NCBI GenBank assembly: GCA_016789105.1
Contig: JAEURN010000003.1
Location: 124,001 to 188,000 of the forward strand
DNA: 64,000 nt
From: Armatimonadota bacterium
GTDB taxonomy: Bacteria; Armatimonadota; Fimbriimonadia; Fimbriimonadales; Fimbriimonadaceae
Reading direction: 5' to 3'
Below are positions 1 to 64,000 of the stretch, one piece after another. The notes beneath the pieces are model-generated. The model saw nothing but the letters and a program-made list of their open reading frames with translations. It was not told the DNA's origin and made no database searches. The position numbers and the translations under genes are program-made. The stretch's first letter is position 1; the number at the start of each line of letters is the position of its first letter.

Positions 1-1
1 C

Positions 2-211
<210 letters not shown>

Positions 212-242
212 AAGCCGCAACGGGCAAGTTGCGGCGAGAGCC

Positions 243-941
243 TTAATACTTGCGGATGTCTTTCTTGATCCACTTCGCGTGCATGTCGAAGTAGATTTCG
301 TTGCGGCCCCCGTTATGGGCAGACCACCCTTCTTGCGGCGGTTCGCTGCCGCCGACATTCCACAGGGAGTGGGAATAGTTCCACCATCCGGCCTCGTAAA
401 AGGGCGTCATCAACCATTCTTGAGAACTCACCGTCGTACCTTTGGCATCACAGACCGCGGCCGGGTTCCGGCCCCGGGTGAACCTGGTCGAAGCCTGGTT
501 GGTTTCCGCCAGAAGGTCACTGACATAGTGGGTTCTTCCCTTAGCATCGTCGTCTATGCCGTTCAACCGCCACGGTTTGTCGAAGTGGCTCATCCAACCC
601 GTAAGTTTCTGGGTGCCCAAGGCAGGCGAAAAATAGAGTTGGGTGTTTTTGATATAGGGGTGCCAAAGCGGCATAAAGCTTCCGACGACCGCATATTTCC
701 TGTGATCCGCGCGAACTTCCAGAGTCAACTGCAAGTCGCTATCGGGAATCCAGGGCATCAAGTCGTCGAAATCGCTGATGTACAGCTCGTTGCCCAACCC
801 GATCTGACGCAGGTTGCTGAGGCAAAACGTCCGCTTGGCCGCCTGCTTGGCCTGGGCGAAGACGGGAAAAAGGACCGCCGCCAATATTGCAACGATTGCA
901 ATGACGACAAGGAGTTCAATCAAGGTGAAGGCGCGTCCCAC
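243..941 (-). CDS. Type IV pilin-like secreted protein (prepilin N-terminus, H-X9-DG-like C-terminus)
   Basis: A 232-residue protein that begins [20 protein letters not shown], a class III prepilin signal with the conserved Glu five residues into the mature part and a long hydrophobic helix. Cleavage would fall at A/F rather than the usual G/F. The C-terminus has [16 protein letters not shown], a variant of the H-X9-DG motif seen in large pseudopilin families of Planctomycetes and Armatimonadota. Likely processed by prepilin peptidase and displayed on or secreted across the envelope. The start is GTG because an in-frame TGA lies about 20 nt upstream. No pilus assembly genes are next to it, so it is probably one of many dispersed copies. 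Confidence 0.85.
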
Positions 942-977
942 AGCCCACTCTACCAGTCAAAGTATTAAGAAATTGTC

Positions 978-999
978 ATGTTATGTTATTGCATAACAT
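978..999. promoter_or_regulatory. 8-bp inverted repeat upstream of the pseudopilin gene
   Basis: ATGTTATG (978-985) and CATAACAT (992-999) form a perfect inverted repeat with a 6-nt AT-rich centre, 37 to 58 bp upstream of the GTG start of the pseudopilin gene. The position and symmetry suit an operator or the edge of a promoter. No regulator can be assigned. Confidence 0.4.
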
Positions 1000-1005
1000 T
1001 CACAA

Positions 1006-1037
1006 ATGGAATGGCCGCCCTAAGGCGGCCGCTCCAT
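1006..1037 (-). terminator. Hairpin after flgE
   Basis: ATGGA and GGCCGCC pair with GGCGGCC and TCCAT around a short loop, giving about 12 base pairs. It lies 20 nt past the flgE stop codon. There is no clear U-run on the minus strand, so it may be a stability hairpin or a weak terminator. Confidence 0.45.
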
Positions 1038-1056
1038 CAGGATGAAAATCTTAGGC

Positions 1057-2310
1057 TTAGCGCTTCATGTTGATCAAATCTTGCAGCATTTCGTCGACCG
1101 TGGTCACAACCCGCGTGTTGGCTTGGAAGCCACGTTGAGTGATGATCAAGTCGGTGAACTCGTTCCCGATGTCGATGTTCGACTGCTCCAAGAACCCGGC
1201 GTTAATTTGGCCGCGGCCACCGCTGCGCGGGGCGCCGACGACCGGAACCCCGGAGTTGTCCGTGTTGCGCCAAAGGTTCGAACCTTGGCGTTCCAAACCG
1301 TTCGGGTTCGGGAAGATTGCGCTGGCGATCTGGCCGAGCGATCGGGTCAGGCCGTTGGTGTAAAGACCGACGATAATGCCATCGGTGTTCACACTGAACG
1401 AACTCAACGATCCCGGCTCAAAACCGTTTTGACTGCTGGCCTGCACCTGCATTTCGGTAGCCAGTTGGCTGATGCCGCCAAAATCCAAATCAACCGAAAA
1501 AGCAGGGACGCCGCCCGCCGCCGGCGGGGTGACCGTGATCGTTCCCGGGCTACCCGTGAGCATCGCCCCGTTGGCAGGGTCGAAAGTCAACGAACCGGAT
1601 CCGGTCACCGTTGTGCCGCCCGCACCGGCAACCGTCCAATCCCACTGGTTGGGGGTTGCCGATTCAGTCAGGGTTAGGGTCAGGTCGTGGGAGCCGCCGA
1701 GCGAATCGAACACCCTCACGATACTTTGAGTGCTGGCCAAACCGGCATTGCTGAATTCGCGGCTATCCAAGTTGCCGGCGTAAGTCACGTTGGTCGTGAC
1801 CTGCACAGCCGTGCGGGCGCCGATCGGAACCGTGAGGTTTGAGGCCGGGCTGATTGGAGCGTTCGTATTGATGTTGCCCGTCGCCGGATCCGCCGGCCAC
1901 CCCATCAAGCGCTCGCCCGTTGCTCGGTGGACAATGTCGCCATTGGCATCAAGGTCAAAGGAGCCGTCGCGGGTGTAGGCCAGGCGCTCGCCGTTGCTCA
2001 CGAGGAAGAAGCCGTTGCCCTGGATGGCAAAGTCGGTTGGCCGGTTGGTGGCGTTCAGCGAACCCTGCTCGGTGTTGATGTCGGTTCCGGCAACGAGGAC
2101 GCCGAGACCGAATTGGATCGCGTTCGTCCCCCCAAGGCCGCCGGTCGGGCGGCTTGCCCCCCGAACCGTTTGAGCAAGCATGTCTTGGAACGTCACCCGG
2201 CTGCCCTTATAGGCGGTAGTGTTGACGTTGGCCAAGTTGTTCCCAATCACGTTCATGCGCGTTTGTTGCGCTTTGATGCTGGCGACCCCAGCAAGCATGG
2301 CTTGTAGCAT
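1057..2310 (-). CDS. flgE: Flagellar hook protein FlgE
   Basis: Structural subunit of the flagellar hook, exported by the flagellar type III system and polymerised on the rod. The 417-residue product starts with the rod/hook N-terminal helix, MLQAMLAGVASIKAQQTRMN then NVIGNNLANVNTTAYKGSR, and ends with the matching C-terminal helix (NEFTDLIITQRGFQANTRVV). The middle has the FlgE D1/D2 region, including IQGNGFFLVSNGE and YTRDGSFDLDANGD. Length is typical. It is the last gene of the fliK-flgD-flgE cluster but is separated from it by a 164-nt leader with its own candidate promoter. SD-like GGAAG precedes the ATG. Confidence 0.96.
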   Translation of the reverse strand: MLQAMLAGVASIKAQQTRMNVIGNNLANVNTTAYKGSRVTFQDMLAQTVRGASRPTGGLGGTNAIQFGLGVLVAGTDINTEQGSLNATNRPTDFAIQGNGFFLVSNGERLAYTRDGSFDLDANGDIVHRATGERLMGWPADPATGNINTNAPISPASNLTVPIGARTAVQVTTNVTYAGNLDSREFSNAGLASTQSIVRVFDSLGGSHDLTLTLTESATPNQWDWTVAGAGGTTVTGSGSLTFDPANGAMLTGSPGTITVTPPAAGGVPAFSVDLDFGGISQLATEMQVQASSQNGFEPGSLSSFSVNTDGIIVGLYTNGLTRSLGQIASAIFPNPNGLERQGSNLWRNTDNSGVPVVGAPRSGGRGQINAGFLEQSNIDIGNEFTDLIITQRGFQANTRVVTTVDEMLQDLINMKR

Positions 2311-2342
2311 TTTTTCTTCCTTGTTTCTTGAGTGTTTTCCAG

Positions 2343-2430
2343 GAAACTTGGGGAAGACTCAGCCATTCATGCTTTCGTCCAAGTTCACAACCCTTGACAG
2401 GTTGTGGCCACTCTTCATTACCCAAGTTTC
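2343..2430 (-). promoter_or_regulatory. Large base-paired leader before flgE
   Basis: In the 164 nt between the upstream gene and flgE, GAAACTTGGG (2343-2352) pairs perfectly with CCCAAGTTTC (2421-2430). The stem continues with GAAGA (2353-2357) and TCTTC (2412-2416) across a 4-nt bulge. Inside, CACAACC (2386-2392) pairs with GGTTGTG (2400-2406). This is far more pairing than an ordinary spacer needs. It ends about 30 nt before the flgE start. It may be a riboswitch, an RNA processing site or a protein-binding leader; it matched no class that I could recall. Confidence 0.55.
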
Positions 2431-2439
2431 TTAGTGTCA

Positions 2440-2465
2440 TTATCGGTTGGCCTCTTGTGTTTTTG
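2440..2465 (-). promoter_or_regulatory. Sigma-28-like promoter for flgE (candidate)
   Basis: On the minus strand ACCGATAA (2440-2447) matches the FliA -10 consensus GCCGATAA at 7 of 8 bases. CAAA (2462-2465) lies 14 nt upstream, against TAAA with 15 nt in the consensus. Transcription would start near 2433 and give a leader of about 120 nt containing the hairpin at 2343-2430. Confidence 0.45.
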
Positions 2466-2474
2466 CAGAGTTGC

Positions 2475-2849
2475 TTACACAATTACGGCTGAATCGATGT
2501 TGGTGAATACGTTGTCTTTAAGGTGGTTTTGGTCAACGGCCGTGATGACAGTCCGGTTGCGAACGCTGACCACCAGCGCGATGTCGTCGATCATCACAAG
2601 ACTTTCCTTCGCTCCCTTTTGAGCCGCCTTTTCCACGCCGTCCAGCACCCGTTGCCACTTGTCGGCATCCAATTGGATCTCCCGGCTTTCCAAGCGCGTT
2701 TTGGCGTGGTTGCTCACTTTGAGCCGGTCGGCCAAAACGGCCTGGAAATCGGCTCCAGCCGCCGGGGAGGCGTTAGCCGGCGGGCCCTGGCTGACCCCAC
2801 GGTTCTGGATTAGGTCCGCGACTTTGTTGTTTTGGATCGGACTGCTCAT
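2475..2849 (-). CDS. Flagellar operon protein of the TIGR02530 type
   Basis: A 124-residue cytoplasmic-looking protein, with no signal or membrane segment. The core VSNHAKTRLESREIQLDADK and the end VVSVRNRTVITAVDQ match the small conserved protein found between flgD and flgE in Firmicutes and related phyla. Its molecular role is not established; hook assembly or export regulation is suggested by its constant position. Gene order here is fliK, flgD, this gene, flgE. It starts 11 nt after flgD ends and is likely co-transcribed. Confidence 0.85.
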   Translation of the reverse strand: MSSPIQNNKVADLIQNRGVSQGPPANASPAAGADFQAVLADRLKVSNHAKTRLESREIQLDADKWQRVLDGVEKAAQKGAKESLVMIDDIALVVSVRNRTVITAVDQNHLKDNVFTNIDSAVIV

Positions 2850-2860
2850 CTTTGCGTTCC

Positions 2861-3289
2861 TTAGCGGGCGATTTCCCGGATGTTCCCGATTTCGACCTCG
2901 ACCAAACCGCCGTTTGCTTCACGCAGTCCAACGATTTGCTTGCCGTCGCGGTTGGTGATCCGCTCAACCATTCCGGTGACGGTGCTGTTTGTGCCCGTCG
3001 TGTTCCCGGCATCGGTCATCGGCCGGACTGCCGTGACAGTTCGGCCGATCATGGCCGATCCGTTCAGCGTGTTCAGGCTGGCTTTCAGGTCATCCATGCC
3101 CTCCACCTGGCCGAGTTGGGCCATCTGGGCAAAGAAGTCGCGGTCATTCATCGGTTCCAGGGGGTTCTGGTTGGCAAGTTGAACCGTCAGGAGGCGCAAA
3201 AACGCATCCATGTTCAATTCGCTCTTGGCTTTGGGCGCCCCGCCTGCGTTTGTGTAGGTGAGGGCGCCGGTTGGATCGATTGAGTTCAT
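2861..3289 (-). CDS. flgD: Flagellar hook capping protein FlgD
   Basis: Scaffold that caps the growing hook and lets FlgE assemble. The N-terminal region MDAFLRLLTVQLANQNPLEP is the diagnostic FlgD motif, followed by NDRDFFAQMAQLGQVEGMDD. At 142 residues it is a short FlgD: it keeps the capping N-terminus and a reduced C-terminal part with GMVERI and VEVEIGNI. It begins 13 nt downstream of fliK and sits in the same operon. Confidence 0.93.
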   Translation of the reverse strand: MNSIDPTGALTYTNAGGAPKAKSELNMDAFLRLLTVQLANQNPLEPMNDRDFFAQMAQLGQVEGMDDLKASLNTLNGSAMIGRTVTAVRPMTDAGNTTGTNSTVTGMVERITNRDGKQIVGLREANGGLVEVEIGNIREIAR

Positions 3290-3302
3290 GATTTTCTCTC
3301 TG

Positions 3303-5357
3303 TCACGCGGCCAAATCCACCCGGCCCGAGGCGACCGCCTGGTAAGATGGTTGCCGGGCAGGATGAGTCTCGGCAGTTGCGGGAATCTGCGCCAAATTGG
3401 CGGCGGTCCGGAAGTCGTCGCGGGTCAGGTTTTGACCTCCCTGACCCTGGGAGTTGTTGGGGTTTTGGCTTTGAGAGCCTACGTTCATCGAACCAACGGA
3501 CGTGCCCTTGGCTTCGATGGAGCTCACAAGGTCAGCTCGGTGGTTGGCCAGGCTTTGGCGAACCGCATCGTCACTAGCCCGAAGATCAACATCCACACGG
3601 CCAGGGGCACCCTTAACGCTGATATCGATCGTCCCCAGGTCTAGCGGGGTGAGCTGGATCTTTACCGACTGGGGCCGGCGGGCGGCGGCCAGGTCGGCGA
3701 CCGTTTGGGCAATCTCCGCTCTAGCGTCCCGGACAGCGTGGTCGGCGGTTCGGTTATCTGTCACTACCCGGTCCACGGCGGGGTCACCGGAAGTTTGCGG
3801 GTTGCGCCCCGTGGCATGGATTGCGGTCGGGGAGTCCGGGAGTTCGAACTTGCCTTTGTCGTCCTTCTCCGGAGCATCGGCGATTCCAATCTCCTCGTTG
3901 GTGTCGTGGAGGGAGGCCGACGGTTGCTTGGAGAGTTGAAGTGGGGCAGCCATCGTAAACGATTCCTGCTCCACTCCCATCGCGTCGGATTCAGGTGAAA
4001 CCGTCGCAGATTCCCCTTGGATCGACGGCTTTGGAATGGCGGTGCCGGCTTCGGCGATCACCTGTGCCGCCGTGAGGGCCGTGGTCGGCGTGCTGACCTC
4101 GGCCATAGGCGAGGAGGTTGTGACAGCTTTGACTTCGACATCGCGGACATTGAATCCGGCCAAGCCAAGACCCGTTGCGATTGCCCCGTTCAATTTTTGG
4201 CTGGGGTCGGAGCCCAAGCCAGTTTGAATGTTTTGGAAACGCGGATGCCAGTTTGGCTTTCCGAATCCATTTTGGTCATCCGGGCGGCCCTGGCCGGTGC
4301 CGCGGTACATGGTGCCCGGCAAAGCGGTTGACCGCCCATCTGCGCCCGGGGTTCCGCCTTCTCGCCCGGCTCTGAGGCCAGATGTTTGGGCGGATGATTG
4401 GACAGGGGCCGGTGATCCGACAGTTTCTGACGCATCGCCTAGCCCCGGTTTCGGAATCGGCTTGATCCGCTCGCCTTCATCAAGGCGCAGGGGGATAGTG
4501 TGCATTCCGCCGAGCGGGCTGCTTGAATCGGTTGCCTGGGCATTGGCGGGTGGGACGGAATCGGTGGCACCTTTACCCGCCGAAACAAGATCGCCATCTG
4601 GGGCAACCGGTTGGCTTTGGATTGCATTCCCAATCGCTTTCCGGATTGATTCTTCCAGGGCGCTCTTCACTTGAGGGGTCAGAGCCACTTCACCCGTCGG
4701 TTCAAAAAGCTTTTCAAAGGCGGACTGGACTGCTTGGTCGATATCAGAAGCAGAACCTCCGTTGTCGGCACCGTCTTTCGCCCCGTTGACCTGGGGCCGG
4801 GAGCCAGTTGGGTCAACCCACACCGCCGGCCGCTGTCCAAATGGGTCGGAACCGCCTCTAGAGCCGAACGGGTTTGGCCGCGCTCCAGTTGGGTCGGGAT
4901 AAAGGTCGGGCTGGCTGTTGAACCAGAGCCCCGTCGGCGCCGAAAAGAGGTCGGGCTGACTTTCGATGGAAAGTCCGGCCGGTTGGGGGAAGAGGTCAGG
5001 CTGGCTGTCCAGTCTGAGTACGGGTTCGCAGGTGACCCGGAAGACGCAATCAATTGGCCGAGACGATGTCGAATCGACCTGCAGCCCCTTGGTGGGCGAT
5101 CCGGGGCCCTGGCCCGCGACGTCCGCAACCGGTTGAATCGGTATCCGGCCAAGGTTCAGGTCCAGCGCGACCATCTGGGCAATCAGCCCACTCGGGTCTA
5201 CTTCCTGATCTTGGCTACCATCGAGCGCGGTTTCCAATTGGGTCGAGAATTCCTTCCCGGCCTCCATCGACACCGTTTCCGATGCCTTTCCAACCGTTGC
5301 ACCCGAGGGTTCGAACCGATTCCCCGATGGGCTTCCCATCAGTTGAATCAAATCCAT
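3303..5357 (-). CDS. fliK: Flagellar hook-length control protein FliK
   Basis: A 684-residue protein that should measure hook length and switch export specificity. The conserved FliK C-terminal domain is clear at about residues 555-615: SVKIQLTPLDLGTIDISVKG, then VDVDLRASDDAVRQSLANH, followed by a Gln/Asn/Ser-rich stretch. The rest is low-complexity, Pro/Ser/Gly/Thr-rich and poorly conserved, as is usual for the ruler part. Residues 118-162 hold three tandem 15-residue repeats starting SQPDLF or SQPDLY. It is the first gene of the hook operon and has a sigma-28-like promoter just upstream. Confidence 0.9.
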   Translation of the reverse strand: MDLIQLMGSPSGNRFEPSGATVGKASETVSMEAGKEFSTQLETALDGSQDQEVDPSGLIAQMVALDLNLGRIPIQPVADVAGQGPGSPTKGLQVDSTSSRPIDCVFRVTCEPVLRLDSQPDLFPQPAGLSIESQPDLFSAPTGLWFNSQPDLYPDPTGARPNPFGSRGGSDPFGQRPAVWVDPTGSRPQVNGAKDGADNGGSASDIDQAVQSAFEKLFEPTGEVALTPQVKSALEESIRKAIGNAIQSQPVAPDGDLVSAGKGATDSVPPANAQATDSSSPLGGMHTIPLRLDEGERIKPIPKPGLGDASETVGSPAPVQSSAQTSGLRAGREGGTPGADGRSTALPGTMYRGTGQGRPDDQNGFGKPNWHPRFQNIQTGLGSDPSQKLNGAIATGLGLAGFNVRDVEVKAVTTSSPMAEVSTPTTALTAAQVIAEAGTAIPKPSIQGESATVSPESDAMGVEQESFTMAAPLQLSKQPSASLHDTNEEIGIADAPEKDDKGKFELPDSPTAIHATGRNPQTSGDPAVDRVVTDNRTADHAVRDARAEIAQTVADLAAARRPQSVKIQLTPLDLGTIDISVKGAPGRVDVDLRASDDAVRQSLANHRADLVSSIEAKGTSVGSMNVGSQSQNPNNSQGQGGQNLTRDDFRTAANLAQIPATAETHPARQPSYQAVASGRVDLAA
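4872..5006 (-). repeat. Three tandem 45-bp repeats inside fliK
   Basis: The translated units are SQPDLFPQPAGLSIE, SQPDLFSAPTGLWFN and SQPDLYPDPTGARPN, residues 118-162 of FliK. They keep reading frame and period but differ at the DNA level, which suggests an older duplication kept in the ruler region. Confidence 0.8.
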
Positions 5358-5388
5358 TTTCTTGCCTCGTTCTGTGGCTTGTGTTCAA

Positions 5389-5415
5389 TCTTCGGCTCTC
5401 CCCCGCAATATTTTC
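5389..5415 (-). promoter_or_regulatory. Sigma-28-like promoter for the fliK operon (candidate)
   Basis: On the minus strand GAAAATAT (5408-5415), an 11-nt spacer and GCCGAAGA (5389-5396) match the FliA pattern TAAAGTTT-N11-GCCGATAA at 5 of 8 and 6 of 8 bases with exact spacing. The predicted start is about 28 nt upstream of the fliK ATG. Confidence 0.4.
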
Positions 5416-5611
5416 AGGCTTCATGGCAGATAGGCTTCAAAAATGACGCAATGTGGCCCCGGTAGCCAGGGAGCCCAGCCTGTCATACTGCAAAAAGGCC
5501 GGACACGATTGAGGCTTAGTACGGTGGTTGTACTGGGAAAACCCACTATCCCGCACCTAACCCCTGCCCACATGTCCGATCAAGCGATTTTTAAAAAACG
5601 GCGCTCCAACG

Positions 5612-8600
5612 ATGCCCAAAAAGAAAACAGAGTCCGACCAACAGGCCGATGGCCAAGCCATTGATGCCGCCGCAGCGACAAAGCGGCGACGCAGAACCGC
5701 CGACGACATCCTTTCCAAAGTCCCCGACCAGCCGGAACCAGAAAAAGCCAAACCGAAACAACCGGCTGTCCGGCAAAAAACTTTGGCCGAAGAAGTTGTC
5801 GAGGACAAGGATAAACCAAAGCCCAAACGGACGGTCAAGCCGAAAGCTGAAGCCCCGGTGGCCGCACCTGAAGCCACCGCAGAGTCGATACCCGCAACTG
5901 AAAAGCCCAAGCGGGCAACCCGCCGGACGAAAAAGCCTGCCGGCGGAGACGATCTGATCGACCCCAATGGCGTGTTCACTTTGACGTGGCGGGAGAAATC
6001 CACCGCCCCTCGGCCGACTCGGGTCGCGGAAGATAGCGACTTCGAGGATCCGGAAGACCGGATCGCGATCCTTTCTTGGCGTGAACCGGGTCTGGTGCCA
6101 CGCCCCGCTGAAGTTGAACAAGAAGCTGCCGCTGAAGAAGCGTCCCCGACCCGACGTTCCCGCAAGCGGCGTGGGGATGCCGAACCGACTGCCGCCGACG
6201 CTTTTGCCGAAAAGCCGTTGGAAGTGAACTTCCGCCGGAGAGGAGCCGAACGCGCCGCGACCACGGAAACCGATCTCGAACCAGAACCGTTGCCCGTTCA
6301 AGAGCCGGAACCCGAACCGGTCGCCGCCGAGCCGGTGAGATTGCCAATCGAGAGAAAAGAAGGAGCGGCCCAGGTTGCCCTGCACCGAGGGCATCCGACA
6401 ATCATCCGGCAACAGCGCGCTTTTGCCCCCATCATGTTCTATGCCGATGCCCAAAGTTCCGAACAGCGGGGCATCGTCCTCGAAGAACTCAAAGAAGCAG
6501 CCGACCAAGGCCTGGAAATTTTTTCGTTCCGCTTGGCCCTCACAGTCGGGGTCGCAAATGCCCCGGCAGCCGTCGATTTCGCCGTCCAACTCGCCCGTGA
6601 CGCCACTTCGGTTGCCCCAGGGATTCAACTAGTCCCCCGTATCAGCTTTGCCACCCCCGACAACTGGCAGTCCGAATTCCCCGATGCCTTCTACCGCTAC
6701 TTGAATGGCGATATCGCCGACCCGAGCGTCAGCGACGACGCTTATTGGGATGAGGCCGGAAGGACGCTTGAATCCGTCATTGCCGGCATCCGAGAATCGG
6801 ATCAGGCGGCGCAGTTCATGGGGGTCCACTTTGACCAACACGAATGGTTCCTCGACGAAGAGGACGGTTACGACATCAGCCAGGCGAGCCGGGCCAAATT
6901 CCGGCGGTGGTTGCGCATGCGGTATCGGAACGACATCGTCTCCCTCCGCGCCGCGTGGTTCGATGGCGGGGCAGAATTCGATTCCATCGCCATCCCGGAT
7001 TACCGGGAAGGGTTGGGCGGTGAAGAATTCGTCCGTACCGACAGACGGGCCCGCCGATGGGTGGACTACCACCTGTTTGTCAGCGACGAGATTGTAGAGC
7101 GCATCACCAAGATGTGCTACGCGGCAAAGAAGGCGTCAGACGGCGATTTCCTTGTTGGCGTCAGTTACGGTTACACCTTTGAATGGAGCCATCCGTTCAG
7201 CGGGCACCTGAGCCTCGGAAAACTCCTCCGTTGCGACGAACTCGACTATGCCGCAGGGCCAAGCAGCTACCGCGACCGTGAGCCGGGCGGCACCGCCGCC
7301 TTCCCCTTCCCCGTGGATAGCTTTGCCATCAACGGCAAACTCTATATGGCGGAAGAAGACTTCCGCACCCCGATCAGCGGACGCGAAGACCGGAACCTCA
7401 TGCGCAACCCGCTCATGAAGACCCCGCAAGCCCTGGAAAGTGCCCACTGGCGAGGAGTCGGCGGCGCTTTGGCCCATGAAGGGGGGGTGATTTGGATGGA
7501 TTCGAATGGATCGGGTTGGCTCAACAGCCCGGGGATTTGGGAGCGCGGCAAGGAAGTTCGCGAACTCTTGGCCCGTCGGCTCGCATCCGGAAAACCATCC
7601 CCCGATGTCGCCTTCTTCATCGATGAGCGCTCGCTCGCCTATCTCACCGACCCGAGGGCCTTCGAAATCCTCATCCAGCAAGTCCGCGAGGCTCTGCTCC
7701 GGTCCGGCTTGAGCGTCGGCTTCTTCCTGTTGAGCGACCTAGCCCACCGCGAAAACTTCCCTGAATGCAAGTTGCATATTTTTGTGAATGCATGGGATAT
7801 GCGGCCCGAAGTCAGGAGTGCCATCAAACAGCGTCTCCAACGTAATGGCAAGACCTTGTTCTGGCTCTACACCGCCGGATTGTTCGAAGCCGGGCGAGAC
7901 AGCTTGGAGCGGGTCCGAGAAGTCACGGGGATCGCCTTGCGGCCGCAGCCCTTCAACTGCAAATCGGGCACGACCCTCCTCAACACGCGGGAAGAACTCA
8001 GCAGCCAACTCGACCAGTCGGAACTCGCCCAGGGCGGGCAGCTTGAACCGAGCTACTTCGCGATCCCAGAAGATGCCATGGTCCTTGGCGAATACACCGA
8101 AACTGGCCTCCCGAGCTTTGTCGTCGCCCGAGTGACCGAAGGCGCACCCAGCGAACGGTGGACATCCGTTTTCCTAGGCGAACCGATGGTTTCGCCGGGG
8201 CTGTTCCGCGCCCTCGCCCACCAAAACGGCGCGCATGTTTGGGCATTTGACAACGACTTGGTCCACGCCAACCCGCCATTCGTCACCATCCACTGCCAAG
8301 GCACTGGCCCGCGGTCGCTGATGCTGCCGGACAACTGGGCCGCCTACCATGTGGACATGCAGGAATACATCCCCGTCGAAAACGCCTGCATCAAGTTCAA
8401 AGCCGTCGATGGCAGCACCCACACTTTCCTCGTCGGCACTCTCGGAGATATCCAGGCGATCCTGAACAGCGACCCTGCCGAACTCTTGCAAGTCACCGAA
8501 CCGGTCGTGCGTGAAGAAAACACCCTGCATCTGGATCGCATCGCGTTCGATGTCGCGATCATGAAGCTGGACGAATGGGTCGAAGAGACCTGGAGCGAAG

Positions 8601-8809
8601 ACCATGCCGACGACCTGCTCCTCCGCCCCTCGATGGTCGATTCCGTCGACGAATCAGCAGAAGAGGCGGGTGGCGACGAAGAATCGGCGGAAGACGACCG
8701 CACCTCGGGACGCCGGCGCAAACGCAGGCGACGGAGCCCCGAACGCCAAAAAGGTGGCGAATCGTTTGGCCAGACCGGTGTGAGCGTTCTCTTCAGAAAG
8801 CGGAATTGA
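5612..8809 (+). CDS. Large protein with a GH42-like TIM barrel and charged disordered tails
   Basis: A 1065-residue protein of unknown function. Residues 1-260 are Lys/Arg/Glu/Pro/Ala-rich and look disordered; they contain LTWRE-x5-PRP and a second copy, LSWRE-x4-PRP. Residues 280-700 resemble the catalytic barrel of GH42-type beta-galactosidases: a GVHFDQHEWF strand where the family has NE (E411 as possible acid/base), FRRWLRMRYRND, and LYMAEEDF (E581/E582) where the nucleophile is expected. A glutamine-amidotransferase-like trimer domain could follow (about 690-820). The C-terminus is acidic and then strongly basic (RRRKRRRRS). No signal peptide is seen, so it is probably cytoplasmic. It ends 1 nt before era and is likely co-transcribed. 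Glycosidase activity is inference; the tails suggest RNA or ribosome contact. Confidence 0.75.
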   Translation: MPKKKTESDQQADGQAIDAAAATKRRRRTADDILSKVPDQPEPEKAKPKQPAVRQKTLAEEVVEDKDKPKPKRTVKPKAEAPVAAPEATAESIPATEKPKRATRRTKKPAGGDDLIDPNGVFTLTWREKSTAPRPTRVAEDSDFEDPEDRIAILSWREPGLVPRPAEVEQEAAAEEASPTRRSRKRRGDAEPTAADAFAEKPLEVNFRRRGAERAATTETDLEPEPLPVQEPEPEPVAAEPVRLPIERKEGAAQVALHRGHPTIIRQQRAFAPIMFYADAQSSEQRGIVLEELKEAADQGLEIFSFRLALTVGVANAPAAVDFAVQLARDATSVAPGIQLVPRISFATPDNWQSEFPDAFYRYLNGDIADPSVSDDAYWDEAGRTLESVIAGIRESDQAAQFMGVHFDQHEWFLDEEDGYDISQASRAKFRRWLRMRYRNDIVSLRAAWFDGGAEFDSIAIPDYREGLGGEEFVRTDRRARRWVDYHLFVSDEIVERITKMCYAAKKASDGDFLVGVSYGYTFEWSHPFSGHLSLGKLLRCDELDYAAGPSSYRDREPGGTAAFPFPVDSFAINGKLYMAEEDFRTPISGREDRNLMRNPLMKTPQALESAHWRGVGGALAHEGGVIWMDSNGSGWLNSPGIWERGKEVRELLARRLASGKPSPDVAFFIDERSLAYLTDPRAFEILIQQVREALLRSGLSVGFFLLSDLAHRENFPECKLHIFVNAWDMRPEVRSAIKQRLQRNGKTLFWLYTAGLFEAGRDSLERVREVTGIALRPQPFNCKSGTTLLNTREELSSQLDQSELAQGGQLEPSYFAIPEDAMVLGEYTETGLPSFVVARVTEGAPSERWTSVFLGEPMVSPGLFRALAHQNGAHVWAFDNDLVHANPPFVTIHCQGTGPRSLMLPDNWAAYHVDMQEYIPVENACIKFKAVDGSTHTFLVGTLGDIQAILNSDPAELLQVTEPVVREENTLHLDRIAFDVAIMKLDEWVEETWSEDHADDLLLRPSMVDSVDESAEEAGGDEESAEDDRTSGRRRKRRRRSPERQKGGESFGQTGVSVLFRKRN

Positions 8810-8810
8810 C

Positions 8811-9707
8811 ATGAAAGCCGGTCTCGTCTCCGTGGTCGGCAAACCCAATGTCGGCAAAAGCACCCTGATCAATGCTCTGGTGGGGCACAAGGTCAGCATT
8901 GTCAGCGACAAGGTGCAAACCACCCGCAAACGCGTTCTGGGAATCGCCACAACGGATGATTACCAAATCGTGTTTGTCGATACGCCTGGCATCCACAAAC
9001 CCAAGCATAAACTCGGAGCCGCCCTCAACGAAGCGGCCCGGCAATCCGTTTTCGATGTCGACCTTGTGCTGGCAATGACCGATTGCTCCCGCATGCCGGG
9101 CGATGAAGACAAGGCTGTCGCGCAAATGCTTAAGGAATCCGGGGCCTTGGAAAAACCTGGCAAGTTGATCTTGGGGCTGAACAAGATGGATAAGCTCAAA
9201 GCCGCCGATGTCGAACGGAACTACGAGGCGTACAAGGAGCTCTTCCCCACCGAGAACATCGTCATGACCTCCATGACCAAGGGGCAGAACTTGGACATCT
9301 TGCAGGGTTTGATCATCCAACTACTACCGGAAAACCCGACCTTCTACCCCGACGACATCTACACTGACCAGCCTATGGCCTTCATCGCCGCAGAATCTGT
9401 GCGGGAAAAGGCCTTGCACCTCACCCGCGAAGAGATCCCCCATAGCATCGCCACCTACTGCGAGACCTGGGAAAGGGACGAATCAGACGGCCGCTTGATG
9501 ATCCGCGTCGTCATCCTCACCGAACGGGATGGCCAAAAGGCGATCCTTTTGGGCAAGAAAGGATCCATGATCAAAGAGATCGGCACGCAGGCGCGCAAGG
9601 ACATCGAAGAGATGGTTGGCGAACAGGTTTTTCTGGAATTGTTCGTCAAGGTCCGCGAGGATTGGCGGCAATCGCCGCGTTGGCTCAAAGAACTCGACTA
9701 CCTCTAA
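8811..9707 (+). CDS. era: GTPase Era
   Basis: Essential GTPase that binds the 3' end of 16S rRNA and helps mature the 30S subunit. The G domain has GKPNVGKSTL (P-loop), VDTPGIHKPK (G3) and NKMD (G4). The C-terminal KH domain has KAILLGKKGSMIKEIG, the signature GxxG-type loop. The length of 298 residues is normal for Era. The ATG follows the upstream stop codon after 1 nt, so translation is probably coupled to the GH42-like gene. Confidence 0.97.
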   Translation: MKAGLVSVVGKPNVGKSTLINALVGHKVSIVSDKVQTTRKRVLGIATTDDYQIVFVDTPGIHKPKHKLGAALNEAARQSVFDVDLVLAMTDCSRMPGDEDKAVAQMLKESGALEKPGKLILGLNKMDKLKAADVERNYEAYKELFPTENIVMTSMTKGQNLDILQGLIIQLLPENPTFYPDDIYTDQPMAFIAAESVREKALHLTREEIPHSIATYCETWERDESDGRLMIRVVILTERDGQKAILLGKKGSMIKEIGTQARKDIEEMVGEQVFLELFVKVREDWRQSPRWLKELDYL

Positions 9708-9737
9708 AAAAAGGTGGCGCGCCCCGGAGGACGCGCC
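9706..9737 (-). terminator. Intrinsic terminator of the Spy-like gene
   Basis: On the minus strand GGCGCG (9732-9737) pairs with CGCGCC (9716-9721) and is followed after three bases by seven T residues (9706-9712). The T-run overlaps the end of era on the other strand. The hairpin may also serve the convergent era transcript. Confidence 0.65.
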
Positions 9738-9769
9738 GTTACCCATCTGCTCGGTTGGTAAATTCTCGA

Positions 9770-10291
9770 TCAGCCTTTGCCACCCGGTTTGCCACCGGGT
9801 TTGCCGCCGCCCTGGCCATTTTTGCGGGCTTCTTCCATGATCTTCTTCATTTCTTCTTGCATGCGGGACTGGTACTTTTTGTAGTTCGCCTCGCCCATTG
9901 CCTTCTTCATGTCCGCGTCATAGGTGTCGCGGATTTTCTTGAATTTAGCTTGCATGTCTTCGCGGTTTGGTTGCTTGCCGGCCTTTTGGTCGGCTTGCAT
10001 CTGATCCCGCATCTTCTTCATGGCGTCATCGCGCTTTTTGACCGCCGCATCCACCGCTTTGGTTTGGGTGGCGTTCAACTTAAGTTCTTTGATAACCTTG
10101 TCGTGTGCCGCCTTGACCTTCTTTTGGAACTCGGGGCTCATCATCATGCGGCCCCCACCCTGGCCCGGCCGCTGGCCTTGGCCTTGGCCCTGACCTTGGG
10201 CTCCTCCGCGTGGGCCTGCCGTTTGGGCCATCGAAGGGACAGCCATTGCGACGGCCACCAACACCGCCAAAATCGCGAACGTGCGTTTCAT
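9770..10291 (-). CDS. Spy/LTXXQ-like periplasmic protein
   Basis: A 173-residue exported protein. MKRTFAILAVLVAVAMAVPS followed by MAQ is a Sec signal peptide. The mature part starts with a Gly/Gln-rich linker, then helices rich in Met, Lys and Gln, with LKLNATQTKAVDAAVKKRD resembling the LTxxQ helix of Spy and CpxP. The C-terminus is a Gly/Lys-rich tail with GGKPGGKPGGKG. Spy-family proteins are periplasmic chaperones or metal/stress-sensing proteins; the role here is inference. The start was set at MKRTF because it gives the signal peptide. An inverted repeat lies in its leader. Confidence 0.7.
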   Translation of the reverse strand: MKRTFAILAVLVAVAMAVPSMAQTAGPRGGAQGQGQGQGQRPGQGGGRMMMSPEFQKKVKAAHDKVIKELKLNATQTKAVDAAVKKRDDAMKKMRDQMQADQKAGKQPNREDMQAKFKKIRDTYDADMKKAMGEANYKKYQSRMQEEMKKIMEEARKNGQGGGKPGGKPGGKG

Positions 10292-10307
10292 ACTTCTGTC
10301 TTTCCTG

Positions 10308-10325
10308 GACACGCCCTGGCGTGTC
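10308..10325. promoter_or_regulatory. Inverted repeat in the leader of the Spy-like gene
   Basis: GACACGCC and GGCGTGTC form a perfect 8+8 inverted repeat with a 2-nt centre. It lies 17 to 34 nt upstream of the ATG at 10291, immediately before the SD region. The short spacer suits an operator for a dimeric repressor better than an RNA hairpin. Confidence 0.5.
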
Positions 10326-10406
10326 TTCTGAACTCATAAACGCTCCCGCATGAAAGCAGTTCACCGTGGCCGGAAAATCCTGGGTCTTTTTTGCAATTAT
10401 CTTGCG

Positions 10407-11135
10407 TTAAGTGAGGGATTCTGACCGGGCCTTGCCGATCAGCTCGCCAATTGGGCCAGATTGCTCGCGGCGGAACTCGGCCGGAGTGCCATTGAAGGCA
10501 ACTTCGCCGGCATGCAAAAAGATGATGCGGTCGGCAACCCGGAAAATCGAGTTGACGTCGTGGCTGACCACCAGGCTGGTCAGGCCGAGCCGATCCCTTG
10601 TTTGCACAATTAATTGGTCGATCGAATAGGCGGTCACGGGATCCAGTCCGCTCGTCGGCTCGTCGTATAGCAAGACTTCCGGCTCCATGGCCAAGGCCCG
10701 GGCGAGTCCAACGCGCTTGCGCATCCCTCCGCTCAAGGCACTCGGGAGCTGGCGTTCAACCCCTTCCAATCCCACCTGGCCCAGCAGCTTGGTGAGGAGT
10801 TCTGCTTCGGCCTTCTTATCCGGACTGTGTTGCCGGCGATACCCGAACAGGATGTTTTCTTCAACATCCAGGCTATCAAACAGCGCGGCATATTGGAAAA
10901 CCAACCCCATCTTTGCGCGAGCCCACTCTGGATCCCCCACCACACTCACGCCACAAACCGCAATTTCGCCCTTGGTCGGTTTGAGCAAACCGGAAATACA
11001 TTTGAGGAGCGTCGTCTTGCCCCCGCCGCTACTGCCCATGACCACCGCGATTTCTCCGGCAGGGATTTCAAATGAAACGTCTGATAGAACCCACTTGACA
11101 TCGAACCGGTGGGAGACGCCCTGGACTTCAATCAT
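10407..11135 (-). CDS. MlaF-like ABC transporter ATPase
   Basis: A 242-residue ATPase that should power phospholipid or lipid transport with an MlaE-type permease and MCE-domain protein. Seen are Walker A GSSGGGKTT, the Q-loop LVFQYAALFDSLDVEEN typical of the MlaF/Ttg2A branch, the signature LSGGMRKRVGLARAL, Walker B VLLYDEPTSGLDP and the switch His in VVSHDV. The ATG at 11135 is preferred; longer in-frame starts would overlap the upstream gene by 80 nt. It follows that gene after 4 nt. The permease and MCE partner are not in the window, so the subfamily call rests on the ATPase alone. Confidence 0.85.
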   Translation of the reverse strand: MIEVQGVSHRFDVKWVLSDVSFEIPAGEIAVVMGSSGGGKTTLLKCISGLLKPTKGEIAVCGVSVVGDPEWARAKMGLVFQYAALFDSLDVEENILFGYRRQHSPDKKAEAELLTKLLGQVGLEGVERQLPSALSGGMRKRVGLARALAMEPEVLLYDEPTSGLDPVTAYSIDQLIVQTRDRLGLTSLVVSHDVNSIFRVADRIIFLHAGEVAFNGTPAEFRREQSGPIGELIGKARSESLT

Positions 11136-11139
11136 GCGG

Positions 11140-12207
11140 TCAGCCCCCCATGGCGGCCGAAGCCTGGTGCCGCGCTTGGCGAACCCGCTCAATCTGTTCT
11201 GGCTGGACGGCCCGCTCAAAACTCCGATACCCGGCTAGTTTGAATCCGAGCCGCTTTGCCATTTCTTGGCTTTCGCGCACTTGTTCAGAACTCACCGATT
11301 TACCCAGGGTGAAACACTCGGCGCGGTCTTCCAAAGCCAGCATGAACGTCTCGCTCATGCAAGCATAGGCGGTGCCGGGCGGAAAACCGAAATCGAAAGT
11401 CGACTGGAAGTTGCCCGGCACCTCAATGACCCCCCCTTCTATCGCCAAAACATCCGGGCGCTCGCGGCCCACCCTCACGCTGACGTCGCGGGGCCGAGCG
11501 ACATCGCAGATGATCGCCCCCTGTTTCAGATGTTCGGGTTGGATCAGCTCGGCGTCGGAACTGGTAACGGTGACCAGGACATCGGCCATTTTGATGGCCT
11601 CCAAATCTGTTGTGGCCTCCGCACCCGGGATCTCGGCGGCCACAGCCTTGGTCCGCGGAAGATCGCGCCCCACCAAGATGACATGGCCGAACTCCGGGGC
11701 CATCACTTCGGCGCACGCCCGGCCGATCGAGCCTGTTGCCCCCACAACTGCGAGGGTCGCTTGTTTGCGGTCGATCCCCACCCGGTTGCAGGCGTCCAAG
11801 GTGCCTTCAATCGCCGTCGCCACCGTGTAGCTGTTCCCCGTTGTAATCGGGAAACCCGTCCGATCGTGGATCGTAGTCCCGCCATCACCCACGACACTTG
11901 TGAATGCACCAAACCCGACGATTCCGCACCCTTCCCGTTTGGCAAGCTCCACCGCCATTTCGAGCTTCCGGTAAACCGTTTCGAGCGGCAGTTCCATGAA
12001 CATCTTGGGGGTCAGGGCGACACCGATGAAAATCCCTTCGGTGCGTTTGCCATCCGGAGATTGGATGCCCGTGATCCGGCCGGCAATCTTCGGCTTCATC
12101 ATCAGCAAGATCCGTTCGATCATCCGGTCGCTAAACGGCCGGAAGAACGGATACTTCCGCCGCATGTCCGCTGGTTCGAGCGGGTGGATCAGGAACGCAA
12201 ACTTCAT
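11140..12207 (-). CDS. Relative of acyl-ACP reductase (aldehyde-forming)
   Basis: A 355-residue NAD(P)-binding protein resembling cyanobacterial acyl-ACP reductase. Matching landmarks are GFGAFTSVVGDGG, FPITTGNSYTVAT, the Rossmann motif LAVVGATGSIGRACAEV (about 152-168), EGGVIEVPG, and YACMSETFMLALE, in which C283 aligns with the acyl-carrying cysteine of the cyanobacterial enzyme. That enzyme reduces acyl-ACP to a fatty aldehyde. No aldehyde deformylating oxygenase is visible nearby, so alkane synthesis is not implied. The next gene is an MlaF-like ATPase and the gene before it is the quinate-dehydrogenase-like protein, a lipid-flavoured context. Substrate is inferred, not shown. Confidence 0.75.
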   Translation of the reverse strand: MKFAFLIHPLEPADMRRKYPFFRPFSDRMIERILLMMKPKIAGRITGIQSPDGKRTEGIFIGVALTPKMFMELPLETVYRKLEMAVELAKREGCGIVGFGAFTSVVGDGGTTIHDRTGFPITTGNSYTVATAIEGTLDACNRVGIDRKQATLAVVGATGSIGRACAEVMAPEFGHVILVGRDLPRTKAVAAEIPGAEATTDLEAIKMADVLVTVTSSDAELIQPEHLKQGAIICDVARPRDVSVRVGRERPDVLAIEGGVIEVPGNFQSTFDFGFPPGTAYACMSETFMLALEDRAECFTLGKSVSSEQVRESQEMAKRLGFKLAGYRSFERAVQPEQIERVRQARHQASAAMGG

Positions 12208-12249
12208 GGAGTGGGGTTTCAGCGGGCCGAGCCCATTTTACCGGAGCCC

Positions 12250-13161
12250 TTAACCAAGCTCTAACACGGTGGGAGACCAGTCCAACTCTTTCAAGACGTC
12301 CAAATAGTCCGATTCCGCCATTTCAGCCGGACCTTTTCCCGACAGCGCCACGATCACGCCTTCCATCACATTGGTGGCAAATGTTTCGCCACCCATATCG
12401 GGGGTTGTGGTGATCAGGCGGCGGAGTCCTGTGGAGCGTAGCCATTCGATGTCGGCACTCCGGACGGTTTGCGTTAAGACCGTTTTCCCCGATAGGTCAT
12501 CGGGGGCGTAGCGGCGGATGTAATGCCAATCCCCGCACAGGAAAGTCCGGCCGGCCCAAATCTTGACATGGCTGGGCTTCCGCTCTTCTTGTTTGCTTCC
12601 GGTGGGATAGAACCATTGCAAGGGCAGTTGGGTCACGATTGGGGCCAGCATGGAGGCCAGCACCTCGACCGTCCGGTAACTTTTGATGGGGAGGGGCAAA
12701 CCCAATCCGAACAGCAGGTCGCCGTAGATCACGTCGGGGCACAGTTCGTTGAGTGCCTGGGCCATGCCGAACCGGTCGACGGCCGAAACCAACAGTGCCC
12801 TCTCTTGGCGGAAGTCGACTGTCCCGTCCCGCTGGAGCCGGTGGATGGTTTCCCTTTCCAAAGTGTGCTTGAGCCCGCTGCCGTCCACCACCGGTGTTTT
12901 CTTGACGCCGCTGACCAACCCCACGATTTCGCGGAAGGCATACTTCTTTTTGCTCGTCGCAATCCAAATGTCGGCGCCCCCCACGCCTAGGGCCGCAACT
13001 TGGCCATCCAATTCTTCCATCAAGGCTTTGAACTTGGATCGGTCGCCATCTGTGCCCCGGCGTTCGATCAAGAACCGCTGGCCCAGAATCTCCGTTTCAT
13101 GGATTTTGTCCCGCTTGCTCGTGCCCAGCGAAACCGATACGATTCGCTTAGGCTCGGACAC
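12250..13161 (-). CDS. Conserved protein often labelled quinate 5-dehydrogenase
   Basis: A 303-residue soluble protein. It has IVSVSLGTSKRDK, RRGTDGDRSKFKALMEELDG, TPVVDGSGLKHTLE, LLVSAVDRFGMAQAL and DLLFGLGLP, a pattern I recall from Thermus and Chloroflexi proteins named quinate 5-dehydrogenase without clear proof. There is no standard Rossmann GxGxxG at the start. The GTG start lies 14 nt inside the end of ridA, so translation is coupled. It precedes the acyl-ACP-reductase-like gene by 42 nt. The pair may act in one pathway, but the reaction is unknown. Confidence 0.6.
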   Translation of the reverse strand: MSEPKRIVSVSLGTSKRDKIHETEILGQRFLIERRGTDGDRSKFKALMEELDGQVAALGVGGADIWIATSKKKYAFREIVGLVSGVKKTPVVDGSGLKHTLERETIHRLQRDGTVDFRQERALLVSAVDRFGMAQALNELCPDVIYGDLLFGLGLPLPIKSYRTVEVLASMLAPIVTQLPLQWFYPTGSKQEERKPSHVKIWAGRTFLCGDWHYIRRYAPDDLSGKTVLTQTVRSADIEWLRSTGLRRLITTTPDMGGETFATNVMEGVIVALSGKGPAEMAESDYLDVLKELDWSPTVLELG

Positions 13162-13528
13162 AGATCACTTCGATTTCGACGTCGACGTTTTTGGGCAAAC
13201 CGGCAACCGCAACCGTGCTACGGGCGGGTGGCGAATCGGCAAAATAAGAACCGTAGACCTCGTTGACCGGGCCGAAATGGTCCATAGAGCTAAGGAAGAT
13301 GGAGGTTTTGACGATGTCACCAAAGCCCAGGCCAAGCGATTCAAGCAACCCGCCAATGTTCGCCATCACTTGACGAGCCTGCGCTTGCACATCCCCCGTC
13401 ACCAGATCGCCAGCCGGGGTCAGTGGGATTTGCCCGGAACAGAACACGAACCCATTGGCCTCGACTGCCTGTGAATATGGGCCGATCGCGGCGGGCGCGC
13501 GGTCTGTCGAGTGGATTGTTTTCGCCAT
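13148..13528 (-). CDS. ridA: RidA family enamine/imine deaminase
   Basis: A 126-residue member of the YjgF/YER057c/UK114 family, which hydrolyses reactive 2-aminoacrylate released by PLP enzymes. Conserved parts are APAAIGPYSQAV, FVFCSGQIPLTPAG, ARQVMANIGGLLES, VKTSIFLSSMDHFGPVNEVY and the RidA-typical PPARSTVAVAGLP, whose Arg binds the substrate carboxylate. The start is ATG 13528; the longer frame is unsupported. TAATGT lies 7 nt upstream and no SD is visible, so the mRNA may be leaderless. It overlaps the next gene by 14 nt. Confidence 0.95.
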   Translation of the reverse strand: MAKTIHSTDRAPAAIGPYSQAVEANGFVFCSGQIPLTPAGDLVTGDVQAQARQVMANIGGLLESLGLGFGDIVKTSIFLSSMDHFGPVNEVYGSYFADSPPARSTVAVAGLPKNVDVEIEVICVRA

Positions 13529-13535
13529 GGCCCAA

Positions 13536-13541
13536 ACATTA
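13536..13541 (-). promoter_or_regulatory. Possible -10 element of a leaderless ridA transcript
   Basis: TAATGT on the minus strand ends 7 nt before the ridA ATG, and no Shine-Dalgarno sequence lies between. No convincing -35 element is seen. Confidence 0.35.
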
Positions 13542-13631
13542 CCTGGCTTGCACTGGATCGAACCGATCTCGTCACGATGCCGGGTTTTGGCCCAGCTTAA
13601 GGGGGCACTTTCCCTCAATGCCCGAAAGACC

Positions 13632-14276
13632 TCAACCGAGGCCCGCCGAGTCGAATTCCGTCCGCAGGGCGCATGCTAGTTCATCCCTGGTGGCCGAACT
13701 GTGCCGGCCGACGGCGGCTGGGGCGTCATAGACCAGAGACGGATCCACCAAGGGCTTGCCCACCGGGATGCTGGCTTGAACCAAAACCATTCGGTTGGTC
13801 AGTCTTAATGCGCATCCGCACACTTTTTGCCCCGTCGAAGGATCGACAACGTCATTTGGGCTGACATGGGCAAAGCAGTCCGCCACTTTGCCCGCACCGC
13901 GGACGAACGGTGTTTCTTCGGCCAAAGACGCCGGGATGCCGACGGCATTCAAAGATCGGGTGAGCAAAGGGATGACCGCGCGGTACACCGATTTCACGTC
14001 CCGCTCACCTAGGCCGAGAATCTCCAGTGGCACGGCCATGCCAACAGTCAAATCATGGCCATGAAGTACCGCTTTGCCGCCGGTTGGGCGCATAACCCAA
14101 GGTGCCGGGCAGCCTGGTTTGAGGCTCGCAGAACTGTTTTGCGAACGGCCCAAGCTAACCCAGGGGCCATCCCACCCATAAACCCGGGCAATAGGGGATC
14201 CGGAATCCAACAACCCGGCATCCCGGGCCATGTTCTGGATCCCGTCGCAAATGCCGTCGTCCCAAACCGTGCTCAT
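13632..14276 (-). CDS. Lipoate-protein ligase A/B family protein
   Basis: A 214-residue member of the biotin/lipoate A/B ligase fold. RPTGGKAVLHGHDLTVGMAVP is the family signature (usually RRTGGGAVLH-DLTYS), with an earlier WVSLGRSQ strand. GQKVCGCALRLTNRMVLVQASI holds the catalytic lysine position and the GSAQRR-like strand. It should attach lipoate or octanoate to proteins such as GcvH or E2 subunits; glycine cleavage genes lie 18 kb away in this window. The ATG overlaps the stop codon of the upstream ABM-type gene (ATGA). LipM-type octanoyltransferase is an alternative. Confidence 0.8.
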   Translation of the reverse strand: MSTVWDDGICDGIQNMARDAGLLDSGSPIARVYGWDGPWVSLGRSQNSSASLKPGCPAPWVMRPTGGKAVLHGHDLTVGMAVPLEILGLGERDVKSVYRAVIPLLTRSLNAVGIPASLAEETPFVRGAGKVADCFAHVSPNDVVDPSTGQKVCGCALRLTNRMVLVQASIPVGKPLVDPSLVYDAPAAVGRHSSATRDELACALRTEFDSAGLG

Positions 14277-14845
14277 CGGTACCGGCGGTAAACCGTCACG
14301 GGGTAATGCATGTGGGGCGGGATTGTTCGGCGGCAAGCTTCCTCCGACGCCCAACCGACAATGCCGACGATCTCATCGTCGAGCTCGTCGCAACGGCCGA
14401 TGAACCATCCCTGCATTCCGGGCAGCGATTCGATCTCGGCAAAGTTGTATTTCATCTTTTGAACCCAGGGGTCGCCTTGGCCAGGTTCCATGGCCCGGAT
14501 GCTCACGCTCACAAACGGGTTCTCTCGCATGTGCTCGACACCAGCTCCCTTCTTTTCGATCGGCACGATGCGTTTGACGTCGGGGGCGATCCCCCATTTT
14601 TCGACCGCAGTTTCCAGGAATCCGCTTTGGACCATCTCGTCGTAACTCTTGAAAAGGGACTCGAAATCTTTGAATGCGGTCAGCCTCAAAAACCGGTTCG
14701 GGTTATCCACTTCTTGCCAGACACTCGTCGCAATGAACCCGCGATCGTTCGAAACCTCGTCGCCAAACGAAAGGAGCATCTGTTCATATTCCCTCTCCTG
14801 CCCCTGCGGGATTTCAAAGCGGCTTACAGTCACGGCGCCAACCAT
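14273..14845 (-). CDS. Tandem ABM-fold protein (heme-degrading monooxygenase-like)
   Basis: A 190-residue protein that seems to contain two antibiotic-biosynthesis-monooxygenase (dimeric alpha/beta barrel) repeats of about 90 residues. The first runs from VSRFEIPQGQEREYEQMLLS to SVWQEVDNPNRFLRLTAFKD; the second has FVSVSIRAMEPGQGDPW and LPGMQGWFIGRCDELDDE. Such proteins include heme-degrading IsdG-like enzymes and quinol monooxygenases, but no heme ligand can be assigned here. The start MVGAV was chosen to avoid overlap with the upstream gene. It overlaps the lipoate-ligase-like gene by 4 nt. Confidence 0.65.
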   Translation of the reverse strand: MVGAVTVSRFEIPQGQEREYEQMLLSFGDEVSNDRGFIATSVWQEVDNPNRFLRLTAFKDFESLFKSYDEMVQSGFLETAVEKWGIAPDVKRIVPIEKKGAGVEHMRENPFVSVSIRAMEPGQGDPWVQKMKYNFAEIESLPGMQGWFIGRCDELDDEIVGIVGWASEEACRRTIPPHMHYPVTVYRRYR

Positions 14846-14922
14846 AGGGGGAATGTTACCAACTTGGCCCGGCTCGGTGCCCTGATGGGGCGACAAACCG
14901 GCCGCCCCTGAAGCGAACCGGG

Positions 14923-15780
14923 TCACTTTTCGACATAGACCTGGATTTCGGAGATGCACAGGTCGCTATCGGTTTTTGCCGTCCCCTTTATAACGTCGTC
15001 AAAAAAAAGGGTCACCCCTTCAACCGGGCTAGACCCCGGGAAGTTCAAGGGTTGGAATCCCCGGTTCTCTGGGTTGACCGCGCATTCATAAAACGCACCA
15101 CCCAGCGCAACGCGAACCTTCTTCGGCCGGTTGTTGAGTGTCCACCGGTCGCCGAATTCGTCGTCTTTTTCTTTGTCGTACCCAGCCACGATGAGGATCC
15201 GGGTGACTTTGTATGGCCCTCCGTTGAACGTCACGGTCAACGACTCCCCGGAACCGTCGCCTGCCACACCCTCGCACCATGACGTTTCCACGTCCCCATC
15301 GTAGGCGGATGATGGCCGGCAATCCACCCCCCGTGGTGCAGGGTCTTTGGTGGAACTGGCAATCATGGACACCTCAGTCGGCTCCAGCAGCCTGTCGTTG
15401 GGCGTTTCCGAGCGGACGCCCATGGTCTGATCTGCCCCCATTGGCGGCAAGGAGGTTCCCTCCGGGGCTTGGGACGATTTCAGATAGGCCAGGACGGCAA
15501 TCAACGCAGTGAGGGCAAGCGCGCAGGCGACCAAAAGTGCGAGCACGATCCAAGCAATCGTACTTTTCCTGGCCGGGAGACTGCTCGGGGCTCCGCCTAG
15601 CTGGGAAGCTGGCTGCCGAAAATCCGGCTGGTGCGGTGCAGCCGGAGGCGGTTGGGGCGACGGTCGATGAACGGGTTGGCCCAAACCGGCACTCCCCGCC
15701 ACAACCAACGGCGTACCATCATTCAGGCAGTGGGTTTGGCTATCGCTGAACAACACCCGGCATTTGGGACATTCTTTCAT
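14923..15780 (-). CDS. Zinc-ribbon, single-pass membrane protein with a discoidin-like C-terminal domain
   Basis: A 285-residue protein. It begins MKECPKCRVLFSDSQTHCLN, a four-residue zinc ribbon, then a Pro/Gln-rich linker, one membrane helix at about residues 73-97 (STIAWIVLALLVACALALTA) and an outer domain. That domain (about 145-283) has AYDGDVETSWCEG and SLTVTFNGGPYKVTRILIVAG, which resemble the NADase-type glycan-binding or F5/8 discoidin fold. Topology is probably ribbon inside, discoidin-like domain outside. The ribbon-linker-helix design recurs in the protein at 38637-39869. Function unknown; glycan binding is a guess from the fold. Confidence 0.65.
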   Translation of the reverse strand: MKECPKCRVLFSDSQTHCLNDGTPLVVAGSAGLGQPVHRPSPQPPPAAPHQPDFRQPASQLGGAPSSLPARKSTIAWIVLALLVACALALTALIAVLAYLKSSQAPEGTSLPPMGADQTMGVRSETPNDRLLEPTEVSMIASSTKDPAPRGVDCRPSSAYDGDVETSWCEGVAGDGSGESLTVTFNGGPYKVTRILIVAGYDKEKDDEFGDRWTLNNRPKKVRVALGGAFYECAVNPENRGFQPLNFPGSSPVEGVTLFFDDVIKGTAKTDSDLCISEIQVYVEK

Positions 15781-15858
15781 AACGTAACAGAGTTGCCTCC
15801 ATGACCAAAGCCATATTACACCGTTAGTTTCCGCCGGGAGAAACGTTTGAGATAGAGT

Positions 15859-16599
15859 ATGGGAAAAATGTCATCCAATCCAGAAGATATCAAACGCAGG
15901 CTCCGCGAGATTTTAGGGGCGTCGGAACAACTCCAAGCCAAGCTCAAAAACCTAACTCCCGAACAGAAGCAGAAACTTTCGGAACACTTGAAAGGCAAGG
16001 CTGCCGAACTGGAATCCGTGCATGAACGGTTGGAAACGGCGGGAGCCCTTTTCAAACCGCGCCGGTTGCCCAAACCCCAACCCGCCGATATTGCCGACTC
16101 ACCCGTTTTCAAGCACATCCGGTCGCTCCCCTATGAGCAAGGCGAGCGGCTCGTCAAATTCTGGGTGTGCGGTTGGCTCTTCCCCGCTGACAGCCCACCG
16201 TTGCCCAAATCCCTAACCCCTTCGACGTCGGCCAGATCAACCCCCAAAATCGCTGCCTATGCGCTTAAGAAGTTCGGTGTGCAAGCGGCCGATCCAGATT
16301 CCCCTCCTACGACACAAGGGGAATGGGTTGCCCAGCTGGCCCAGCAATGCCAAGCCGCGGTTGCCGGATATGGGCCGGCCGCGCACCTTTCAAGCCCCGA
16401 ATCCCAAGAGGCCCACTTGGTGGAGTTTGTCAGCGCCGTTGCTTTCAAATTCGGAGTTGCTCCCCGCCCAGAATCGACGGCGCTTGCTTTTGCCCCGCTC
16501 TTTGTCACGGCCCGGCCGGAGGTCCCTGATTGGGAAGAACACCGTATCGCTCGCGCCGTTCTCACGTCAATTTGGCTACAGAGCCTCGCAGCCGATTAA
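15859..16599 (+). CDS. Hypothetical protein, N-terminal coiled coil
   Basis: A protein of 246 residues, or 243 if translation starts at the second ATG (15868). Residues 5-65 form a charged helix (PEQKQKLSEHLKGKAAELES). The rest is mixed, with a Cys/Trp-containing stretch (KFWVCGWLFPADS) and a helix-rich end. No signal or membrane segment and no family recognised. TAGAGT lies just before the first ATG, which would suit a start at 15868. It lies 70 nt upstream of the coiled-coil paralogue operon and may belong with it, though a separate promoter precedes that operon. Confidence 0.6.
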   Translation: MGKMSSNPEDIKRRLREILGASEQLQAKLKNLTPEQKQKLSEHLKGKAAELESVHERLETAGALFKPRRLPKPQPADIADSPVFKHIRSLPYEQGERLVKFWVCGWLFPADSPPLPKSLTPSTSARSTPKIAAYALKKFGVQAADPDSPPTTQGEWVAQLAQQCQAAVAGYGPAAHLSSPESQEAHLVEFVSAVAFKFGVAPRPESTALAFAPLFVTARPEVPDWEEHRIARAVLTSIWLQSLAAD

Positions 16600-16615
16600 T
16601 ATTCTTTGCAAAGCC

Positions 16616-16644
16616 TTGCAATAACCTGTCGGTTCCGCTAGACT
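16616..16644 (+). promoter_or_regulatory. Sigma-70-type promoter for the coiled-coil operon
   Basis: TTGCAA (16616-16621), a 17-nt spacer and TAGACT (16639-16644) match the -35/-10 pattern well. The ATG at 16669 has GGAG 8 nt upstream. A second TTGCAA occurs 10 nt before the -35, which could be an operator half-site. Confidence 0.6.
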
Positions 16645-16668
16645 CAACCCTACCGTTTGGAGCAATAA

Positions 16669-17553
16669 ATGACCTTAGCCGAAAGTGTATCGATGGCCCA
16701 GAAGGGCCTTGAAACCCTGGAAACTCACGCGCAGACAACCCACGACGAACTCAGCGCGTTCCACCACCAATTCGACGCGCTTGCCGATGTCGTCGACAAA
16801 CTCAACGATCTGCAAAAACATATCCAGGATGCCAGCCACGAGCTTGAGGCGATGGAATCCAAAGCAGAAGAACGGGTTCACCAATTGACCGCGTCGCTCG
16901 ACCAACTGGTTTCTTCGTTGCACGAACAAGTCGAGAACGCCACGGCGGAGGTCACCGAATACGAATCGTTCATCGAACAAACAATCCAGGCCGCCCAGGA
17001 AAACAAATCAAACCGCGAAGAGCACGACCAGAACGCTCACGACAAACTCACCGCCCTCCGAGAAGCCCTGGACGAGGCCGCTGGCCATGTGGATGAGCAG
17101 GTTGCCAACTCCTCCACCGCGTTGGAACAACTCGACAGCGAAGCCGACAACTTCACGCAGACCTTGCAAGACCTGTTGGACGAAATCACCCAATCGGTTG
17201 CCGACTTCGAAGACCACATCGCCCAACGGATCCAGGAATTTGAGGACTCCGCCGAACAATTCATCCAAACCCTGGGCGAAGGTCTCGAGGAAATGGTCAA
17301 CACCGCCGGCGACCATGCCCACCAGGCCTCAACCGATATCGAACAGATGCTGAGCGGCGACTTCTTGGGACAAATGGAAGAACTCGCCGGCATGCTCAAC
17401 GACGGCTTGCAAGCCGTCGAAGACTATCTCGAAAAGCCGCTGGACATTTTGGATGGCCAAGTCGGAGACATCTTGGACAAGGTTCACGAAGCCATGGAAC
17501 TGTTCGACACCATCAAACCCATTTTGGAAATGTGCGAGGGCATCCCCCTTTGA
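16669..17553 (+). CDS. Acidic coiled-coil protein, paralogue 1 of 4
   Basis: A 294-residue, almost wholly helical protein rich in Glu, Gln, Asp and His, with very few Pro or Gly. Heptad-like stretches run through residues 10-230, for example FDALADVVDKLNDLQKHIQD. The last 60 residues turn more hydrophobic (YLEKPLDILDGQVGDILDKV). No signal peptide or transmembrane helix. It is the first of four genes of similar size and composition, spaced 7 to 14 nt apart. Family not recognised; resemblance to apolipoprotein-like or tape-measure-like helices is only compositional. It could be a scaffold or an FHA/kinase client because of the convergent operon. Confidence 0.75.
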   Translation: MTLAESVSMAQKGLETLETHAQTTHDELSAFHHQFDALADVVDKLNDLQKHIQDASHELEAMESKAEERVHQLTASLDQLVSSLHEQVENATAEVTEYESFIEQTIQAAQENKSNREEHDQNAHDKLTALREALDEAAGHVDEQVANSSTALEQLDSEADNFTQTLQDLLDEITQSVADFEDHIAQRIQEFEDSAEQFIQTLGEGLEEMVNTAGDHAHQASTDIEQMLSGDFLGQMEELAGMLNDGLQAVEDYLEKPLDILDGQVGDILDKVHEAMELFDTIKPILEMCEGIPL

Positions 17554-17560
17554 GGCCGCT

Positions 17561-18496
17561 ATGACTTTCTCAGAATTGATTGATGCCTTGGAGCAGCGGG
17601 AGAAGCTGCTGACCGAAACCCATGACCATATCGACCAGGTCAAACACGATCTAGACGCCTTCGACCACCTGATCGACACCATTCCCCAGCTCATGGAGTC
17701 GTGGGACATCCAGACCGTGCTCGACGAAGCCGAGAACTTTGGCTCACAAGTCGATGAGTTCGACCAGGAAATCCACACGCATGAAACTGAAGTTGCTTCG
17801 GAAGTCAGCGATGCCATCCACATGGTCGATGAAAACCAAAGCCATTTCGATAGTGCGTGGCAAGCCTTGGATTCCCTCCACCAAGAGCTCGATAACGACT
17901 CCTCCGAGCTCGAATCGCAGCACGACCAATTCGCCGCATTGCTCGAGCAGCTCGCCGACGCTCTGGTCGCGGAATTCAACCAGACTCAACAGTCGATTGA
18001 AGACCACACCCAAAACCTGGAACAGCATGCCGATGCGACCCACGACAAAGTCATGGAGAACGTCGACCACCGGAGCGGCGAACTCACGGACACCACCGCG
18101 AATGACTTCGACCACTTTGACGATGAGATCGAAGACATGGGGTCCAACCTGTTCCCGCAAGCCGTCGAAGGTCTGCTCGATTTGTTCGACCAAGGCTTTT
18201 CAAGCCTGAACGACGGGGCGACCGAGCTCGTGGATAGCCTTTCCGAACGGGCCGAAACCATCGTCAACGACATCATGGATCACATCCAAGATGCTGTGAT
18301 CCACATGTTCGAAGACCTCTTCCACAAGCTCGTGGAAGAAGTTTTGGCTGAGCTCATCGAAACAATCTTGGAATGCCTGGCCAAAGCGGCCATCGGCGCC
18401 GGGATCACGGGTGCGATCAGCGAGTTCCTGCCTATCCTCATGGTCGTCAAGCAACTGCTTGAATGGATCAACGACGCAATCGAGTTATTTGGATGA
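17561..18496 (+). CDS. Acidic coiled-coil protein, paralogue 2 of 4
   Basis: A 311-residue helical protein beginning MTFSELIDALEQREKLLTET. Residues 10-230 are Glu/Asp/His/Gln-rich coiled coil, as in its neighbours. This copy ends differently: EVLAELIETILECLAKAAIG and then GAGITGAISEFLPILMVVKQ form a hydrophobic region at about 255-295 that could insert in a membrane. The start was set at ATG 17561, 7 nt after the previous stop; the open frame extends further upstream but inside the previous gene. Family and function unknown. Confidence 0.75.
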   Translation: MTFSELIDALEQREKLLTETHDHIDQVKHDLDAFDHLIDTIPQLMESWDIQTVLDEAENFGSQVDEFDQEIHTHETEVASEVSDAIHMVDENQSHFDSAWQALDSLHQELDNDSSELESQHDQFAALLEQLADALVAEFNQTQQSIEDHTQNLEQHADATHDKVMENVDHRSGELTDTTANDFDHFDDEIEDMGSNLFPQAVEGLLDLFDQGFSSLNDGATELVDSLSERAETIVNDIMDHIQDAVIHMFEDLFHKLVEEVLAELIETILECLAKAAIGAGITGAISEFLPILMVVKQLLEWINDAIELFG

Positions 18497-18503
18497 CACA
18501 ACT

Positions 18504-19445
18504 ATGACAAGCTCTCCTGAATTTGGTGGAAGCGATTCCATCGCCAAACTGTTAGAACTCTCTTCCACGGTTCCCAAAGACATCGAGGACGTTGCCCAAC
18601 AGGCCAAACATGTTGCCGATGAGGGCACCCGCATCACCCAAGAAATTGAGCAGGCCGCCCACGAAGCCCACGACCGTATCCAGCACCTCCAGCAAAAATT
18701 GGCCGATTACGAAAACGACATCCGCCAATGGATGTCCGAACTGCAGGAGGCCGAACAAGAATTCAAGAACGGGGTGAATGACCTCAAAACGCGACTTCAA
18801 GAAGACAATTCGGATGTCACGCAGCACATCGAAGCCTCCGACCAAGCCGCCAACGAGCTCAAACACGGGCTGGAAGCGGCCCACCAGGCGGGCGACACCT
18901 GGCAACAGGAAACACAAGGCCTCTTCGATGAGCACGGGCAAGCCCTGGAACAGATGGGCCAGGATTTGCAGCACTCCTTCGACGAGTTGAGTGGCCGGAT
19001 CCAAGATTTCCACCATGCCGTCGATGAATCGCAAGCGCACGAATCGGATGGGATCCAAGACTTTTCGCAAGCAATGGACGACCACAGTTCCCGGCTCCGA
19101 CAGTCTTATGAGCACGGCGATGGGCAAATGCAGGATGCGGGATCTGATTTGCACGAGTTTTTGGGCAATCTCCACGCCCAAGACCTGACGCACGGGATCG
19201 AAGGAATCGCCGACTTGCTGCAAAAATCTATCGAAGACGAACTCAAGGCTCTGATCGACGACTTTGCCCAAGAACTGACATCAATGGGCGAGGACGTCAT
19301 CGACTCGATCGTCCACGACAACGACGAAACCAACAGCATCCAACTCGACCTCGGAGAAATTCTCGAACAACTCGAGAGCGTTTTCGACACTCTGAAGGAC
19401 ATTGTCGGCGAGCTCCAAAGCTTTGGGCTCGGCTCCTTCCTCTAA
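18504..19445 (+). CDS. Acidic coiled-coil protein, paralogue 3 of 4
   Basis: A 313-residue helical protein starting MTSSPEFGGSDSIAKLLELS. It has dense heptads with many Gln and His (IQHLQQKLADYENDIRQWMS; WQQETQGLFDEHGQALEQMG). The C-terminus LESVFDTLKDIVGELQSFGL is amphipathic and ends in a Gly/Phe/Leu tail, GLGSFL. No signal peptide or certain membrane helix. The ATG lies 7 nt after the stop of paralogue 2. Function unknown. Confidence 0.75.
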   Translation: MTSSPEFGGSDSIAKLLELSSTVPKDIEDVAQQAKHVADEGTRITQEIEQAAHEAHDRIQHLQQKLADYENDIRQWMSELQEAEQEFKNGVNDLKTRLQEDNSDVTQHIEASDQAANELKHGLEAAHQAGDTWQQETQGLFDEHGQALEQMGQDLQHSFDELSGRIQDFHHAVDESQAHESDGIQDFSQAMDDHSSRLRQSYEHGDGQMQDAGSDLHEFLGNLHAQDLTHGIEGIADLLQKSIEDELKALIDDFAQELTSMGEDVIDSIVHDNDETNSIQLDLGEILEQLESVFDTLKDIVGELQSFGLGSFL

Positions 19446-19459
19446 CATCAGGAATCACT

Positions 19460-20359
19460 ATGGAACTCGAACATCTATCCGACGCAACACTCAAAATCTA
19501 TCAAGACATCCTCGCGGAAACCGAGGATTTCGAACACAAAATCGCCGACTTTTTGCACAACCTGGAGACCGAAGAGCAGGAGTCGCTCCAAATGATCCAC
19601 GATTTCACCGCCAAAGCCGAAGAAATCGAATCGAAGATCGATAGCCTTCACAGTGAATTGGAACAGGCCGTTAACCACGCCAAACAAGAATTCCAAGAAG
19701 CCCACAATGCGGTGAGCCAACTGGCCGATCGCGCCCACGAGGCGGCAGGCAACCTCAACGCCGAACTGGAATCCCTGACCGAAACAACCAACACCGCCCA
19801 TTCCAATTTGGAGCAGCTGACCCAAGAAGGCGAACAATCCATCCACGAGTTCGAAGCCAACACTCGGCAAGAATTTGAAACGCTGATGCACGCGGTGGAG
19901 CAAACGGGCCAAAAAATGACGGACGAGACCGTCCACCACATCGAACAATCCCAAAGCGAAATGGAGGCCATGATCGAACAGTTGATCAGCCACCTAGCGC
20001 AAGAGGTATCCGACCAAATCCACAACGCAGTCGAAGATATCGAAAACACCCTGAACCAAGTTGTCGAAGATCTCAAGGAAGCTCTGGATACGCACCAGAA
20101 CGACCTGCACGACTCGGTCACAGGATCGCTCAACACCGCCGAATCGGACACCGGCAACCATGTTGATACGGTTCACCAAGGAGCCCAGCAAACACAATCC
20201 CGCGTCCATGATGCCGGAGCGGTGCTCCATGAAAAAGGCCAGACAATCGGCGAAACCAAAAACGACGTTGTCGAAGCCATGCACCTCTGCATGGCCGGGG
20301 TCGATACCGTCATTGGCATTTTCAACGAGCTCTACGAACTCGTCAACAATGTCATCTGA
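19460..20359 (+). CDS. Acidic coiled-coil protein, paralogue 4 of 4
   Basis: A 299-residue helical protein starting MELEHLSDATLKIYQDILAE. Coiled coil runs through most of its length, with Glu/Gln/His bias like paralogues 1 to 3, and it ends in a short hydrophobic helix, MAGVDTVIGIFNELYELVNN. It starts 14 nt after paralogue 3. Its stop codon overlaps the stop codon of the convergent FHA protein gene by 8 nt and no terminator separates them. Confidence 0.75.
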   Translation: MELEHLSDATLKIYQDILAETEDFEHKIADFLHNLETEEQESLQMIHDFTAKAEEIESKIDSLHSELEQAVNHAKQEFQEAHNAVSQLADRAHEAAGNLNAELESLTETTNTAHSNLEQLTQEGEQSIHEFEANTRQEFETLMHAVEQTGQKMTDETVHHIEQSQSEMEAMIEQLISHLAQEVSDQIHNAVEDIENTLNQVVEDLKEALDTHQNDLHDSVTGSLNTAESDTGNHVDTVHQGAQQTQSRVHDAGAVLHEKGQTIGETKNDVVEAMHLCMAGVDTVIGIFNELYELVNNVI

Positions 20360-23087
20360 CTTGTGGCCGGAACGATTTCCGTGGAGTATCCACGGGAACC
20401 AGCGGGGAGGGCGTGGGGTTGTCCATCGCTTTGGCCACCCATTCCCTCTCCCGGTTGAAGGCATCTAACTCCTCAACTTTCAAGTTGATCTCATCCCGAA
20501 TTTGGGCAAGTTCCGAATCCTTTTTGATGAGCGAATCCTCGCCACCCAACCCCCGGGCGACTGAAAGTCCATCCAACTGGCTCTTGGTGTGTCGCTTTAC
20601 CGAATCGATATGGTTGTCGAACACTTGCTCGCAATCGGCGATGACCCGCTTGACAATGCCCTGGTAATGCTTTTTGATGTTATCCCGAATCTTCTCGCTT
20701 TCCTCATGGATGACATCGCGCTGCTTGATCTTGAACGCTTTGAAATTGTAATAAAGCACAAGCGGGATCGCGATGAGGGCGATGAGGACCAAGGCATAGT
20801 CTCCCATCCCCGGGGCGCCCTTGTCGACGCTTTGCTTGATCGTCTCCCGGGTCGCTGCCAGCAGTTTGCTCCTTGAGGCGCCAAAGATCAGGGCGCCAAT
20901 CGAGAACATAGAGAAGAAGAAGGTCATCGAATACCGTGTCTTTGTCAACAGGTATGTGAACATGTTCTCCATCCGCTCTTCGGTAGAAACCGATGCGGTC
21001 ACGTAGCGGTCGGTGAGCGCGGCGTTGATCTCTCCACGGACGCCAAGGATCTTGTCTTCGTAGTTCGCCAGCTTGATTTGGCTTGATTCGAACTTGGGCA
21101 GACCGGAAAGCAGACCTTGGAATTTTTGGTAGAGCCATCGGAACCCGACCTGGGTTTCGTGGGCCATCGGCGATCCGGCGGTGTCGCCAAACACGCGGTT
21201 GTAAAGTTCTGCTCCAAACTTTTGCTGGGCTTGGGGCAAGATCACCAAATCCATGATCGCCCGGTGGGTCTCCAACGCGGTGGCATGGGGGTTGCCCGGC
21301 GGCACCAGCTTGATGGTAACGGGAGATTTTCCGAAAGTCACCAGTTCCAGTTGGTCGATGTATTGGTCCGTGTTGGAGGCCAGGCTTGCGACAATCGAGA
21401 GGTCGCCAAATTGGTTCACGGCCCGGTCCAGGTCGCGCTCGATGTTTGTGGAAACCGATTCAAAAATGCTCTTGGCTTCGGTCACGCTGGCCACGGTTCC
21501 CAAAAGCCGGTGCTCGGTTTCGTCGAGTTTGCGGCGAAGCAGGTTGACTTCCGTTTCCACGCCCGGCCTCAGACTATCGCAAACCTTGCCGATCCGGTTG
21601 AGCAGCGACTTGCGGGCGTCCCGGATCCGGTCATCCAAAACTGCCTCACGCATATTGGTGCGGAACTGTTCCAAAAACCCTTGCAATTCACCTTCGATGG
21701 CATGGACGCCGTCAATCCGGCACTCAACCAAGGTTCGGATCTGCTTGGTGCCGCGGACAATCCGCGCATCGTGGCGCAAATCGTCTAAAACGATGGCTTG
21801 TTGTTCGGCATCGAGCCGCCCCGATGTCACAGCAACGATTACCACGCCCTTCGTTTTTTCCTCGCTCACCCACTGCAAGGCATTGTGGTCGTTCTTGGTC
21901 GGGTAGTCGCCGTTCACAACCAGGAACAGCAAATCGCAATCCCGCTTGAGCCGGCCGATGAATTCCGGAGAAATGATCTTCGTGTCTTTGCGGAGGGTTA
22001 AAACCGGGTGGACGGCCGCCCGCCCTTGGGCGTCGGCGACATGCCGGTATCCCAAAACAACCGGCACCTCATAACCCCAATCGGCTGCCCCAGAAAGCGG
22101 TGAGCCGCCAAGCTTCACCCCGTGTTGGCTGCTGGTGTCTTCCAAACGCCACTCGGGAGGCATTCCGGGCTCGGCCAAATTGGTCAGTTGGGCGTGTTGC
22201 CGCGAGATGAACGGCTCCTTCACCGGGATATCCGGGGAAGCAGCGCCAGCAGAAGGGCGGCCGATGGTGAACACGCGCTTGTCGTCATCAAGAACAACCG
22301 TCCGGTTCTCCGCCGCCGTCTGCACGATCAGGCAGGTCTGCATGCCGCTGTGTCGCCAATAAAGTTGGGGGGCAACCGAGGCGAGCTGGCACAGCCCCCG
22401 GAAAACCGCATCGACCAACTCGGCGTCTGCGCCGATCACCGCCGACGAAAGCCGGGCTTTGCCATGGTCAGAAAGCTCGTTGACGAGTTCCAGGATCGGC
22501 TCGTACTCGTCGTAATGCTCAGCCCGGACTTTGAGGTGATCTTCGATATCTTTGAAGGGGCTCGGTGGCTGATCAGCTGGTTGCTCTTCTCTGACTCTTG
22601 GCCCGCGGTCAATTCTCGGGCGCTTTGTCCCCCCCGCGCCGGTCAGCGCATCGGCTTGGGACTGAACTTCTCCAATCCTCTCGTTCAAGTCGTCCACATT
22701 GTTTTGGGACTTGATTGCCTCAATATCCTCTTGGGAAATATCGGGGCCCTTCGGAGTCGGAACTTCAATGTCTGTTTCAATATTGATCAGCCTCCGGGGC
22801 TGTTGCGGTTCAGCAGTTTCCGGGCTTCCGTGGGAACCAAGGCGCGCTTCCCTTTCCAGGCGCCTCTTTTCGTTCTCAGCGGCCCGATTAACCCGCCTTT
22901 GTTCATTGGCCAACCGCCGTTCTTCATTCTTTTTTTCAAGTTCGGCCCTCTTGGCTTCCCTGGCGGCCCGCTTGGCCTCGGCCGCATCTGGCCCGGTCGC
23001 AGGCGTCCCAAGTTGTTCCAGGGCTTCCCCTGCGGGTTGCCCCTCACCTGCCCCGGGTTGTGCCGGCGTTCCCTCGTCTTCAGCCAT
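20352..23087 (-). CDS. FHA-domain membrane protein with dynamin-like layout and no P-loop
   Basis: A 911-residue protein, last gene of the eight-gene operon. Residues 30-90 are a charged Ala/Glu/Arg/Lys helix. An FHA domain spans about 265-365 with FTIGRP, ISRQHAQL and LEDTSSQHGVKL, so the phospho-threonine-binding Arg/Ser/His are present. Residues 380-450 (LLFLVVNGDYPTKND, VVIVAVTSG) look like the core strands of a GTPase, but no GxxxxGK[ST] is present anywhere. A long helical region follows, then two membrane helices at about 720-738 and 764-782, and a helical tail. The order (G-like core, helical bundle, paired membrane helices, helical return) resembles bacterial dynamin-like proteins. 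GTP binding is doubtful; a pseudo-GTPase scaffold recruited by phospho-Thr is the likeliest reading. Confidence 0.7.
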   Translation of the reverse strand: MAEDEGTPAQPGAGEGQPAGEALEQLGTPATGPDAAEAKRAAREAKRAELEKKNEERRLANEQRRVNRAAENEKRRLEREARLGSHGSPETAEPQQPRRLINIETDIEVPTPKGPDISQEDIEAIKSQNNVDDLNERIGEVQSQADALTGAGGTKRPRIDRGPRVREEQPADQPPSPFKDIEDHLKVRAEHYDEYEPILELVNELSDHGKARLSSAVIGADAELVDAVFRGLCQLASVAPQLYWRHSGMQTCLIVQTAAENRTVVLDDDKRVFTIGRPSAGAASPDIPVKEPFISRQHAQLTNLAEPGMPPEWRLEDTSSQHGVKLGGSPLSGAADWGYEVPVVLGYRHVADAQGRAAVHPVLTLRKDTKIISPEFIGRLKRDCDLLFLVVNGDYPTKNDHNALQWVSEEKTKGVVIVAVTSGRLDAEQQAIVLDDLRHDARIVRGTKQIRTLVECRIDGVHAIEGELQGFLEQFRTNMREAVLDDRIRDARKSLLNRIGKVCDSLRPGVETEVNLLRRKLDETEHRLLGTVASVTEAKSIFESVSTNIERDLDRAVNQFGDLSIVASLASNTDQYIDQLELVTFGKSPVTIKLVPPGNPHATALETHRAIMDLVILPQAQQKFGAELYNRVFGDTAGSPMAHETQVGFRWLYQKFQGLLSGLPKFESSQIKLANYEDKILGVRGEINAALTDRYVTASVSTEERMENMFTYLLTKTRYSMTFFFSMFSIGALIFGASRSKLLAATRETIKQSVDKGAPGMGDYALVLIALIAIPLVLYYNFKAFKIKQRDVIHEESEKIRDNIKKHYQGIVKRVIADCEQVFDNHIDSVKRHTKSQLDGLSVARGLGGEDSLIKKDSELAQIRDEINLKVEELDAFNREREWVAKAMDNPTPSPLVPVDTPRKSFRPQVR

Positions 23088-23090
23088 GTG

Positions 23091-23633
23091 TCAGTCCCCG
23101 ACTTCCAAGGTTCCGGCTTTCAGCTTTTCTGCTTCCACCGCAACATCCTTCCTCAGCTCTGCGATTTCTTCGATCTTTTTTCGGGACTGCTGTTGCAATT
23201 TTGCAACCCGCTCTTTGAACGATTTTTCATTTTTCAACTTGAATTCAGCTTGGACGACCTTTCGGATCGGCGCGGATTCCTCCGGCTTCTCGGCAGCTCT
23301 TTGGGCCACGGTCTCAGCCCGTTTTTCAGAGCGCTTTGCCATGCGGGAGAAGTTGGCTGCGCGGGCTTTCTCGCGGTCCAGTTGGCGCTCGAGGTTGCGG
23401 ATCCGGGTATTCGCCGCATCGAGTTCGGAACCCAGGCGACGCGCCAAGGCCAGGACTTGCTCCAGAGCAGCAGACTGCGTCCGAACACCTTCGCGCGAGA
23501 CGATTACCAAATCGGCGATCTGGGTGACAAGCGACCGATCAGCTTTCGGCTTGGCCTTTGGTGATGGGTTGGCCGCAATGGACTTTTTGGGCTGCGCTTT
23601 AGACGAAGAAGATTTTCGTGGAGTTGAGGGCAT
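23091..23633 (-). CDS. Small basic coiled-coil protein
   Basis: A 180-residue protein. Residues 1-32 are Ser/Lys/Pro-rich and probably disordered; residues 40-175 are a long coiled coil (LARRLGSELDAANTRIRNLE; ERQLDREKARAANFSRMAKR). No signal peptide or membrane helix. The ATG at 23633 follows the PP2C stop after 5 nt; a TTG at 23642 that overlaps that stop is a possible alternative. The next gene starts 3 nt downstream. It may bridge the phosphatase and the FHA membrane protein, but that is inference from position. Confidence 0.65.
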   Translation of the reverse strand: MPSTPRKSSSSKAQPKKSIAANPSPKAKPKADRSLVTQIADLVIVSREGVRTQSAALEQVLALARRLGSELDAANTRIRNLERQLDREKARAANFSRMAKRSEKRAETVAQRAAEKPEESAPIRKVVQAEFKLKNEKSFKERVAKLQQQSRKKIEEIAELRKDVAVEAEKLKAGTLEVGD

Positions 23634-23638
23634 AGTGG

Positions 23639-24391
23639 TCAATTGAGCCGCAGGACAGCTGCGGAGCAGTGGTCATGGCTGCGGTTGGCTACCGCAAGCC
23701 GGACGATTTCTTGGGCCGCAACATCGGGCTCCATGGTTTGGACAACCCGGTTGATTTCTAGTTCGCCCACATATTCTGTGATGCCATCTGAAGCCAAAAC
23801 GATGCGGTCACCCGGGAGAAGCCGTTCGACCCGGATATCCGGTTCTACGGGTTCTCCCCCCAAAAACCGGGAGAGGACATTGGCCCGGCTGCCAAAAACG
23901 GGATCACTTTTGACGCCAGCGTCGTCGGCGCCTTCGCGCTCAACGACCGACAGGTGGTCTTTGGTCAAACGCATCATGTAATCGCCGCGATATAACCCTG
24001 CGCGCGAGTCTCCAACATGGCCGACGACCAGGTCTTCCCCGCAGGCAACGGCGATGACGACGGTGGTCCCCATCCGATCAAACTCCGGGTTGGCTTGCTG
24101 ACGATCCCGGATGCGGTAATTGATTTGTTCGATGACCGAGCGGATCCCAAGAGGCGCTTGTTCGAATCCAGCATCCAAATAGTGATTCAAAACCGTGTCG
24201 ACCGCAATGCGGCTTGCTACTTCGCCCCCGGCGTATCCGCCCATGCCATCGGCAACTACCGCAACGGCCCCCTGGGCATTGACATATCCCCCACAGGCAT
24301 CCATCAACACCTTGGCCGAGTTGCCTTGTGAAACCGCTGAACCGAAAGCGTAGCTTCGGCCGAAGGGAGAATTCCCAGACATCTGGATCAC
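23639..24391 (-). CDS. PP2C family protein phosphatase
   Basis: A 250-residue metal-dependent Ser/Thr phosphatase, expected to reverse the adjacent kinase. Metal motifs are VVADGMGGYAGGE (48-52) and VVGHVGDSRAGLYR (124-130), with GTTVVIAV and VLASDGITEY (201-203). The final motif, normally GxxDN, is RSHDHCS here, so the last metal-ligand Asp is kept but the following Asn is His. The GTG start overlaps the kinase stop (GTGA); an ATG three codons on is possible. The kinase-phosphatase coupling by overlap supports joint function. Confidence 0.9.
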   Translation of the reverse strand: MIQMSGNSPFGRSYAFGSAVSQGNSAKVLMDACGGYVNAQGAVAVVADGMGGYAGGEVASRIAVDTVLNHYLDAGFEQAPLGIRSVIEQINYRIRDRQQANPEFDRMGTTVVIAVACGEDLVVGHVGDSRAGLYRGDYMMRLTKDHLSVVEREGADDAGVKSDPVFGSRANVLSRFLGGEPVEPDIRVERLLPGDRIVLASDGITEYVGELEINRVVQTMEPDVAAQEIVRLAVANRSHDHCSAAVLRLN

Positions 24392-25785
24392 CGCCGCACC
24401 CGGCCTCCGACCCGGCCCAAGGTTTCGCAGACCTCCGCCATTTCTGGGCGGACGGTGGGGGATTTGCTCAGCATGCGGCTCACGAGGTCATCCAACTCGG
24501 GATCAACCTGCTCCCCGACCTTGCTCAAAACGCGGGCCACCGGCTCTGGCGAAACATTCAAGTGGCCCGCATGGATTTCGGCCACCGAGGCGGCATTCGG
24601 AAACATCCGCTGACCCGTGAGCCATTCATAAAAAACGCAGCCGAGCGAATAAACATCGGATTTGAACGTCAGTTGGCGGTGGCTGATGTGCTCGGGGGAT
24701 TGGTAGTTCGCCGACCCGAACGGGTTCTTGATCGATGTCAATTGCTCCATCGTGATTCCAAAGTCAATCAGGGTCAAGGTTTCAGCGGCCTCGGCGTAAG
24801 TCATCGGTGCCTTCACCCCCCGGGTGAACCGGTTCCGGTACATCAAGTTGTCGGGCTTGACATCGCAATGCACCCGGCCGATCCGGTGGAGCTCTTCCAA
24901 CGCCTGGGCCGCCGAGAGACACAGGGCGCAAGCGTCGCGGAGCTTTGGCCGATCCCCGACTTCTTGCCACAGCCCTTTGACCGTGCCACCGTCGATGTAT
25001 TCCATCACCAATACGCCGCGGTCATCTCCCGTCCGGGATATCGCCACCGCCCTCGGGGCCCGATCGCTGCGCAATGAACGCAAAACCTCAAACTCGTTTT
25101 CGATGCGCTTGTTGGCCTGCTCCCGGCCTTCCCCATAATCGATCGGGATCTTCAGGGCCACGGTCTGCCCGCCGCGGCGGCCTTCGTAAACCGCCGCCAT
25201 GCCGCCCTTGGCGATCAACTTGACCACTTCGCAATCCATGACCATCGGCAAATCCTCGCGCGAGTTGGTGTCCAGGAACGACACCTCATGCTTCAACGTG
25301 AACGAGATCCGGTCTTGGTGCCGCAGCAGCAAGGGGACGTTGGGATCCAACCGGCGCTCATTGACGAACGTTCCGTTTTTTGAATCGAGGTCTTTGATGT
25401 ACCACTTGCCGTTGTCGAACCAGATCAACGCATGCGTGCGCGACCCGATATCCCCGACAAGCGGCGTCAAATCGTAATCCACCGCCCGCTTGAGACCCGG
25501 GAAAGGCTTCCCAACCAGGTTTTCTGTGAAGGTCAACCGGGTCGCCCCGTGGGGGTGTTGCAAGTTGGGGCATTGATCCGAGCTGAGGGGGATGATGCCC
25601 TGTGACCGGGGATCCATCTTTCCCGAAAGGTCGCTGATCGAGGTTGGTATTGGCGCGACACTTATGGCCGCCGCTTTGGAACCCAAGTTCTTGTTCCCAA
25701 AAAATGACCAGACAATCGCCCCGAGCGCTAGCAAAACAACCGCGCCGATCAGGCCGAATAAAAGGGTAGTCGAATTGATATCCAT
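24388..25785 (-). CDS. Membrane Ser/Thr protein kinase with FHA domain
   Basis: A 465-residue protein in an unusual order: an N-terminal membrane helix (8-28), an FHA domain (about 85-170, with GSRTHALIWF and LDSKNGTFVNERRL), then a Hanks-type kinase domain (about 185-460). Kinase landmarks are IAKGGMAAVYEG (Gly loop), VALKIP (K212), VHCDVKPDNLMY (HCD replaces HRD; D308), LIDFGIT (341-343) and NYQSPEHIS. The HRD arginine is missing, which often means activity independent of activation-loop phosphorylation. Most bacterial kinases carry the membrane helix after the kinase domain, so this topology is distinct. It follows the lipoprotein gene by 3 nt and overlaps the phosphatase gene. Confidence 0.9.
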   Translation of the reverse strand: MDINSTTLLFGLIGAVVLLALGAIVWSFFGNKNLGSKAAAISVAPIPTSISDLSGKMDPRSQGIIPLSSDQCPNLQHPHGATRLTFTENLVGKPFPGLKRAVDYDLTPLVGDIGSRTHALIWFDNGKWYIKDLDSKNGTFVNERRLDPNVPLLLRHQDRISFTLKHEVSFLDTNSREDLPMVMDCEVVKLIAKGGMAAVYEGRRGGQTVALKIPIDYGEGREQANKRIENEFEVLRSLRSDRAPRAVAISRTGDDRGVLVMEYIDGGTVKGLWQEVGDRPKLRDACALCLSAAQALEELHRIGRVHCDVKPDNLMYRNRFTRGVKAPMTYAEAAETLTLIDFGITMEQLTSIKNPFGSANYQSPEHISHRQLTFKSDVYSLGCVFYEWLTGQRMFPNAASVAEIHAGHLNVSPEPVARVLSKVGEQVDPELDDLVSRMLSKSPTVRPEMAEVCETLGRVGGRVRR

Positions 25786-25788
25786 CGC

Positions 25789-26397
25789 TTAATCCCCCCA
25801 GTCGATGCCCGAATGCTGCGACCCGCCACCCGTTCGTGGCTTGGGCTTCGGCCGGCTACCGGACGAAGAGCCCGATGGCTTGGTTCCGCCCGATTTGCCC
25901 GAGCCAGTCGATCCCGATGGCTTTGGCCGGTTCCCGCCCGCCGTCTGACCGGATGCCGACCAAGTGACCGGGCTGAAATCGGGCTTGATATCGTTTTTGG
26001 GGCCAGCCGCAAACGAGAATCCATCGAACTCCAACTTGCCCGCCCCTTTAGTTTCAACAACAACTTCCACCAACCCTTTGTTCAGCCGGCAGGACTTGAT
26101 CTCCCCGCCGTCAATCCGCCAACGGATCGGGTCAGTTTCGGCCAATTTGAACTTATCGCTGCCCAAACTGACACGGAAGGTGAGGTTCCGGGTCTTGCCT
26201 TCGGCTGAGTTGCCGACCATGGCGATCGTCGGTTTCGAGATGACGATCGGCACTGCGCTGGTCTCATCGGGGGCCGGAATCCGGGGCTTGTTCGGATTCC
26301 CGGTGTTGGGGATCAAAACGGAGCATCCGCACAGGAACACCAAGGAAAGGGCCAATCCGGCCAAGGTCGAGATTCGGTTAATGATGCTGATTTCCAC
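25789..26397 (-). CDS. Small lipoprotein of the kinase/FHA operon
   Basis: A 202-residue protein. A GTG at 26397 follows the strong SD AAGGAG and gives a lipoprotein signal: STLAGLALSLVFLCGC, with the acylated Cys in the LCGC box. The mature part has one beta-rich domain, LTFRVSLGSDKFKLAETDPI then KLEFDGFSFAAG, that aligns by eye with a similar domain in the neighbour at 26378-27208. The tail is Ser/Gly/Pro/Lys-rich. It overlaps that neighbour by 20 nt. Function unknown; likely an envelope partner of the kinase. Confidence 0.7.
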   Translation of the reverse strand: MEISIINRISTLAGLALSLVFLCGCSVLIPNTGNPNKPRIPAPDETSAVPIVISKPTIAMVGNSAEGKTRNLTFRVSLGSDKFKLAETDPIRWRIDGGEIKSCRLNKGLVEVVVETKGAGKLEFDGFSFAAGPKNDIKPDFSPVTWSASGQTAGGNRPKPSGSTGSGKSGGTKPSGSSSGSRPKPKPRTGGGSQHSGIDWGD

Positions 26398-27208
26398 TAC
26401 GATCTCCTTTGTTGGGATTGCTGGGAGATGATCCGCTGGGTGGCTTTTTGCCGTCCGGCAGTCTGGGCGGCCGAGTGCTACCCGATTGCCCGGCAGCGCC
26501 GGTCGGCCCCGTACCCCCCACAGTCCCGGTCTTACCAGTACTCCCCGTGGCAGAAACTCGCCGCGAACCAGAACCTGCGCCGGTACCATTTGTTCCCGAA
26601 GGTTTTTGTTCAACCGGCTTTGGCTTCGAGTAGGTGAATGTCTGCTGCTGGCTCTCTGCGTCGAGCAGCGTGCCGTCCGCAAGTTGGATCTTCGATATCT
26701 CGACGTAGCCGTCCCCGGCCAACCGCACCCGGACTTGGATCTTATCGTCGGCGGTCAGGTCGACGCTGAGCGGTTCACAGCCGCTGTAATTGATTTTTGC
26801 CGGCTTGGAGCGGTTGATCGAGCGCGATTCCGATCCTAGGCTGAAGCTGAACAAAACCGTCAAGATGTCCCCTTCGGTCTTTTTCCCGTAAACCGTCGCT
26901 CGGGGTTTGCCTTTGATCGTCGCCGGAACATCTTCGGGCTGGCCGCCAGAAACCTGGACAGGGGCGGGCTTTGACTTGCCCCCCACCAGCTTGGCCACGG
27001 CAAACACCAAGCCGAGCGCCACAACGGCGATCACCGCATAAAGGACGTAAGGGGGTTTGGAAACGCCCGGTTGAGAGGGTGCAGCATATGGTTGCTCGCG
27101 CCGGGGGCTTTGCGGAAGGATCCCACTGACCGGCACATGCACCCATTCCCCGACCCGGGGGCGTTGGCGGGGGTCATACGGGCGGGATTGGGGAGGGGTG
27201 AATGCCAT
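26378..27208 (-). CDS. Single-pass membrane protein of the kinase/FHA operon
   Basis: A 276-residue protein with a Pro/Arg-rich cytoplasmic start, one membrane helix (about 53-73, YVLYAVIAVVALGLVFAVAK) and an outer beta-rich domain at about 105-175 (VLFSFSLGSESRSINRSKPA; VRVRLAGDGYVEIS) that resembles the lipoprotein encoded next. The last 90 residues are Gly/Ser/Thr/Pro-rich. Its start codon shares one base with the stop of the FHA lipoprotein gene (TGATG). Family not recognised. Confidence 0.65.
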   Translation of the reverse strand: MAFTPPQSRPYDPRQRPRVGEWVHVPVSGILPQSPRREQPYAAPSQPGVSKPPYVLYAVIAVVALGLVFAVAKLVGGKSKPAPVQVSGGQPEDVPATIKGKPRATVYGKKTEGDILTVLFSFSLGSESRSINRSKPAKINYSGCEPLSVDLTADDKIQVRVRLAGDGYVEISKIQLADGTLLDAESQQQTFTYSKPKPVEQKPSGTNGTGAGSGSRRVSATGSTGKTGTVGGTGPTGAAGQSGSTRPPRLPDGKKPPSGSSPSNPNKGDRSGNQHH

Positions 27209-28893
27209 CAGAACGTCGCATCTCCGTGGTCAATGCCGATCACTTCCAAAACAGTGTCCCCCATGCGGATTTTGTCCCCCACTTGCAAAACCTCCCGGTC
27301 GTCAATGGTCTGCCCGTTCACATAGGTCCGGTTGGTGTTGCTCCGGTGTTCAATTTCGACCCGACCACCGTTGATGAGCCGGATTCGGGCGTGGAGCCGG
27401 GAGATCTTGCCGTCGCCCGGCAAGCCCAAAAACCCGTCCTGGAACAAAAAGCCGTCGCTGCGGCCGATTTCAGTGTCGTTGCGCAGGGCTACTTCCCGGC
27501 CCGCGGCCCCGCCGCTGACAACCCGCAAGACCGCCGACCGGTGGGTTGGGACGAACAGGTTTCCCATCGTGTCTTCCCCGGTTGTGACGTCGCCCGCGTT
27601 GGATCCGCCATACAGGTTGTTGACCCCCATGGTCGGCCCGCCGATCGTCGAATCGTTATCCCGGAATGATCCCGCAACATATCCGGAGTGCCCCCCGCCC
27701 ATCTGGAAACCGGTTTCGCCCATCGTCGCATCCCCGGCCCTTGCCGCCACTGCCCCAGGGTGGATCGGGGGGGCCGTGATGGGGCCAGATCCCCGTTGCA
27801 TGCCGCCGACCGTGGTATCGCCGACCGTCGCATCGTTGAATTGCATGGAATTCAAAGCTGGACTGGCCATCGGAACCGCTGGCGCTGGCGCCCGCGAACC
27901 GACGCCGCGGCGGCGGATCACCAACACGGAAATCGCCAGGGCAACCAAGGCCACCGCCAAAATCGTGGCCAACTGGTACGTGAACTTCTCGGGGGCGATC
28001 TCGGCCACATCAGTTCCGCCGTCGTGGGTGACACTCAGTTTGAAAGGGGGAACCACATCGGCACCCGAAATTGGGAACCGGACGGCATAACGGTCGCCTA
28101 CCGAACGTCGGACGGCTTCGTTCACTTTGTCAAAGTCGGCGCTCACCGAACCGGACGCCTGGATGTATTCGCCACCACTGTCGGAGGCGATCTGCTTTAA
28201 GGCCGGATCCTCCGTCCCGTAATTCAAAACAATCACCGGCTGGGTGGAAGGCCACTTGATCGGCTCTCCGGTCTTTTCGTTGATGATCTTCTCACCCGTG
28301 TCTTTCCCGCCGGTCCGCACGACGGCAACCGTCGCATAAACCGCTTTGCCATTGGCAGGCGATTCTTTGGACACATTGTTCGCAATCAGGATCCCGGCCA
28401 ATGTGCGAGTCGCCTGGGTGACGCCGAATGCAGGGTCTTTGAATTGGAATTCGGCTGCAGGTACGAACGCGTTGAGCTTCACGGGATCTACAGACTTGCC
28501 GTTGGCCGCCGTCAGCGCAATGAAATGGATTGATTCCGACCGCTTGAGTTGCCGGACGGTTTCGATCATTGATTTGCCTTGTTGGTCTTCTTTCCCCGAA
28601 AGGTCGAGGAGCACAGAAACCCCAACTTTCGCGCCTTCTTCCCTCGATGGATAGACAGAGGGTTTAACCTTTTTGCCCAATACCTCGACAGAAAAGGCGT
28701 CGGCCTTCAACCCTTTTACCGGTTGCGTGTGGGCGTCGTCTTTGAAGACCCTTACATATTGCCGGACCGATCCTTGCCCGCCCTCCTTGATCACAGCCGG
28801 TTGCGAGACAAATTCGATGCGGCTCGAATTCTCAGAACAGGCAGTGAGGGCCAACAACGACAAAACTGAAATGTACGTAGCCAGCTTATTCAT
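27208..28893 (-). CDS. Lipoprotein with vWA-like outer domain, membrane helix and FHA domain
   Basis: A 561-residue protein that should span the membrane. LSLLALTAC is a lipobox (Cys19). Residues 30-300 form an outer region with a vWA-like strand, VGVSVLLDLSGKED; the MIDAS DxSxS is incomplete (DLSGK), so metal binding is doubtful. A membrane helix (308-326) is followed by RRR and a cytoplasmic linker (350-445) with seven Thr-Gly motifs, then a canonical FHA domain (475-552: TEIGRSDG, ISRLHARIR, NTNRTYVNGQTI). This layout would pass an outside signal to a phospho-threonine-binding domain inside. It is the second gene of the operon. Confidence 0.8.
   Translation of the reverse strand: MNKLATYISVLSLLALTACSENSSRIEFVSQPAVIKEGGQGSVRQYVRVFKDDAHTQPVKGLKADAFSVEVLGKKVKPSVYPSREEGAKVGVSVLLDLSGKEDQQGKSMIETVRQLKRSESIHFIALTAANGKSVDPVKLNAFVPAAEFQFKDPAFGVTQATRTLAGILIANNVSKESPANGKAVYATVAVVRTGGKDTGEKIINEKTGEPIKWPSTQPVIVLNYGTEDPALKQIASDSGGEYIQASGSVSADFDKVNEAVRRSVGDRYAVRFPISGADVVPPFKLSVTHDGGTDVAEIAPEKFTYQLATILAVALVALAISVLVIRRRGVGSRAPAPAVPMASPALNSMQFNDATVGDTTVGGMQRGSGPITAPPIHPGAVAARAGDATMGETGFQMGGGHSGYVAGSFRDNDSTIGGPTMGVNNLYGGSNAGDVTTGEDTMGNLFVPTHRSAVLRVVSGGAAGREVALRNDTEIGRSDGFLFQDGFLGLPGDGKISRLHARIRLINGGRVEIEHRSNTNRTYVNGQTIDDREVLQVGDKIRMGDTVLEVIGIDHGDATF
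27559..27834 (-). repeat. Repeated Asp/Thr-Gly motifs in the FHA lipoprotein linker
   Basis: Residues 354-445 contain NDATVG, DTTVGG, GDATMGE, NDSTIGG, GPTMG, DVTTG and DTMG. The consensus is roughly D-[AST]-T-[VIM]-G. Each supplies a Thr in an acidic context, the kind of site expected for a Ser/Thr kinase and an FHA ligand. The sites lie on the cytoplasmic side if the helix at 308-326 is membrane-spanning. Confidence 0.75.
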
Positions 28894-28935
28894 CGCAGTC
28901 CCCCATGATATCAGTTCCCGGCAAAATTTGCCCTC

Positions 28936-30573
28936 TCACTTCGACACCCTTAGCACCATCGCGCCGGTCTCACGCTCTTTCGGCGCGCCCCGGTCTGACT
29001 CCTCAGTCAGCGGCACGACATTCGAGGAAAAGTTTGCGGACTCTCCGCCCTTCCAAGCCTTGTTCGGCTTGAGCTCCGAAAGCCAGAACAGTTTGGCGGC
29101 GACGCGGTACGTTGCGGATCCCTTCCATGGGTCGTCGGAAAGGCGGAATGTCTTTTGCCCCCACCGGACGGCCAGACGGCTGCGGTTCTCGGATTGCGGC
29201 GACACATCGCAGAAAAGCGCCGCGTATCCAAACTCCCTCGGGTGGGCAACCAACGCATCGTAGCGGTCCTTTCCCGCCCCCGCCGACCAAGCACCCAAAG
29301 ATCCGGGCTTACTATTCCCAGCAAATGAGTAAGATTCCAGCCCCTTTGTTGGGCCCAACCGCCGGATATAGGTGGCCCATTCAAAATCTGACCGGGGCAG
29401 AATCGCCAGATCCTTGTAAAACGCGTTCTGCCACTGGGGCGATGTCGGAACTTGGCTGACTCCGTCAATCCGGATCGACGAGGCAAACCAACGCAATGTC
29501 GGGCCATCTTTCGCCGAGATATCCACCGCCTGGTTCGGGCTGCCACCGCGGGTGAATAACCCCTCTGGCGGTGGACGAACCCAAAGCCGGGCAGCGCTGG
29601 AACCGCCTTCGTAGGTTTTTCGGTCCACGACACCCATATAAATCAGCCGGTTGTTTTCTTTTAATGCTGGGTCGAACAACGACCCCCCAAACCCGTAACC
29701 GGCAAACCGGCTGCGCCCATCGGGGCCGGCAGCAACGGACCGGTAGGAGTCTGCATCCCCCAAGGTGCTGATGCCTTGGCCATCGCTTGATCCCACCCCA
29801 TCGCCAAGGATCACGATGTCACCGGCAAAGACTTCCATCTGATCGGCCCGCCCGGAGACATCGACGAATTGCTTGGCCGAGACGGGGGAATTCTCTGGCC
29901 CAGATGTGCCGTTGTGCCGGTTGCCGGTCGATTTCAAGATGCTGCCGATATCGGCCGGATTCTGCTTCGCACCGGCAGCTGCGGGGTTGGAGGCCACCAA
30001 ATCCTCGAGTCCGCCCGGAAGCATGGAAGCGGCTGTTTTGGCCCGGCCATCCGGATAATCGAAACCGACGGCGTCAGCCACATCCGCAAGCGGGAGCGAG
30101 GGCCCGTCGAACGAGATATAGGCGGCATAATCCTTTCCCTTGCGTTTGCCAACCACGACGGCCTCGCTCTGCTTGGGGATGTAGAGCAGATCCCCGGATT
30201 TCAATTGGTAGCCATCCCCTATTAGGCTGTTCAACCACTTAAGGCTCTCGTCGCCTCCGATTTGGTCGCCAAAACCTTCATCGCCGGTATCGATCAATCG
30301 GGTCTTGGTTCCGGGGTCGTCGCCTTCCCATTTCCGGAAAATGGGCACCGCCCATTTCCCTCGGTCGTAACGGTACGCCACTTGCCCATCGGCCCGGACC
30401 AAAACCCAGCGCTTTGATGCCGTGGCATAGGTTGCCAAAGTAGAGAGCGCAGGTGCTGACTTGGGCAGGAAGAGGCCCTCCGACTGCAGGTCGCCAAACA
30501 CGCCGCATTTGCCTTGTGACGCACTTTGGCCGTGGCCCACTACAGCAACGAATAGAAAAGTCGATATCCCCAT
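28936..30573 (-). CDS. Secreted hypothetical protein, first gene of the kinase/FHA operon
   Basis: A 545-residue protein with a short N-terminal hydrophobic segment (ISTFLFVAVVGHGQSAS) that looks like a Sec signal. The mature protein has repeated aromatic and Gly/Asp stretches (RWVLVRADGQVAYRYDRGKW; GFGGSLFDPALKENNRLIYM) and no recognised catalytic motif. It is separated from the FHA lipoprotein gene by 42 nt. Its leader contains a complex base-paired region. It may be the extracytoplasmic sensor or ligand of the system. Family not recognised. Confidence 0.65.
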   Translation of the reverse strand: MGISTFLFVAVVGHGQSASQGKCGVFGDLQSEGLFLPKSAPALSTLATYATASKRWVLVRADGQVAYRYDRGKWAVPIFRKWEGDDPGTKTRLIDTGDEGFGDQIGGDESLKWLNSLIGDGYQLKSGDLLYIPKQSEAVVVGKRKGKDYAAYISFDGPSLPLADVADAVGFDYPDGRAKTAASMLPGGLEDLVASNPAAAGAKQNPADIGSILKSTGNRHNGTSGPENSPVSAKQFVDVSGRADQMEVFAGDIVILGDGVGSSDGQGISTLGDADSYRSVAAGPDGRSRFAGYGFGGSLFDPALKENNRLIYMGVVDRKTYEGGSSAARLWVRPPPEGLFTRGGSPNQAVDISAKDGPTLRWFASSIRIDGVSQVPTSPQWQNAFYKDLAILPRSDFEWATYIRRLGPTKGLESYSFAGNSKPGSLGAWSAGAGKDRYDALVAHPREFGYAALFCDVSPQSENRSRLAVRWGQKTFRLSDDPWKGSATYRVAAKLFWLSELKPNKAWKGGESANFSSNVVPLTEESDRGAPKERETGAMVLRVSK

Positions 30574-30607
30574 ATTCCTGGATCCGTGGCTTCAATTGAG
30601 ATTACCA

Positions 30608-30702
30608 GTTGGCGCCAGGCGGCGCAACTTTCTATTCCGACGTCTTTGCCATTGGCGAGTTTCGCCCCCATCACTCCTTTTCGGGACTACCGGTAGGCAA
30701 AG
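30608..30702 (-). promoter_or_regulatory. Structured leader of the eight-gene kinase/FHA operon
   Basis: CTTTGCC (30644-30650) pairs with GGCAAAG (30696-30702) to enclose two more stems: the palindrome CTACCGGTAG (30687-30696) and GGCGA/TCGCC (30654-30658 and 30662-30666) with a 3-nt loop. A further hairpin follows (GTTGGCGCC 30608-30616 with GGCGCAAC 30621-30628, one bulge). The nested design, 35 nt before the start codon, suggests a cis-acting RNA. No known riboswitch consensus fits by eye. The remaining 200 nt to the divergent gene holds no gene that I can support. Confidence 0.5.
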
Positions 30703-30898
30703 GGAAACGCCCCCCACCTCCGGCCGTTTATGCTCATGAGAGTGCCGGCTTTCCGCGACTGGCCAGGCTTTGTGACTAGATTTGACCTTGTGTGCGGACG
30801 AGAACGGTGCGTATCTGAACCATATTGACCAAAACCAACCGGTTTCGGGCAAAATGGACTTTGTCTACACCATTGAACACTACTAACCAAAGGACACC

Positions 30899-31666
30899 AT
30901 GATTGGCACCGCCATATTCCCGCTATTGATCGCCACCGCTACCGCCACCCCGGCAATCCCCGTCCGGCCGATCCCACCCCTCAACCAGTCCGTCAAACTC
31001 AAGCCGGTCGGAACTTACGGAACGCCTTACGACCTCAAAGGATACAAGTACCGCGTCAAACTCGATGACGAGTGGTACGAGCTCAATCCGGGAAACACGA
31101 TCCTCGATTCCGAACGGGATGGCAAACCGGTTAAGGAGCGGTTCGTGGTCAGGATCTGGTTCCAGGAATTCAAATACCAAGACTACAAGATCCTTACCCA
31201 AACATTTTTGACCTACCGCGACTACCAAAAGCGGGGCTCAAGCAGTTGGATCTTGGAGGGCAACACCGTTTCCATGGTGACCTACACGATGTCCGGGGAC
31301 TTTGACCCCGACAGCGTTGATTGGGACGACACCAATTACCTGTTCCTCCCAGTGATCGGGTCGCGGTCGCCAACGATCGACCAAATCAAGCCCTATTTGC
31401 AGGCGGCCAACGGCAACACCGATAAGGGGCTGGAACGGTACGTGTCAAACTCGACCGTCGCCGCCTACCCCACCTATATCGATAACATGGACGAAAGGGA
31501 TTGGGTGCTTCCCGTCTTCCCCGATTCCACTGATGGCGAAGTCTGGTTCCACTTGCCAACCTTGGACTCTGAAGAGAACGACAGTATCTGGGACGAGAGC
31601 TACTTCTTCACCAACAAGAAAACCATGCAGTCGATCTTGGCCTATATGGGAAGGCGACTAAACTAA
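30899..31666 (+). CDS. Secreted hypothetical protein
   Basis: A 255-residue protein with a possible short signal (MIGTAIFPLLIATATATPA) and a polar mature part rich in Asp, Tyr and Trp (KLDDEWYELNPGNTILDSER; RIWFQEFKYQDYKILTQTFL). No family recognised. AAGGA lies 5 nt before the ATG. It is divergent from the kinase/FHA operon, sharing a 325-nt intergenic region, so regulation may be shared. Confidence 0.6.
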   Translation: MIGTAIFPLLIATATATPAIPVRPIPPLNQSVKLKPVGTYGTPYDLKGYKYRVKLDDEWYELNPGNTILDSERDGKPVKERFVVRIWFQEFKYQDYKILTQTFLTYRDYQKRGSSSWILEGNTVSMVTYTMSGDFDPDSVDWDDTNYLFLPVIGSRSPTIDQIKPYLQAANGNTDKGLERYVSNSTVAAYPTYIDNMDERDWVLPVFPDSTDGEVWFHLPTLDSEENDSIWDESYFFTNKKTMQSILAYMGRRLN

Positions 31667-31678
31667 AAAAATCTTTGG

Positions 31679-31751
31679 CGCGCTCGAGAGGATTCGAACC
31701 TCCGACCCCCAGCTCCGCAAGCTGGTGCTCTATCCACTGAGCTACGAGCGC
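31679..31751 (-). tRNA. tRNA-Arg (anticodon GCG)
   Basis: A full cloverleaf can be folded on the minus strand: acceptor stem GCGCTCG/CGAGCGC, D arm GCTC-AGTGGATA-GAGC, anticodon stem CCAGC/GCTGG with loop TTGCGGA, 5-nt variable loop and T arm with TTCGAAT. The anticodon is GCG, reading CGC and CGU. A20, an arginine identity element, is present. CCA is not encoded. Most bacteria read these codons with ACG modified to ICG, so GCG is uncommon. Confidence 0.93.
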
Positions 31752-31788
31752 GCAAGGACACCGAATATACCAGAGGCCCCCGGCGGGC

Positions 31789-32205
31789 CTACTTCACCCG
31801 CTTCCAAGTCATGGTTTGATTGTTTGCTGACACTTCGACGGTATCGGCATCCACAAACTTGAACTTGGAAGTTTCCTTTTTGCCCTTCTGCTTTTGAACT
31901 TCCGCCTCAACCATCTGTTGGAGCTGGGGCGGCAGGTTCCCCCCGGTGATTTTCACATCCTCCATCGTCGTCGAAAGCGTATCGCCCGAAATGGTATAGC
32001 CTTGCGTCCCTGAAATCGTGATTCCTTGAGACTGGAACGTCGTCAACATCTTGCCGCCCGAGGTGAATTCGATGTCGGCCGTCATGGTTTGTCCTTGGGC
32101 AGAAATATCGCCCTTCCACTTACCCACAAGGCTTGGGCCCGCATTGCATCCGGCAAGGCAGATCGCGGCGGACACTGCGGCAAAAAGAGCGATGGGTTTG
32201 ACCAT
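31789..32205 (-). CDS. Small lipoprotein, lipocalin-like
   Basis: A 138-residue protein starting MVKPIALFAAVSAAICLAGC, a clear lipoprotein signal with Cys20. The mature part starts with GPSLVGKWKGDISAQGQTMT and continues as short beta strands with GKMLTTFQSQGITISGTQ, like small lipocalin-type or DUF4488-type domains. The start was set here because it gives the signal peptide. Function unknown. Confidence 0.65.
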   Translation of the reverse strand: MVKPIALFAAVSAAICLAGCNAGPSLVGKWKGDISAQGQTMTADIEFTSGGKMLTTFQSQGITISGTQGYTISGDTLSTTMEDVKITGGNLPPQLQQMVEAEVQKQKGKKETSKFKFVDADTVEVSANNQTMTWKRVK

Positions 32206-32303
32206 AAACGCATTATCCACAAAACACCGGCCCCGCAGTCCCATTCTGCGAGTCACCGGGCCCCGGGATTCCGTTTGTTATCATGGGTTAAGCCCCAATC
32301 GCC

Positions 32304-33638
32304 ATGCCCTATATCCCCCACACAGAAAAAGACGTCGAGGAAATGCTCGCCACCATCGGGGTTGAGTCGATCGACGACCTGTTCCAAGACATCCCTGAAA
32401 ACCTCAAACTCAAAGGGGAGCTGAACCTGCCGTCCAAACTCGACGAGCATGCCCTGCTCGGCCGGCTGCAAGCCCTCAGCGAACAGAACACCGACCTCAG
32501 CCGGGTGGTCTGCTTCCTTGGTGCCGGGATATACGACCGGTTCATCCCCGCCACCGTCGGAGCCGTTATCAGCCGGGGTGAATTCTTGACGGCCTACACC
32601 CCTTATCAACCAGAAGCCAGCCAGGGTTACCTGCAAACCATCTACGAATTCCAAAGCATGGTCGCCGAACTCTATGGCATGGATTTGGCCAATGCCAGCA
32701 TGTACGATGGGGCGACGAGCATGGCAGAGGCCGCCATCATGGCCACCGGGGTCAAAAACCGGGGTCGGGTCGCCTGCGCCCGGGCTGTCCACCCCAATTA
32801 CCGCAAAGTCCTCGGAACCTACACCTGGTCGATGGATGTCGCGGTGGATGAACTCCCCGACGACAACGGCGCCACGTCCGACTACAGCAAACTAACGGAG
32901 GATCATGCGGCCCTCATCGTCCAGTACCCCAACTTCTATGGGGTGATCGAAGACCTCGCCGCTGCCCGGGCCGCCGCCGACCGCGTCGGGGCCCTGCTCA
33001 TCGTTGTCGCCGACCCAACCGCCTGCGCCATCTTGCCGCCCCCGGGGGATTTTGGGGCCGACATCGTGGTGGGCGAAGGCCAGCCCCTTGGGATCCCAAT
33101 GGGGTACGGCGGCCCACTGCTCGGCTTGTTCGCCTGCAAAGAGGAATTTGTCCGATTGATCCCCGGCAGGATCGTGGGACGAACCTCCGATGCCCAGGGC
33201 CGAGAAGGGTTCACCATGACCCTGCGGACCCGAGAACAGGACATCCGCCGGGAAAAGGCCACATCCAACATCTGCACCAACGAGGCCCTGATGGCCTTGG
33301 CAAGCACCGTTTACATGGCCGCCCTCGGCAAAAACGGAATGCGGCAAGTCGCCGAAACCACGATCCGCAATACGCAATATGCGATCCAGCAACTCACCCA
33401 AACCGGGGCAAAGATGCGGTTTGGGGGCAAGGTCTTTGGCGAATTCGTCCTGGAACTTCCCAAATCGGCCGAATCCGTCCGCGACGGCCTTTTGCAACGG
33501 GGCATCCTCGCCGGATTGCCGCTTGGTCCCTACGACCCAACCCTAGAAAACTGCCTCCTCGTCGCCGTTACCGAGATCCGGACGAAAGACCAGATCGACG
33601 ACTACGCCAACAAACTCCGTGCGGAGTTGAGCCACTGA
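32304..33638 (+). CDS. gcvPA: Glycine dehydrogenase (decarboxylating) subunit 1
   Basis: N-terminal half of the P protein of the glycine cleavage system, which decarboxylates glycine and passes the aminomethyl group to lipoyl-GcvH. The 444 residues start MPYIPHTEKDVEEMLATIGV and include FLGAGIYDRFIPATV, TAYTPYQPEASQGYLQTIYE, YDGATSMAEAAIMA and GRTSDAQGREGFTMTLRTRE, all diagnostic of GcvPA. It forms a heterodimer with the subunit 2 product, whose gene starts 1 nt after its stop. Confidence 0.97.
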   Translation: MPYIPHTEKDVEEMLATIGVESIDDLFQDIPENLKLKGELNLPSKLDEHALLGRLQALSEQNTDLSRVVCFLGAGIYDRFIPATVGAVISRGEFLTAYTPYQPEASQGYLQTIYEFQSMVAELYGMDLANASMYDGATSMAEAAIMATGVKNRGRVACARAVHPNYRKVLGTYTWSMDVAVDELPDDNGATSDYSKLTEDHAALIVQYPNFYGVIEDLAAARAAADRVGALLIVVADPTACAILPPPGDFGADIVVGEGQPLGIPMGYGGPLLGLFACKEEFVRLIPGRIVGRTSDAQGREGFTMTLRTREQDIRREKATSNICTNEALMALASTVYMAALGKNGMRQVAETTIRNTQYAIQQLTQTGAKMRFGGKVFGEFVLELPKSAESVRDGLLQRGILAGLPLGPYDPTLENCLLVAVTEIRTKDQIDDYANKLRAELSH

Positions 33639-33639
33639 A

Positions 33640-35133
33640 ATGCCAAACCTGCGAACCAAAGCCGTCCGCATCCCCAAATTGATCTTTGAAAAGTCCGTTG
33701 CCGGACGTGTCGGCGCCAACCTGCCAAAGGCCACGACCCCGAAAACCGATCTGACATCGGCCGTCGGCAAGACCAGGGAGTCACTCAACCTCCCCGAAGT
33801 CGGGGAATTGGAAGTGATGCGCCATTTCGTCAACTTGAGCCAACTCAACTACGGGATCGAGACCGGCTTTTACCCCCTCGGCAGCTGCACCATGAAATAC
33901 AATCCGCGGATCAACGAGGCCACCGCCTCGCTGCCCGGGTTCCGCAGCCTGCACCCGCTCCAACCCGACTACTCGGTGCCGGGAGCCCTGGAAGTCCTGG
34001 CTTCGGTCTATGACATCTTGCGGGAATTGACCGGATTCGACGACATCACCATGCAGCCGGTCGCCGGTGCCCACGGAGAGATGACATGCCTGATGTTGAT
34101 CAAGGCCTACCATGATTCTCGCGGGGAAGGCGCCAAACGCAAAGTCGTGCTCGTCCCGGACAGCGCCCATGGCACCAACCCGGCCAGCGCGGCACGGTGC
34201 GGCTACACCGTGAAAACAATTCCTACCGGCGAAGACGGCGATTGCGACCTGGAAGCCCTGGCCAAAGCATGCGACGACACCGTCGCCGCGTTCATGGTCA
34301 CCAATCCCAGCACCTTGGCCTTGTTTGAGCGGAACATTGAAAAGATCTGCGAACTCGTGCACACCGCTGGCGGCCAAGTCTTTTGCGACGGGGCCAACAT
34401 GAACGCCATGGTGGGTACGACCCGTCCGGGAGACCACGGGTTCGATTGCATGCACCTCAACCTGCACAAGACATTTAGCACACCCCACGGGGGCGGAGGG
34501 CCTGGGTGTGGGGCGATTGGGCTCAAAAGCCATTTGGAACCGTTCTTGCCGGGCCCAGTGCTCAAGCGCGTCAACGGCAAACCGGTCTTGGATGGCGACC
34601 GACCCCAATCCATCGGCCGCGTCAGCACGTTTTATGGCCAATTCCTAATGGCCGTCCGGGCCCTCACCTACCTCCTCGCCTATGGAAAAGAGGAGATCGC
34701 CGGAATCAGCCGGTACAGCGTGCTCAACGCCAACTACGTCCGCGCCCGGCTCAAAGACGTGTTGCCCCCCGCCCACGACCGGTTCTGCATGCATGAATGT
34801 GTCCTAACCGCGAAAAAGTACAAGCAAAACGGGGTGCGGGCGCTCGACATCAGCAAGCGGTTGATCGACTATGGGTTCCACCCGCCAACAAACTACTTCC
34901 CGCTCATTGTGCCGGAATGCCTGATGATCGAACCGACGGAAACCGAGTCAAAACAGACCTTGGACGACTTCTGCGACACCATGATCAAGATCTGCCAAGA
35001 AGCGGAGAGCAACCCAGAACTCCTGCACGATGCCCCCAGCAACCAGGTGGTCGGGAGGCTGGACGAGGCAAAGGCGGTCAAGTTGTTGGATGTTCGGTGG
35101 CGTCCAGGCCGGACGGCGGAATCGGTTCCATAA
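33640..35133 (+). CDS. gcvPB: Glycine dehydrogenase (decarboxylating) subunit 2
   Basis: C-terminal half of the P protein, carrying pyridoxal phosphate. Motifs are GFYPLGSCTMKYNPRINE, GAHGEMTCLMLIKAYHDSRG, DSAHGTNPASAARCGY and LNLHKTFSTPHGGGGPG, where the Lys binds PLP. Length (497) is normal. It starts 1 nt after gcvPA, so the pair is translationally coupled. gcvT lies about 5 kb downstream behind minus-strand genes; gcvH and lpd are not in the window. Confidence 0.97.
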   Translation: MPNLRTKAVRIPKLIFEKSVAGRVGANLPKATTPKTDLTSAVGKTRESLNLPEVGELEVMRHFVNLSQLNYGIETGFYPLGSCTMKYNPRINEATASLPGFRSLHPLQPDYSVPGALEVLASVYDILRELTGFDDITMQPVAGAHGEMTCLMLIKAYHDSRGEGAKRKVVLVPDSAHGTNPASAARCGYTVKTIPTGEDGDCDLEALAKACDDTVAAFMVTNPSTLALFERNIEKICELVHTAGGQVFCDGANMNAMVGTTRPGDHGFDCMHLNLHKTFSTPHGGGGPGCGAIGLKSHLEPFLPGPVLKRVNGKPVLDGDRPQSIGRVSTFYGQFLMAVRALTYLLAYGKEEIAGISRYSVLNANYVRARLKDVLPPAHDRFCMHECVLTAKKYKQNGVRALDISKRLIDYGFHPPTNYFPLIVPECLMIEPTETESKQTLDDFCDTMIKICQEAESNPELLHDAPSNQVVGRLDEAKAVKLLDVRWRPGRTAESVP

Positions 35134-35180
35134 ACGGCCGACTCCCCAATCCTGTCAAGGAATCTCAATGGGAACCGGAG

Positions 35181-36083
35181 TCAGACGACTTCTTCGGTTT
35201 TGGCCATTTCGGCAATTGTGACCACGGCCCGGGCCCTTTGCTTGTTGCGGTACATCTTCTCGTCAGCAACCTGCATTAGCATGTCGAGCGATTTGGCGTC
35301 GTATCCCGAATAGGCGATACCGGCGGAAACCGTGAGTTCGAACGGCAGGATCGCCGAGTCGCGCTTGAGCCGGCCATGCAGGCGGTTCAGGAACAGGTTG
35401 GCGCCGATCGAATCTGTTTCGGCAAGCAGAACAACGAATTCATCTCCCCCAAGGCGGCCGATCACGTCATCGCCTTGGGAGCTGTCGCGCAAAGCCCGCG
35501 CCAACACCTTTAGCGCTTGGTCGCCTGCCGCATGTCCGTGCACATCGTTGATCTCCTTGAATCGGTTGCAATCGAACATGACCAAGGCGCATGTGGTGCG
35601 CAGCCGTTCCGCATGATCTAATGCTTCCTTTGCCTTGGCCGTGAAGGCTCCCCGGTTCAACAGCCCGGTCAGACCATCGGTTTCTGCCTGGCGGTTCACT
35701 TGCCGGATTCGACGCTCAAACCCTTCAAAAACCATCACCACCGCGGTCAACACCGCCATGTTCATCAACCAGGCCACAAACGGGTAGTTCGATGGGTTGG
35801 AGGCATTCCAATACGTCGCCATGGCAAGCGAAACAAGGATCCCGGCGAGCCGACCGCCTTGCCGCGCCGCAAACCAAATGGGCAGAAAATAGAGATAGGC
35901 CAAACCGATGCCCTGAACCAAGATGGACCGCCACCAGTGTTCAACAAAAGCGATGCCAGCCAAAAGGCCGCCAGCGATCCCTAGGGTTTTGGCCAACTGC
36001 AAGTCATAAAGGCTTCCCCGGATCGAATCCATCCAGAATCGCCGGAGTAATTTGAAGACTTTGCGGGAATATTCGGTCCACAT
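35181..36083 (-). CDS. Membrane diguanylate cyclase (GGDEF)
   Basis: A 300-residue protein that should make c-di-GMP from two GTP. The N-terminal 120 residues contain several membrane helices (LGIAGGLLAGIAFVEHW; LAYLYFLPIWFAARQGG; LMNMAVLTAVVMVFEGF). The C-terminal domain starts DGLTGLLNRGAF, has FDCNRFKEINDVHGHAAGD and the intact active site GRLGGDEFVVLL. The inhibitory I-site RxxD just upstream is QGDD, so feedback by c-di-GMP through that site is unlikely. A PilZ protein gene lies upstream in the same orientation. Confidence 0.92.
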   Translation of the reverse strand: MWTEYSRKVFKLLRRFWMDSIRGSLYDLQLAKTLGIAGGLLAGIAFVEHWWRSILVQGIGLAYLYFLPIWFAARQGGRLAGILVSLAMATYWNASNPSNYPFVAWLMNMAVLTAVVMVFEGFERRIRQVNRQAETDGLTGLLNRGAFTAKAKEALDHAERLRTTCALVMFDCNRFKEINDVHGHAAGDQALKVLARALRDSSQGDDVIGRLGGDEFVVLLAETDSIGANLFLNRLHGRLKRDSAILPFELTVSAGIAYSGYDAKSLDMLMQVADEKMYRNKQRARAVVTIAEMAKTEEVV

Positions 36084-36293
36084 CGGCCTACTTGGATTCT
36101 CGGACCGTTATCGCGAATCCGTAGGTTTGTCGGCCCCAAAAAATGCCTGCACCCCAATATCGGCAGCCGAATGGGACGTTTGCCATGACCGGGATACATC
36201 AATGGCCTTTGCGCGTTAGAAACAGTGGACGCGAATCCTCCTCAACACAAAAAGGCAGGCGTTCCCAGACCTGTCTTGTTCCAGTCCAAAACC

Positions 36294-36326
36294 GGCCCCG
36301 TTCTCCCAGGCGGGGCCACTTTTTTT
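36294..36326 (+). terminator. Plus-strand intrinsic terminator without an assigned gene
   Basis: GGCCCCG (36294-36300) pairs with CGGGGCC (36311-36317), followed by AC and seven T. It is strong on the plus strand, but the nearest plus-strand gene ends 1.1 kb upstream behind the antisense cyclase gene. It could end a small RNA from the 250-nt gap 36084-36333. That gap also has AAGGCAGG/CCTGTCTT just upstream of the terminator and an inverted repeat GGATTC/GAATCC near 36095-36120. On the minus strand it may stabilise the end of the PilZ mRNA. Confidence 0.6.
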
Positions 36327-36333
36327 CCGATTG

Positions 36334-37008
36334 TTAACGTCCCAGGTAAAGGTGCCTGCGACGCATGCCGGTCAGGCCGGTCAATGGCTCCTCGAATCGA
36401 ACCCGGATTTCCCGTGCAACCCGACTTCCCCCATCGGCTGGCAAGCACTCCAGGGCCCAGCCGTGGACAGTCCCCAGTTCGGCGGGGAGATCCAAATAGA
36501 TGTTGTCGCCCGGCTGGATGGGAGCATTGGTCACAATTCGGGCCCCTCCGCCGCTCAAATCGACGAGGCTCGCCGGTTCGTCGTTGATGCGGACGATGTT
36601 CCCGGCTGTCTGGGGATGGCGGGGCTCAGACCTTCGGTCGACTTCCCGAATGCGCTCCGGCATGGCCAAAGTGAACTCGTGGGTTTCCGCATCCCGGGAA
36701 AGAACTTGGCTCCGGAACGTGATCAAGCCATCGGCCAAGGGCGCTTGAACCATCAACGATTCCCCGACCTTTACCGGTACATAGCGATCCCGCTGGAGAG
36801 GGGCGCTGAACACCAAGCCGCTTTTGTCGCGGCGGATGAAGTAACAGCGATATGTGCCGCCAGGGCCAACCATCCGGACCCGGCAGTTCTCCGCAATTGG
36901 GACGAGCGTCAGGGGACGGTGTTTGCGTCCGACGAACCACCACCCGGCAACCCAGCTCAGGGCAAAAACCACCGCGAGCAAACCCACCATTTGCAAAATT
37001 TCAACCAT
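36334..37008 (-). CDS. Membrane-anchored PilZ-domain protein
   Basis: A 224-residue protein that should bind c-di-GMP. An N-terminal membrane helix (MVEILQMVGLLAVVFALSWV) is followed by a YcgR-like beta domain (about 40-115) and a PilZ domain with RRSEPRH (125-130) and LVDLSGGGARIV (150-155), the two c-di-GMP-binding motifs. PilZ proteins of this shape control motility or surface polymers. The next gene in this orientation is the diguanylate cyclase; the upstream genes encode TPR proteins, with 27 nt between. Confidence 0.88.
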   Translation of the reverse strand: MVEILQMVGLLAVVFALSWVAGWWFVGRKHRPLTLVPIAENCRVRMVGPGGTYRCYFIRRDKSGLVFSAPLQRDRYVPVKVGESLMVQAPLADGLITFRSQVLSRDAETHEFTLAMPERIREVDRRSEPRHPQTAGNIVRINDEPASLVDLSGGGARIVTNAPIQPGDNIYLDLPAELGTVHGWALECLPADGGSRVAREIRVRFEEPLTGLTGMRRRHLYLGR

Positions 37009-37035
37009 TGTGTTTCTCCTTTCACAGGAGATCCG

Positions 37036-38670
37036 CTACGGTAATGGGCGGGACTGGTCTTCAGCAAAGAGGGCCCGAATCTGGGGGAGGAGGGCTAACG
37101 CCTCCCTCAAACTCATGGTCCCCTCCGTGGCCAAGTCTTCGTTCCGCTTCGTTGCGTAGTCAAAGATCTCCGATGCAGATTGCTGCATCAACTTGTGTGC
37201 CAATTTGCGCTTGGCATGAGATATTGCATACCGTGGCGGTACGGGGGTCAAATCCAAGTAGGTGGCCAATGATTTGGCCAGGGCAAGATCCTTTCCGGCC
37301 AGGGCGACGAGCTCCTGGTCTCCCGGGCGAACCCTGAGCAAGGGGATCCGGTCTCCTTGCCGGACCCCGATCCCCTGCAAGATCTCCTCGCAAACCTGCA
37401 CCGCCATGGCGTAGCTCTCCTCAATGGTTCTGGCGTCCAAATCGACAAGACTGGCCAAATCGTCGCGGCAAGCTTCATCCTGGCCGGCCAAAGCGTAAGC
37501 CACAGCCCGTTCGTAAACGACGTCGGGGGTGGGGCCGCTACGGATGGCCATGGAATACCACTCGATTGCCTGGCTGTAGTTGCCGGTCCGAAGGTTGAGC
37601 TGGGCAACCATCGCCTTGGTTTCCCGGGTCTCGCCCCCCCGCGCCAAAATGTTGTTGAGGGCGTCTTTTGCCGAATCCAAATGCCCGGCCCGGAGCCAGT
37701 TGCGGGCGGCAACCGTATAGAAAGGCAACGGCTTCTTGGAAATTACAGCGCCACGAACCGCTTCTTGGGCCGTTTCCACATAAAGCCTTTGGCTGTCCAA
37801 AATCTGCACCAAACGCCACCGGTAGCTTTCGTCGAACGGGTGCTGATCGATGAGGTCGCGCAGGTGGACGATGGCAAGGTCAATTCGGCCCGACGCGACC
37901 AAGCCTTCCACTTCTTCCATGCCCCCATCCGGCAAGTCCACCCCAGTCGGCAAAGGAACGATCGTCCCCGGGTCGGCTTCCGGGAGTCTGGACTTGGGAT
38001 GTTCCGGCCAGCCTTTGAACGGCTCCTGGCGTAACAGTGCCGCCCAGGTTTGCGCAATCGTCCGGGATGTTGAATCCCAATCGACACGGTCGCCGACCTG
38101 CACACCGGCGAACTCGCGGATTTCTTGCCCATAGGCCCCTTTGAACGCGGCCGTTTCGGCGACGGAAAGCGGCTTGGTCTCTCCAGAAAAGAATGGCGCC
38201 AACCGCCTCTCCCAGTCCCCGTACCCCCACAACTTGCGGAATGTCGAGGCTTTGTAAAGGGTTGCGACCGGACGAACAACCGCCTCGTTGCGCATCGACC
38301 ACACAACGAGGACGTATTCAGCATCGACAGCCCGGGCCACGTTGACGACCAGCGGTTGGGTCGGAGATTCCCATTCTAGCGGGAATCCCTTGTCCCCGGC
38401 AATCTGCCGGAACCTTGGGTCGCCCATCGACCACACGATTGGGTCAACCTGGCCGATTTCGTCCAGGGACTCCGCAAGATAAGTATCCAATACCAGGCTC
38501 CGGTATCCCTCGAACTTAGCCGGATCCTCGGTGAGCTGGACAATAAACAGCCTCGGGATACCAGCAGATGCCAAAGCCGAGGCCAAAACCGTCAAAAGGG
38601 CGGCGGCCAGCCGCAAGGTGCGGTTTGCGACCAGGTTCAGCCTCCCAGGGCTGAAATCGCCCTTTCGCAA
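37036..38670 (-). CDS. Exported TPR-repeat protein
   Basis: A 544-residue protein with a probable signal peptide after a basic start (LRLAAALLTVLASALASAG). The middle region (about 245-430) has helical repeats of the TPR type, for example LRTGNYSQAIEWYSMAIRSG. No enzymatic motif. Its start lies inside the upstream zinc-ribbon/TPR gene by 34 nt, so translation is coupled. The pair with its upstream neighbour, both with TPRs, suggests a protein-binding scaffold in the envelope. No closer function is visible. Confidence 0.65.
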   Translation of the reverse strand: MRKGDFSPGRLNLVANRTLRLAAALLTVLASALASAGIPRLFIVQLTEDPAKFEGYRSLVLDTYLAESLDEIGQVDPIVWSMGDPRFRQIAGDKGFPLEWESPTQPLVVNVARAVDAEYVLVVWSMRNEAVVRPVATLYKASTFRKLWGYGDWERRLAPFFSGETKPLSVAETAAFKGAYGQEIREFAGVQVGDRVDWDSTSRTIAQTWAALLRQEPFKGWPEHPKSRLPEADPGTIVPLPTGVDLPDGGMEEVEGLVASGRIDLAIVHLRDLIDQHPFDESYRWRLVQILDSQRLYVETAQEAVRGAVISKKPLPFYTVAARNWLRAGHLDSAKDALNNILARGGETRETKAMVAQLNLRTGNYSQAIEWYSMAIRSGPTPDVVYERAVAYALAGQDEACRDDLASLVDLDARTIEESYAMAVQVCEEILQGIGVRQGDRIPLLRVRPGDQELVALAGKDLALAKSLATYLDLTPVPPRYAISHAKRKLAHKLMQQSASEIFDYATKRNEDLATEGTMSLREALALLPQIRALFAEDQSRPLP

Positions 38671-39869
38671 CTTTCCCGAGCAGCCTTGATGGAATCGGAG
38701 GCGTTGCCCCTTGCGATTTGGCGGTCAAAAGCGCCCATGGCGTTCCGGTAATTGCGGACGGCGTCTGACTTCCGCCCCAGTTTCTCGTAGCACTGGGCCA
38801 AACGCTGGTAGGTTGCCCCTGTCGTCGCCCCAGCTTTGATGGCTTCTTCGTAGGCCGCCGCCGCTCCGGAATAATCTTCTTGGATCGAAAGGTTGCGCGC
38901 CTTTCTGATCAAGTCTTCGGCCGTCATAGCACCGGCGGATGTCCCGGGGTTGTCGACGCCCGATCCCTTTTTGACCGTGATATCAACCACGCCGGGATTC
39001 TCTTTCGGTTGGGATTCACCGGTGTTTGCGGGTTGCTCCGGCTTCGCGCCCGTGTTTTCAGTGGCATTGGCAGGAGGGTTCGGGTTTTGTGGAACAGTCC
39101 GGCCCGCCGTCGGATCCCATGGTTGGAGTTCGGTCGGGAATCGGAGGCCGTTTTCTGGATCTTGCCGGGTCGTGTAGCCCGCGCTGGGATTGGAAGGGTA
39201 CCGGGTCACCGTCCCCGTGGTTGGCGGAGGATCGGCAGATGCCCCGGTCGCTCCGGGCCCCTGGCTTTGAATATTCGTTTGGCTTGGGACGACTGGCACC
39301 ATCGTGGGATCCAAAGTGTTAAATCCGCTGGCGTTTTCGGTTCGATTTGCCACCCAACCTTGGGTGTCAACTTTCCCGGCCGGCTTCCCGGCAACCCAAA
39401 GGGCCGCCCCAACCGAGAGCAGAAGGATCCCGGCGGCCGCGACCAAGAGCACACCCCGTCGGGCGGAATGCGGTTCTTCAACGGCGATCTCCCCAGCGGC
39501 CACAAGCTTTTCCAAGTGGGCGGTACGGATTCGATCCATGGCGTTATCGGGCCGGAGGGCTTGAACCCTCTGATAGGTTTCCAACGCCTCAGCGAACATT
39601 CCGTCCTTTTCGAAGATGTCTCCCCGCAATGCCAACGCATTGGCATTCGACGGGTCGATCTCCAGCACGGCATCTGCCACCAGGCCCGCTTCATCGATCC
39701 GGCCGTCGTTCAACAACTGGCGGCCATCGATCAACATCTTCTCTGCTTCGGCTTTCATTTCGTCACGCACTTCCACCGGCAACGGGAAGCCGCACTGCCG
39801 GCAATACGCCCCGTCGATCGTGTTTTTGGCCGAACATTCGGCGCAGACAACCAATTCGAGCGTTCCCAT
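38637..39869 (-). CDS. Zinc-ribbon, membrane and TPR protein
   Basis: A 410-residue protein. The start MGTLELVVCAECSAKN begins a CxxC...CxxC zinc ribbon (AYCRQCGFPLP), followed by TPR-like helices (RQLLNDGRIDEAGLVADAVL), a membrane helix (about 138-156, GVLLVAAAGILLLSVGAAL), a Pro/Gly/Thr-rich linker of about 150 residues and a second TPR-like part (AYEEAIKAGATTGATYQRLA). The start at 39869 was chosen because the ribbon begins there. It overlaps the next gene by 34 nt. The zinc-ribbon/helix pattern recurs at 14923-15780. Function unknown. Confidence 0.65.
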   Translation of the reverse strand: MGTLELVVCAECSAKNTIDGAYCRQCGFPLPVEVRDEMKAEAEKMLIDGRQLLNDGRIDEAGLVADAVLEIDPSNANALALRGDIFEKDGMFAEALETYQRVQALRPDNAMDRIRTAHLEKLVAAGEIAVEEPHSARRGVLLVAAAGILLLSVGAALWVAGKPAGKVDTQGWVANRTENASGFNTLDPTMVPVVPSQTNIQSQGPGATGASADPPPTTGTVTRYPSNPSAGYTTRQDPENGLRFPTELQPWDPTAGRTVPQNPNPPANATENTGAKPEQPANTGESQPKENPGVVDITVKKGSGVDNPGTSAGAMTAEDLIRKARNLSIQEDYSGAAAAYEEAIKAGATTGATYQRLAQCYEKLGRKSDAVRNYRNAMGAFDRQIARGNASDSIKAARESCERAISALGG

Positions 39870-40031
39870 AAAGATCCAACCCCACCCTGGGCTCAATGTG
39901 CCTTTTGTGTGGACCGGCAGCCGCACTCAAGTGTACCAGCCGCTTGATTCACGGACGTCTCCGGACGCCCGGTTAGTTCACATTCCCCGCCGGTTGGGAC
40001 CCCAGAACCCCGCCAAACCTGGCAACGATAC

Positions 40032-40037
40032 TATACT
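40032..40037 (+). promoter_or_regulatory. -10 element of a likely leaderless gcvT mRNA
   Basis: TATACT matches the -10 consensus well and ends 6 nt before the GTG start of gcvT. Transcription would start at or next to the start codon. No Shine-Dalgarno sequence and no good -35 are present. Confidence 0.5.
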
Positions 40038-40043
40038 CCGGCT

Positions 40044-41123
40044 GTGGCAACGCCGCTCACAACCCCCCTCCATGCCGAACATGTCGCCCTTGGCGGCCGA
40101 ATGGTCGAATTCGCCGGCTACGACCTCCCGGTGCAGTACAAATCCATCATCGCCGAAAGCCTCGCCGTTCGCAACGGGGCGGGAATGTTCGATGTCTCGC
40201 ATATGGCCCGGCTGACATTCCGGGGCGGCGGAGTCCTCGGCTTCCTTGAGCACATCACCGTCAACGACGTCGCCGCCCTTGCCGATGACCACGGGCAATA
40301 CTCCATGCTCCCCAACGCGCATGGCGGGGTAGTGGATGACATCATCGTCTACCGTATCTCGCAAGATGTCTACAGAATGGTGGTCAACGCCGCCAACCAC
40401 CAAAAGGATTTGGCGCACATCGCCTCCCTCCTCCCTTCCGATGTCGAGATGAGCGACCAGACGGCCGAAACCGCCATGATTGCCGTCCAAGGTCCAGGGG
40501 CGGCCGATGCCGTCTATTCCCTAACCGACCAGCGCGCGGCCCTTGAGGGTCTGCCCTTCTTTGGCACGGCGACTGTGGAAGTGGCGGGGGTCACCGCCTT
40601 TGCCGCTAGGTCCGGATACACCGGCGAAGACGGATTTGAAATCATATGTGGGGCAAGCGAGGCCCCCGCACTCTGGAAGGCACTCCACCAAGCGGGGGTC
40701 GAACCCTGTGGGCTCGGGTCGCGCGATGTGTTGCGCGTGGAAGCCGGGCTCCCCCTCTATGGCCACGAACTCGATGACGACACCTCGCCCATCGCCGCCG
40801 GGCTTGGATGGGTGGTCAGCAAGTCAAAACCGTTCCTCGGATCGGAGAAAATCAACTCGGACCGGGATCACGGAACGCCCCGCAAGCTCCAGGGCGTGCG
40901 CTTGGATGGACGGCGATTCCCCACTCCCGGAATGGCCGTTTCCGTTGAAGGCCGGGTGGTCGGCGAAGTCACCTCAGGCGTCTACAGCCCGCTGCTGGGG
41001 TGTGGCATCGCGTTTGCGTTCATTGATGCGGAAATCCCTTTGAAAACCCCCTGCACCGTCGATATCCGTGGGTCGCAAGAACCAGGCGCAATCGTCTCAA
41101 AACGGTTCTTCAAACGGGCCTGA
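40044..41123 (+). CDS. gcvT: Glycine cleavage system aminomethyltransferase (T protein)
   Basis: Transfers the methylene group from aminomethyl-lipoyl-GcvH to tetrahydrofolate and releases ammonia. The 359 residues include GGRMVEFAGYDLPVQYKSII, AGMFDVSHMARLTFRG, YSMLPNAHGGVVDDIIVYRI, RSGYTGEDGFEI (folate site) and LGSRDVLRVEAGLPLYGHE. The GTG start sits 6 nt after a -10-like TATACT, suggesting a leaderless message. It is separated from gcvPA-gcvPB by minus-strand genes, so the system is not one operon. Confidence 0.96.
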   Translation: MATPLTTPLHAEHVALGGRMVEFAGYDLPVQYKSIIAESLAVRNGAGMFDVSHMARLTFRGGGVLGFLEHITVNDVAALADDHGQYSMLPNAHGGVVDDIIVYRISQDVYRMVVNAANHQKDLAHIASLLPSDVEMSDQTAETAMIAVQGPGAADAVYSLTDQRAALEGLPFFGTATVEVAGVTAFAARSGYTGEDGFEIICGASEAPALWKALHQAGVEPCGLGSRDVLRVEAGLPLYGHELDDDTSPIAAGLGWVVSKSKPFLGSEKINSDRDHGTPRKLQGVRLDGRRFPTPGMAVSVEGRVVGEVTSGVYSPLLGCGIAFAFIDAEIPLKTPCTVDIRGSQEPGAIVSKRFFKRA

Positions 41124-41177
41124 AAACAAGCGGGGTCTGTCCTTGGGCGGTAGTACACTGACACCAAGGAAAAACCT

Positions 41178-42122
41178 ATGGGCGGACAAAAAGCCTTGCT
41201 TGCTAGCGGCCGGCGCCCCCTTGCCGACCGGTTGGAGTCCTTCCAACCGGAAGAACTCTACGCCGTTTGGTTGGAATTGAACGGTTTCCCCAAGAGCCCG
41301 TCTGCCTCGCACCGGGAGCAATTTTGGAATTCAAGGGGCCACCGAATCGCCGTGGCCCTCGACCTTTCGGTCTACTTCTGGGCGACGCCCGTGCTCGTCT
41401 GCGCCCTTTCCAGCCTTCAAGGGGCCGCACTGATGCTCCTAGCCGTTCCGCTCACAATGCTCGCAGTTGAACCCCGGTTGCCCCGGGTCCACCCGTACGG
41501 CGTCGCGGGGCCGACCTCCTTCTGGTCGGATAGGCGCCGCAACCGCGACAACCGCATGAATCTCCCGATCCCGCCGCCAATGGCCGAAGTGGATCTCTAT
41601 GCCCTACCCGTGATGGAAAGGGCTGCCGAACACCTGGTCGCACCGACCATGGCCGAACTGGACCAGGCAATCCAAGGCCTCGTCTTGCAAGGAATCGAAA
41701 CGAGCCGGCAACTGGGCGAAGCCAAAGAGCTGGTTCGAGGGATCGAATACGAAATCCGCAGATCGGACACCGATTGGCAAACCATCCTGAAAGGTAAGGC
41801 GGTTGAGGCGGAGCGGCTTCTGCAAGCCGCCCAAGACCGGCTGGGACACGTCGATTCGCTCCGCAAGAGGTTAGAAACTCGCCGCGCCCAACTTGCCGAA
41901 AGCGTGGAGCGGTTGCACAACCGGCGCGTGATTTTGGACAAACTGGCCCAATTGCAAACCAGCAACCCGGAAGACCAATCCGAATCCGAGGCGTTTGAAA
42001 CCCTAGTCGCAAAACTCCTCGACGATGTTGGCGAAGCCCAAAAGAACGTCCAAGAAGCCCAAAACATCGCTACTGCCGGACTCATGGCCCGGGAAGAACT
42101 GAACAGCTTTGTCGGCAACTAA
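41178..42122 (+). CDS. Hypothetical protein with membrane region and coiled coil
   Basis: A 314-residue protein. A hydrophobic region at about residues 60-95 (LSVYFWATPVLVCALSSLQG) could be two short membrane helices. Residues 150-310 form a coiled coil (RRSDTDWQTILKGKAVEAER; LRKRLETRRAQLAESVERLH). AAGGA lies 8 nt before the ATG. It follows gcvT by 54 nt. No family recognised. Confidence 0.6.
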   Translation: MGGQKALLASGRRPLADRLESFQPEELYAVWLELNGFPKSPSASHREQFWNSRGHRIAVALDLSVYFWATPVLVCALSSLQGAALMLLAVPLTMLAVEPRLPRVHPYGVAGPTSFWSDRRRNRDNRMNLPIPPPMAEVDLYALPVMERAAEHLVAPTMAELDQAIQGLVLQGIETSRQLGEAKELVRGIEYEIRRSDTDWQTILKGKAVEAERLLQAAQDRLGHVDSLRKRLETRRAQLAESVERLHNRRVILDKLAQLQTSNPEDQSESEAFETLVAKLLDDVGEAQKNVQEAQNIATAGLMAREELNSFVGN

Positions 42123-42178
42123 ATTTGCCCGTGGCCCTCTAACCACGCGCCGCGCTGACCGATAAGAAGAGCAGAGCC

Positions 42179-42487
42179 ATGAATCAGGTCCTTGACTGCC
42201 CAATCCTCGGATTAGACAACGAGTTCCCGAACACCGTATTCATCGTCCGGCACAACCCGACCAGCAAATACGGCTGCTATTGCTACGATGGGACGCACGG
42301 GCTCGCCTGCTTCAGCACCCAATCCGGAGCCGAAAGCTTTGCCGGATGGATCGATATGCCCGGAATGTCCAGCGAAGAAGTCTCCTTCGACGAAGCCCGC
42401 GAAGTCGCCAAGGACAGGCCGATGCCGATCGTCAGCCTGATGCTTCTGGACGACATGGAATCGCCCCGCATCCACTTTGTCCGCTGA
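42179..42487 (+). CDS. Small conserved-looking hypothetical protein
   Basis: A 102-residue soluble protein, with start MNQVLDCPILGLDNEF and the stretch YGCYCYDGTHGLACFSTQSG. No signal or membrane helix. It resembles small SseB- or DUF3110-like domains by eye only. It lies between a membrane protein gene and a TlpA-like gene on the same strand. Function unknown. Confidence 0.55.
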   Translation: MNQVLDCPILGLDNEFPNTVFIVRHNPTSKYGCYCYDGTHGLACFSTQSGAESFAGWIDMPGMSSEEVSFDEAREVAKDRPMPIVSLMLLDDMESPRIHFVR

Positions 42488-42599
42488 ATCCCCAATTGTC
42501 GGATTTGTGCGCGCTGACACGCGCGCCCAACAAATATTTGGTATCGTACAGGGTGCAACGGTGGAACGCATTCGGCATTCCGGCGTTCTACAAATAGCA

Positions 42600-43661
42600 A
42601 TGAAACGGTTCCTCACCCCACTCATCGCCTTGGTTGCCGCGGCATCGTTCGCGCAAGAAGCAAAACCGCTGACCATCGGCGACCCGGCCCCGGCATTCAA
42701 AGTCGACGGCTTCATCAAAGGCGAAAAAATCAACGAGCTCAAAAAGGGCCATGTCTATGTCGTCGAATTCTGGGCGACCTGGTGCGGGCCATGCATTGCC
42801 GTCTTCCCCCACCTGAGTGAGCTCACCAAAAAGTACGAAGGCCAAATCACCACCGTCAGTGTCAACACCTGGGATTACCCGCGCGGTGAAAACGAATCCA
42901 AAGAAGCCCACGAGAAGAGGGTGGCCGAATTTGTCGCGCAACAGGGCGACAAGATGGCTTACAACATCGTTCTCGACGACAACAAAGACACGATTTCCAC
43001 CACGTGGATGCGGGCTGCGGGCCAAAACGGGATTCCCTGCGCCTTCATCATCAACGAAGACGGAGTAATCGCTTGGATTGGCCACCCGGCCACCATGGAT
43101 AAGCCGCTCGAGCAAATCGTCGCCAAAACCTGGGATCTGAACGCATTCAAGACCAAGTTCGACGAAGCCGCCCGCGCCCAGCGCGAAGCCGCCAACCGGC
43201 AACGGCAAATCGTTGAAATGAGCAAAAAAGGCGACATGGAGTCTTTCGATGCCATGGTCAAGGAAATGGGCGTCGAAGCCATCTACGCCGCCATGAACGG
43301 CGACGCCAACTTTGCCGTGAAAGTCATCGAAAAGTATGCTGGCAAGCTGGAAGGGTTGGATCACACGACCGTTTGCAGCATGGCCGCCTACCTCACCGCC
43401 AAACCTGATGTGACCGCTGAGAACAAGGAGACCGCCCTGAAAGTGTCGGCCGCCTGCTACGGCAAGACCGATCCGAAAGAAGCGGCGCTCTCGGCTGCCT
43501 ACCACGCCCGCGCGCTTTTTGGGGCCGGCAAAAAGGATGAGGCCATGAAAGTGATCGACAAAGCCGCCGAGCTCGTCGCCCAATTTGAACCCGCTGAACA
43601 GCGCGAAGGCATCAAAAAGTTCATCGCCGACACTAAAGCCAGCTTCCAAAAGGCTGGTTGA
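42600..43661 (+). CDS. TlpA-like thioredoxin with helical C-terminal extension
   Basis: A 353-residue exported protein. MKRFLTPLIALVAAASFAQE is a Sec signal. Residues 25-165 are a TlpA/ResA-type thioredoxin fold with the catalytic WATWCGPC (Cys62, Cys65) and the cis-Pro loop NGIPCAFII. Residues 175-353 are helical and TPR-like (EEAIYA-type repeats; ARALFGAGKKDEAMKVIDKA). It likely reduces disulphides outside the cytoplasm. A strong terminator follows. The start was chosen for the signal peptide. Confidence 0.85.
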   Translation: MKRFLTPLIALVAAASFAQEAKPLTIGDPAPAFKVDGFIKGEKINELKKGHVYVVEFWATWCGPCIAVFPHLSELTKKYEGQITTVSVNTWDYPRGENESKEAHEKRVAEFVAQQGDKMAYNIVLDDNKDTISTTWMRAAGQNGIPCAFIINEDGVIAWIGHPATMDKPLEQIVAKTWDLNAFKTKFDEAARAQREAANRQRQIVEMSKKGDMESFDAMVKEMGVEAIYAAMNGDANFAVKVIEKYAGKLEGLDHTTVCSMAAYLTAKPDVTAENKETALKVSAACYGKTDPKEAALSAAYHARALFGAGKKDEAMKVIDKAAELVAQFEPAEQREGIKKFIADTKASFQKAG

Positions 43662-43674
43662 AAGTTGACCGACA

Positions 43675-43708
43675 GGCCGCCGGGAGTGATCCCGGCGGCC
43701 TTTTTTTT
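43675..43708 (+). terminator. Intrinsic terminator after the TlpA-like gene
   Basis: GGCCGCCGGG (43675-43684) pairs with CCCGGCGGCC (43691-43700) around a 6-nt loop and is followed by eight T. It is a textbook rho-independent terminator. hisI starts 23 nt further on. Confidence 0.92.
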
Positions 43709-43730
43709 GTCCAAGTACCCTTGGCAGACA

Positions 43731-44117
43731 ATGTCTTTCCCATCACCTGGCACCAAGCAAGAGCTTGAATCCGGACCGGTTTTCACTCCAAAGTTCGACC
43801 AAGACGGCCTTATCCCAGCCATCGCCCAAGACCACGCCACTGGTCAAGTGCTTATGCTCGCGTACATGAATGCGGAGTCGCTTGCACAAACTCTCAAACT
43901 GGGACAGGCCGTTTACTATTCCCGCTCACGGCAGGAGATCTGGCACAAAGGAGCCACATCGGGCCAATACCAGATCGTCCACCAGATCCTGGTTGATTGC
44001 GATCAAGACGCCCTTGTCTTGAAAGTCGAACAGCTTGGCGGCGGAGCTTGCCACACAGGAGCCGGAAGTTGCTTTTACCGGGCTGTCCTGGCAGAAGGGG
44101 ATCTTGCTCCGCTCTAA
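43731..44117 (+). CDS. hisI: Phosphoribosyl-AMP cyclohydrolase
   Basis: Third step of histidine biosynthesis: opens the adenine ring of PR-AMP. The 128-residue protein has [50 protein letters not shown] and [15 protein letters not shown], with the Zn- and Mg-binding Asp and Cys residues conserved. It is a monofunctional HisI with no HisE extension. The ATG at 43731 was chosen because longer frames run through the terminator. Confidence 0.95.
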
Positions 44118-44143
44118 CATGCCCCTAAGCCAGGCAACCGCGC

Positions 44144-46714
44144 CTAACCTTGTTCCCAGGCGACCAAGCTAAGCTCGCTGGGAACGTTGACGTCCTCGTT
44201 TGCCGGCACCACCCGAACCAGATATCCTTTGGCACCCGGATGCAGGCAACCGGCGTGGCCTTTGAACACCTGAACCAGCCCTTGCGAACCCGCCGGTTCC
44301 AGATCGACCACCGTGATTTCGGTAAGTTCGCGGTTCGATTTGACCCGGCCGACCAGGGCCTGGACGCGGACATCTGACGGTTGTAGATCCCCCAACTCGA
44401 TTTCTGCATGGATCTCGAACTCGGAGCCCAGGGCAATGCTGGGGCCGGCTTCATCAGAAACATGGGCAACCCGGACCTTGTCCCAGGCCCCCGCAACGCG
44501 GTCACGCCACACCAGGGCATGCTTTGCCCGCTCCAATCCGTTTTCGGTCAGACGGCTAAAAGACCGCGAAGCCGGGACATAAAACCGGCTGCAATATTCC
44601 CGCACCATGCGGAGAGTCGAAAAAGTGGGGGCCATTTCGGCCATTGACCGCTTCATCATTTCCAGCCACCGGGTCGGCAAACCGTTCTCCGTCCGGTAAT
44701 AGAATGTCGGGGCGATTTCGTGCTCGATCAAATCGTATAAGGCCAGCGAATCGAGCCAGTCCTGGTGGCCTTCATTGTCGTCCTGGGTGCCATCGCCGAT
44801 CGCCCATCCGGCGCCGGGCTGGAACCCTTCGGCCCACCACCCGTCGAGGATCGAGCAGTTGAGCCCGCCGTTCGGCACGACTTTCATGCCGCTGGTGCCA
44901 CTGGCCTCCATAGGCCGGCGGGGGTTGTTCAACCACAGATCCACGCCTTGAACCATATGTTTGGCGATGTGCATGTCGTAGTCTTCTAAAAAGACCATCC
45001 GACCCCGGCTTTCCGGCGTTCGGCAGAAATTGACAATGTCCTGGATGAGCTTTTTGCCCCCGTCGTCCCGCGGGTGGGCCTTGCCGGCAAACACAAATTG
45101 AACCGGCCGTTCCGTGTGGTGCATCAACCGCATCAGCCTATCCACGTCCTTGAACAGCAATGTCGCGCGCTTATAGGTTGCAAAACGCCGCGCAAAACCG
45201 ATCGTCAAGGTGCGCGGATCCAAGACGTTGTTGACACTTTTTACATCCATGGGGCTGGCCGTGTTCAATTGCATCCGCTTGCGCAAGTGCCGGCGGACAA
45301 ACCGCACAAAATCGCCCCGCTGATTGTCGCGCAGTTCCCACAGGTCAAGGTCCGGCACTTCATCAATCCGCTCCCAAATGTTGCGGTCGCTGACATCTTC
45401 TCGCCATTGCGATCCAAAATGCCGGTCGAATAAATCGACCATCCGCTTGGACATGAACGTCGACGTGTGGATCCCGTTGGTCACCGAGCCGATCGGCACT
45501 TCCACAAGCGGATAATGCGGCCACCGTTCGGAGAACATCTCGCGGGTCACCTCGGCGTGGAGTTTGCTGACGCCATTGACGTAGTTGCTGTTCTCCATCG
45601 CTAAAATGGCCATGTTGAACGGCTCGGTTTTGTTCTCCTTGTTGATGCGGCCAAACCGCAGGAACTGGTCGAACGGGAGCCCGAGGTCACTCACCGCTTT
45701 GCTCATGTACCGTTCCAGCAACGGCCGTTGGAAAATATCGAACCCAGCTGGGACAGGCGTGTGGGTGGTGAAGACGTTGCCGCTCACCACGCATTGCCGA
45801 GCCGTGCGCAGGTCGCAATTGTTCTCGGCCATGAATTGGCGCAAACGCTCCAAAGAGAGGAACGCGGCGTGTCCCTCGTTCATGTGGCAGACCGTGGGCT
45901 TATAACCAACCTCCCCAAGGGCCCGGAACCCGCCTATCCCCAAAATCGTCTCTTGCCGGATCCTCATCTCCTCATCGCCGCCATAAAGGGTGTCCGTGAT
46001 CCCCTGGTCGCCGGGTTCGTTTTCCAAGATGTTGCTGTCGAGCAGGAATAGGGGAACACGGCCAACCTGGGCCCGCCAGATCTGGCACGTGACCGGACGG
46101 TCTGGGAACTCCACCTTGACGCGCCGGGGATTGCCCTGGCCATCCCGTTCCAAAACCAATGGCAACCGGTGAAAATCGTACTGGGGGTACTTCTCGGTCT
46201 GCCAGTTGTCGCTGTTCAAGAACTGCCGGAAGTAACCGCGCGAATAGAGCAGTCCGACCCCGACAAGCGGCAATCCCAAGTCGCTGGCGGCTTTCAAGTG
46301 GTCACCGGCCAAGATCCCCAGGCCGCCACTATAGATGGGCAGGCATTCGTGGATGCCGAATTCCGCGCAGAAATAGGCAAACTGAGAGTGGGATTTGTCC
46401 TCGCCGAACTTGCGGTCAAACCAAGTCTCAGCGGCCATGTAGCCATCCAAGTCTTGTTTGGCAAGCCCCAACTTGGCCAAATAGACGCCATCTTGGGTTA
46501 GCTGGGTCAACCGCTCGGCCGAGATCTGGTTGATCAACTCGATCGGATTGTGCTCTAGAGCCGTCCAGAGTTCCCGGTCGGCCTCTTCAAAAAGTTCTTG
46601 GGTTTCGTGGTGCCAGGTCCAGCGCAGGTTAAGGGCAAGGGCGCGCAGGTCTTGAAGTGCCGGGGGCAATTCGCGGAAGACCTCGAAGGAGTGGGCATAT
46701 TTCAGAGTGCGCAT
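44144..46714 (-). CDS. glgP: Alpha-glucan phosphorylase (GT35, DUF3417-type)
   Basis: Breaks alpha-1,4 glucans with phosphate to give glucose 1-phosphate. The 856-residue protein starts with the DUF3417 region of the Thermus/archaeal branch (LRALALNLRWTWHHETQELF). Landmarks are FCAEFGIHECLPIYSGGLGI, TVCHMNEGHAAFLSLER, VTNGIHTSTFMSKRM, IGFARRFATYKRATLLF and EASGTSGMKVVPNGGLN, whose Lys binds PLP. The next gene on this strand is a GH65-like lipoprotein, so a glucan-use context is possible. Confidence 0.95.
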   Translation of the reverse strand: MRTLKYAHSFEVFRELPPALQDLRALALNLRWTWHHETQELFEEADRELWTALEHNPIELINQISAERLTQLTQDGVYLAKLGLAKQDLDGYMAAETWFDRKFGEDKSHSQFAYFCAEFGIHECLPIYSGGLGILAGDHLKAASDLGLPLVGVGLLYSRGYFRQFLNSDNWQTEKYPQYDFHRLPLVLERDGQGNPRRVKVEFPDRPVTCQIWRAQVGRVPLFLLDSNILENEPGDQGITDTLYGGDEEMRIRQETILGIGGFRALGEVGYKPTVCHMNEGHAAFLSLERLRQFMAENNCDLRTARQCVVSGNVFTTHTPVPAGFDIFQRPLLERYMSKAVSDLGLPFDQFLRFGRINKENKTEPFNMAILAMENSNYVNGVSKLHAEVTREMFSERWPHYPLVEVPIGSVTNGIHTSTFMSKRMVDLFDRHFGSQWREDVSDRNIWERIDEVPDLDLWELRDNQRGDFVRFVRRHLRKRMQLNTASPMDVKSVNNVLDPRTLTIGFARRFATYKRATLLFKDVDRLMRLMHHTERPVQFVFAGKAHPRDDGGKKLIQDIVNFCRTPESRGRMVFLEDYDMHIAKHMVQGVDLWLNNPRRPMEASGTSGMKVVPNGGLNCSILDGWWAEGFQPGAGWAIGDGTQDDNEGHQDWLDSLALYDLIEHEIAPTFYYRTENGLPTRWLEMMKRSMAEMAPTFSTLRMVREYCSRFYVPASRSFSRLTENGLERAKHALVWRDRVAGAWDKVRVAHVSDEAGPSIALGSEFEIHAEIELGDLQPSDVRVQALVGRVKSNRELTEITVVDLEPAGSQGLVQVFKGHAGCLHPGAKGYLVRVVPANEDVNVPSELSLVAWEQG

Positions 46715-46746
46715 GGGCCAACCCTATTATTGACTCATATCCAGGT

Positions 46747-48108
46747 TTATTTACGGGGCCTGCGAGAATAGTTGTCGGCGATCACTTTTCCACCATAGCG
46801 GATGGTCGAAACCGTAGCCCCATCTTCCCCGCACCGTGCACTGATTTCCAGGGATTTACCCAACACGGTGAACCGGGCCGAAACCGGCAAAGCCCCCTTT
46901 GGCAACGTCGGATCAATCCCCATCCAGCCCGGGCCGATCAGAGGGATTGCCGGAGTTCCGGGTGGCGCAACCCCGTCGTGGATTTCGATCCCACAGAAGC
47001 CGTAGACCACGGCATTGACACAAGCTGCCGCACCCGTGAGGAAATATCCTTCGTCGGATTTGGGGGTTTCTCGGAACTCATCCGCCAAAGAATCGGAATA
47101 AGGCTCCCAACTGGCAAGCCAATCTTCCCAAGCCATCTCCGGTTGCCCGATTCGGCATGCGACGACTGAGTCGATGGCGTTCGCCATCGCCGGCCCGGTT
47201 TTTGAATACCTGCCCCGGTACAACCGGTACATCTCGCGGGAATCCGGCACGATATCAGGGTGTTGGAGCGGGAAAACCGCCAACAGGGCCGCAGCCTGCT
47301 TATATGTGGTGTAGGTGTCGCCGTCGAACGTCGCAAACGTGCCCCCTCGTTTGGGGAACCGCATCCGGCCGCGGGGCCAAACCTTTTCGCCATAGGCCCG
47401 ACGGATCGTCCAATCCGCAAGAGCGTTGGTGTAAAGGTCGTTATCCACGGTGTGCCATTCATCGGGGCTTACAACGCCCCGCAAGCCAAAGGTGCCATCC
47501 GGGTTCCGGTCCAAGCGCCACAGATAGAACGCCGCACACCCCTTGATAACCTCTTCCCCCCGGGCTTTGTCAAACAACCCCAGTTGAACGGCCCGGTGCA
47601 TCATCCAGGCGACGCCTCCGGTCACGTGGTGCTGGTATTTGGTGTCCGGATTTGGCGTGAGCTCTGTTCCGTCCACCGTCTCCCAGGGGTACATCATGGG
47701 CTCGATGCCTCCGGCAAGGGCGACGAGTTCGGGCAGGGGCATATGGTGCCCCTTATTGGCCACCGGATAGCCTGCGGCCTGCCACTTTTTGAAATTCTCT
47801 TTGGCCGCTCCCCGGTGGTCGAATCGGAAGAGAGGTTGCTCTCTGGCAATGTCCGGGCGGGTCAGCGCCAAAGCCGGGAACCCCCACACATCGCTATCCC
47901 AAAACGTATGGTCGTTGTAACGGCGGCTCGTCCCGCCAAACGGCAACGCGGCTGGCGAACCCGCATCGGCCAGTTTCGAAACCAATGTTTCCAGGACCTT
48001 TCCGGCATCAACCCTTGCCTCGGCAACGGGCGGCACCGGATTCTTGGGGACGGTGCATCCGGTGAACGACAAAAAAAGCCCAACCAGGGCGGCAAACCGC
48101 AGATTCAT
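46747..48108 (-). CDS. GH65-like glycoside hydrolase lipoprotein
   Basis: A 453-residue protein. LVGLFLSFTGC is a lipobox (Cys18). HTFWDSDVWGFPAL and the later FRFDHRGAAKENFKKWQAAG match the (alpha/alpha)6 barrel of GH65 enzymes such as acid trehalase. VVSPDEWHTVDNDLYTNALA holds the likely general acid, E217. GH65 members are trehalose or maltose phosphorylases or hydrolases; there is no phosphate-binding clue visible, so specificity is open. It overlaps thpR by 4 nt. The envelope location suggests it acts on an external or periplasmic alpha-glucoside. Confidence 0.8.
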   Translation of the reverse strand: MNLRFAALVGLFLSFTGCTVPKNPVPPVAEARVDAGKVLETLVSKLADAGSPAALPFGGTSRRYNDHTFWDSDVWGFPALALTRPDIAREQPLFRFDHRGAAKENFKKWQAAGYPVANKGHHMPLPELVALAGGIEPMMYPWETVDGTELTPNPDTKYQHHVTGGVAWMMHRAVQLGLFDKARGEEVIKGCAAFYLWRLDRNPDGTFGLRGVVSPDEWHTVDNDLYTNALADWTIRRAYGEKVWPRGRMRFPKRGGTFATFDGDTYTTYKQAAALLAVFPLQHPDIVPDSREMYRLYRGRYSKTGPAMANAIDSVVACRIGQPEMAWEDWLASWEPYSDSLADEFRETPKSDEGYFLTGAAACVNAVVYGFCGIEIHDGVAPPGTPAIPLIGPGWMGIDPTLPKGALPVSARFTVLGKSLEISARCGEDGATVSTIRYGGKVIADNYSRRPRK

Positions 48109-48671
48109 GATAATGCGATCCGCCTGACCGCCGTATATTCTGGGCCCGCGGGCCCCGGCGCGCTGGAAAACACCACCAATTCGGCTACCCGCCAGCCAAC
48201 CGGTCGCAGCTCCCCCAAGCCGGCCAACGCCCGTTTAACGACCTTTGCCCGGGCGGGGACATCTTTGCCGAGCCGGGCCAACGTGATGTGGGGTGCGAAC
48301 GGCCGGACTTCTTTGTGGGTAGCAATCGGGAAGCAGACATCATGCACGCGCTGTTGGAAGGCGGCAAGCTCCCGACCCGCAGATGACACCCCTGCCGCTA
48401 CAACCCGTGGGACATCGGCTTGAGGCAACAGCTTGATCCCATTCAAGGCCAGATCGAATCCAGCCGATCCCATCATGGCAAGCGCATCGCCGATGCGATC
48501 CATTTCGGATGGGTCGGTGTCGCCACAAAAATAGAGCGTCACGTGCAGGGTCTCCCGGGCCGTGGGCCGAAAAACGCCTTGGGAAGCCCCTTCCAAAGAA
48601 GTTTGAACACGCTGGATTTCGGCCACCGCCTCCGGACTCGGCTCAATCGCCAGGAAATACCGGTTCGCCAT
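48105..48671 (-). CDS. thpR: RNA 2',3'-cyclic phosphodiesterase (2H family)
   Basis: A 188-residue 2H phosphoesterase that hydrolyses 2',3'-cyclic phosphate ends. The two catalytic HxT motifs are LHVTLYFCGD and APHITLARLG. The start MANRYFLAIEPSPEAVAEIQ matches the family start; a longer frame exists but would cross the divergent promoter. It overlaps the GH65 gene by 4 nt. Confidence 0.9.
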   Translation of the reverse strand: MANRYFLAIEPSPEAVAEIQRVQTSLEGASQGVFRPTARETLHVTLYFCGDTDPSEMDRIGDALAMMGSAGFDLALNGIKLLPQADVPRVVAAGVSSAGRELAAFQQRVHDVCFPIATHKEVRPFAPHITLARLGKDVPARAKVVKRALAGLGELRPVGWRVAELVVFSSAPGPAGPEYTAVRRIALS

Positions 48672-48719
48672 CGCTCCGCCTGACGGTATACCCCCACCCA
48701 CAGTAAACTCGGTCAAGCC

Positions 48720-49400
48720 ATGGGAACCATGATCACGCTCAGCCACGGAGACACCCCCATCCAGGGGTACCTCGCCTCACCGGACAAGTCTGGCCCCGGC
48801 GTCATCGTCATCCAAGAGTGGTGGGGCTTGGTGGGGCACATCACGGCAGTGGCGGACCGGTTTGCCGCCGCCGGGTTCAATGCATTGGCCCCCGATTTCT
48901 ATGGTGGCCAGACCACGGCAGAGCCAGACGAAGCGGGGTCACTCATGATGGCCCTCAAGGTGCCTGAAGCCGCCGAAGTGATCCGGGCTGCCGCCGAACG
49001 GCTTGCCGCCGATCCCATGACACTCGGGGAAAAGGTCGGTGTTGTCGGATTCTGCATGGGCGGGAAGCTCGCCCTTTTTGCGGCTGGCATTTCAGCGCAG
49101 ATCGGGGCCTGCGTGGATTACTACGGCATCCACCCCAACGTCCATCCCGACTTCGGCAACTTCCAATGCCCCGTCCTCGGCTTCTTTGCCGAACATGACG
49201 ATTACGCTGGGGCCGAAGCAGTCGCCGCACTCGACCGCTCCCTGAAAGAAGTGGGTATCGACCACGAATTCCACACCTATCCCGGCACCTGCCACGCATT
49301 TTTCAACAGCGACCGCCCCGCCGTCTATAACCATGAGGCCGCCGAGGATAGTTGGGGCAAAATGCTTGCCTTCTTCCGAGACAACCTGGGCGAAGCATGA
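48720..49400 (+). CDS. Dienelactone hydrolase family protein
   Basis: A 226-residue alpha/beta hydrolase. The triad is GFCMGGKLALF (Cys112 nucleophile), AEHDDYAGAE (Asp160 or Asp161) and GTCHAFFNSDRP (His192). EWWGLVGHITAVADRFAAAG and GVIVIQEWWG are typical of the DLH family. Carboxymethylenebutenolidase is the founding activity; the true substrate here is unknown. It is divergent from thpR and overlaps the flavin reductase gene (ATGA). An ATG at 48729 is an alternative start. Confidence 0.88.
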   Translation: MGTMITLSHGDTPIQGYLASPDKSGPGVIVIQEWWGLVGHITAVADRFAAAGFNALAPDFYGGQTTAEPDEAGSLMMALKVPEAAEVIRAAAERLAADPMTLGEKVGVVGFCMGGKLALFAAGISAQIGACVDYYGIHPNVHPDFGNFQCPVLGFFAEHDDYAGAEAVAALDRSLKEVGIDHEFHTYPGTCHAFFNSDRPAVYNHEAAEDSWGKMLAFFRDNLGEA

Positions 49401-50032
49401 AATCGTTCATCTTGGCAAATGAACCCACAAACCGGGTCTATGACATCATGTCGGGTTCGGTTGTGCCCAGGCCGATCGCCTTCGTCAGCACCCTTTCGGC
49501 CGATGGGATCCAAAACCTGGCCCCATTCAGCTATTTCAACATCGGCGGAGCCAACCCGCCATCGTTGACTATCTGCACCGTGCTGGGCCCCAAGGGCGAA
49601 CCCAAAGATACCTACGCGAACATTGCCGCAACCGGTGAGTTTGTCGTCAATCTGGTCACCCGCGCCATGGCCGACGGCATGAACCGCACCGCCCCCAGCT
49701 TTCCGGGCGAAATCGATGAGTGGCCGATCAGCGGGTTCTCGGCAATCCCATCGACATTGGTCAAACCCGCCCGCGTTGCCGAATCGCCCGTCCAGATGGA
49801 GTGCCGCCTTTTCACAACGATCGAACATGGGGAGGGCCCCGGGGCTTCGCGGTATATCGTCGGGGAGATTTTGGCCGTCCATGTGGCCGAGTCATTCGAT
49901 GCCAACGCATCGCTGCTTGCCAGGTTGGGGGGCGCCGGATACCTCGACCTGGCGGGACCGGAGATTTTTGAACTCCAACGGCCGCAAATTGATCCCAAGG
50001 TTGGATTGAGCCCCGCCCCGGGCGAGAATTGA
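49397..50032 (+). CDS. Flavin reductase-like protein (FMN-binding split barrel)
   Basis: A 211-residue protein of the flavin reductase-like split-barrel family. GSVVPRPIAFVSTLSADGIQ, NLAPFSYFNIGGANPPSLTI and EFVVNLVTRAMADGMN match the FMN-binding part. It overlaps the upstream dienelactone hydrolase gene by 4 nt, so the two may act together on aromatic or lactone compounds. Substrate unknown. Confidence 0.85.
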   Translation: MKSFILANEPTNRVYDIMSGSVVPRPIAFVSTLSADGIQNLAPFSYFNIGGANPPSLTICTVLGPKGEPKDTYANIAATGEFVVNLVTRAMADGMNRTAPSFPGEIDEWPISGFSAIPSTLVKPARVAESPVQMECRLFTTIEHGEGPGASRYIVGEILAVHVAESFDANASLLARLGGAGYLDLAGPEIFELQRPQIDPKVGLSPAPGEN

Positions 50033-50101
50033 AAACCCGGGTAATGCGCAAAGCGGGCGTGACATCCCCGCGCGGGCTCCGCCCGATCGAACCAAAGAAA
50101 A

Positions 50102-50123
50102 GGCCGCAGGGCAAATTGCGGCC
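50102..50123 (+). terminator. Hairpin after the flavin reductase gene
   Basis: GGCCGCA (50102-50108) pairs with TGCGGCC (50117-50123), 70 nt after the stop codon. Only a short T-rich tract follows, so termination is probably weak. The rest of 50033-50290 shows nothing that I can support. Confidence 0.5.
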
Positions 50124-50290
50124 TATTTCATGTCACGCAATCCCCCAGATCGGGGGAAATTGGAAGAGCGTCTGGGTGGATGATTGCAGGTTCCCGACGT
50201 CTTCATTTCCCTTCCTGCGGAATCCGTGCCCAATCGCGGCCCGGTGCAAAATCCCGGCAACTTTTCTGCGCCACGGGTAAACCAGGGAGT

Positions 50291-50728
50291 GTGAAACCCG
50301 GCTGGTTTTTTGTTTTCGCCGTTTTGGCACTTGCGGGGTGTTCGGTGAGGCCCGCAGATGACCCCGGGCAACCGGCTCAACAATCCCCGGCGCAAACTCA
50401 AGAAAGCCCTTCCACCCGGCTCGATAAATCAAACAGCTTTTTGGCAGAAAAATCGGTTCCCATGGCTAATCTCGGGAAAACCCTACGGATCATCGGCACT
50501 TTCGACGCCCACCACAAATGGGACGACGCCTTCATTAAAGAAACGGTCACGGCCGCCAACATGCTCAAGCAGAACGAGAGGCTGGAGGGGCCGATGATGG
50601 CCAAATCGGGCAGCGTCTCGGCCGAAGTCCAGGTTGTCATCATCCGCGTGCAAGAGAACGAATGGGCCGTCCGCGCGGTGACCAGCAACAAGCTCATCTC
50701 GGATGCGATCGAGTCTGCAATCAAATAA
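50291..50728 (+). CDS. Small lipoprotein
   Basis: A 145-residue protein. From the GTG at 50291 it reads VKPGWFFVFAVLALAGC, a lipoprotein signal with an LAGC box. The mature part is a Pro/Gln-rich stretch followed by a small domain (MANLGKTLRIIGTFDAHHKW; VSAEVQVVIIRVQENEWAVR). The SD is unclear (AGGGAG is only 1 nt away), and the open frame runs further upstream. Function unknown. Confidence 0.55.
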   Translation: MKPGWFFVFAVLALAGCSVRPADDPGQPAQQSPAQTQESPSTRLDKSNSFLAEKSVPMANLGKTLRIIGTFDAHHKWDDAFIKETVTAANMLKQNERLEGPMMAKSGSVSAEVQVVIIRVQENEWAVRAVTSNKLISDAIESAIK

Positions 50729-50827
50729 TCTGCGACACGGGTTGCTAAAAGGCACCGGCATTCGAGAGCGGCAATACGCGCAGGAGAGCCGCCAGCATTT
50801 GACGTCTCATGCCGCAGCCACCCAACG

Positions 50828-50867
50828 AAAAAAAAGGCTGGCCCCGCCAAGATTGGCGGGGCCAGCC
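50828..50867 (-). terminator. rpoC intrinsic terminator
   Basis: On the minus strand a 14-bp perfect stem, GGCTGGCCCCGCCA with TGGCGGGGCCAGCC, with a 4-nt loop, is followed by eight T (50828-50835). It lies 17 nt after the rpoC stop. The 100 nt between it and the lipoprotein gene shows no supported feature. Confidence 0.93.
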
Positions 50868-50884
50868 TTTTGCTGGGTCGGAGC

Positions 50885-53800
50885 TTACTCCTCGTCCAGC
50901 GTTGCCGGTTCGTCGTCTTGAGCGGCCAGGTCGGCCAGGCTCATGCCGCCGAACACGTCGCCGTCGTTGGCCAGTTCCCCTTCCTCGGCTTCGACCAAGG
51001 CGGTGAGGGACTGTTGCGCCCAACTCGGCTGCGAGCGGTCGACGTCCACAGCGAGTTCGCGGTGCGCTTTCACGCCCGTCCCCGCCGGAATCAGCCGGCC
51101 GATGATGACGTTTTCCTTGAGCCCAAGCAGCGGGTCGTTTTTGCCCCGGACTGCGGCTTCTGTCAGAACTCGAGTCGTTTTTTGGAACGACGCCGCCGAA
51201 AGGTAGCTTTCGGTGGCCAGCGACGCCTCGGTGATTCCAAGCAGGATCCAGTTCGCGGTTGCCTCACGCGGGTCGCGCTCGAACTCTTCCCCGGTTTCCG
51301 GATTCACTTCCTTGATCTTTTTGCCTTCGGCGATCCGTTGGCGCACCCGCTCGTTTTCGCGGTTGAACCGGTTGCGGTCGACGATTTGGCCCGGCAGGAA
51401 CGGTGTGTTCCCCGGATCCTTGATCTGCCGCTTGCGGAGCATTTGCCGGACAATGACTTCCAGGTGTTTGTCGTTGATGTCGACACCCTGATCCTTGTAA
51501 ACGCTTTGCAAGTTCTCGATGAAGTATTCGTGGACGGCTTTGGGGCCGGCGAGTTCCAACACCTCGTGGGGATCCAGAGGCCCTTCCGTCAGCGGGTCAC
51601 CTTTGATGATCCGCTGCCCTTTGTCCACCGGCAGGTTCCCCAGAGGCGGGACGAGAACCGGGAACAGGACATTGACCTGCCCGACTTCGTGCTTGCGCAA
51701 GGTGTGCACGGCTTGGGTGCTCAGCTTTTGGCCGATCAAGCGTTCCACCGGGGCGGGGACTTTGTCGCCCCAATCCTGGTCGTCGCTGATGTAGGCATCT
51801 TTGAGCGGCACGGCATCGACCCGGGCCGACACAACCACCCACCGGCCAAAGCTCGACCGCTGGATCTCTTTCACCACGCCGGAGACCGGGCAGATGATCG
51901 CCTTGCCCCGCGGTTGCTTCCGGGCCTCGAAGATTTCCTCGACCCGGACGATCCCGCTGGATTCCCCAGTCCAAGAATAGAAGAACGTCTTCCGGCTGCG
52001 TTCCCAAAGCTTCCGGCTGTCGCCTTCCATCTTTTCCTGGGCTTTCTTGCTGGTTTTCTCCGTCTTCTTCCCGTCGACGATGCTCACAAAGTTCTTGGGG
52101 TCGGCAAAAAGGCCCTTGATGGTGTCTTCTTGGCTCTCCAAAAGTTTGGTGGGGTCGAATTCCTTGGCGCTGGTCTGCGTCGCGGATTGGAAGTCTTCTT
52201 GGAACTGGCGGATGAACTTTCCGGTCTTGTACTGGCTGGTGATAGCGATCGACTTGGATCCCGCAACCCCACCCGTGTGGAACGTCCGCATGGTGAGCTG
52301 CGTCCCCGGTTCGCCGATCGATTGCGCGGCAATGATCCCGACGGCAACCCCGGTTTCGACAACCTTTTTGGTGGAAAGATCCACGCCATAGCACTTGGCG
52401 CACATTCCGACATCCATGGCGCAGGTGATCGGCGAGCGAACCTTGGCCCCCAATCGGCCGTGCTCATCGAATTCGAACCCGGCGGAAATGTACTTGGCAT
52501 CAATCTTCTCCCGGGCCGATTCGTCCAGGCCTTCGATCTCATCGTAGTAGGTAGCCTCGACTTTGGCCAACCGGCCCTCAATGGAATGCGTGATGAGTTC
52601 GCCCACCGACATGATGCGCTCCCCGGTGGCAGGGTCGTCGATGTCGGATTGGCTCATGCGCCCAAAGGCGCGCTCTCCCATGGTTTCAAGGACTTTGCCA
52701 TCCACGGTCAAACGGAAGGCCAAGATGCCGTCCATCGTCTCGCAATCGTCGGTCCGGATGATGACGTCTTGGGCAACGTCGACCAACCGCCGCGTGAGGT
52801 AACCCGCGTCCGCCGTCCGCAGAGCGGTGTCGGCCAAACCTTTTCGGGCCCCGTGGGTCGTGACGAAGAATTCCAACATCGAGAGGCCCTTTTGGAACGA
52901 GTTTTTGACCGGGAGCTCGTAGATAACCTCGTTGAACTGGTTGAACATCAACCCGCGCATCCCAGATAGCTGGGCGAGCTGCTTAATGGAACCCCGCGCC
53001 CCGCTGACCGTGATGATGGAAAGCGGGTTTTCTTGGTGCATGTTCGCAACAATGGCGTTTCCGATCTCGTCGTAGGTGCCCGTCCAAAGCCGGATAAGGT
53101 TTTCTTGCATCTCACGGAATGAGATCAGGCCGCGCCGGTAGTTTTCAAGGACTTTGTTGGCCTTGGTGTCGGCTTCGTCCAGCATTTCCTCGCGGCGTTT
53201 GGGCGGGTCCATGTCCGTGAGGGCAATGGAGATGCCGTACTTGGTCGCATTCCAGAACCCGAGCGCCTTGATGTCATCCAAGAACCGGATGGTGGCTTCG
53301 GCCCCGACCGAGTTGTAAACGCTGACGATGGACGTCGGGATTGCCCGCTTGCCCATTTCCTCGCTCAGGTACTTCTCGCTGTACCTCAGAGGGTACGGCA
53401 GCACTTGGTTGAAGATCAGGCGGCCGGGAGTGGTCACCACAATCCGCGATTCGAACTTCTGCTCCAGCGGTTCCAGCGTCCGCACTTCTTCGCCCAATTC
53501 GTTTTCCGATGTGACGAACTTGTACTCTTGGCCAGTGGACGGATCGCGGTAATCAATCTCGGAATCCGGGCTGAAAACCGGGATGTGCAACCGCACGCGC
53601 ACCAATCCGTTGAGGTGGACAGCACCTTGGTGAGTCCCGGGGGCGTTCAACAGGTACTGGATCTCTTCCGGTGACCCGTAAACTGGCGGTGCCGGGTTGT
53701 TTTCCGGATCCTTTTCATGCGCTGCCATTTGCGCGTGAAACTCTTCGGCCATGCGCTTGTTGGTGAACGTGAGAGCATAGAGTCCGAGGACCGGGTCTTG

Positions 53801-55564
53801 AACCGGCGTCATGACCGGTTTGCCGTCCGCCGGTGAGAACAGGTTTTGCGTGCTCAGCATCAAAACCCGCGCCTCGGCTTGGGCTTGCAGGCTCAACGGA
53901 ACGTGCACGGCCATTTGGTCGCCGTCAAAGTCGGCGTTGTAAGCATGGCAAACAAGGGGGTGCAACTGAATCGCTTTGCCTTCAACCAAAATCGGCTCAA
54001 ACGCTTGGATCCCGAGCCGGTGGAGCGTCGGGGCGCGGTTGAGCAGCACCGGATGCTCTTTGATCACGTCTTCCAAACCGTCCCAAACCGCTGGATGCAT
54101 TCTTTCGATCATCCGTTTGGCCGTTTTGATGTTCTGGGTGACCTTGCGCTCTACCAGAACCTTCATCACGAACGGTTTGAACAGTTCAAGGGCCATTTCC
54201 TTAGGAAGCCCGCATTGGTGCAGTTTTAGGTGAGGCCCGACGACGATAACCGAGCGGCCAGAGTAGTCGACGCGCTTTCCGAGCAGGTTCTTCCGGAACC
54301 GCCCTTCCTTCCCTTTTAGCATGTCGCTCAACGATTTGAGCGGGCGTTGGTTGGATCCAACGACGGGCCGGGAGCGCCGGCCGTTGTCGATCAACGCATC
54401 GACTGATTCTTGCAAGAGCCGCTTTTCGTGGTTGATAATCGACTCGGGTGCCTGGATCTCGATGATCCGCTTGAGCCGGTTGTTGCGGTTGATGATCCGC
54501 CGGTACAAATCGTTGAGGTCGCTGGTGGCAAAACGGCCTCCATCCAACTGGACCATCGGCCGCAGTTCAGGGGAAATTACCGGGACAACTTCCAGCACCA
54601 TCCAATCGCAACGGGATCGGCTGCTGGCCAGCGCTTCGGCGAGTTCAAGCCGTTTGATGGCCCGAAGGCGGCGGGCGCTTGTGGTTTCCCGGACTTCGCG
54701 ACGGAGATCCTTGATCTGCTGTTCAACATCAACCCGGCGCAGCAGCTCTTTGCAAGCATCTGCCCCGATGTTGGCCCGGACAAGCTCGCTCAAGTCGCGC
54801 TTCATCCTCCGGCCGACGGAATCAAGCATCTTGCTGATTGCCCGCCACTTGTCCTCTTCGATAAGTTGGTAAACCTCGAGTTGGCCCAAAAGTGAAGCCG
54901 CGATGTCCAGGTCTTTCAACCGCTCGTCGGCATCCCGGTATTCGGCGCGGATCCGGTCGTAGTTCGCCTTAATCCGGTCCTTGACATAGCTCTCGTCAAA
55001 ATATTCGTCCGGATTGTTGGCCATCTCGGTGGCCAAGCGCTCCAGCGATTCCATTTCCAAATCGCGCATCTGATCTTGGATGGCGATCTTTTCCTTTTCG
55101 ACGTTGTCGAGGATGGTCGGCAACAGCTCGTTGATCTTCTCTTGTTCCAGGTCAATGATGATGAAGCTGGCGAAGTAGATCACTTTTTCCAGCTGCCGAG
55201 GGCTGACATCCAAGATCAGGGCAAGGGGGCTGGGCACACCCTTCAAATACCAAATGTGGCAAACCGGGGCGGCCAACTCGACGTGGCCCATGCGCTCGCG
55301 GCGCACCTTGCTCCGGGTGACTTCAACCCCGCAGCGTTCGCAGATGATGCCCTTGTACTTGATTTTCTTGTACCGGCCGCAAGCACACTCGTAATCCTTG
55401 ACGGGGCCGAAAATCTTTTCGCAGAACAAGCCGTCCCGTTCCGGTTTGAATGTGCGGTAGTTGATGGTTTCCGGTTTCTTGACTTCTCCGTGGGACCAGC
55501 TTCGGATGTCTTCCGGGGAGGCGATGCCGATACGGATCTTGTCGAACAGGTTGGTATCTGCCAT
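50885..55564 (-). CDS. rpoC: RNA polymerase subunit beta-prime
   Basis: Largest catalytic subunit of RNA polymerase. The 1559-residue protein has the N-terminal zinc finger (CACGRYKKIKYKGIICERCG), AYNADFDGDQMAVHVPLS, which holds the three catalytic Asp, the second zinc site (CAMDVGMCAKCYGVD) and GIIAAQSIGEPGTQLTMRTF. The long insertion with basic and Glu-rich stretches after about residue 1120 makes it longer than E. coli RpoC (1407). Its own extended -10 promoter is 100 nt upstream, and it is separated from rpoB by cysK and pnuC. Confidence 0.98.
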   Translation of the reverse strand: MADTNLFDKIRIGIASPEDIRSWSHGEVKKPETINYRTFKPERDGLFCEKIFGPVKDYECACGRYKKIKYKGIICERCGVEVTRSKVRRERMGHVELAAPVCHIWYLKGVPSPLALILDVSPRQLEKVIYFASFIIIDLEQEKINELLPTILDNVEKEKIAIQDQMRDLEMESLERLATEMANNPDEYFDESYVKDRIKANYDRIRAEYRDADERLKDLDIAASLLGQLEVYQLIEEDKWRAISKMLDSVGRRMKRDLSELVRANIGADACKELLRRVDVEQQIKDLRREVRETTSARRLRAIKRLELAEALASSRSRCDWMVLEVVPVISPELRPMVQLDGGRFATSDLNDLYRRIINRNNRLKRIIEIQAPESIINHEKRLLQESVDALIDNGRRSRPVVGSNQRPLKSLSDMLKGKEGRFRKNLLGKRVDYSGRSVIVVGPHLKLHQCGLPKEMALELFKPFVMKVLVERKVTQNIKTAKRMIERMHPAVWDGLEDVIKEHPVLLNRAPTLHRLGIQAFEPILVEGKAIQLHPLVCHAYNADFDGDQMAVHVPLSLQAQAEARVLMLSTQNLFSPADGKPVMTPVQDPVLGLYALTFTNKRMAEEFHAQMAAHEKDPENNPAPPVYGSPEEIQYLLNAPGTHQGAVHLNGLVRVRLHIPVFSPDSEIDYRDPSTGQEYKFVTSENELGEEVRTLEPLEQKFESRIVVTTPGRLIFNQVLPYPLRYSEKYLSEEMGKRAIPTSIVSVYNSVGAEATIRFLDDIKALGFWNATKYGISIALTDMDPPKRREEMLDEADTKANKVLENYRRGLISFREMQENLIRLWTGTYDEIGNAIVANMHQENPLSIITVSGARGSIKQLAQLSGMRGLMFNQFNEVIYELPVKNSFQKGLSMLEFFVTTHGARKGLADTALRTADAGYLTRRLVDVAQDVIIRTDDCETMDGILAFRLTVDGKVLETMGERAFGRMSQSDIDDPATGERIMSVGELITHSIEGRLAKVEATYYDEIEGLDESAREKIDAKYISAGFEFDEHGRLGAKVRSPITCAMDVGMCAKCYGVDLSTKKVVETGVAVGIIAAQSIGEPGTQLTMRTFHTGGVAGSKSIAITSQYKTGKFIRQFQEDFQSATQTSAKEFDPTKLLESQEDTIKGLFADPKNFVSIVDGKKTEKTSKKAQEKMEGDSRKLWERSRKTFFYSWTGESSGIVRVEEIFEARKQPRGKAIICPVSGVVKEIQRSSFGRWVVVSARVDAVPLKDAYISDDQDWGDKVPAPVERLIGQKLSTQAVHTLRKHEVGQVNVLFPVLVPPLGNLPVDKGQRIIKGDPLTEGPLDPHEVLELAGPKAVHEYFIENLQSVYKDQGVDINDKHLEVIVRQMLRKRQIKDPGNTPFLPGQIVDRNRFNRENERVRQRIAEGKKIKEVNPETGEEFERDPREATANWILLGITEASLATESYLSAASFQKTTRVLTEAAVRGKNDPLLGLKENVIIGRLIPAGTGVKAHRELAVDVDRSQPSWAQQSLTALVEAEEGELANDGDVFGGMSLADLAAQDDEPATLDEE

Positions 55565-55670
55565 GGGCTTCGGTGGTTCGCCTTAACGCCAAAAAACCGC
55601 ACGTCCCACTGCCTTTTTGGGGTCTAGAACAAAAGGGCGGACGCGTCGGTTGGGTTCAGAGCGATCTACA

Positions 55671-55679
55671 AGTATAGCA
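55671..55679 (-). promoter_or_regulatory. Extended -10 promoter of rpoC (candidate)
   Basis: On the minus strand TGCTATACT gives TATACT (55671-55676) preceded by an extended -10 TG. No TTGACA-like -35 is seen at normal spacing. A start near 55664 gives a leader of about 100 nt before rpoC. Confidence 0.55.
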
Positions 55680-55782
55680 AGGAACCCAGTACCGCCCCGG
55701 GGCATCTTTGGACAAAAAATTACAGATTGCCCAAAAGTCCCGGTTTGAATCCAGCATCCGACTTCCGTTGTAAGTGGACACC

Positions 55783-56706
55783 TTAAGGAACTCTGTCCGG
55801 GAACAGTCCTTCTACGCTCAAATACCGCTCGCCCGTATCGTAGTTGAACGTCAAAACCCGCTTCCCTTCCAACTCCGGAAGCAACTGAGAGATGGCGGCC
55901 AGATTCGCCCCCGTCGATACGCCCGCCCAAATCCCCTCCTCCCGGGCGCAACGGCGGGTCATCTCATAGGCGTCTTCCTCATCAACTGAAACAACTCGGT
56001 TCACTGCCGACGGATCGTAGACAGAAGGGACAAACCCAGCCCCGATCCCCAAAATCCGGTGCGGGTTTGCCGGGCCGCCGGTCAAAACGGGCGAGACCGA
56101 TGGCTCAACCGCGATAACCTCGAGATTGGGCCACGTCTCCTTGAGCGCGAGGGCGGTTCCGCAACAATGGCCGCCCGTACCGACCCCAGCCACCATCACA
56201 TCGAGCCCTTCCGGAAAATCCCCCAAAATCTCCATGGCGGTCGAATCGCTGTGCGCCAACAAGTTCGCTGGGTCGTCGAACTGTTGGGCCAACCACGCAC
56301 CAGGGATTTCCGCCGCCAACTCCGACGCCCGATGGACCGCTTCCCCCAACCAGCCTTCATGAGAAGTCAAAACGATCTCCGCTCCATAAGACCACAAGGC
56401 GCGGCGGCGCTCCAGGCTCATCGAAACCGGCATTGCCACAATCAGCCGATAACCCTTCACGGCACAGACCAGCGCCAAACCAATGGCCGCATTGCCGCTG
56501 CTGGGCACAATAACCGTCCCGCCCGGCTGTAGGTCGCCGCGCTCTTCGGCGGCCTCGACCATCGCAAGGGCGGCTCGGTCTTTCAGACTCCCGCCCGGAT
56601 TTGCCGACTCCAATTTGATCCAGATCTGATGGTCTGACCCAAACATCCGGTTTAACCGGATATGCGGCGTCCCGCCGATCGCATCCAACACACTTTCGCA
56701 TCGCAT
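55783..56706 (-). CDS. cysK: Cysteine synthase-type PLP enzyme
   Basis: Makes cysteine from O-acetylserine and sulphide, or belongs to the closely related cystathionine-beta-synthase-like group. Seen are GGTPHIRLNRMF, NPGGSLKDRAAL (PLP Lys, 42 from this start), VPSSGNAAIGLALV (usually TSGNTGIG), VAGVGTGGHCCG (usually GTGGTITG) and YDTGERYLS at the end. The altered loops leave some doubt on substrate. The ATG at 56706 is preferred because a -10-like CAAAGT ends 6 nt upstream; a GTG at 56730 is in frame. It lies between rpoB and rpoC. Confidence 0.82.
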   Translation of the reverse strand: MRCESVLDAIGGTPHIRLNRMFGSDHQIWIKLESANPGGSLKDRAALAMVEAAEERGDLQPGGTVIVPSSGNAAIGLALVCAVKGYRLIVAMPVSMSLERRRALWSYGAEIVLTSHEGWLGEAVHRASELAAEIPGAWLAQQFDDPANLLAHSDSTAMEILGDFPEGLDVMVAGVGTGGHCCGTALALKETWPNLEVIAVEPSVSPVLTGGPANPHRILGIGAGFVPSVYDPSAVNRVVSVDEEDAYEMTRRCAREEGIWAGVSTGANLAAISQLLPELEGKRVLTFNYDTGERYLSVEGLFPDRVP

Positions 56707-56712
56707 CGCCAG

Positions 56713-56743
56713 ACTTTGCCCTGTTGCCACCGCCCTGTGTCAA
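56713..56743 (-). promoter_or_regulatory. Promoter of cysK, leaderless type
   Basis: TTGACA (56738-56743) and CAAAGT (56713-56718) with a 19-nt spacer lie directly before the ATG at 56706, leaving 6 nt. The -35 is perfect and the -10 is a weak TANNNT-like match. Confidence 0.4.
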
Positions 56744-56828
56744 CCGAATATTGGACACGGCAGTTGATTCCCCGGCCCAGGGCGGCCCTGGACCCAACAC
56801 TATCCGCATCTGGGTAAAACTGCATCCG

Positions 56829-57530
56829 ATGACGGCGCGGCAGATGTGGATTTCGCTAGGGTTGGCCGCTCTCGCCACCCTGGTCTGCATCCTCGCCCAA
56901 GGCATCCCCAACCTGGCAACCGGGAAGCCGATTCTCTGGTTTCCGCAGGATCTTTACTCGCAAGTCGAACTAATTGGGTTTGTCACCGGAGTGGTCGGCG
57001 TCTACTTGATGGTCGTCGAATCTACTTGGAACTATCCCGTCGGTTTGATCTGGGCGGTCGGCTATGGGTGGTACTTCTTTCAAATGCGGCACTTTGGCGA
57101 GGCAACCACGATGCTCATCAGCGCGGGCTACCTGGTCGACGGCTGGATCAAATGGAGCCGGGGCACGACCGCCGACGAATTGCCCGTCACGCTTTTGAAG
57201 AAGCACCATTGGGTGGTCATCGGCATCACCCTGGCCATCGTTATTCCTCTGTTGATCTGCCTGCTGACAGAAGTCCACGGAGCCTACGTGTATTGGGATG
57301 CCACCACCACCGCCCTCAGCTTGACGGCGCAGTATTTGACCAACCGCAAGGTATTCCAATCGTGGTTCTTCTGGATCTTCGCCAACATCGTCATCATCCC
57401 CGTTTTTATTTACCGGGGCTGGTATCCGACGGCGGTTTTGTATTCGATTTTCACGGTGATGGCGTTTGTGGGCATCCGGGAATGGCGGCGGTCCCTCGTC
57501 GGCCAGCCCACAATGTCCCCCGGGGCCTGA
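56829..57530 (+). CDS. pnuC: PnuC family vitamin transporter
   Basis: A 233-residue membrane protein of the PnuC family, which moves nicotinamide riboside or other ribosides by facilitated diffusion. It has about seven membrane helices (ISLGLAALATLVCILAQGIP; GVVGVYLMVVESTWNYPVGL; WVVIGITLAIVIPLLICLL). YPVGLIWAVGYGWYFFQM and QYLTNRKVFQSWFFWIFANI are the substrate-site signatures. It is on the opposite strand to rpoB and rpoC, so it breaks their usual cluster. No riboswitch is visible before it. Thiamine (PnuT) specificity is possible. Confidence 0.85.
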   Translation: MTARQMWISLGLAALATLVCILAQGIPNLATGKPILWFPQDLYSQVELIGFVTGVVGVYLMVVESTWNYPVGLIWAVGYGWYFFQMRHFGEATTMLISAGYLVDGWIKWSRGTTADELPVTLLKKHHWVVIGITLAIVIPLLICLLTEVHGAYVYWDATTTALSLTAQYLTNRKVFQSWFFWIFANIVIIPVFIYRGWYPTAVLYSIFTVMAFVGIREWRRSLVGQPTMSPGA

Positions 57531-57565
57531 GCCCGGTTTTTCGGCATCGCCGGTCGACAAATAAA

Positions 57566-57594
57566 GTGGGCCGACCCGTAACAGGTCGGCCCAC
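57566..57594 (-). terminator. rpoB terminator (bidirectional with pnuC)
   Basis: GTGGGCCGACC (57566-57576) pairs perfectly with GGTCGGCCCAC (57584-57594) around 7 nt. On the minus strand it is followed by TTTATTTG, 19 nt after the rpoB stop. It probably ends both convergent transcripts. Confidence 0.75.
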
Positions 57595-57612
57595 AATTGG
57601 TTCCGGAACCCC

Positions 57613-60600
57613 CTAGTTGAAGAACCCGACGGAGCGGGCCAGCCGCACGTCGTCGTTGCCGGTGAGTTCGTCCAGATCCTTGAGCGAGAGTTCCTTGTTG
57701 TTCTTATCCTCAACTGCGACCTTGAGACACAAGGAGCGCAGTTCGTTCACGAGGATCTTGAACGATTCGGGGATGCCCGGTTCTTGGATCGTTTCGCCTT
57801 TCACGATCAGCTCGTATGCCTTGACCCGGCCCATCACGTCGTCCGACTTGATGGTGAGCAGTTCTTGCAGGGTGTAGGCCGCTCCGTAGGCTTCCAAAGC
57901 CCAGACTTCCATTTCCCCAAACCGTTGACCACCGAATTGGGCTTTACCCCCAAGCGGCTGCTGGGTGACCAGCGAGTACGGGCCGATGGAACGGGCGTGG
58001 ATTTTTTCGTCCGCCAAGTGCTCCAGTTTGAGCATATAGATGCACCCGACCGTGATTGGGTTCGGGAGCTCGTCGCCGGTCAGGCCGTCGCGGACGATGG
58101 ACTTGCACGATTTGGGATCCAAACCGGCGCGCCGGAACACATTCTTTTGGATGTTCTCCAAAATCCCTTGGTAGACCTTGTCATCGGCTTTGAACGGTTT
58201 GCCCGGAACTTCGATGACTTCTTCGGGTTCAAAATTCTCGGCATCAACCGCCAAAAGCTCATCAACCGATTTGGTGGATGGGGCGGCCACGATGCGGCTG
58301 ACCCGCTCCAAACTTTCCTGGTCGAGGGACCGGAGTTTGGCTTCCACGAGCGCGGTCATTTCTTCCAAGCCGGCATCGTCGGCAAACTTGATCCCCAAAA
58401 GGAGTTCGCCGTTGACATAAGCGCGCAACGACTTCGTGCGCAGGTGCTCGGCCAACCGCTTCATCTCTTCCAGGATCTCGTGTTCGGTGGCCCCTTCGAA
58501 CGCCGGGCACTCATACCGGGTGTCCAGGTGGTAGCCAACATAACCGAGGTGGGTTTCCAAAATCTGCCCGATGTTCATGCGGCTGGGAACCCCAAGCGGG
58601 TTGAGGATGATGTCCACCGGCGAACCGTCGGCGAGCATCGGCATGTCTTCAACCGGGAGGATGCGCGAAATGACACCTTTGTTGCCGTGGCGACCGGCCA
58701 TTTTGTCGCCGACCATGATCTTGCGCTTTTGGGCAACATAGACCTGGACGGTCATGTTTGTCCCTGCCGGCAATTCGTCGCCAGGGATTTGCAGCAGCGG
58801 TTCTTCCGTCCGGTCACAAACCAGCCGGTCGCGCTTCTTGCTCTCCTTGTAGACGTAGTTGATGGTCGGGCTCAGATATTTGAACCGGCTGAAAACCTTG
58901 ACGTCGATAACGGTGCCTTTCTCACCGTGGGGCAAGGTCAGTGAGACGTCGCGGGTCTCTTCAGCTTTTTTACCAAAGATCGCGATAATCAGCCGCTCTT
59001 CGGCCGTCATCTCGGTTTGGCCTTTAGGGGCAACCTTGCCAACCAAGAGGTCTTCTGGTCGGACTTCGGCACCGATCCGGATGATCCCGTTCTCGTCGAG
59101 GTCGCGCAAGGCGTCCTCGCCGACATTCGGGATGTCGCGGGTGATTTCCTCCGGCCCGAGTTTGGTGTCCACGGCCTCTGATTCATGCCGCTCGATGTGG
59201 ATGGACGTGTAGATGTCGTCCTTCACCAAGCGCTCGCTCAAGAGGATGGCGTCTTCGTAGTTGTAGCCGCCCCAAGGCATGAAGGCGACAATGAGGTTTT
59301 TGCCCAAGGCCAGCCGTCCTTGGTCGGTGTTGGCCCCGTCGGCCAGGGCGTCGCCTTTGAGCACCGTTTGACCCGGGAACACGATGGGCCGGTGGGTGAA
59401 ACAGGTCGATTTGTTGCTCTGGAACATGTGGAGCAACTCATAACGGTCGGTTTCGCCTTCGGGCGTTTGGATCGTGATGAGCTTGCTTGTGACCCCGGTC
59501 ACGACACCGGAGCGGCGGGCGATCACGCTGGCGCCGCTGTCGATTGCGGCCCGCTTTTCATGGCCGGTTCCGACGATCGGGGCGTCGCTGCGCAAAGTCG
59601 GCACCGCTTGGCGTTGCATGTTCGCACCCATCAGGGCGCGGTTTGCGTCGTCGTTCTCCAGGAACGGGATCAAGCTGGTGGCCACCGAGATGATCTGCAC
59701 CGGGCTCACGTCCATCAGGTCGACGCTGGTCGGGGGGACGCTGGGGTAGCTCGCGCCGCCGAACTGCTTGTCTCCACCCGGGCACCGCACAACAACCCGG
59801 TCGCCCAGGATTTGGCCATTCTCGTCCAGGGCGGTGTCGGCCGGGGCGATTCGCAAGTGGAAGTCTTCCTGGGCCGTTAGGTAAACGACTTCGTCAGTCA
59901 CCCGCCCATCCACGACTTTCCGGTATGGCGTGCTGATGAACCCGAATTCGTCGATGCGCCCGTGGGTCGTCAACTGGCTGATCAGCCCGATGTTCGGACC
60001 TTCCGGGGTTTCAATCGGGCAAATGCGTCCGTAGTGGCTCCGGTGGACATCGCGGACTTCCAACTTGGCGCTGTTGCGCTGCAAACCGCCCGGGCCAAGG
60101 CTGGAAAGCCGGCGCTTGTTGGTCAGTTCACTCAGCGGATTGGTTTGATCCATGAACGTTGAAAGCTGGTTGCTACTAAAGAAGCTCTTGATGCTTGCGC
60201 TGACCGGCTTGACGGAAAGGATGATCGAGGGCAACAAGTTTTCCTGGTCGGCCGAGGTCATCCGCTCGCGGGCGACCTTCTCCATCCGCACAAAACCGAG
60301 CCGGAGCTGGCTTGCCAGCAGTTCCCCGACGCTGCGAACCCGCTTGTTGCGCAGATCGTCGATGTCGTCGTGGTCCGCCTCTTTCTTGAGGTACGGCTCC
60401 ATTTCGATCAGCGTCCGAGCCAAATCATCGCTCGTCAAATTCCGCGTGTTCCGCTCGACATCCAATTTCAACCGGTTGTTCAGGAACCGGCGACCCACCT
60501 TGCCCAAATCGTACCGGCGGCGGTCGAAGAATAGGCTGAAGACCAGCTGTTTGGCCGCATCGTCGTTTGCCGCTTCGCCCGGGCGCATCCGCTTGTAGAT

Positions 60601-61632
60601 GTCCAAAATCGCTTCCCGCGTGTTTTGGGTCTTGTCGGCGGCCAAGGTCGTTTCGATGTACTCCTCGAGTTTGAGAACCTTGATCGAATCCAGGCCCAGG
60701 CTCTCGATCTTCACCGCCGTGTCGCGGTCGATGCGCTGGAGGGCGGCTACAACCTGCTTTTTGCCCTCGACGACTTCGGCAATAGGGCGTGTGCCTTCCA
60801 ACTGCTCGGCGGTGGGCTTTTCAAACGTGTGCTCAACGCCAAAATACCAATACATGTCCTCCGTTGAACCCAAGGGGCTCTCCATCAGGCACTCCAGGTC
60901 TTTCTGCTCGTCGGTCAAACCGTCAAAAACGGACTGGGTGAGCACCACCCCCTTGTCAAAGATGACTTCGCCTGTATCAGGGTCGGCCAACGGTTCGCTG
61001 AACCGTTTGCCCAGGCTTGCGCCGACTTTGCGCACCTGCCGATCCCGGCCCAGGTCGAACCCGTGCAAAGCCTTGACCAACTGGGTGATGGGCAATTTTT
61101 TCGTCTGGGAGATTTGAGTGTTGACAACCCCGTTGGAATCGCTTTCGACTTCCAACCACGGCCCTTCCAGTGGGATGCACCGCGCCCGGGCGATCATCTG
61201 CATCGAGGTGTCGATGTCCTCTTCGAAATAGATCCCCGGCGACCGGCTGAGCTGGCTGACGATGACCCGTTCCCGGCCGTTGATGATGAACGTCCCCTTG
61301 TCGGTCATCAACGGCAGGTCGCCCAAATAAACCTCTGACTCAATCACTTCGCGGTCTTTGCCGCCAAACCGGACGCGAGCCTTGATCGGGGCTTCGTACG
61401 TCAAATCGCGGTCGCGGCAATCTTGCATGCCGTACTTGGGTTCGCCTAATACGAAATCAACGAACTCAATGTAGGTGCTTTGTGTAAAATCCCAAATCGG
61501 GCTGAATGTTGAAAAAAGCTCGGGCAGGCCTTCTTCCAAAAACCATTTATAGCTGTTGAGTTGAAGTTCGATCAGATTGGGAACTTCGAGCGCACGGCCG
61601 ATGCGCTTCGAAGACGGTTGAATGACTCTCAT
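57613..61632 (-). CDS. rpoB: RNA polymerase subunit beta
   Basis: Second large subunit of RNA polymerase, target of rifampicin. The 1339-residue protein has the rifampicin region ([20 protein letters not shown] and [20 protein letters not shown]), [36 protein letters not shown] and the C-terminal [20 protein letters not shown]. The length is normal. It has its own sigma-70 promoter 30 to 58 nt upstream and a terminator after it; rpoC is 2 kb away, separated by cysK and pnuC. Confidence 0.98.
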   Translation of the reverse strand: [1339 protein letters not shown]

Positions 61633-61661
61633 AATGCTCCGGACGGAATCGGGGACTCAAA

Positions 61662-61690
61662 ACTATACCCTTCACATGCCGGCGCGCCAA
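61662..61690 (-). promoter_or_regulatory. Sigma-70-type promoter of rpoB
   Basis: On the minus strand TTGGCG (61685-61690), a 17-nt spacer and TATAGT (61662-61667) precede rpoB. The predicted start gives a leader of about 23 nt with CCGGAG as SD. The absence of rplJ/rplL directly upstream is consistent with a separate promoter. Confidence 0.7.
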
Positions 61691-61730
61691 GGTATTCCCG
61701 CACGGCTTGGGCCCTTTGTATTGGCACAGA

Positions 61731-63272
61731 CTAAACCGTTTGCCTCCCTCCCACATAAACGGCAATCGGACTCGGGAATGAGACGACTTTATCAGAAGAA
61801 CCATGCGCGGCATCCACCTCCGCCGCAAATCCTTCCACATCCTCTCGCCGGTAGATCTGGAAATCCGCCGCTTTCCCTTCCGTCATTGAACCCAACCACT
61901 CCGAGTCGTAGTTCGCAACGGCTCCCCCGCTCGTGTAAAACCCGATCCCCTCTGAAACGGGAACCGCCTCGCTCGGGTCGAAACCTTTCGGCCGACATGC
62001 CGCCGAGTAGATGCCCACCCAAGGGTTGCCCACAACAATCGGCCGATCCGAATTGAAGGAGAGGGAAAGACCGGCATCGCGCAAACTCTTCACGCGGATC
62101 AAAGCCGGCCAGACGTCATCTGGCAGTTGGGCCCGGTAGGCATGGCCGAACCGGTACAAGAACTCGGGCTGCAACGCCACGTGGCTCCCCAAGCGCGCCA
62201 TCCTTTCTATCTGGGCGTCGGAGAGAATCATCGCATGTTCGATGCGGTGCCGAGATGGATCCGCGGTCTTCTCAAAGGCCTCCACCACCAAATCGGTGCT
62301 CCGATCCCCAATCGTGTGCACGCTACACCGCCACCCTTCCGCATCAATCTGGGCCAAGATCCGGGCGAGTTCGGGCTCAGGATAAATCAGTTTGCCGTTC
62401 CGGCCTGTGGTTTTGAAGTTTGAATAAATGGCAGCGGTCGCGCTGCCGATCGCTCCATCGGCAAAAACTTTCAGGCCAAGGACCTGGCACAGCTGCGGAT
62501 CCATGCCTTCCATAAGTCCATTCAACCGGTCTTTGTTTATGGCGCGCTCGCCCAAAACCTCCCGCCATTGCAAATACATGCGAAGGCGCACTTTGCAACC
62601 CCGCTCGCTCGCGATCCGGTACGCCTGGAGCTCTTTGTCCAAATCCCAGCGGCCAGTCATCATGTCGGTCGCCGACGTGATGCCGAACCCCGCCATCGAT
62701 TCCCCGGCCCGCAAAATGGCTTCCACCATCTCGTCGAGCCCAGGTTCTGGCGCGCGGGATGTGACGATTTCGTGGGCTTTTTCCAACAACACTCCGTTCG
62801 GTTTCCCTGCTTCGTCACGCAGGAACTCCCCACCGACTGGATCCGGCTGGTCGTCGCGTATTCCGGCGGCTGCCAGGGCGGCCGAGTTGGCGACGCTGGC
62901 GTGGCCGTTGCTGTGTCGCAAGATCACCGGCACATCGGGGCAGACTGCATCCAAGTCGGCCGACGTGAGGTGGCCGCCCCACCGGTTCTGGTCGTATTGC
63001 ACGGCCAGCAGCCATTGCCCGTCGGCAAGTTTGGGCCTCCACGCCTGGATGGCATGCAAAACCTCCTCCCTGCTGTGACACCCGGAAAGATCCAATTTCA
63101 AAAGGTCGAGCCCGCTCGGCAATATATGGCAATGGGCGTCGATGAATCCCGGAAGGGCGACAAACCCCTCCCATTCCCCGCCATTAGAATCGCCTCCGAC
63201 CCGGGTGAACTTGCCGTCCTCGACGGCAAACCCGCGCTCGCCCGTCCCCCAAACTTCCGCGCCGATCAACAC
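61731..63272 (-). CDS. Amidohydrolase, YtcJ-like
   Basis: A 513-residue metal-dependent hydrolase. GFIDAHCHILPSGL is the HxH metal motif. LKVFADGAIGSATAAIYSNF, CSVHTIGDRSTDLVVEAFE and HRIEHAMILSDAQIERMARL follow the YtcJ/NfdA branch of the superfamily. Substrates of this branch are N-substituted formamides or unknown. The GTG start overlaps the end of the amine oxidase gene by 7 nt, so they are probably co-transcribed. Confidence 0.88.
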   Translation of the reverse strand: MLIGAEVWGTGERGFAVEDGKFTRVGGDSNGGEWEGFVALPGFIDAHCHILPSGLDLLKLDLSGCHSREEVLHAIQAWRPKLADGQWLLAVQYDQNRWGGHLTSADLDAVCPDVPVILRHSNGHASVANSAALAAAGIRDDQPDPVGGEFLRDEAGKPNGVLLEKAHEIVTSRAPEPGLDEMVEAILRAGESMAGFGITSATDMMTGRWDLDKELQAYRIASERGCKVRLRMYLQWREVLGERAINKDRLNGLMEGMDPQLCQVLGLKVFADGAIGSATAAIYSNFKTTGRNGKLIYPEPELARILAQIDAEGWRCSVHTIGDRSTDLVVEAFEKTADPSRHRIEHAMILSDAQIERMARLGSHVALQPEFLYRFGHAYRAQLPDDVWPALIRVKSLRDAGLSLSFNSDRPIVVGNPWVGIYSAACRPKGFDPSEAVPVSEGIGFYTSGGAVANYDSEWLGSMTEGKAADFQIYRREDVEGFAAEVDAAHGSSDKVVSFPSPIAVYVGGRQTV

Positions 63273-64000
63273 GCAGACAGTCTATATCCTCTTGATCCCG
63301 GGGCCGGGCCGATCTCCGCGGCCACCCGCTCTGCGCTTTCCAATGCCCCTTCAATGAAACCAATCCAATCGCATGCCCAGTCACCGGCAAAATGCAGCTT
63401 CTCCCAAGGTTGGCGGCCCTGCTCCCACTTCTCGAATTCACCCTGCCGGATGGAGGGGAATGCTCCGTCAATTCCCTTTTCATTCGGCCAATCGTGGACG
63501 GCCCCGCCGAGGAATCCTCTGGACGCTTCGGGGTGGATTTTAACGATCGATTCCAAAGCCGCCCCAACCGCGTCCTGCCCCAACTTTGCGGCCTCATCGC
63601 CGCAAATATAACAACCCAGAGCGTGCAGTCCGCCCCGGCCGATATCCCATGTCTGCTGCACCGGCAAATCGCAGATCATCCGGCCCGACCACCCCTTCTC
63701 CTTCCACCACGGACGATCAAACTCCAAGACGACCTTTATGGCCCGGCCCATCTGGGCTCCCGTGAATTCGACCATGCCGACGCGGAACTCGGCCCACAAA
63801 CTCGGCAGAGCCACCACGACCCGGTCAAAGACTTCCGGTTGGTGGTCATAGAAATCGACCCCTCCCGTTTTGGGGTCGATCCCTGATACTTCCCATCCTG
63901 TGCGCACATCGGCGAGCCTCTGCGCCATCAAGGCGCACAACCGGCCGCCGCCGCCACCGATCCGGTACAGGCTCATGTCCCCTGCCTCTCGATCCAGGTA
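63266..64000 (-). CDS. FAD-dependent amine oxidase, C-terminal fragment
   Basis: The frame is open to the right edge, so this is the last 244 residues of a larger protein. FDRVVVALPSLWAEF, MGRAIKVVLEFDRPWW and the end LHFAGDWACDWIGFIEGALE match the C-terminal FAD-binding part of flavin-containing amine oxidases (monoamine oxidase-like). The N-terminal Rossmann motif lies outside the window. Substrate not known. Its stop overlaps the amidohydrolase start by 7 nt. Confidence 0.85.
   Translation of the reverse strand, partial: YLDREAGDMSLYRIGGGGGRLCALMAQRLADVRTGWEVSGIDPKTGGVDFYDHQPEVFDRVVVALPSLWAEFRVGMVEFTGAQMGRAIKVVLEFDRPWWKEKGWSGRMICDLPVQQTWDIGRGGLHALGCYICGDEAAKLGQDAVGAALESIVKIHPEASRGFLGGAVHDWPNEKGIDGAFPSIRQGEFEKWEQGRQPWEKLHFAGDWACDWIGFIEGALESAERVAAEIGPAPGSRGYRLSAC

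Follow-up and report, generated by a model that had tools for sequence, protein, structure and literature searches.

An accessory block of ~16 kb, present in one species only among the phylum genomes compared (n = 290 others), carries two convergent operons, one (g1 to g8) encoding a membrane Ser/Thr kinase, a PP2C phosphatase, and FHA proteins and the other (a1 to a5) encoding mainly acidic coiled-coil paralogues. The window analyzed was the whole 64-kb stretch G000:C3:124001-188000 of contig JAEURN010000003.1, from a genome of 2.7 Mb. We read the block as a membrane phosphothreonine (phospho-Thr) signaling cassette linked to a dedicated coiled-coil output, and we assign this reading a probability of roughly 45%. 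Taken by itself, the signaling cassette is highly probable, and the coiled-coil proteins, whose function we infer, are given slightly less than even odds of being its output.

To our knowledge, the targets of bacterial FHA proteins and the inputs of Ser/Thr kinases are mostly unknown. Here a writer, an eraser, a candidate docking array, and a candidate output lie within ~16 kb, so that a complete path could be rebuilt. Should phosphorylation prove to control the assembly of the coiled-coil proteins, these would represent a novel type of signal-gated bacterial scaffold.

The variable locus and the distribution of its genes

The block lies between conserved flanks, with tRNA-Arg and gcvPA on one side and genes for a monooxygenase and a lipoyl ligase on the other. 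Between these flanks, the congeners G005 and G006 carry 11 to 13 kb of unrelated genes, and none of the genes of the block was present in the locus regions read from the remaining congeners. The block amounts to an island confined to one species, in a locus whose content varies, and its presence/absence pattern as a whole fits a single unit that was gained or lost. It is also larger than first reported, as the minus-strand gene disc (14923-15780), divergent from a1, belongs to the island as well. The gene at 30899-31666, which adjoins tRNA-Arg and encodes a protein with a hydrophobic N terminus that was unmatched in the congener regions read, may be part of it too. No integrase was seen, and tRNA-Arg was rejected as the integration site, there being no 12-mer copy of the tRNA 3' end elsewhere within the window. 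Congener sequences from the same locus (L054:5696-19000 and L055:3815-14574) contained glycoside hydrolases, a LacI-type regulator, and envelope proteins, marking it as a site of variable cargo.

Distribution was assessed by exact matching of short peptide patterns or by tblastn in its plain form, and because remote homologues may escape such scans, the absences apply to relatives within their reach: g1 and the a2-a5 family were absent from the 290 other phylum genomes (a2-a5 also from viral contigs), and g8 was absent from them bar one weak match in G237, over its N-terminal coiled-coil region. Relatives of g8 were likewise missing from broader genome contigs, plasmids, and viral contigs. Within the phylum, g5 had relatives in its kinase domain only (~31 to 41% identity), as it did in the broader genome contigs and plasmids, where none of these relatives was accompanied by the cluster. 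Among the matches listed for g2, coverage was essentially that of the FHA domain alone. The disc protein combines a zinc ribbon, a transmembrane (TM) segment, and an extracytoplasmic NADase_transloc/discoidin domain (PF25302, 1.8e-13) and is a probable sensor; it was absent from its own genus and family, and its homologues, of which one is a kinase fusion, came from distantly related genomes within the phylum.

The kinase operon and its phospho-Thr circuit

All eight genes g1 to g8 lie on the minus strand, from 30573 to 20352. The preliminary description had reported an operon of eight genes with gaps of at most 42 nt, and its ORFs were recovered as claimed, tightly packed, with successive gaps of +42, -1, -17, +3, -4, -4, and +3 nt (range, -17 to +42). 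Pfam bore out the further claim that a kinase with its own FHA domain, a PP2C phosphatase, and two additional FHA proteins share this operon. The product of g5 (24388-25785) is TM anchored (TM 7-25) and contains FHA (7.9e-16) and Pkinase PF00069 (7.4e-36) domains, with the motifs VALK, HCDVKPDN, DFG, and SPE of a Hanks-type kinase. The neighboring g6 (23639-24391) matched PP2C PF13672 (4.6e-20) and the Stp1 family model (1.2e-41, under the cutoff of that model) and has the metal-binding PP2C motifs VADGMGG, GDS, and SDG; judged by their motifs, both the kinase and the phosphatase look active. The additional FHA domains were found in g2 (3.8e-11) and g8 (1.8e-7).

The protein encoded by g2 (27208-28893) comprises a lipobox, an extracytoplasmic region, a TM helix (308-326), a Thr-repeat linker, and a C-terminal FHA domain. 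Its extracytoplasmic N terminus is weakly VWA-like: TIGR03436 scored only 16.8 bits, far under its cutoff of 81, hhalign gave an E value of 0.06 over just 51 columns, DLSGK stands at the MIDAS position where VWA domains have DxSxS, and the single-sequence AlphaFold2 model reached a pLDDT of 36. The 911-aa protein of g8 (20352-23087) is helical over long stretches, crosses the membrane with two predicted segments (TM 720-738 and 760-778), and, its FHA domain aside, is an orphan. Described earlier as an FHA membrane protein with a pseudo-GTPase layout, it retained the first part of this description, and the second was not confirmed, as there was no Pfam GTPase match and no P-loop (GxxxxGK[ST]) was seen in its sequence; the single-sequence AlphaFold2 model (pLDDT of 40) was unusable, a degenerate GTPase fold being beyond its reach.

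Among the remaining genes, g1 (28936-30573; 545 aa), the first of the operon, is an ORF whose product is perhaps exported; its hydrophobic segments all stay below 1.5, which leaves the earlier label of a secreted protein weak. The single-pass envelope protein of g3 (26378-27208) and the lipoprotein-like envelope protein of g4 (25789-~26397) have a domain in common, as had been proposed, with a local score 13 SD over shuffles (10 SD for the domain by itself), and g7 (23091-23642) encodes a basic coiled-coil protein (pI 10.3). No credible Pfam family was found for g1, g3, g4, or g7, and neither Pfam, NCBIfam, nor PADLOC has a dedicated family for g1, g3, g4, g8 (FHA domain aside), or a1.

The linker that separates the TM helix of g2 from its FHA domain (aa 336-455, 27529-27888, minus strand) contains six D-x-T-[VIMT]-G repeats, against a mean of 0.07 in shuffled sequences, 0 of 5,000 of which reached 6. 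No comparable Thr repeats were present in the other proteins of the block, save a lone TMG site in disc (GADQTMGVRS). In Mycobacterium tuberculosis, acidic residues are enriched upstream of Thr at PknA-dependent sites (PMC7164672), and acidic residues stand just ahead of Thr in the g2 repeats, which are likely a phospho-Thr docking array. Phospho-Thr binding by FHA domains is defined by GR, SxxH, and NG residues (PMC1262709). The FHA domain of g2 has GR, SRLH, and N-R (for N-G), that of g8 has GR, SRQH, and H-G (H for N), and that of g5 has SRTH and NG and is missing GR, so that the full triad was found in 0 of the 3 domains. Of the three proteins, g2 and g8 are plausibly the better phospho-Thr readers. 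A circuit that writes, erases, and reads phospho-Thr is plausible from these features; the closed circuit suggested earlier is supported in its writer, eraser, and FHA genes and only partly as a whole, because no FHA domain has a complete GR/SxxH/NG set.

A separate FHA/VWA set lies on contig C10 of the same genome (L130:5942-9983), where a PP2C is also encoded; its VWA protein starts with repeated DPNRT[IVA], which may be considered a second candidate phospho-Thr array.

FHA, vWA, kinase, and PP2C parts are known in conflict systems (PMC7159879), and the kinase domain of the block matched the PD-T4-6 and MADS kinases in PADLOC. Together with the variable locus, this would suit an anti-phage defense or conflict island in which the kinase and FHA proteins regulate and the coiled coils act as effector or trap. 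We consider this improbable, however, as the PADLOC matches are accounted for by the kinase fold, g1 to g4, g8, and a1 were unmatched in PADLOC, no domain typical of a toxic enzyme, a nuclease, or a pore turned up, and none of the neighbors examined was a defense gene.

The facing coiled-coil operon

The operon on the plus strand had been described as one of four acidic coiled-coil paralogues facing the kinase operon. The paralogues and the convergent arrangement were confirmed, and the gene count was not, as a1 (15859-16599) makes five. The product of a1, the first gene, is a basic protein of 246 aa (pI 8.8) that matched no family and is not a paralogue of the others. It is followed by a2 (16669-17553; pI 4.1), a3 (17561-18496; with a hydrophobic C-terminal helix), a4 (18504-19445), and a5 (19460-20359), all on the plus strand and with pI values of 4.05 to 4.39; the starts of a3 and a4 are probably 17561 and 18504, within longer ORFs. 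The 3' ends of a5 and g8 overlap by 8 nt (20352-20359).

True paralogy of a2 to a5 was established by shuffling, with all six pairs beating 300 of 300 block-of-7 shuffles (z, 4.8 to 5.6) as well as all heptad-register shuffles (z, 6.8 to 9.4); mere coiled-coil composition was thereby ruled out as the source of their similarity. In Pfam, they gave dozens of weak coiled-coil matches and no family of their own. Codon use in a2, a3, a4, and a5 equaled or exceeded expectation (z, 2.4, 0.8, 0.0, and 1.4, respectively) and in most of the signaling genes fell short of it, which would fit a higher abundance of the coiled-coil proteins. An initial indication of strong codon adaptation in a2 to a5 weakened once amino acid composition was controlled.

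Relation to known systems and a possible mechanism

The signaling kit is known in kind, and the whole gene set matches no named system; no Pfam, NCBIfam, or PADLOC model names it. The earlier statement that no named system has this gene set thus holds for the whole and not for its signaling half, since FHA-kinases and FHA/kinase/phosphatase clusters have been published (PMC1262709) and a similar kit recurs in G282, of the same phylum. There, contig C1 (L150:522-15409) encodes, on one strand, membrane kinases, a PP2C, and VWA-FHA, VWA-TM, and TM-FHA-FHA proteins; the VWA-FHA protein has the architecture of g2, and an NADase_transloc/discoidin domain is fused to a kinase. Unlike the block, the G282 kit has several kinases that carry sensor domains of their own and is without g8, the coiled-coil paralogues, and g1, g3, and g4, and no orthology of g8 or g1 was found. 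What is new here is g8, g1, g3/g4, a1, the a2-a5 array, and the Thr-repeat linker of g2.

A signaling kit without coiled-coil arrays at L150 is what would be expected if two unrelated units, an ordinary FHA/kinase/PP2C/VWA cassette for sensing and an independent array of coiled-coil genes, adjoined by chance in the island, at a locus whose content differs across the genus, two congeners having unrelated cargo there. The operons are moreover convergent and hence not cotranscribed, and as there is no homologous cluster, the link between them rests on adjacency and shared presence. Against this, all tested distinctive genes of either operon were missing from the 290 other genomes, and g7 and g8, within the kinase operon, are themselves coiled-coil rich and have no L150 counterpart. 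We regard this chance adjacency as the strongest rival explanation and as rather unlikely.

The type VI PpkA/PppA/Fha pathway likewise brings together a kinase, a PP2C, and an FHA protein. As claimed earlier, type VI genes were lacking: there were no structural genes in the block, the sheath protein TssC/VipB (PF05943) was absent genome-wide (positive control, Escherichia coli), and no secretion genes were found among the neighbors examined. In type VII terms, no FtsK-like EccC/EssC ATPase was found by Pfam among the block genes. An export apparatus, in which g1 to g8 would form a membrane machine and a2 to a5 its helical substrates, could draw on the resemblance of g8, a large membrane protein with an FHA domain, to type VI regulators and on the small, acidic, helical nature of a2 to a5, with marginal WXG100 scores (0.025 to 0.03, under the cutoff). 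These scores, however, are just part of the dozens of weak coiled-coil matches, a2 to a5 have no visible signal peptide, and the block has no ATPase, channel, or secretin-like gene; like the missing TssC, this leaves export with a small chance of being correct. GAP1-N2 GTPase-centric systems share, in their third theme, linked kinase, PP2C, and vWA genes (the last represented in the block by the weakly VWA-like g2), zinc ribbons, and membrane position with the block (PMC7159879); their GTPase and GAP1 components had no Pfam match within it.

For the signaling cassette with its own coiled-coil output, the following route may be envisaged. Sensing or binding at the envelope would involve g2, through its VWA-like region outside, together with disc, g3, and g4, and the membrane kinase g5 would then phosphorylate the cytoplasmic linker of g2 on the Thr of its D-x-T-[VIM]-G repeats. 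Once phosphorylated, the repeats would dock the FHA domain of g8, and perhaps also that of g2, and so recruit g8 to the membrane. There, g8, which has long helices and two TM segments, would act together with the basic coil g7 to nucleate or anchor assembly of the acidic a2 to a5. Removal of the phosphates by the PP2C g6 would release the assembly, the output being a signal-dependent scaffold or filament attached to the membrane. In this full form, a phospho-Thr switch that builds and dissolves a coiled-coil membrane scaffold, with a2 to a5 gathered by g8 onto the multi-Thr array of a VWA-like sensor, the proposal is speculative and, on balance, unlikely.

The catalytic motifs and domains, the tight operon and its convergent 8-nt overlap, the Thr repeats between TM helix and FHA domain, and paralogy above the coiled-coil background speak for the mechanism. 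So do the codon use of a2 to a5, the unit-wise presence/absence at a conserved locus, the phylum-wide lack of the distinctive genes, and the fusion of the disc domain to a kinase elsewhere. Predicted charge complementarity between g7 (pI 10.3) and a2 to a5 (pI 4.1 to 4.4) would also favor it. The incomplete FHA triads and the near confinement of Thr repeats to g2 speak against it.

Precedents lend the mechanism support by analogy. In archaea, a kinase phosphorylates the tail of the VWA protein ArnB, which is bound by the FHA protein ArnA (PMC6509490); ArnA, ArnB, and the kinases ArnC and ArnD are soluble and repress archaellum genes, whereas the block is membrane bound, with its VWA-like region outside, and has a coiled-coil array. 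Control of a coiled-coil scaffold by a Ser/Thr kinase is seen with DivIVA/Wag31 under AfsK or PknB, AfsK phosphorylating the scaffold DivIVA (PMC13432765), and novel coiled-coil filaments have been described in cyanobacteria (PMC7002697). The block differs from DivIVA/Wag31 and the filament proteins in having four tandem acidic paralogues of no credible family beside a kinase operon of their own.

Two other loci were read and rejected as relatives of the block, namely, L101, with a kinase that has its FHA domain on the C-terminal side, and L086, a Tad pilus cluster. The latter, from an uncultured bacterium, places Tad-type pilus genes and a CpaF with an FHA domain beside FHA proteins, a PP2C, and an FHA-kinase.
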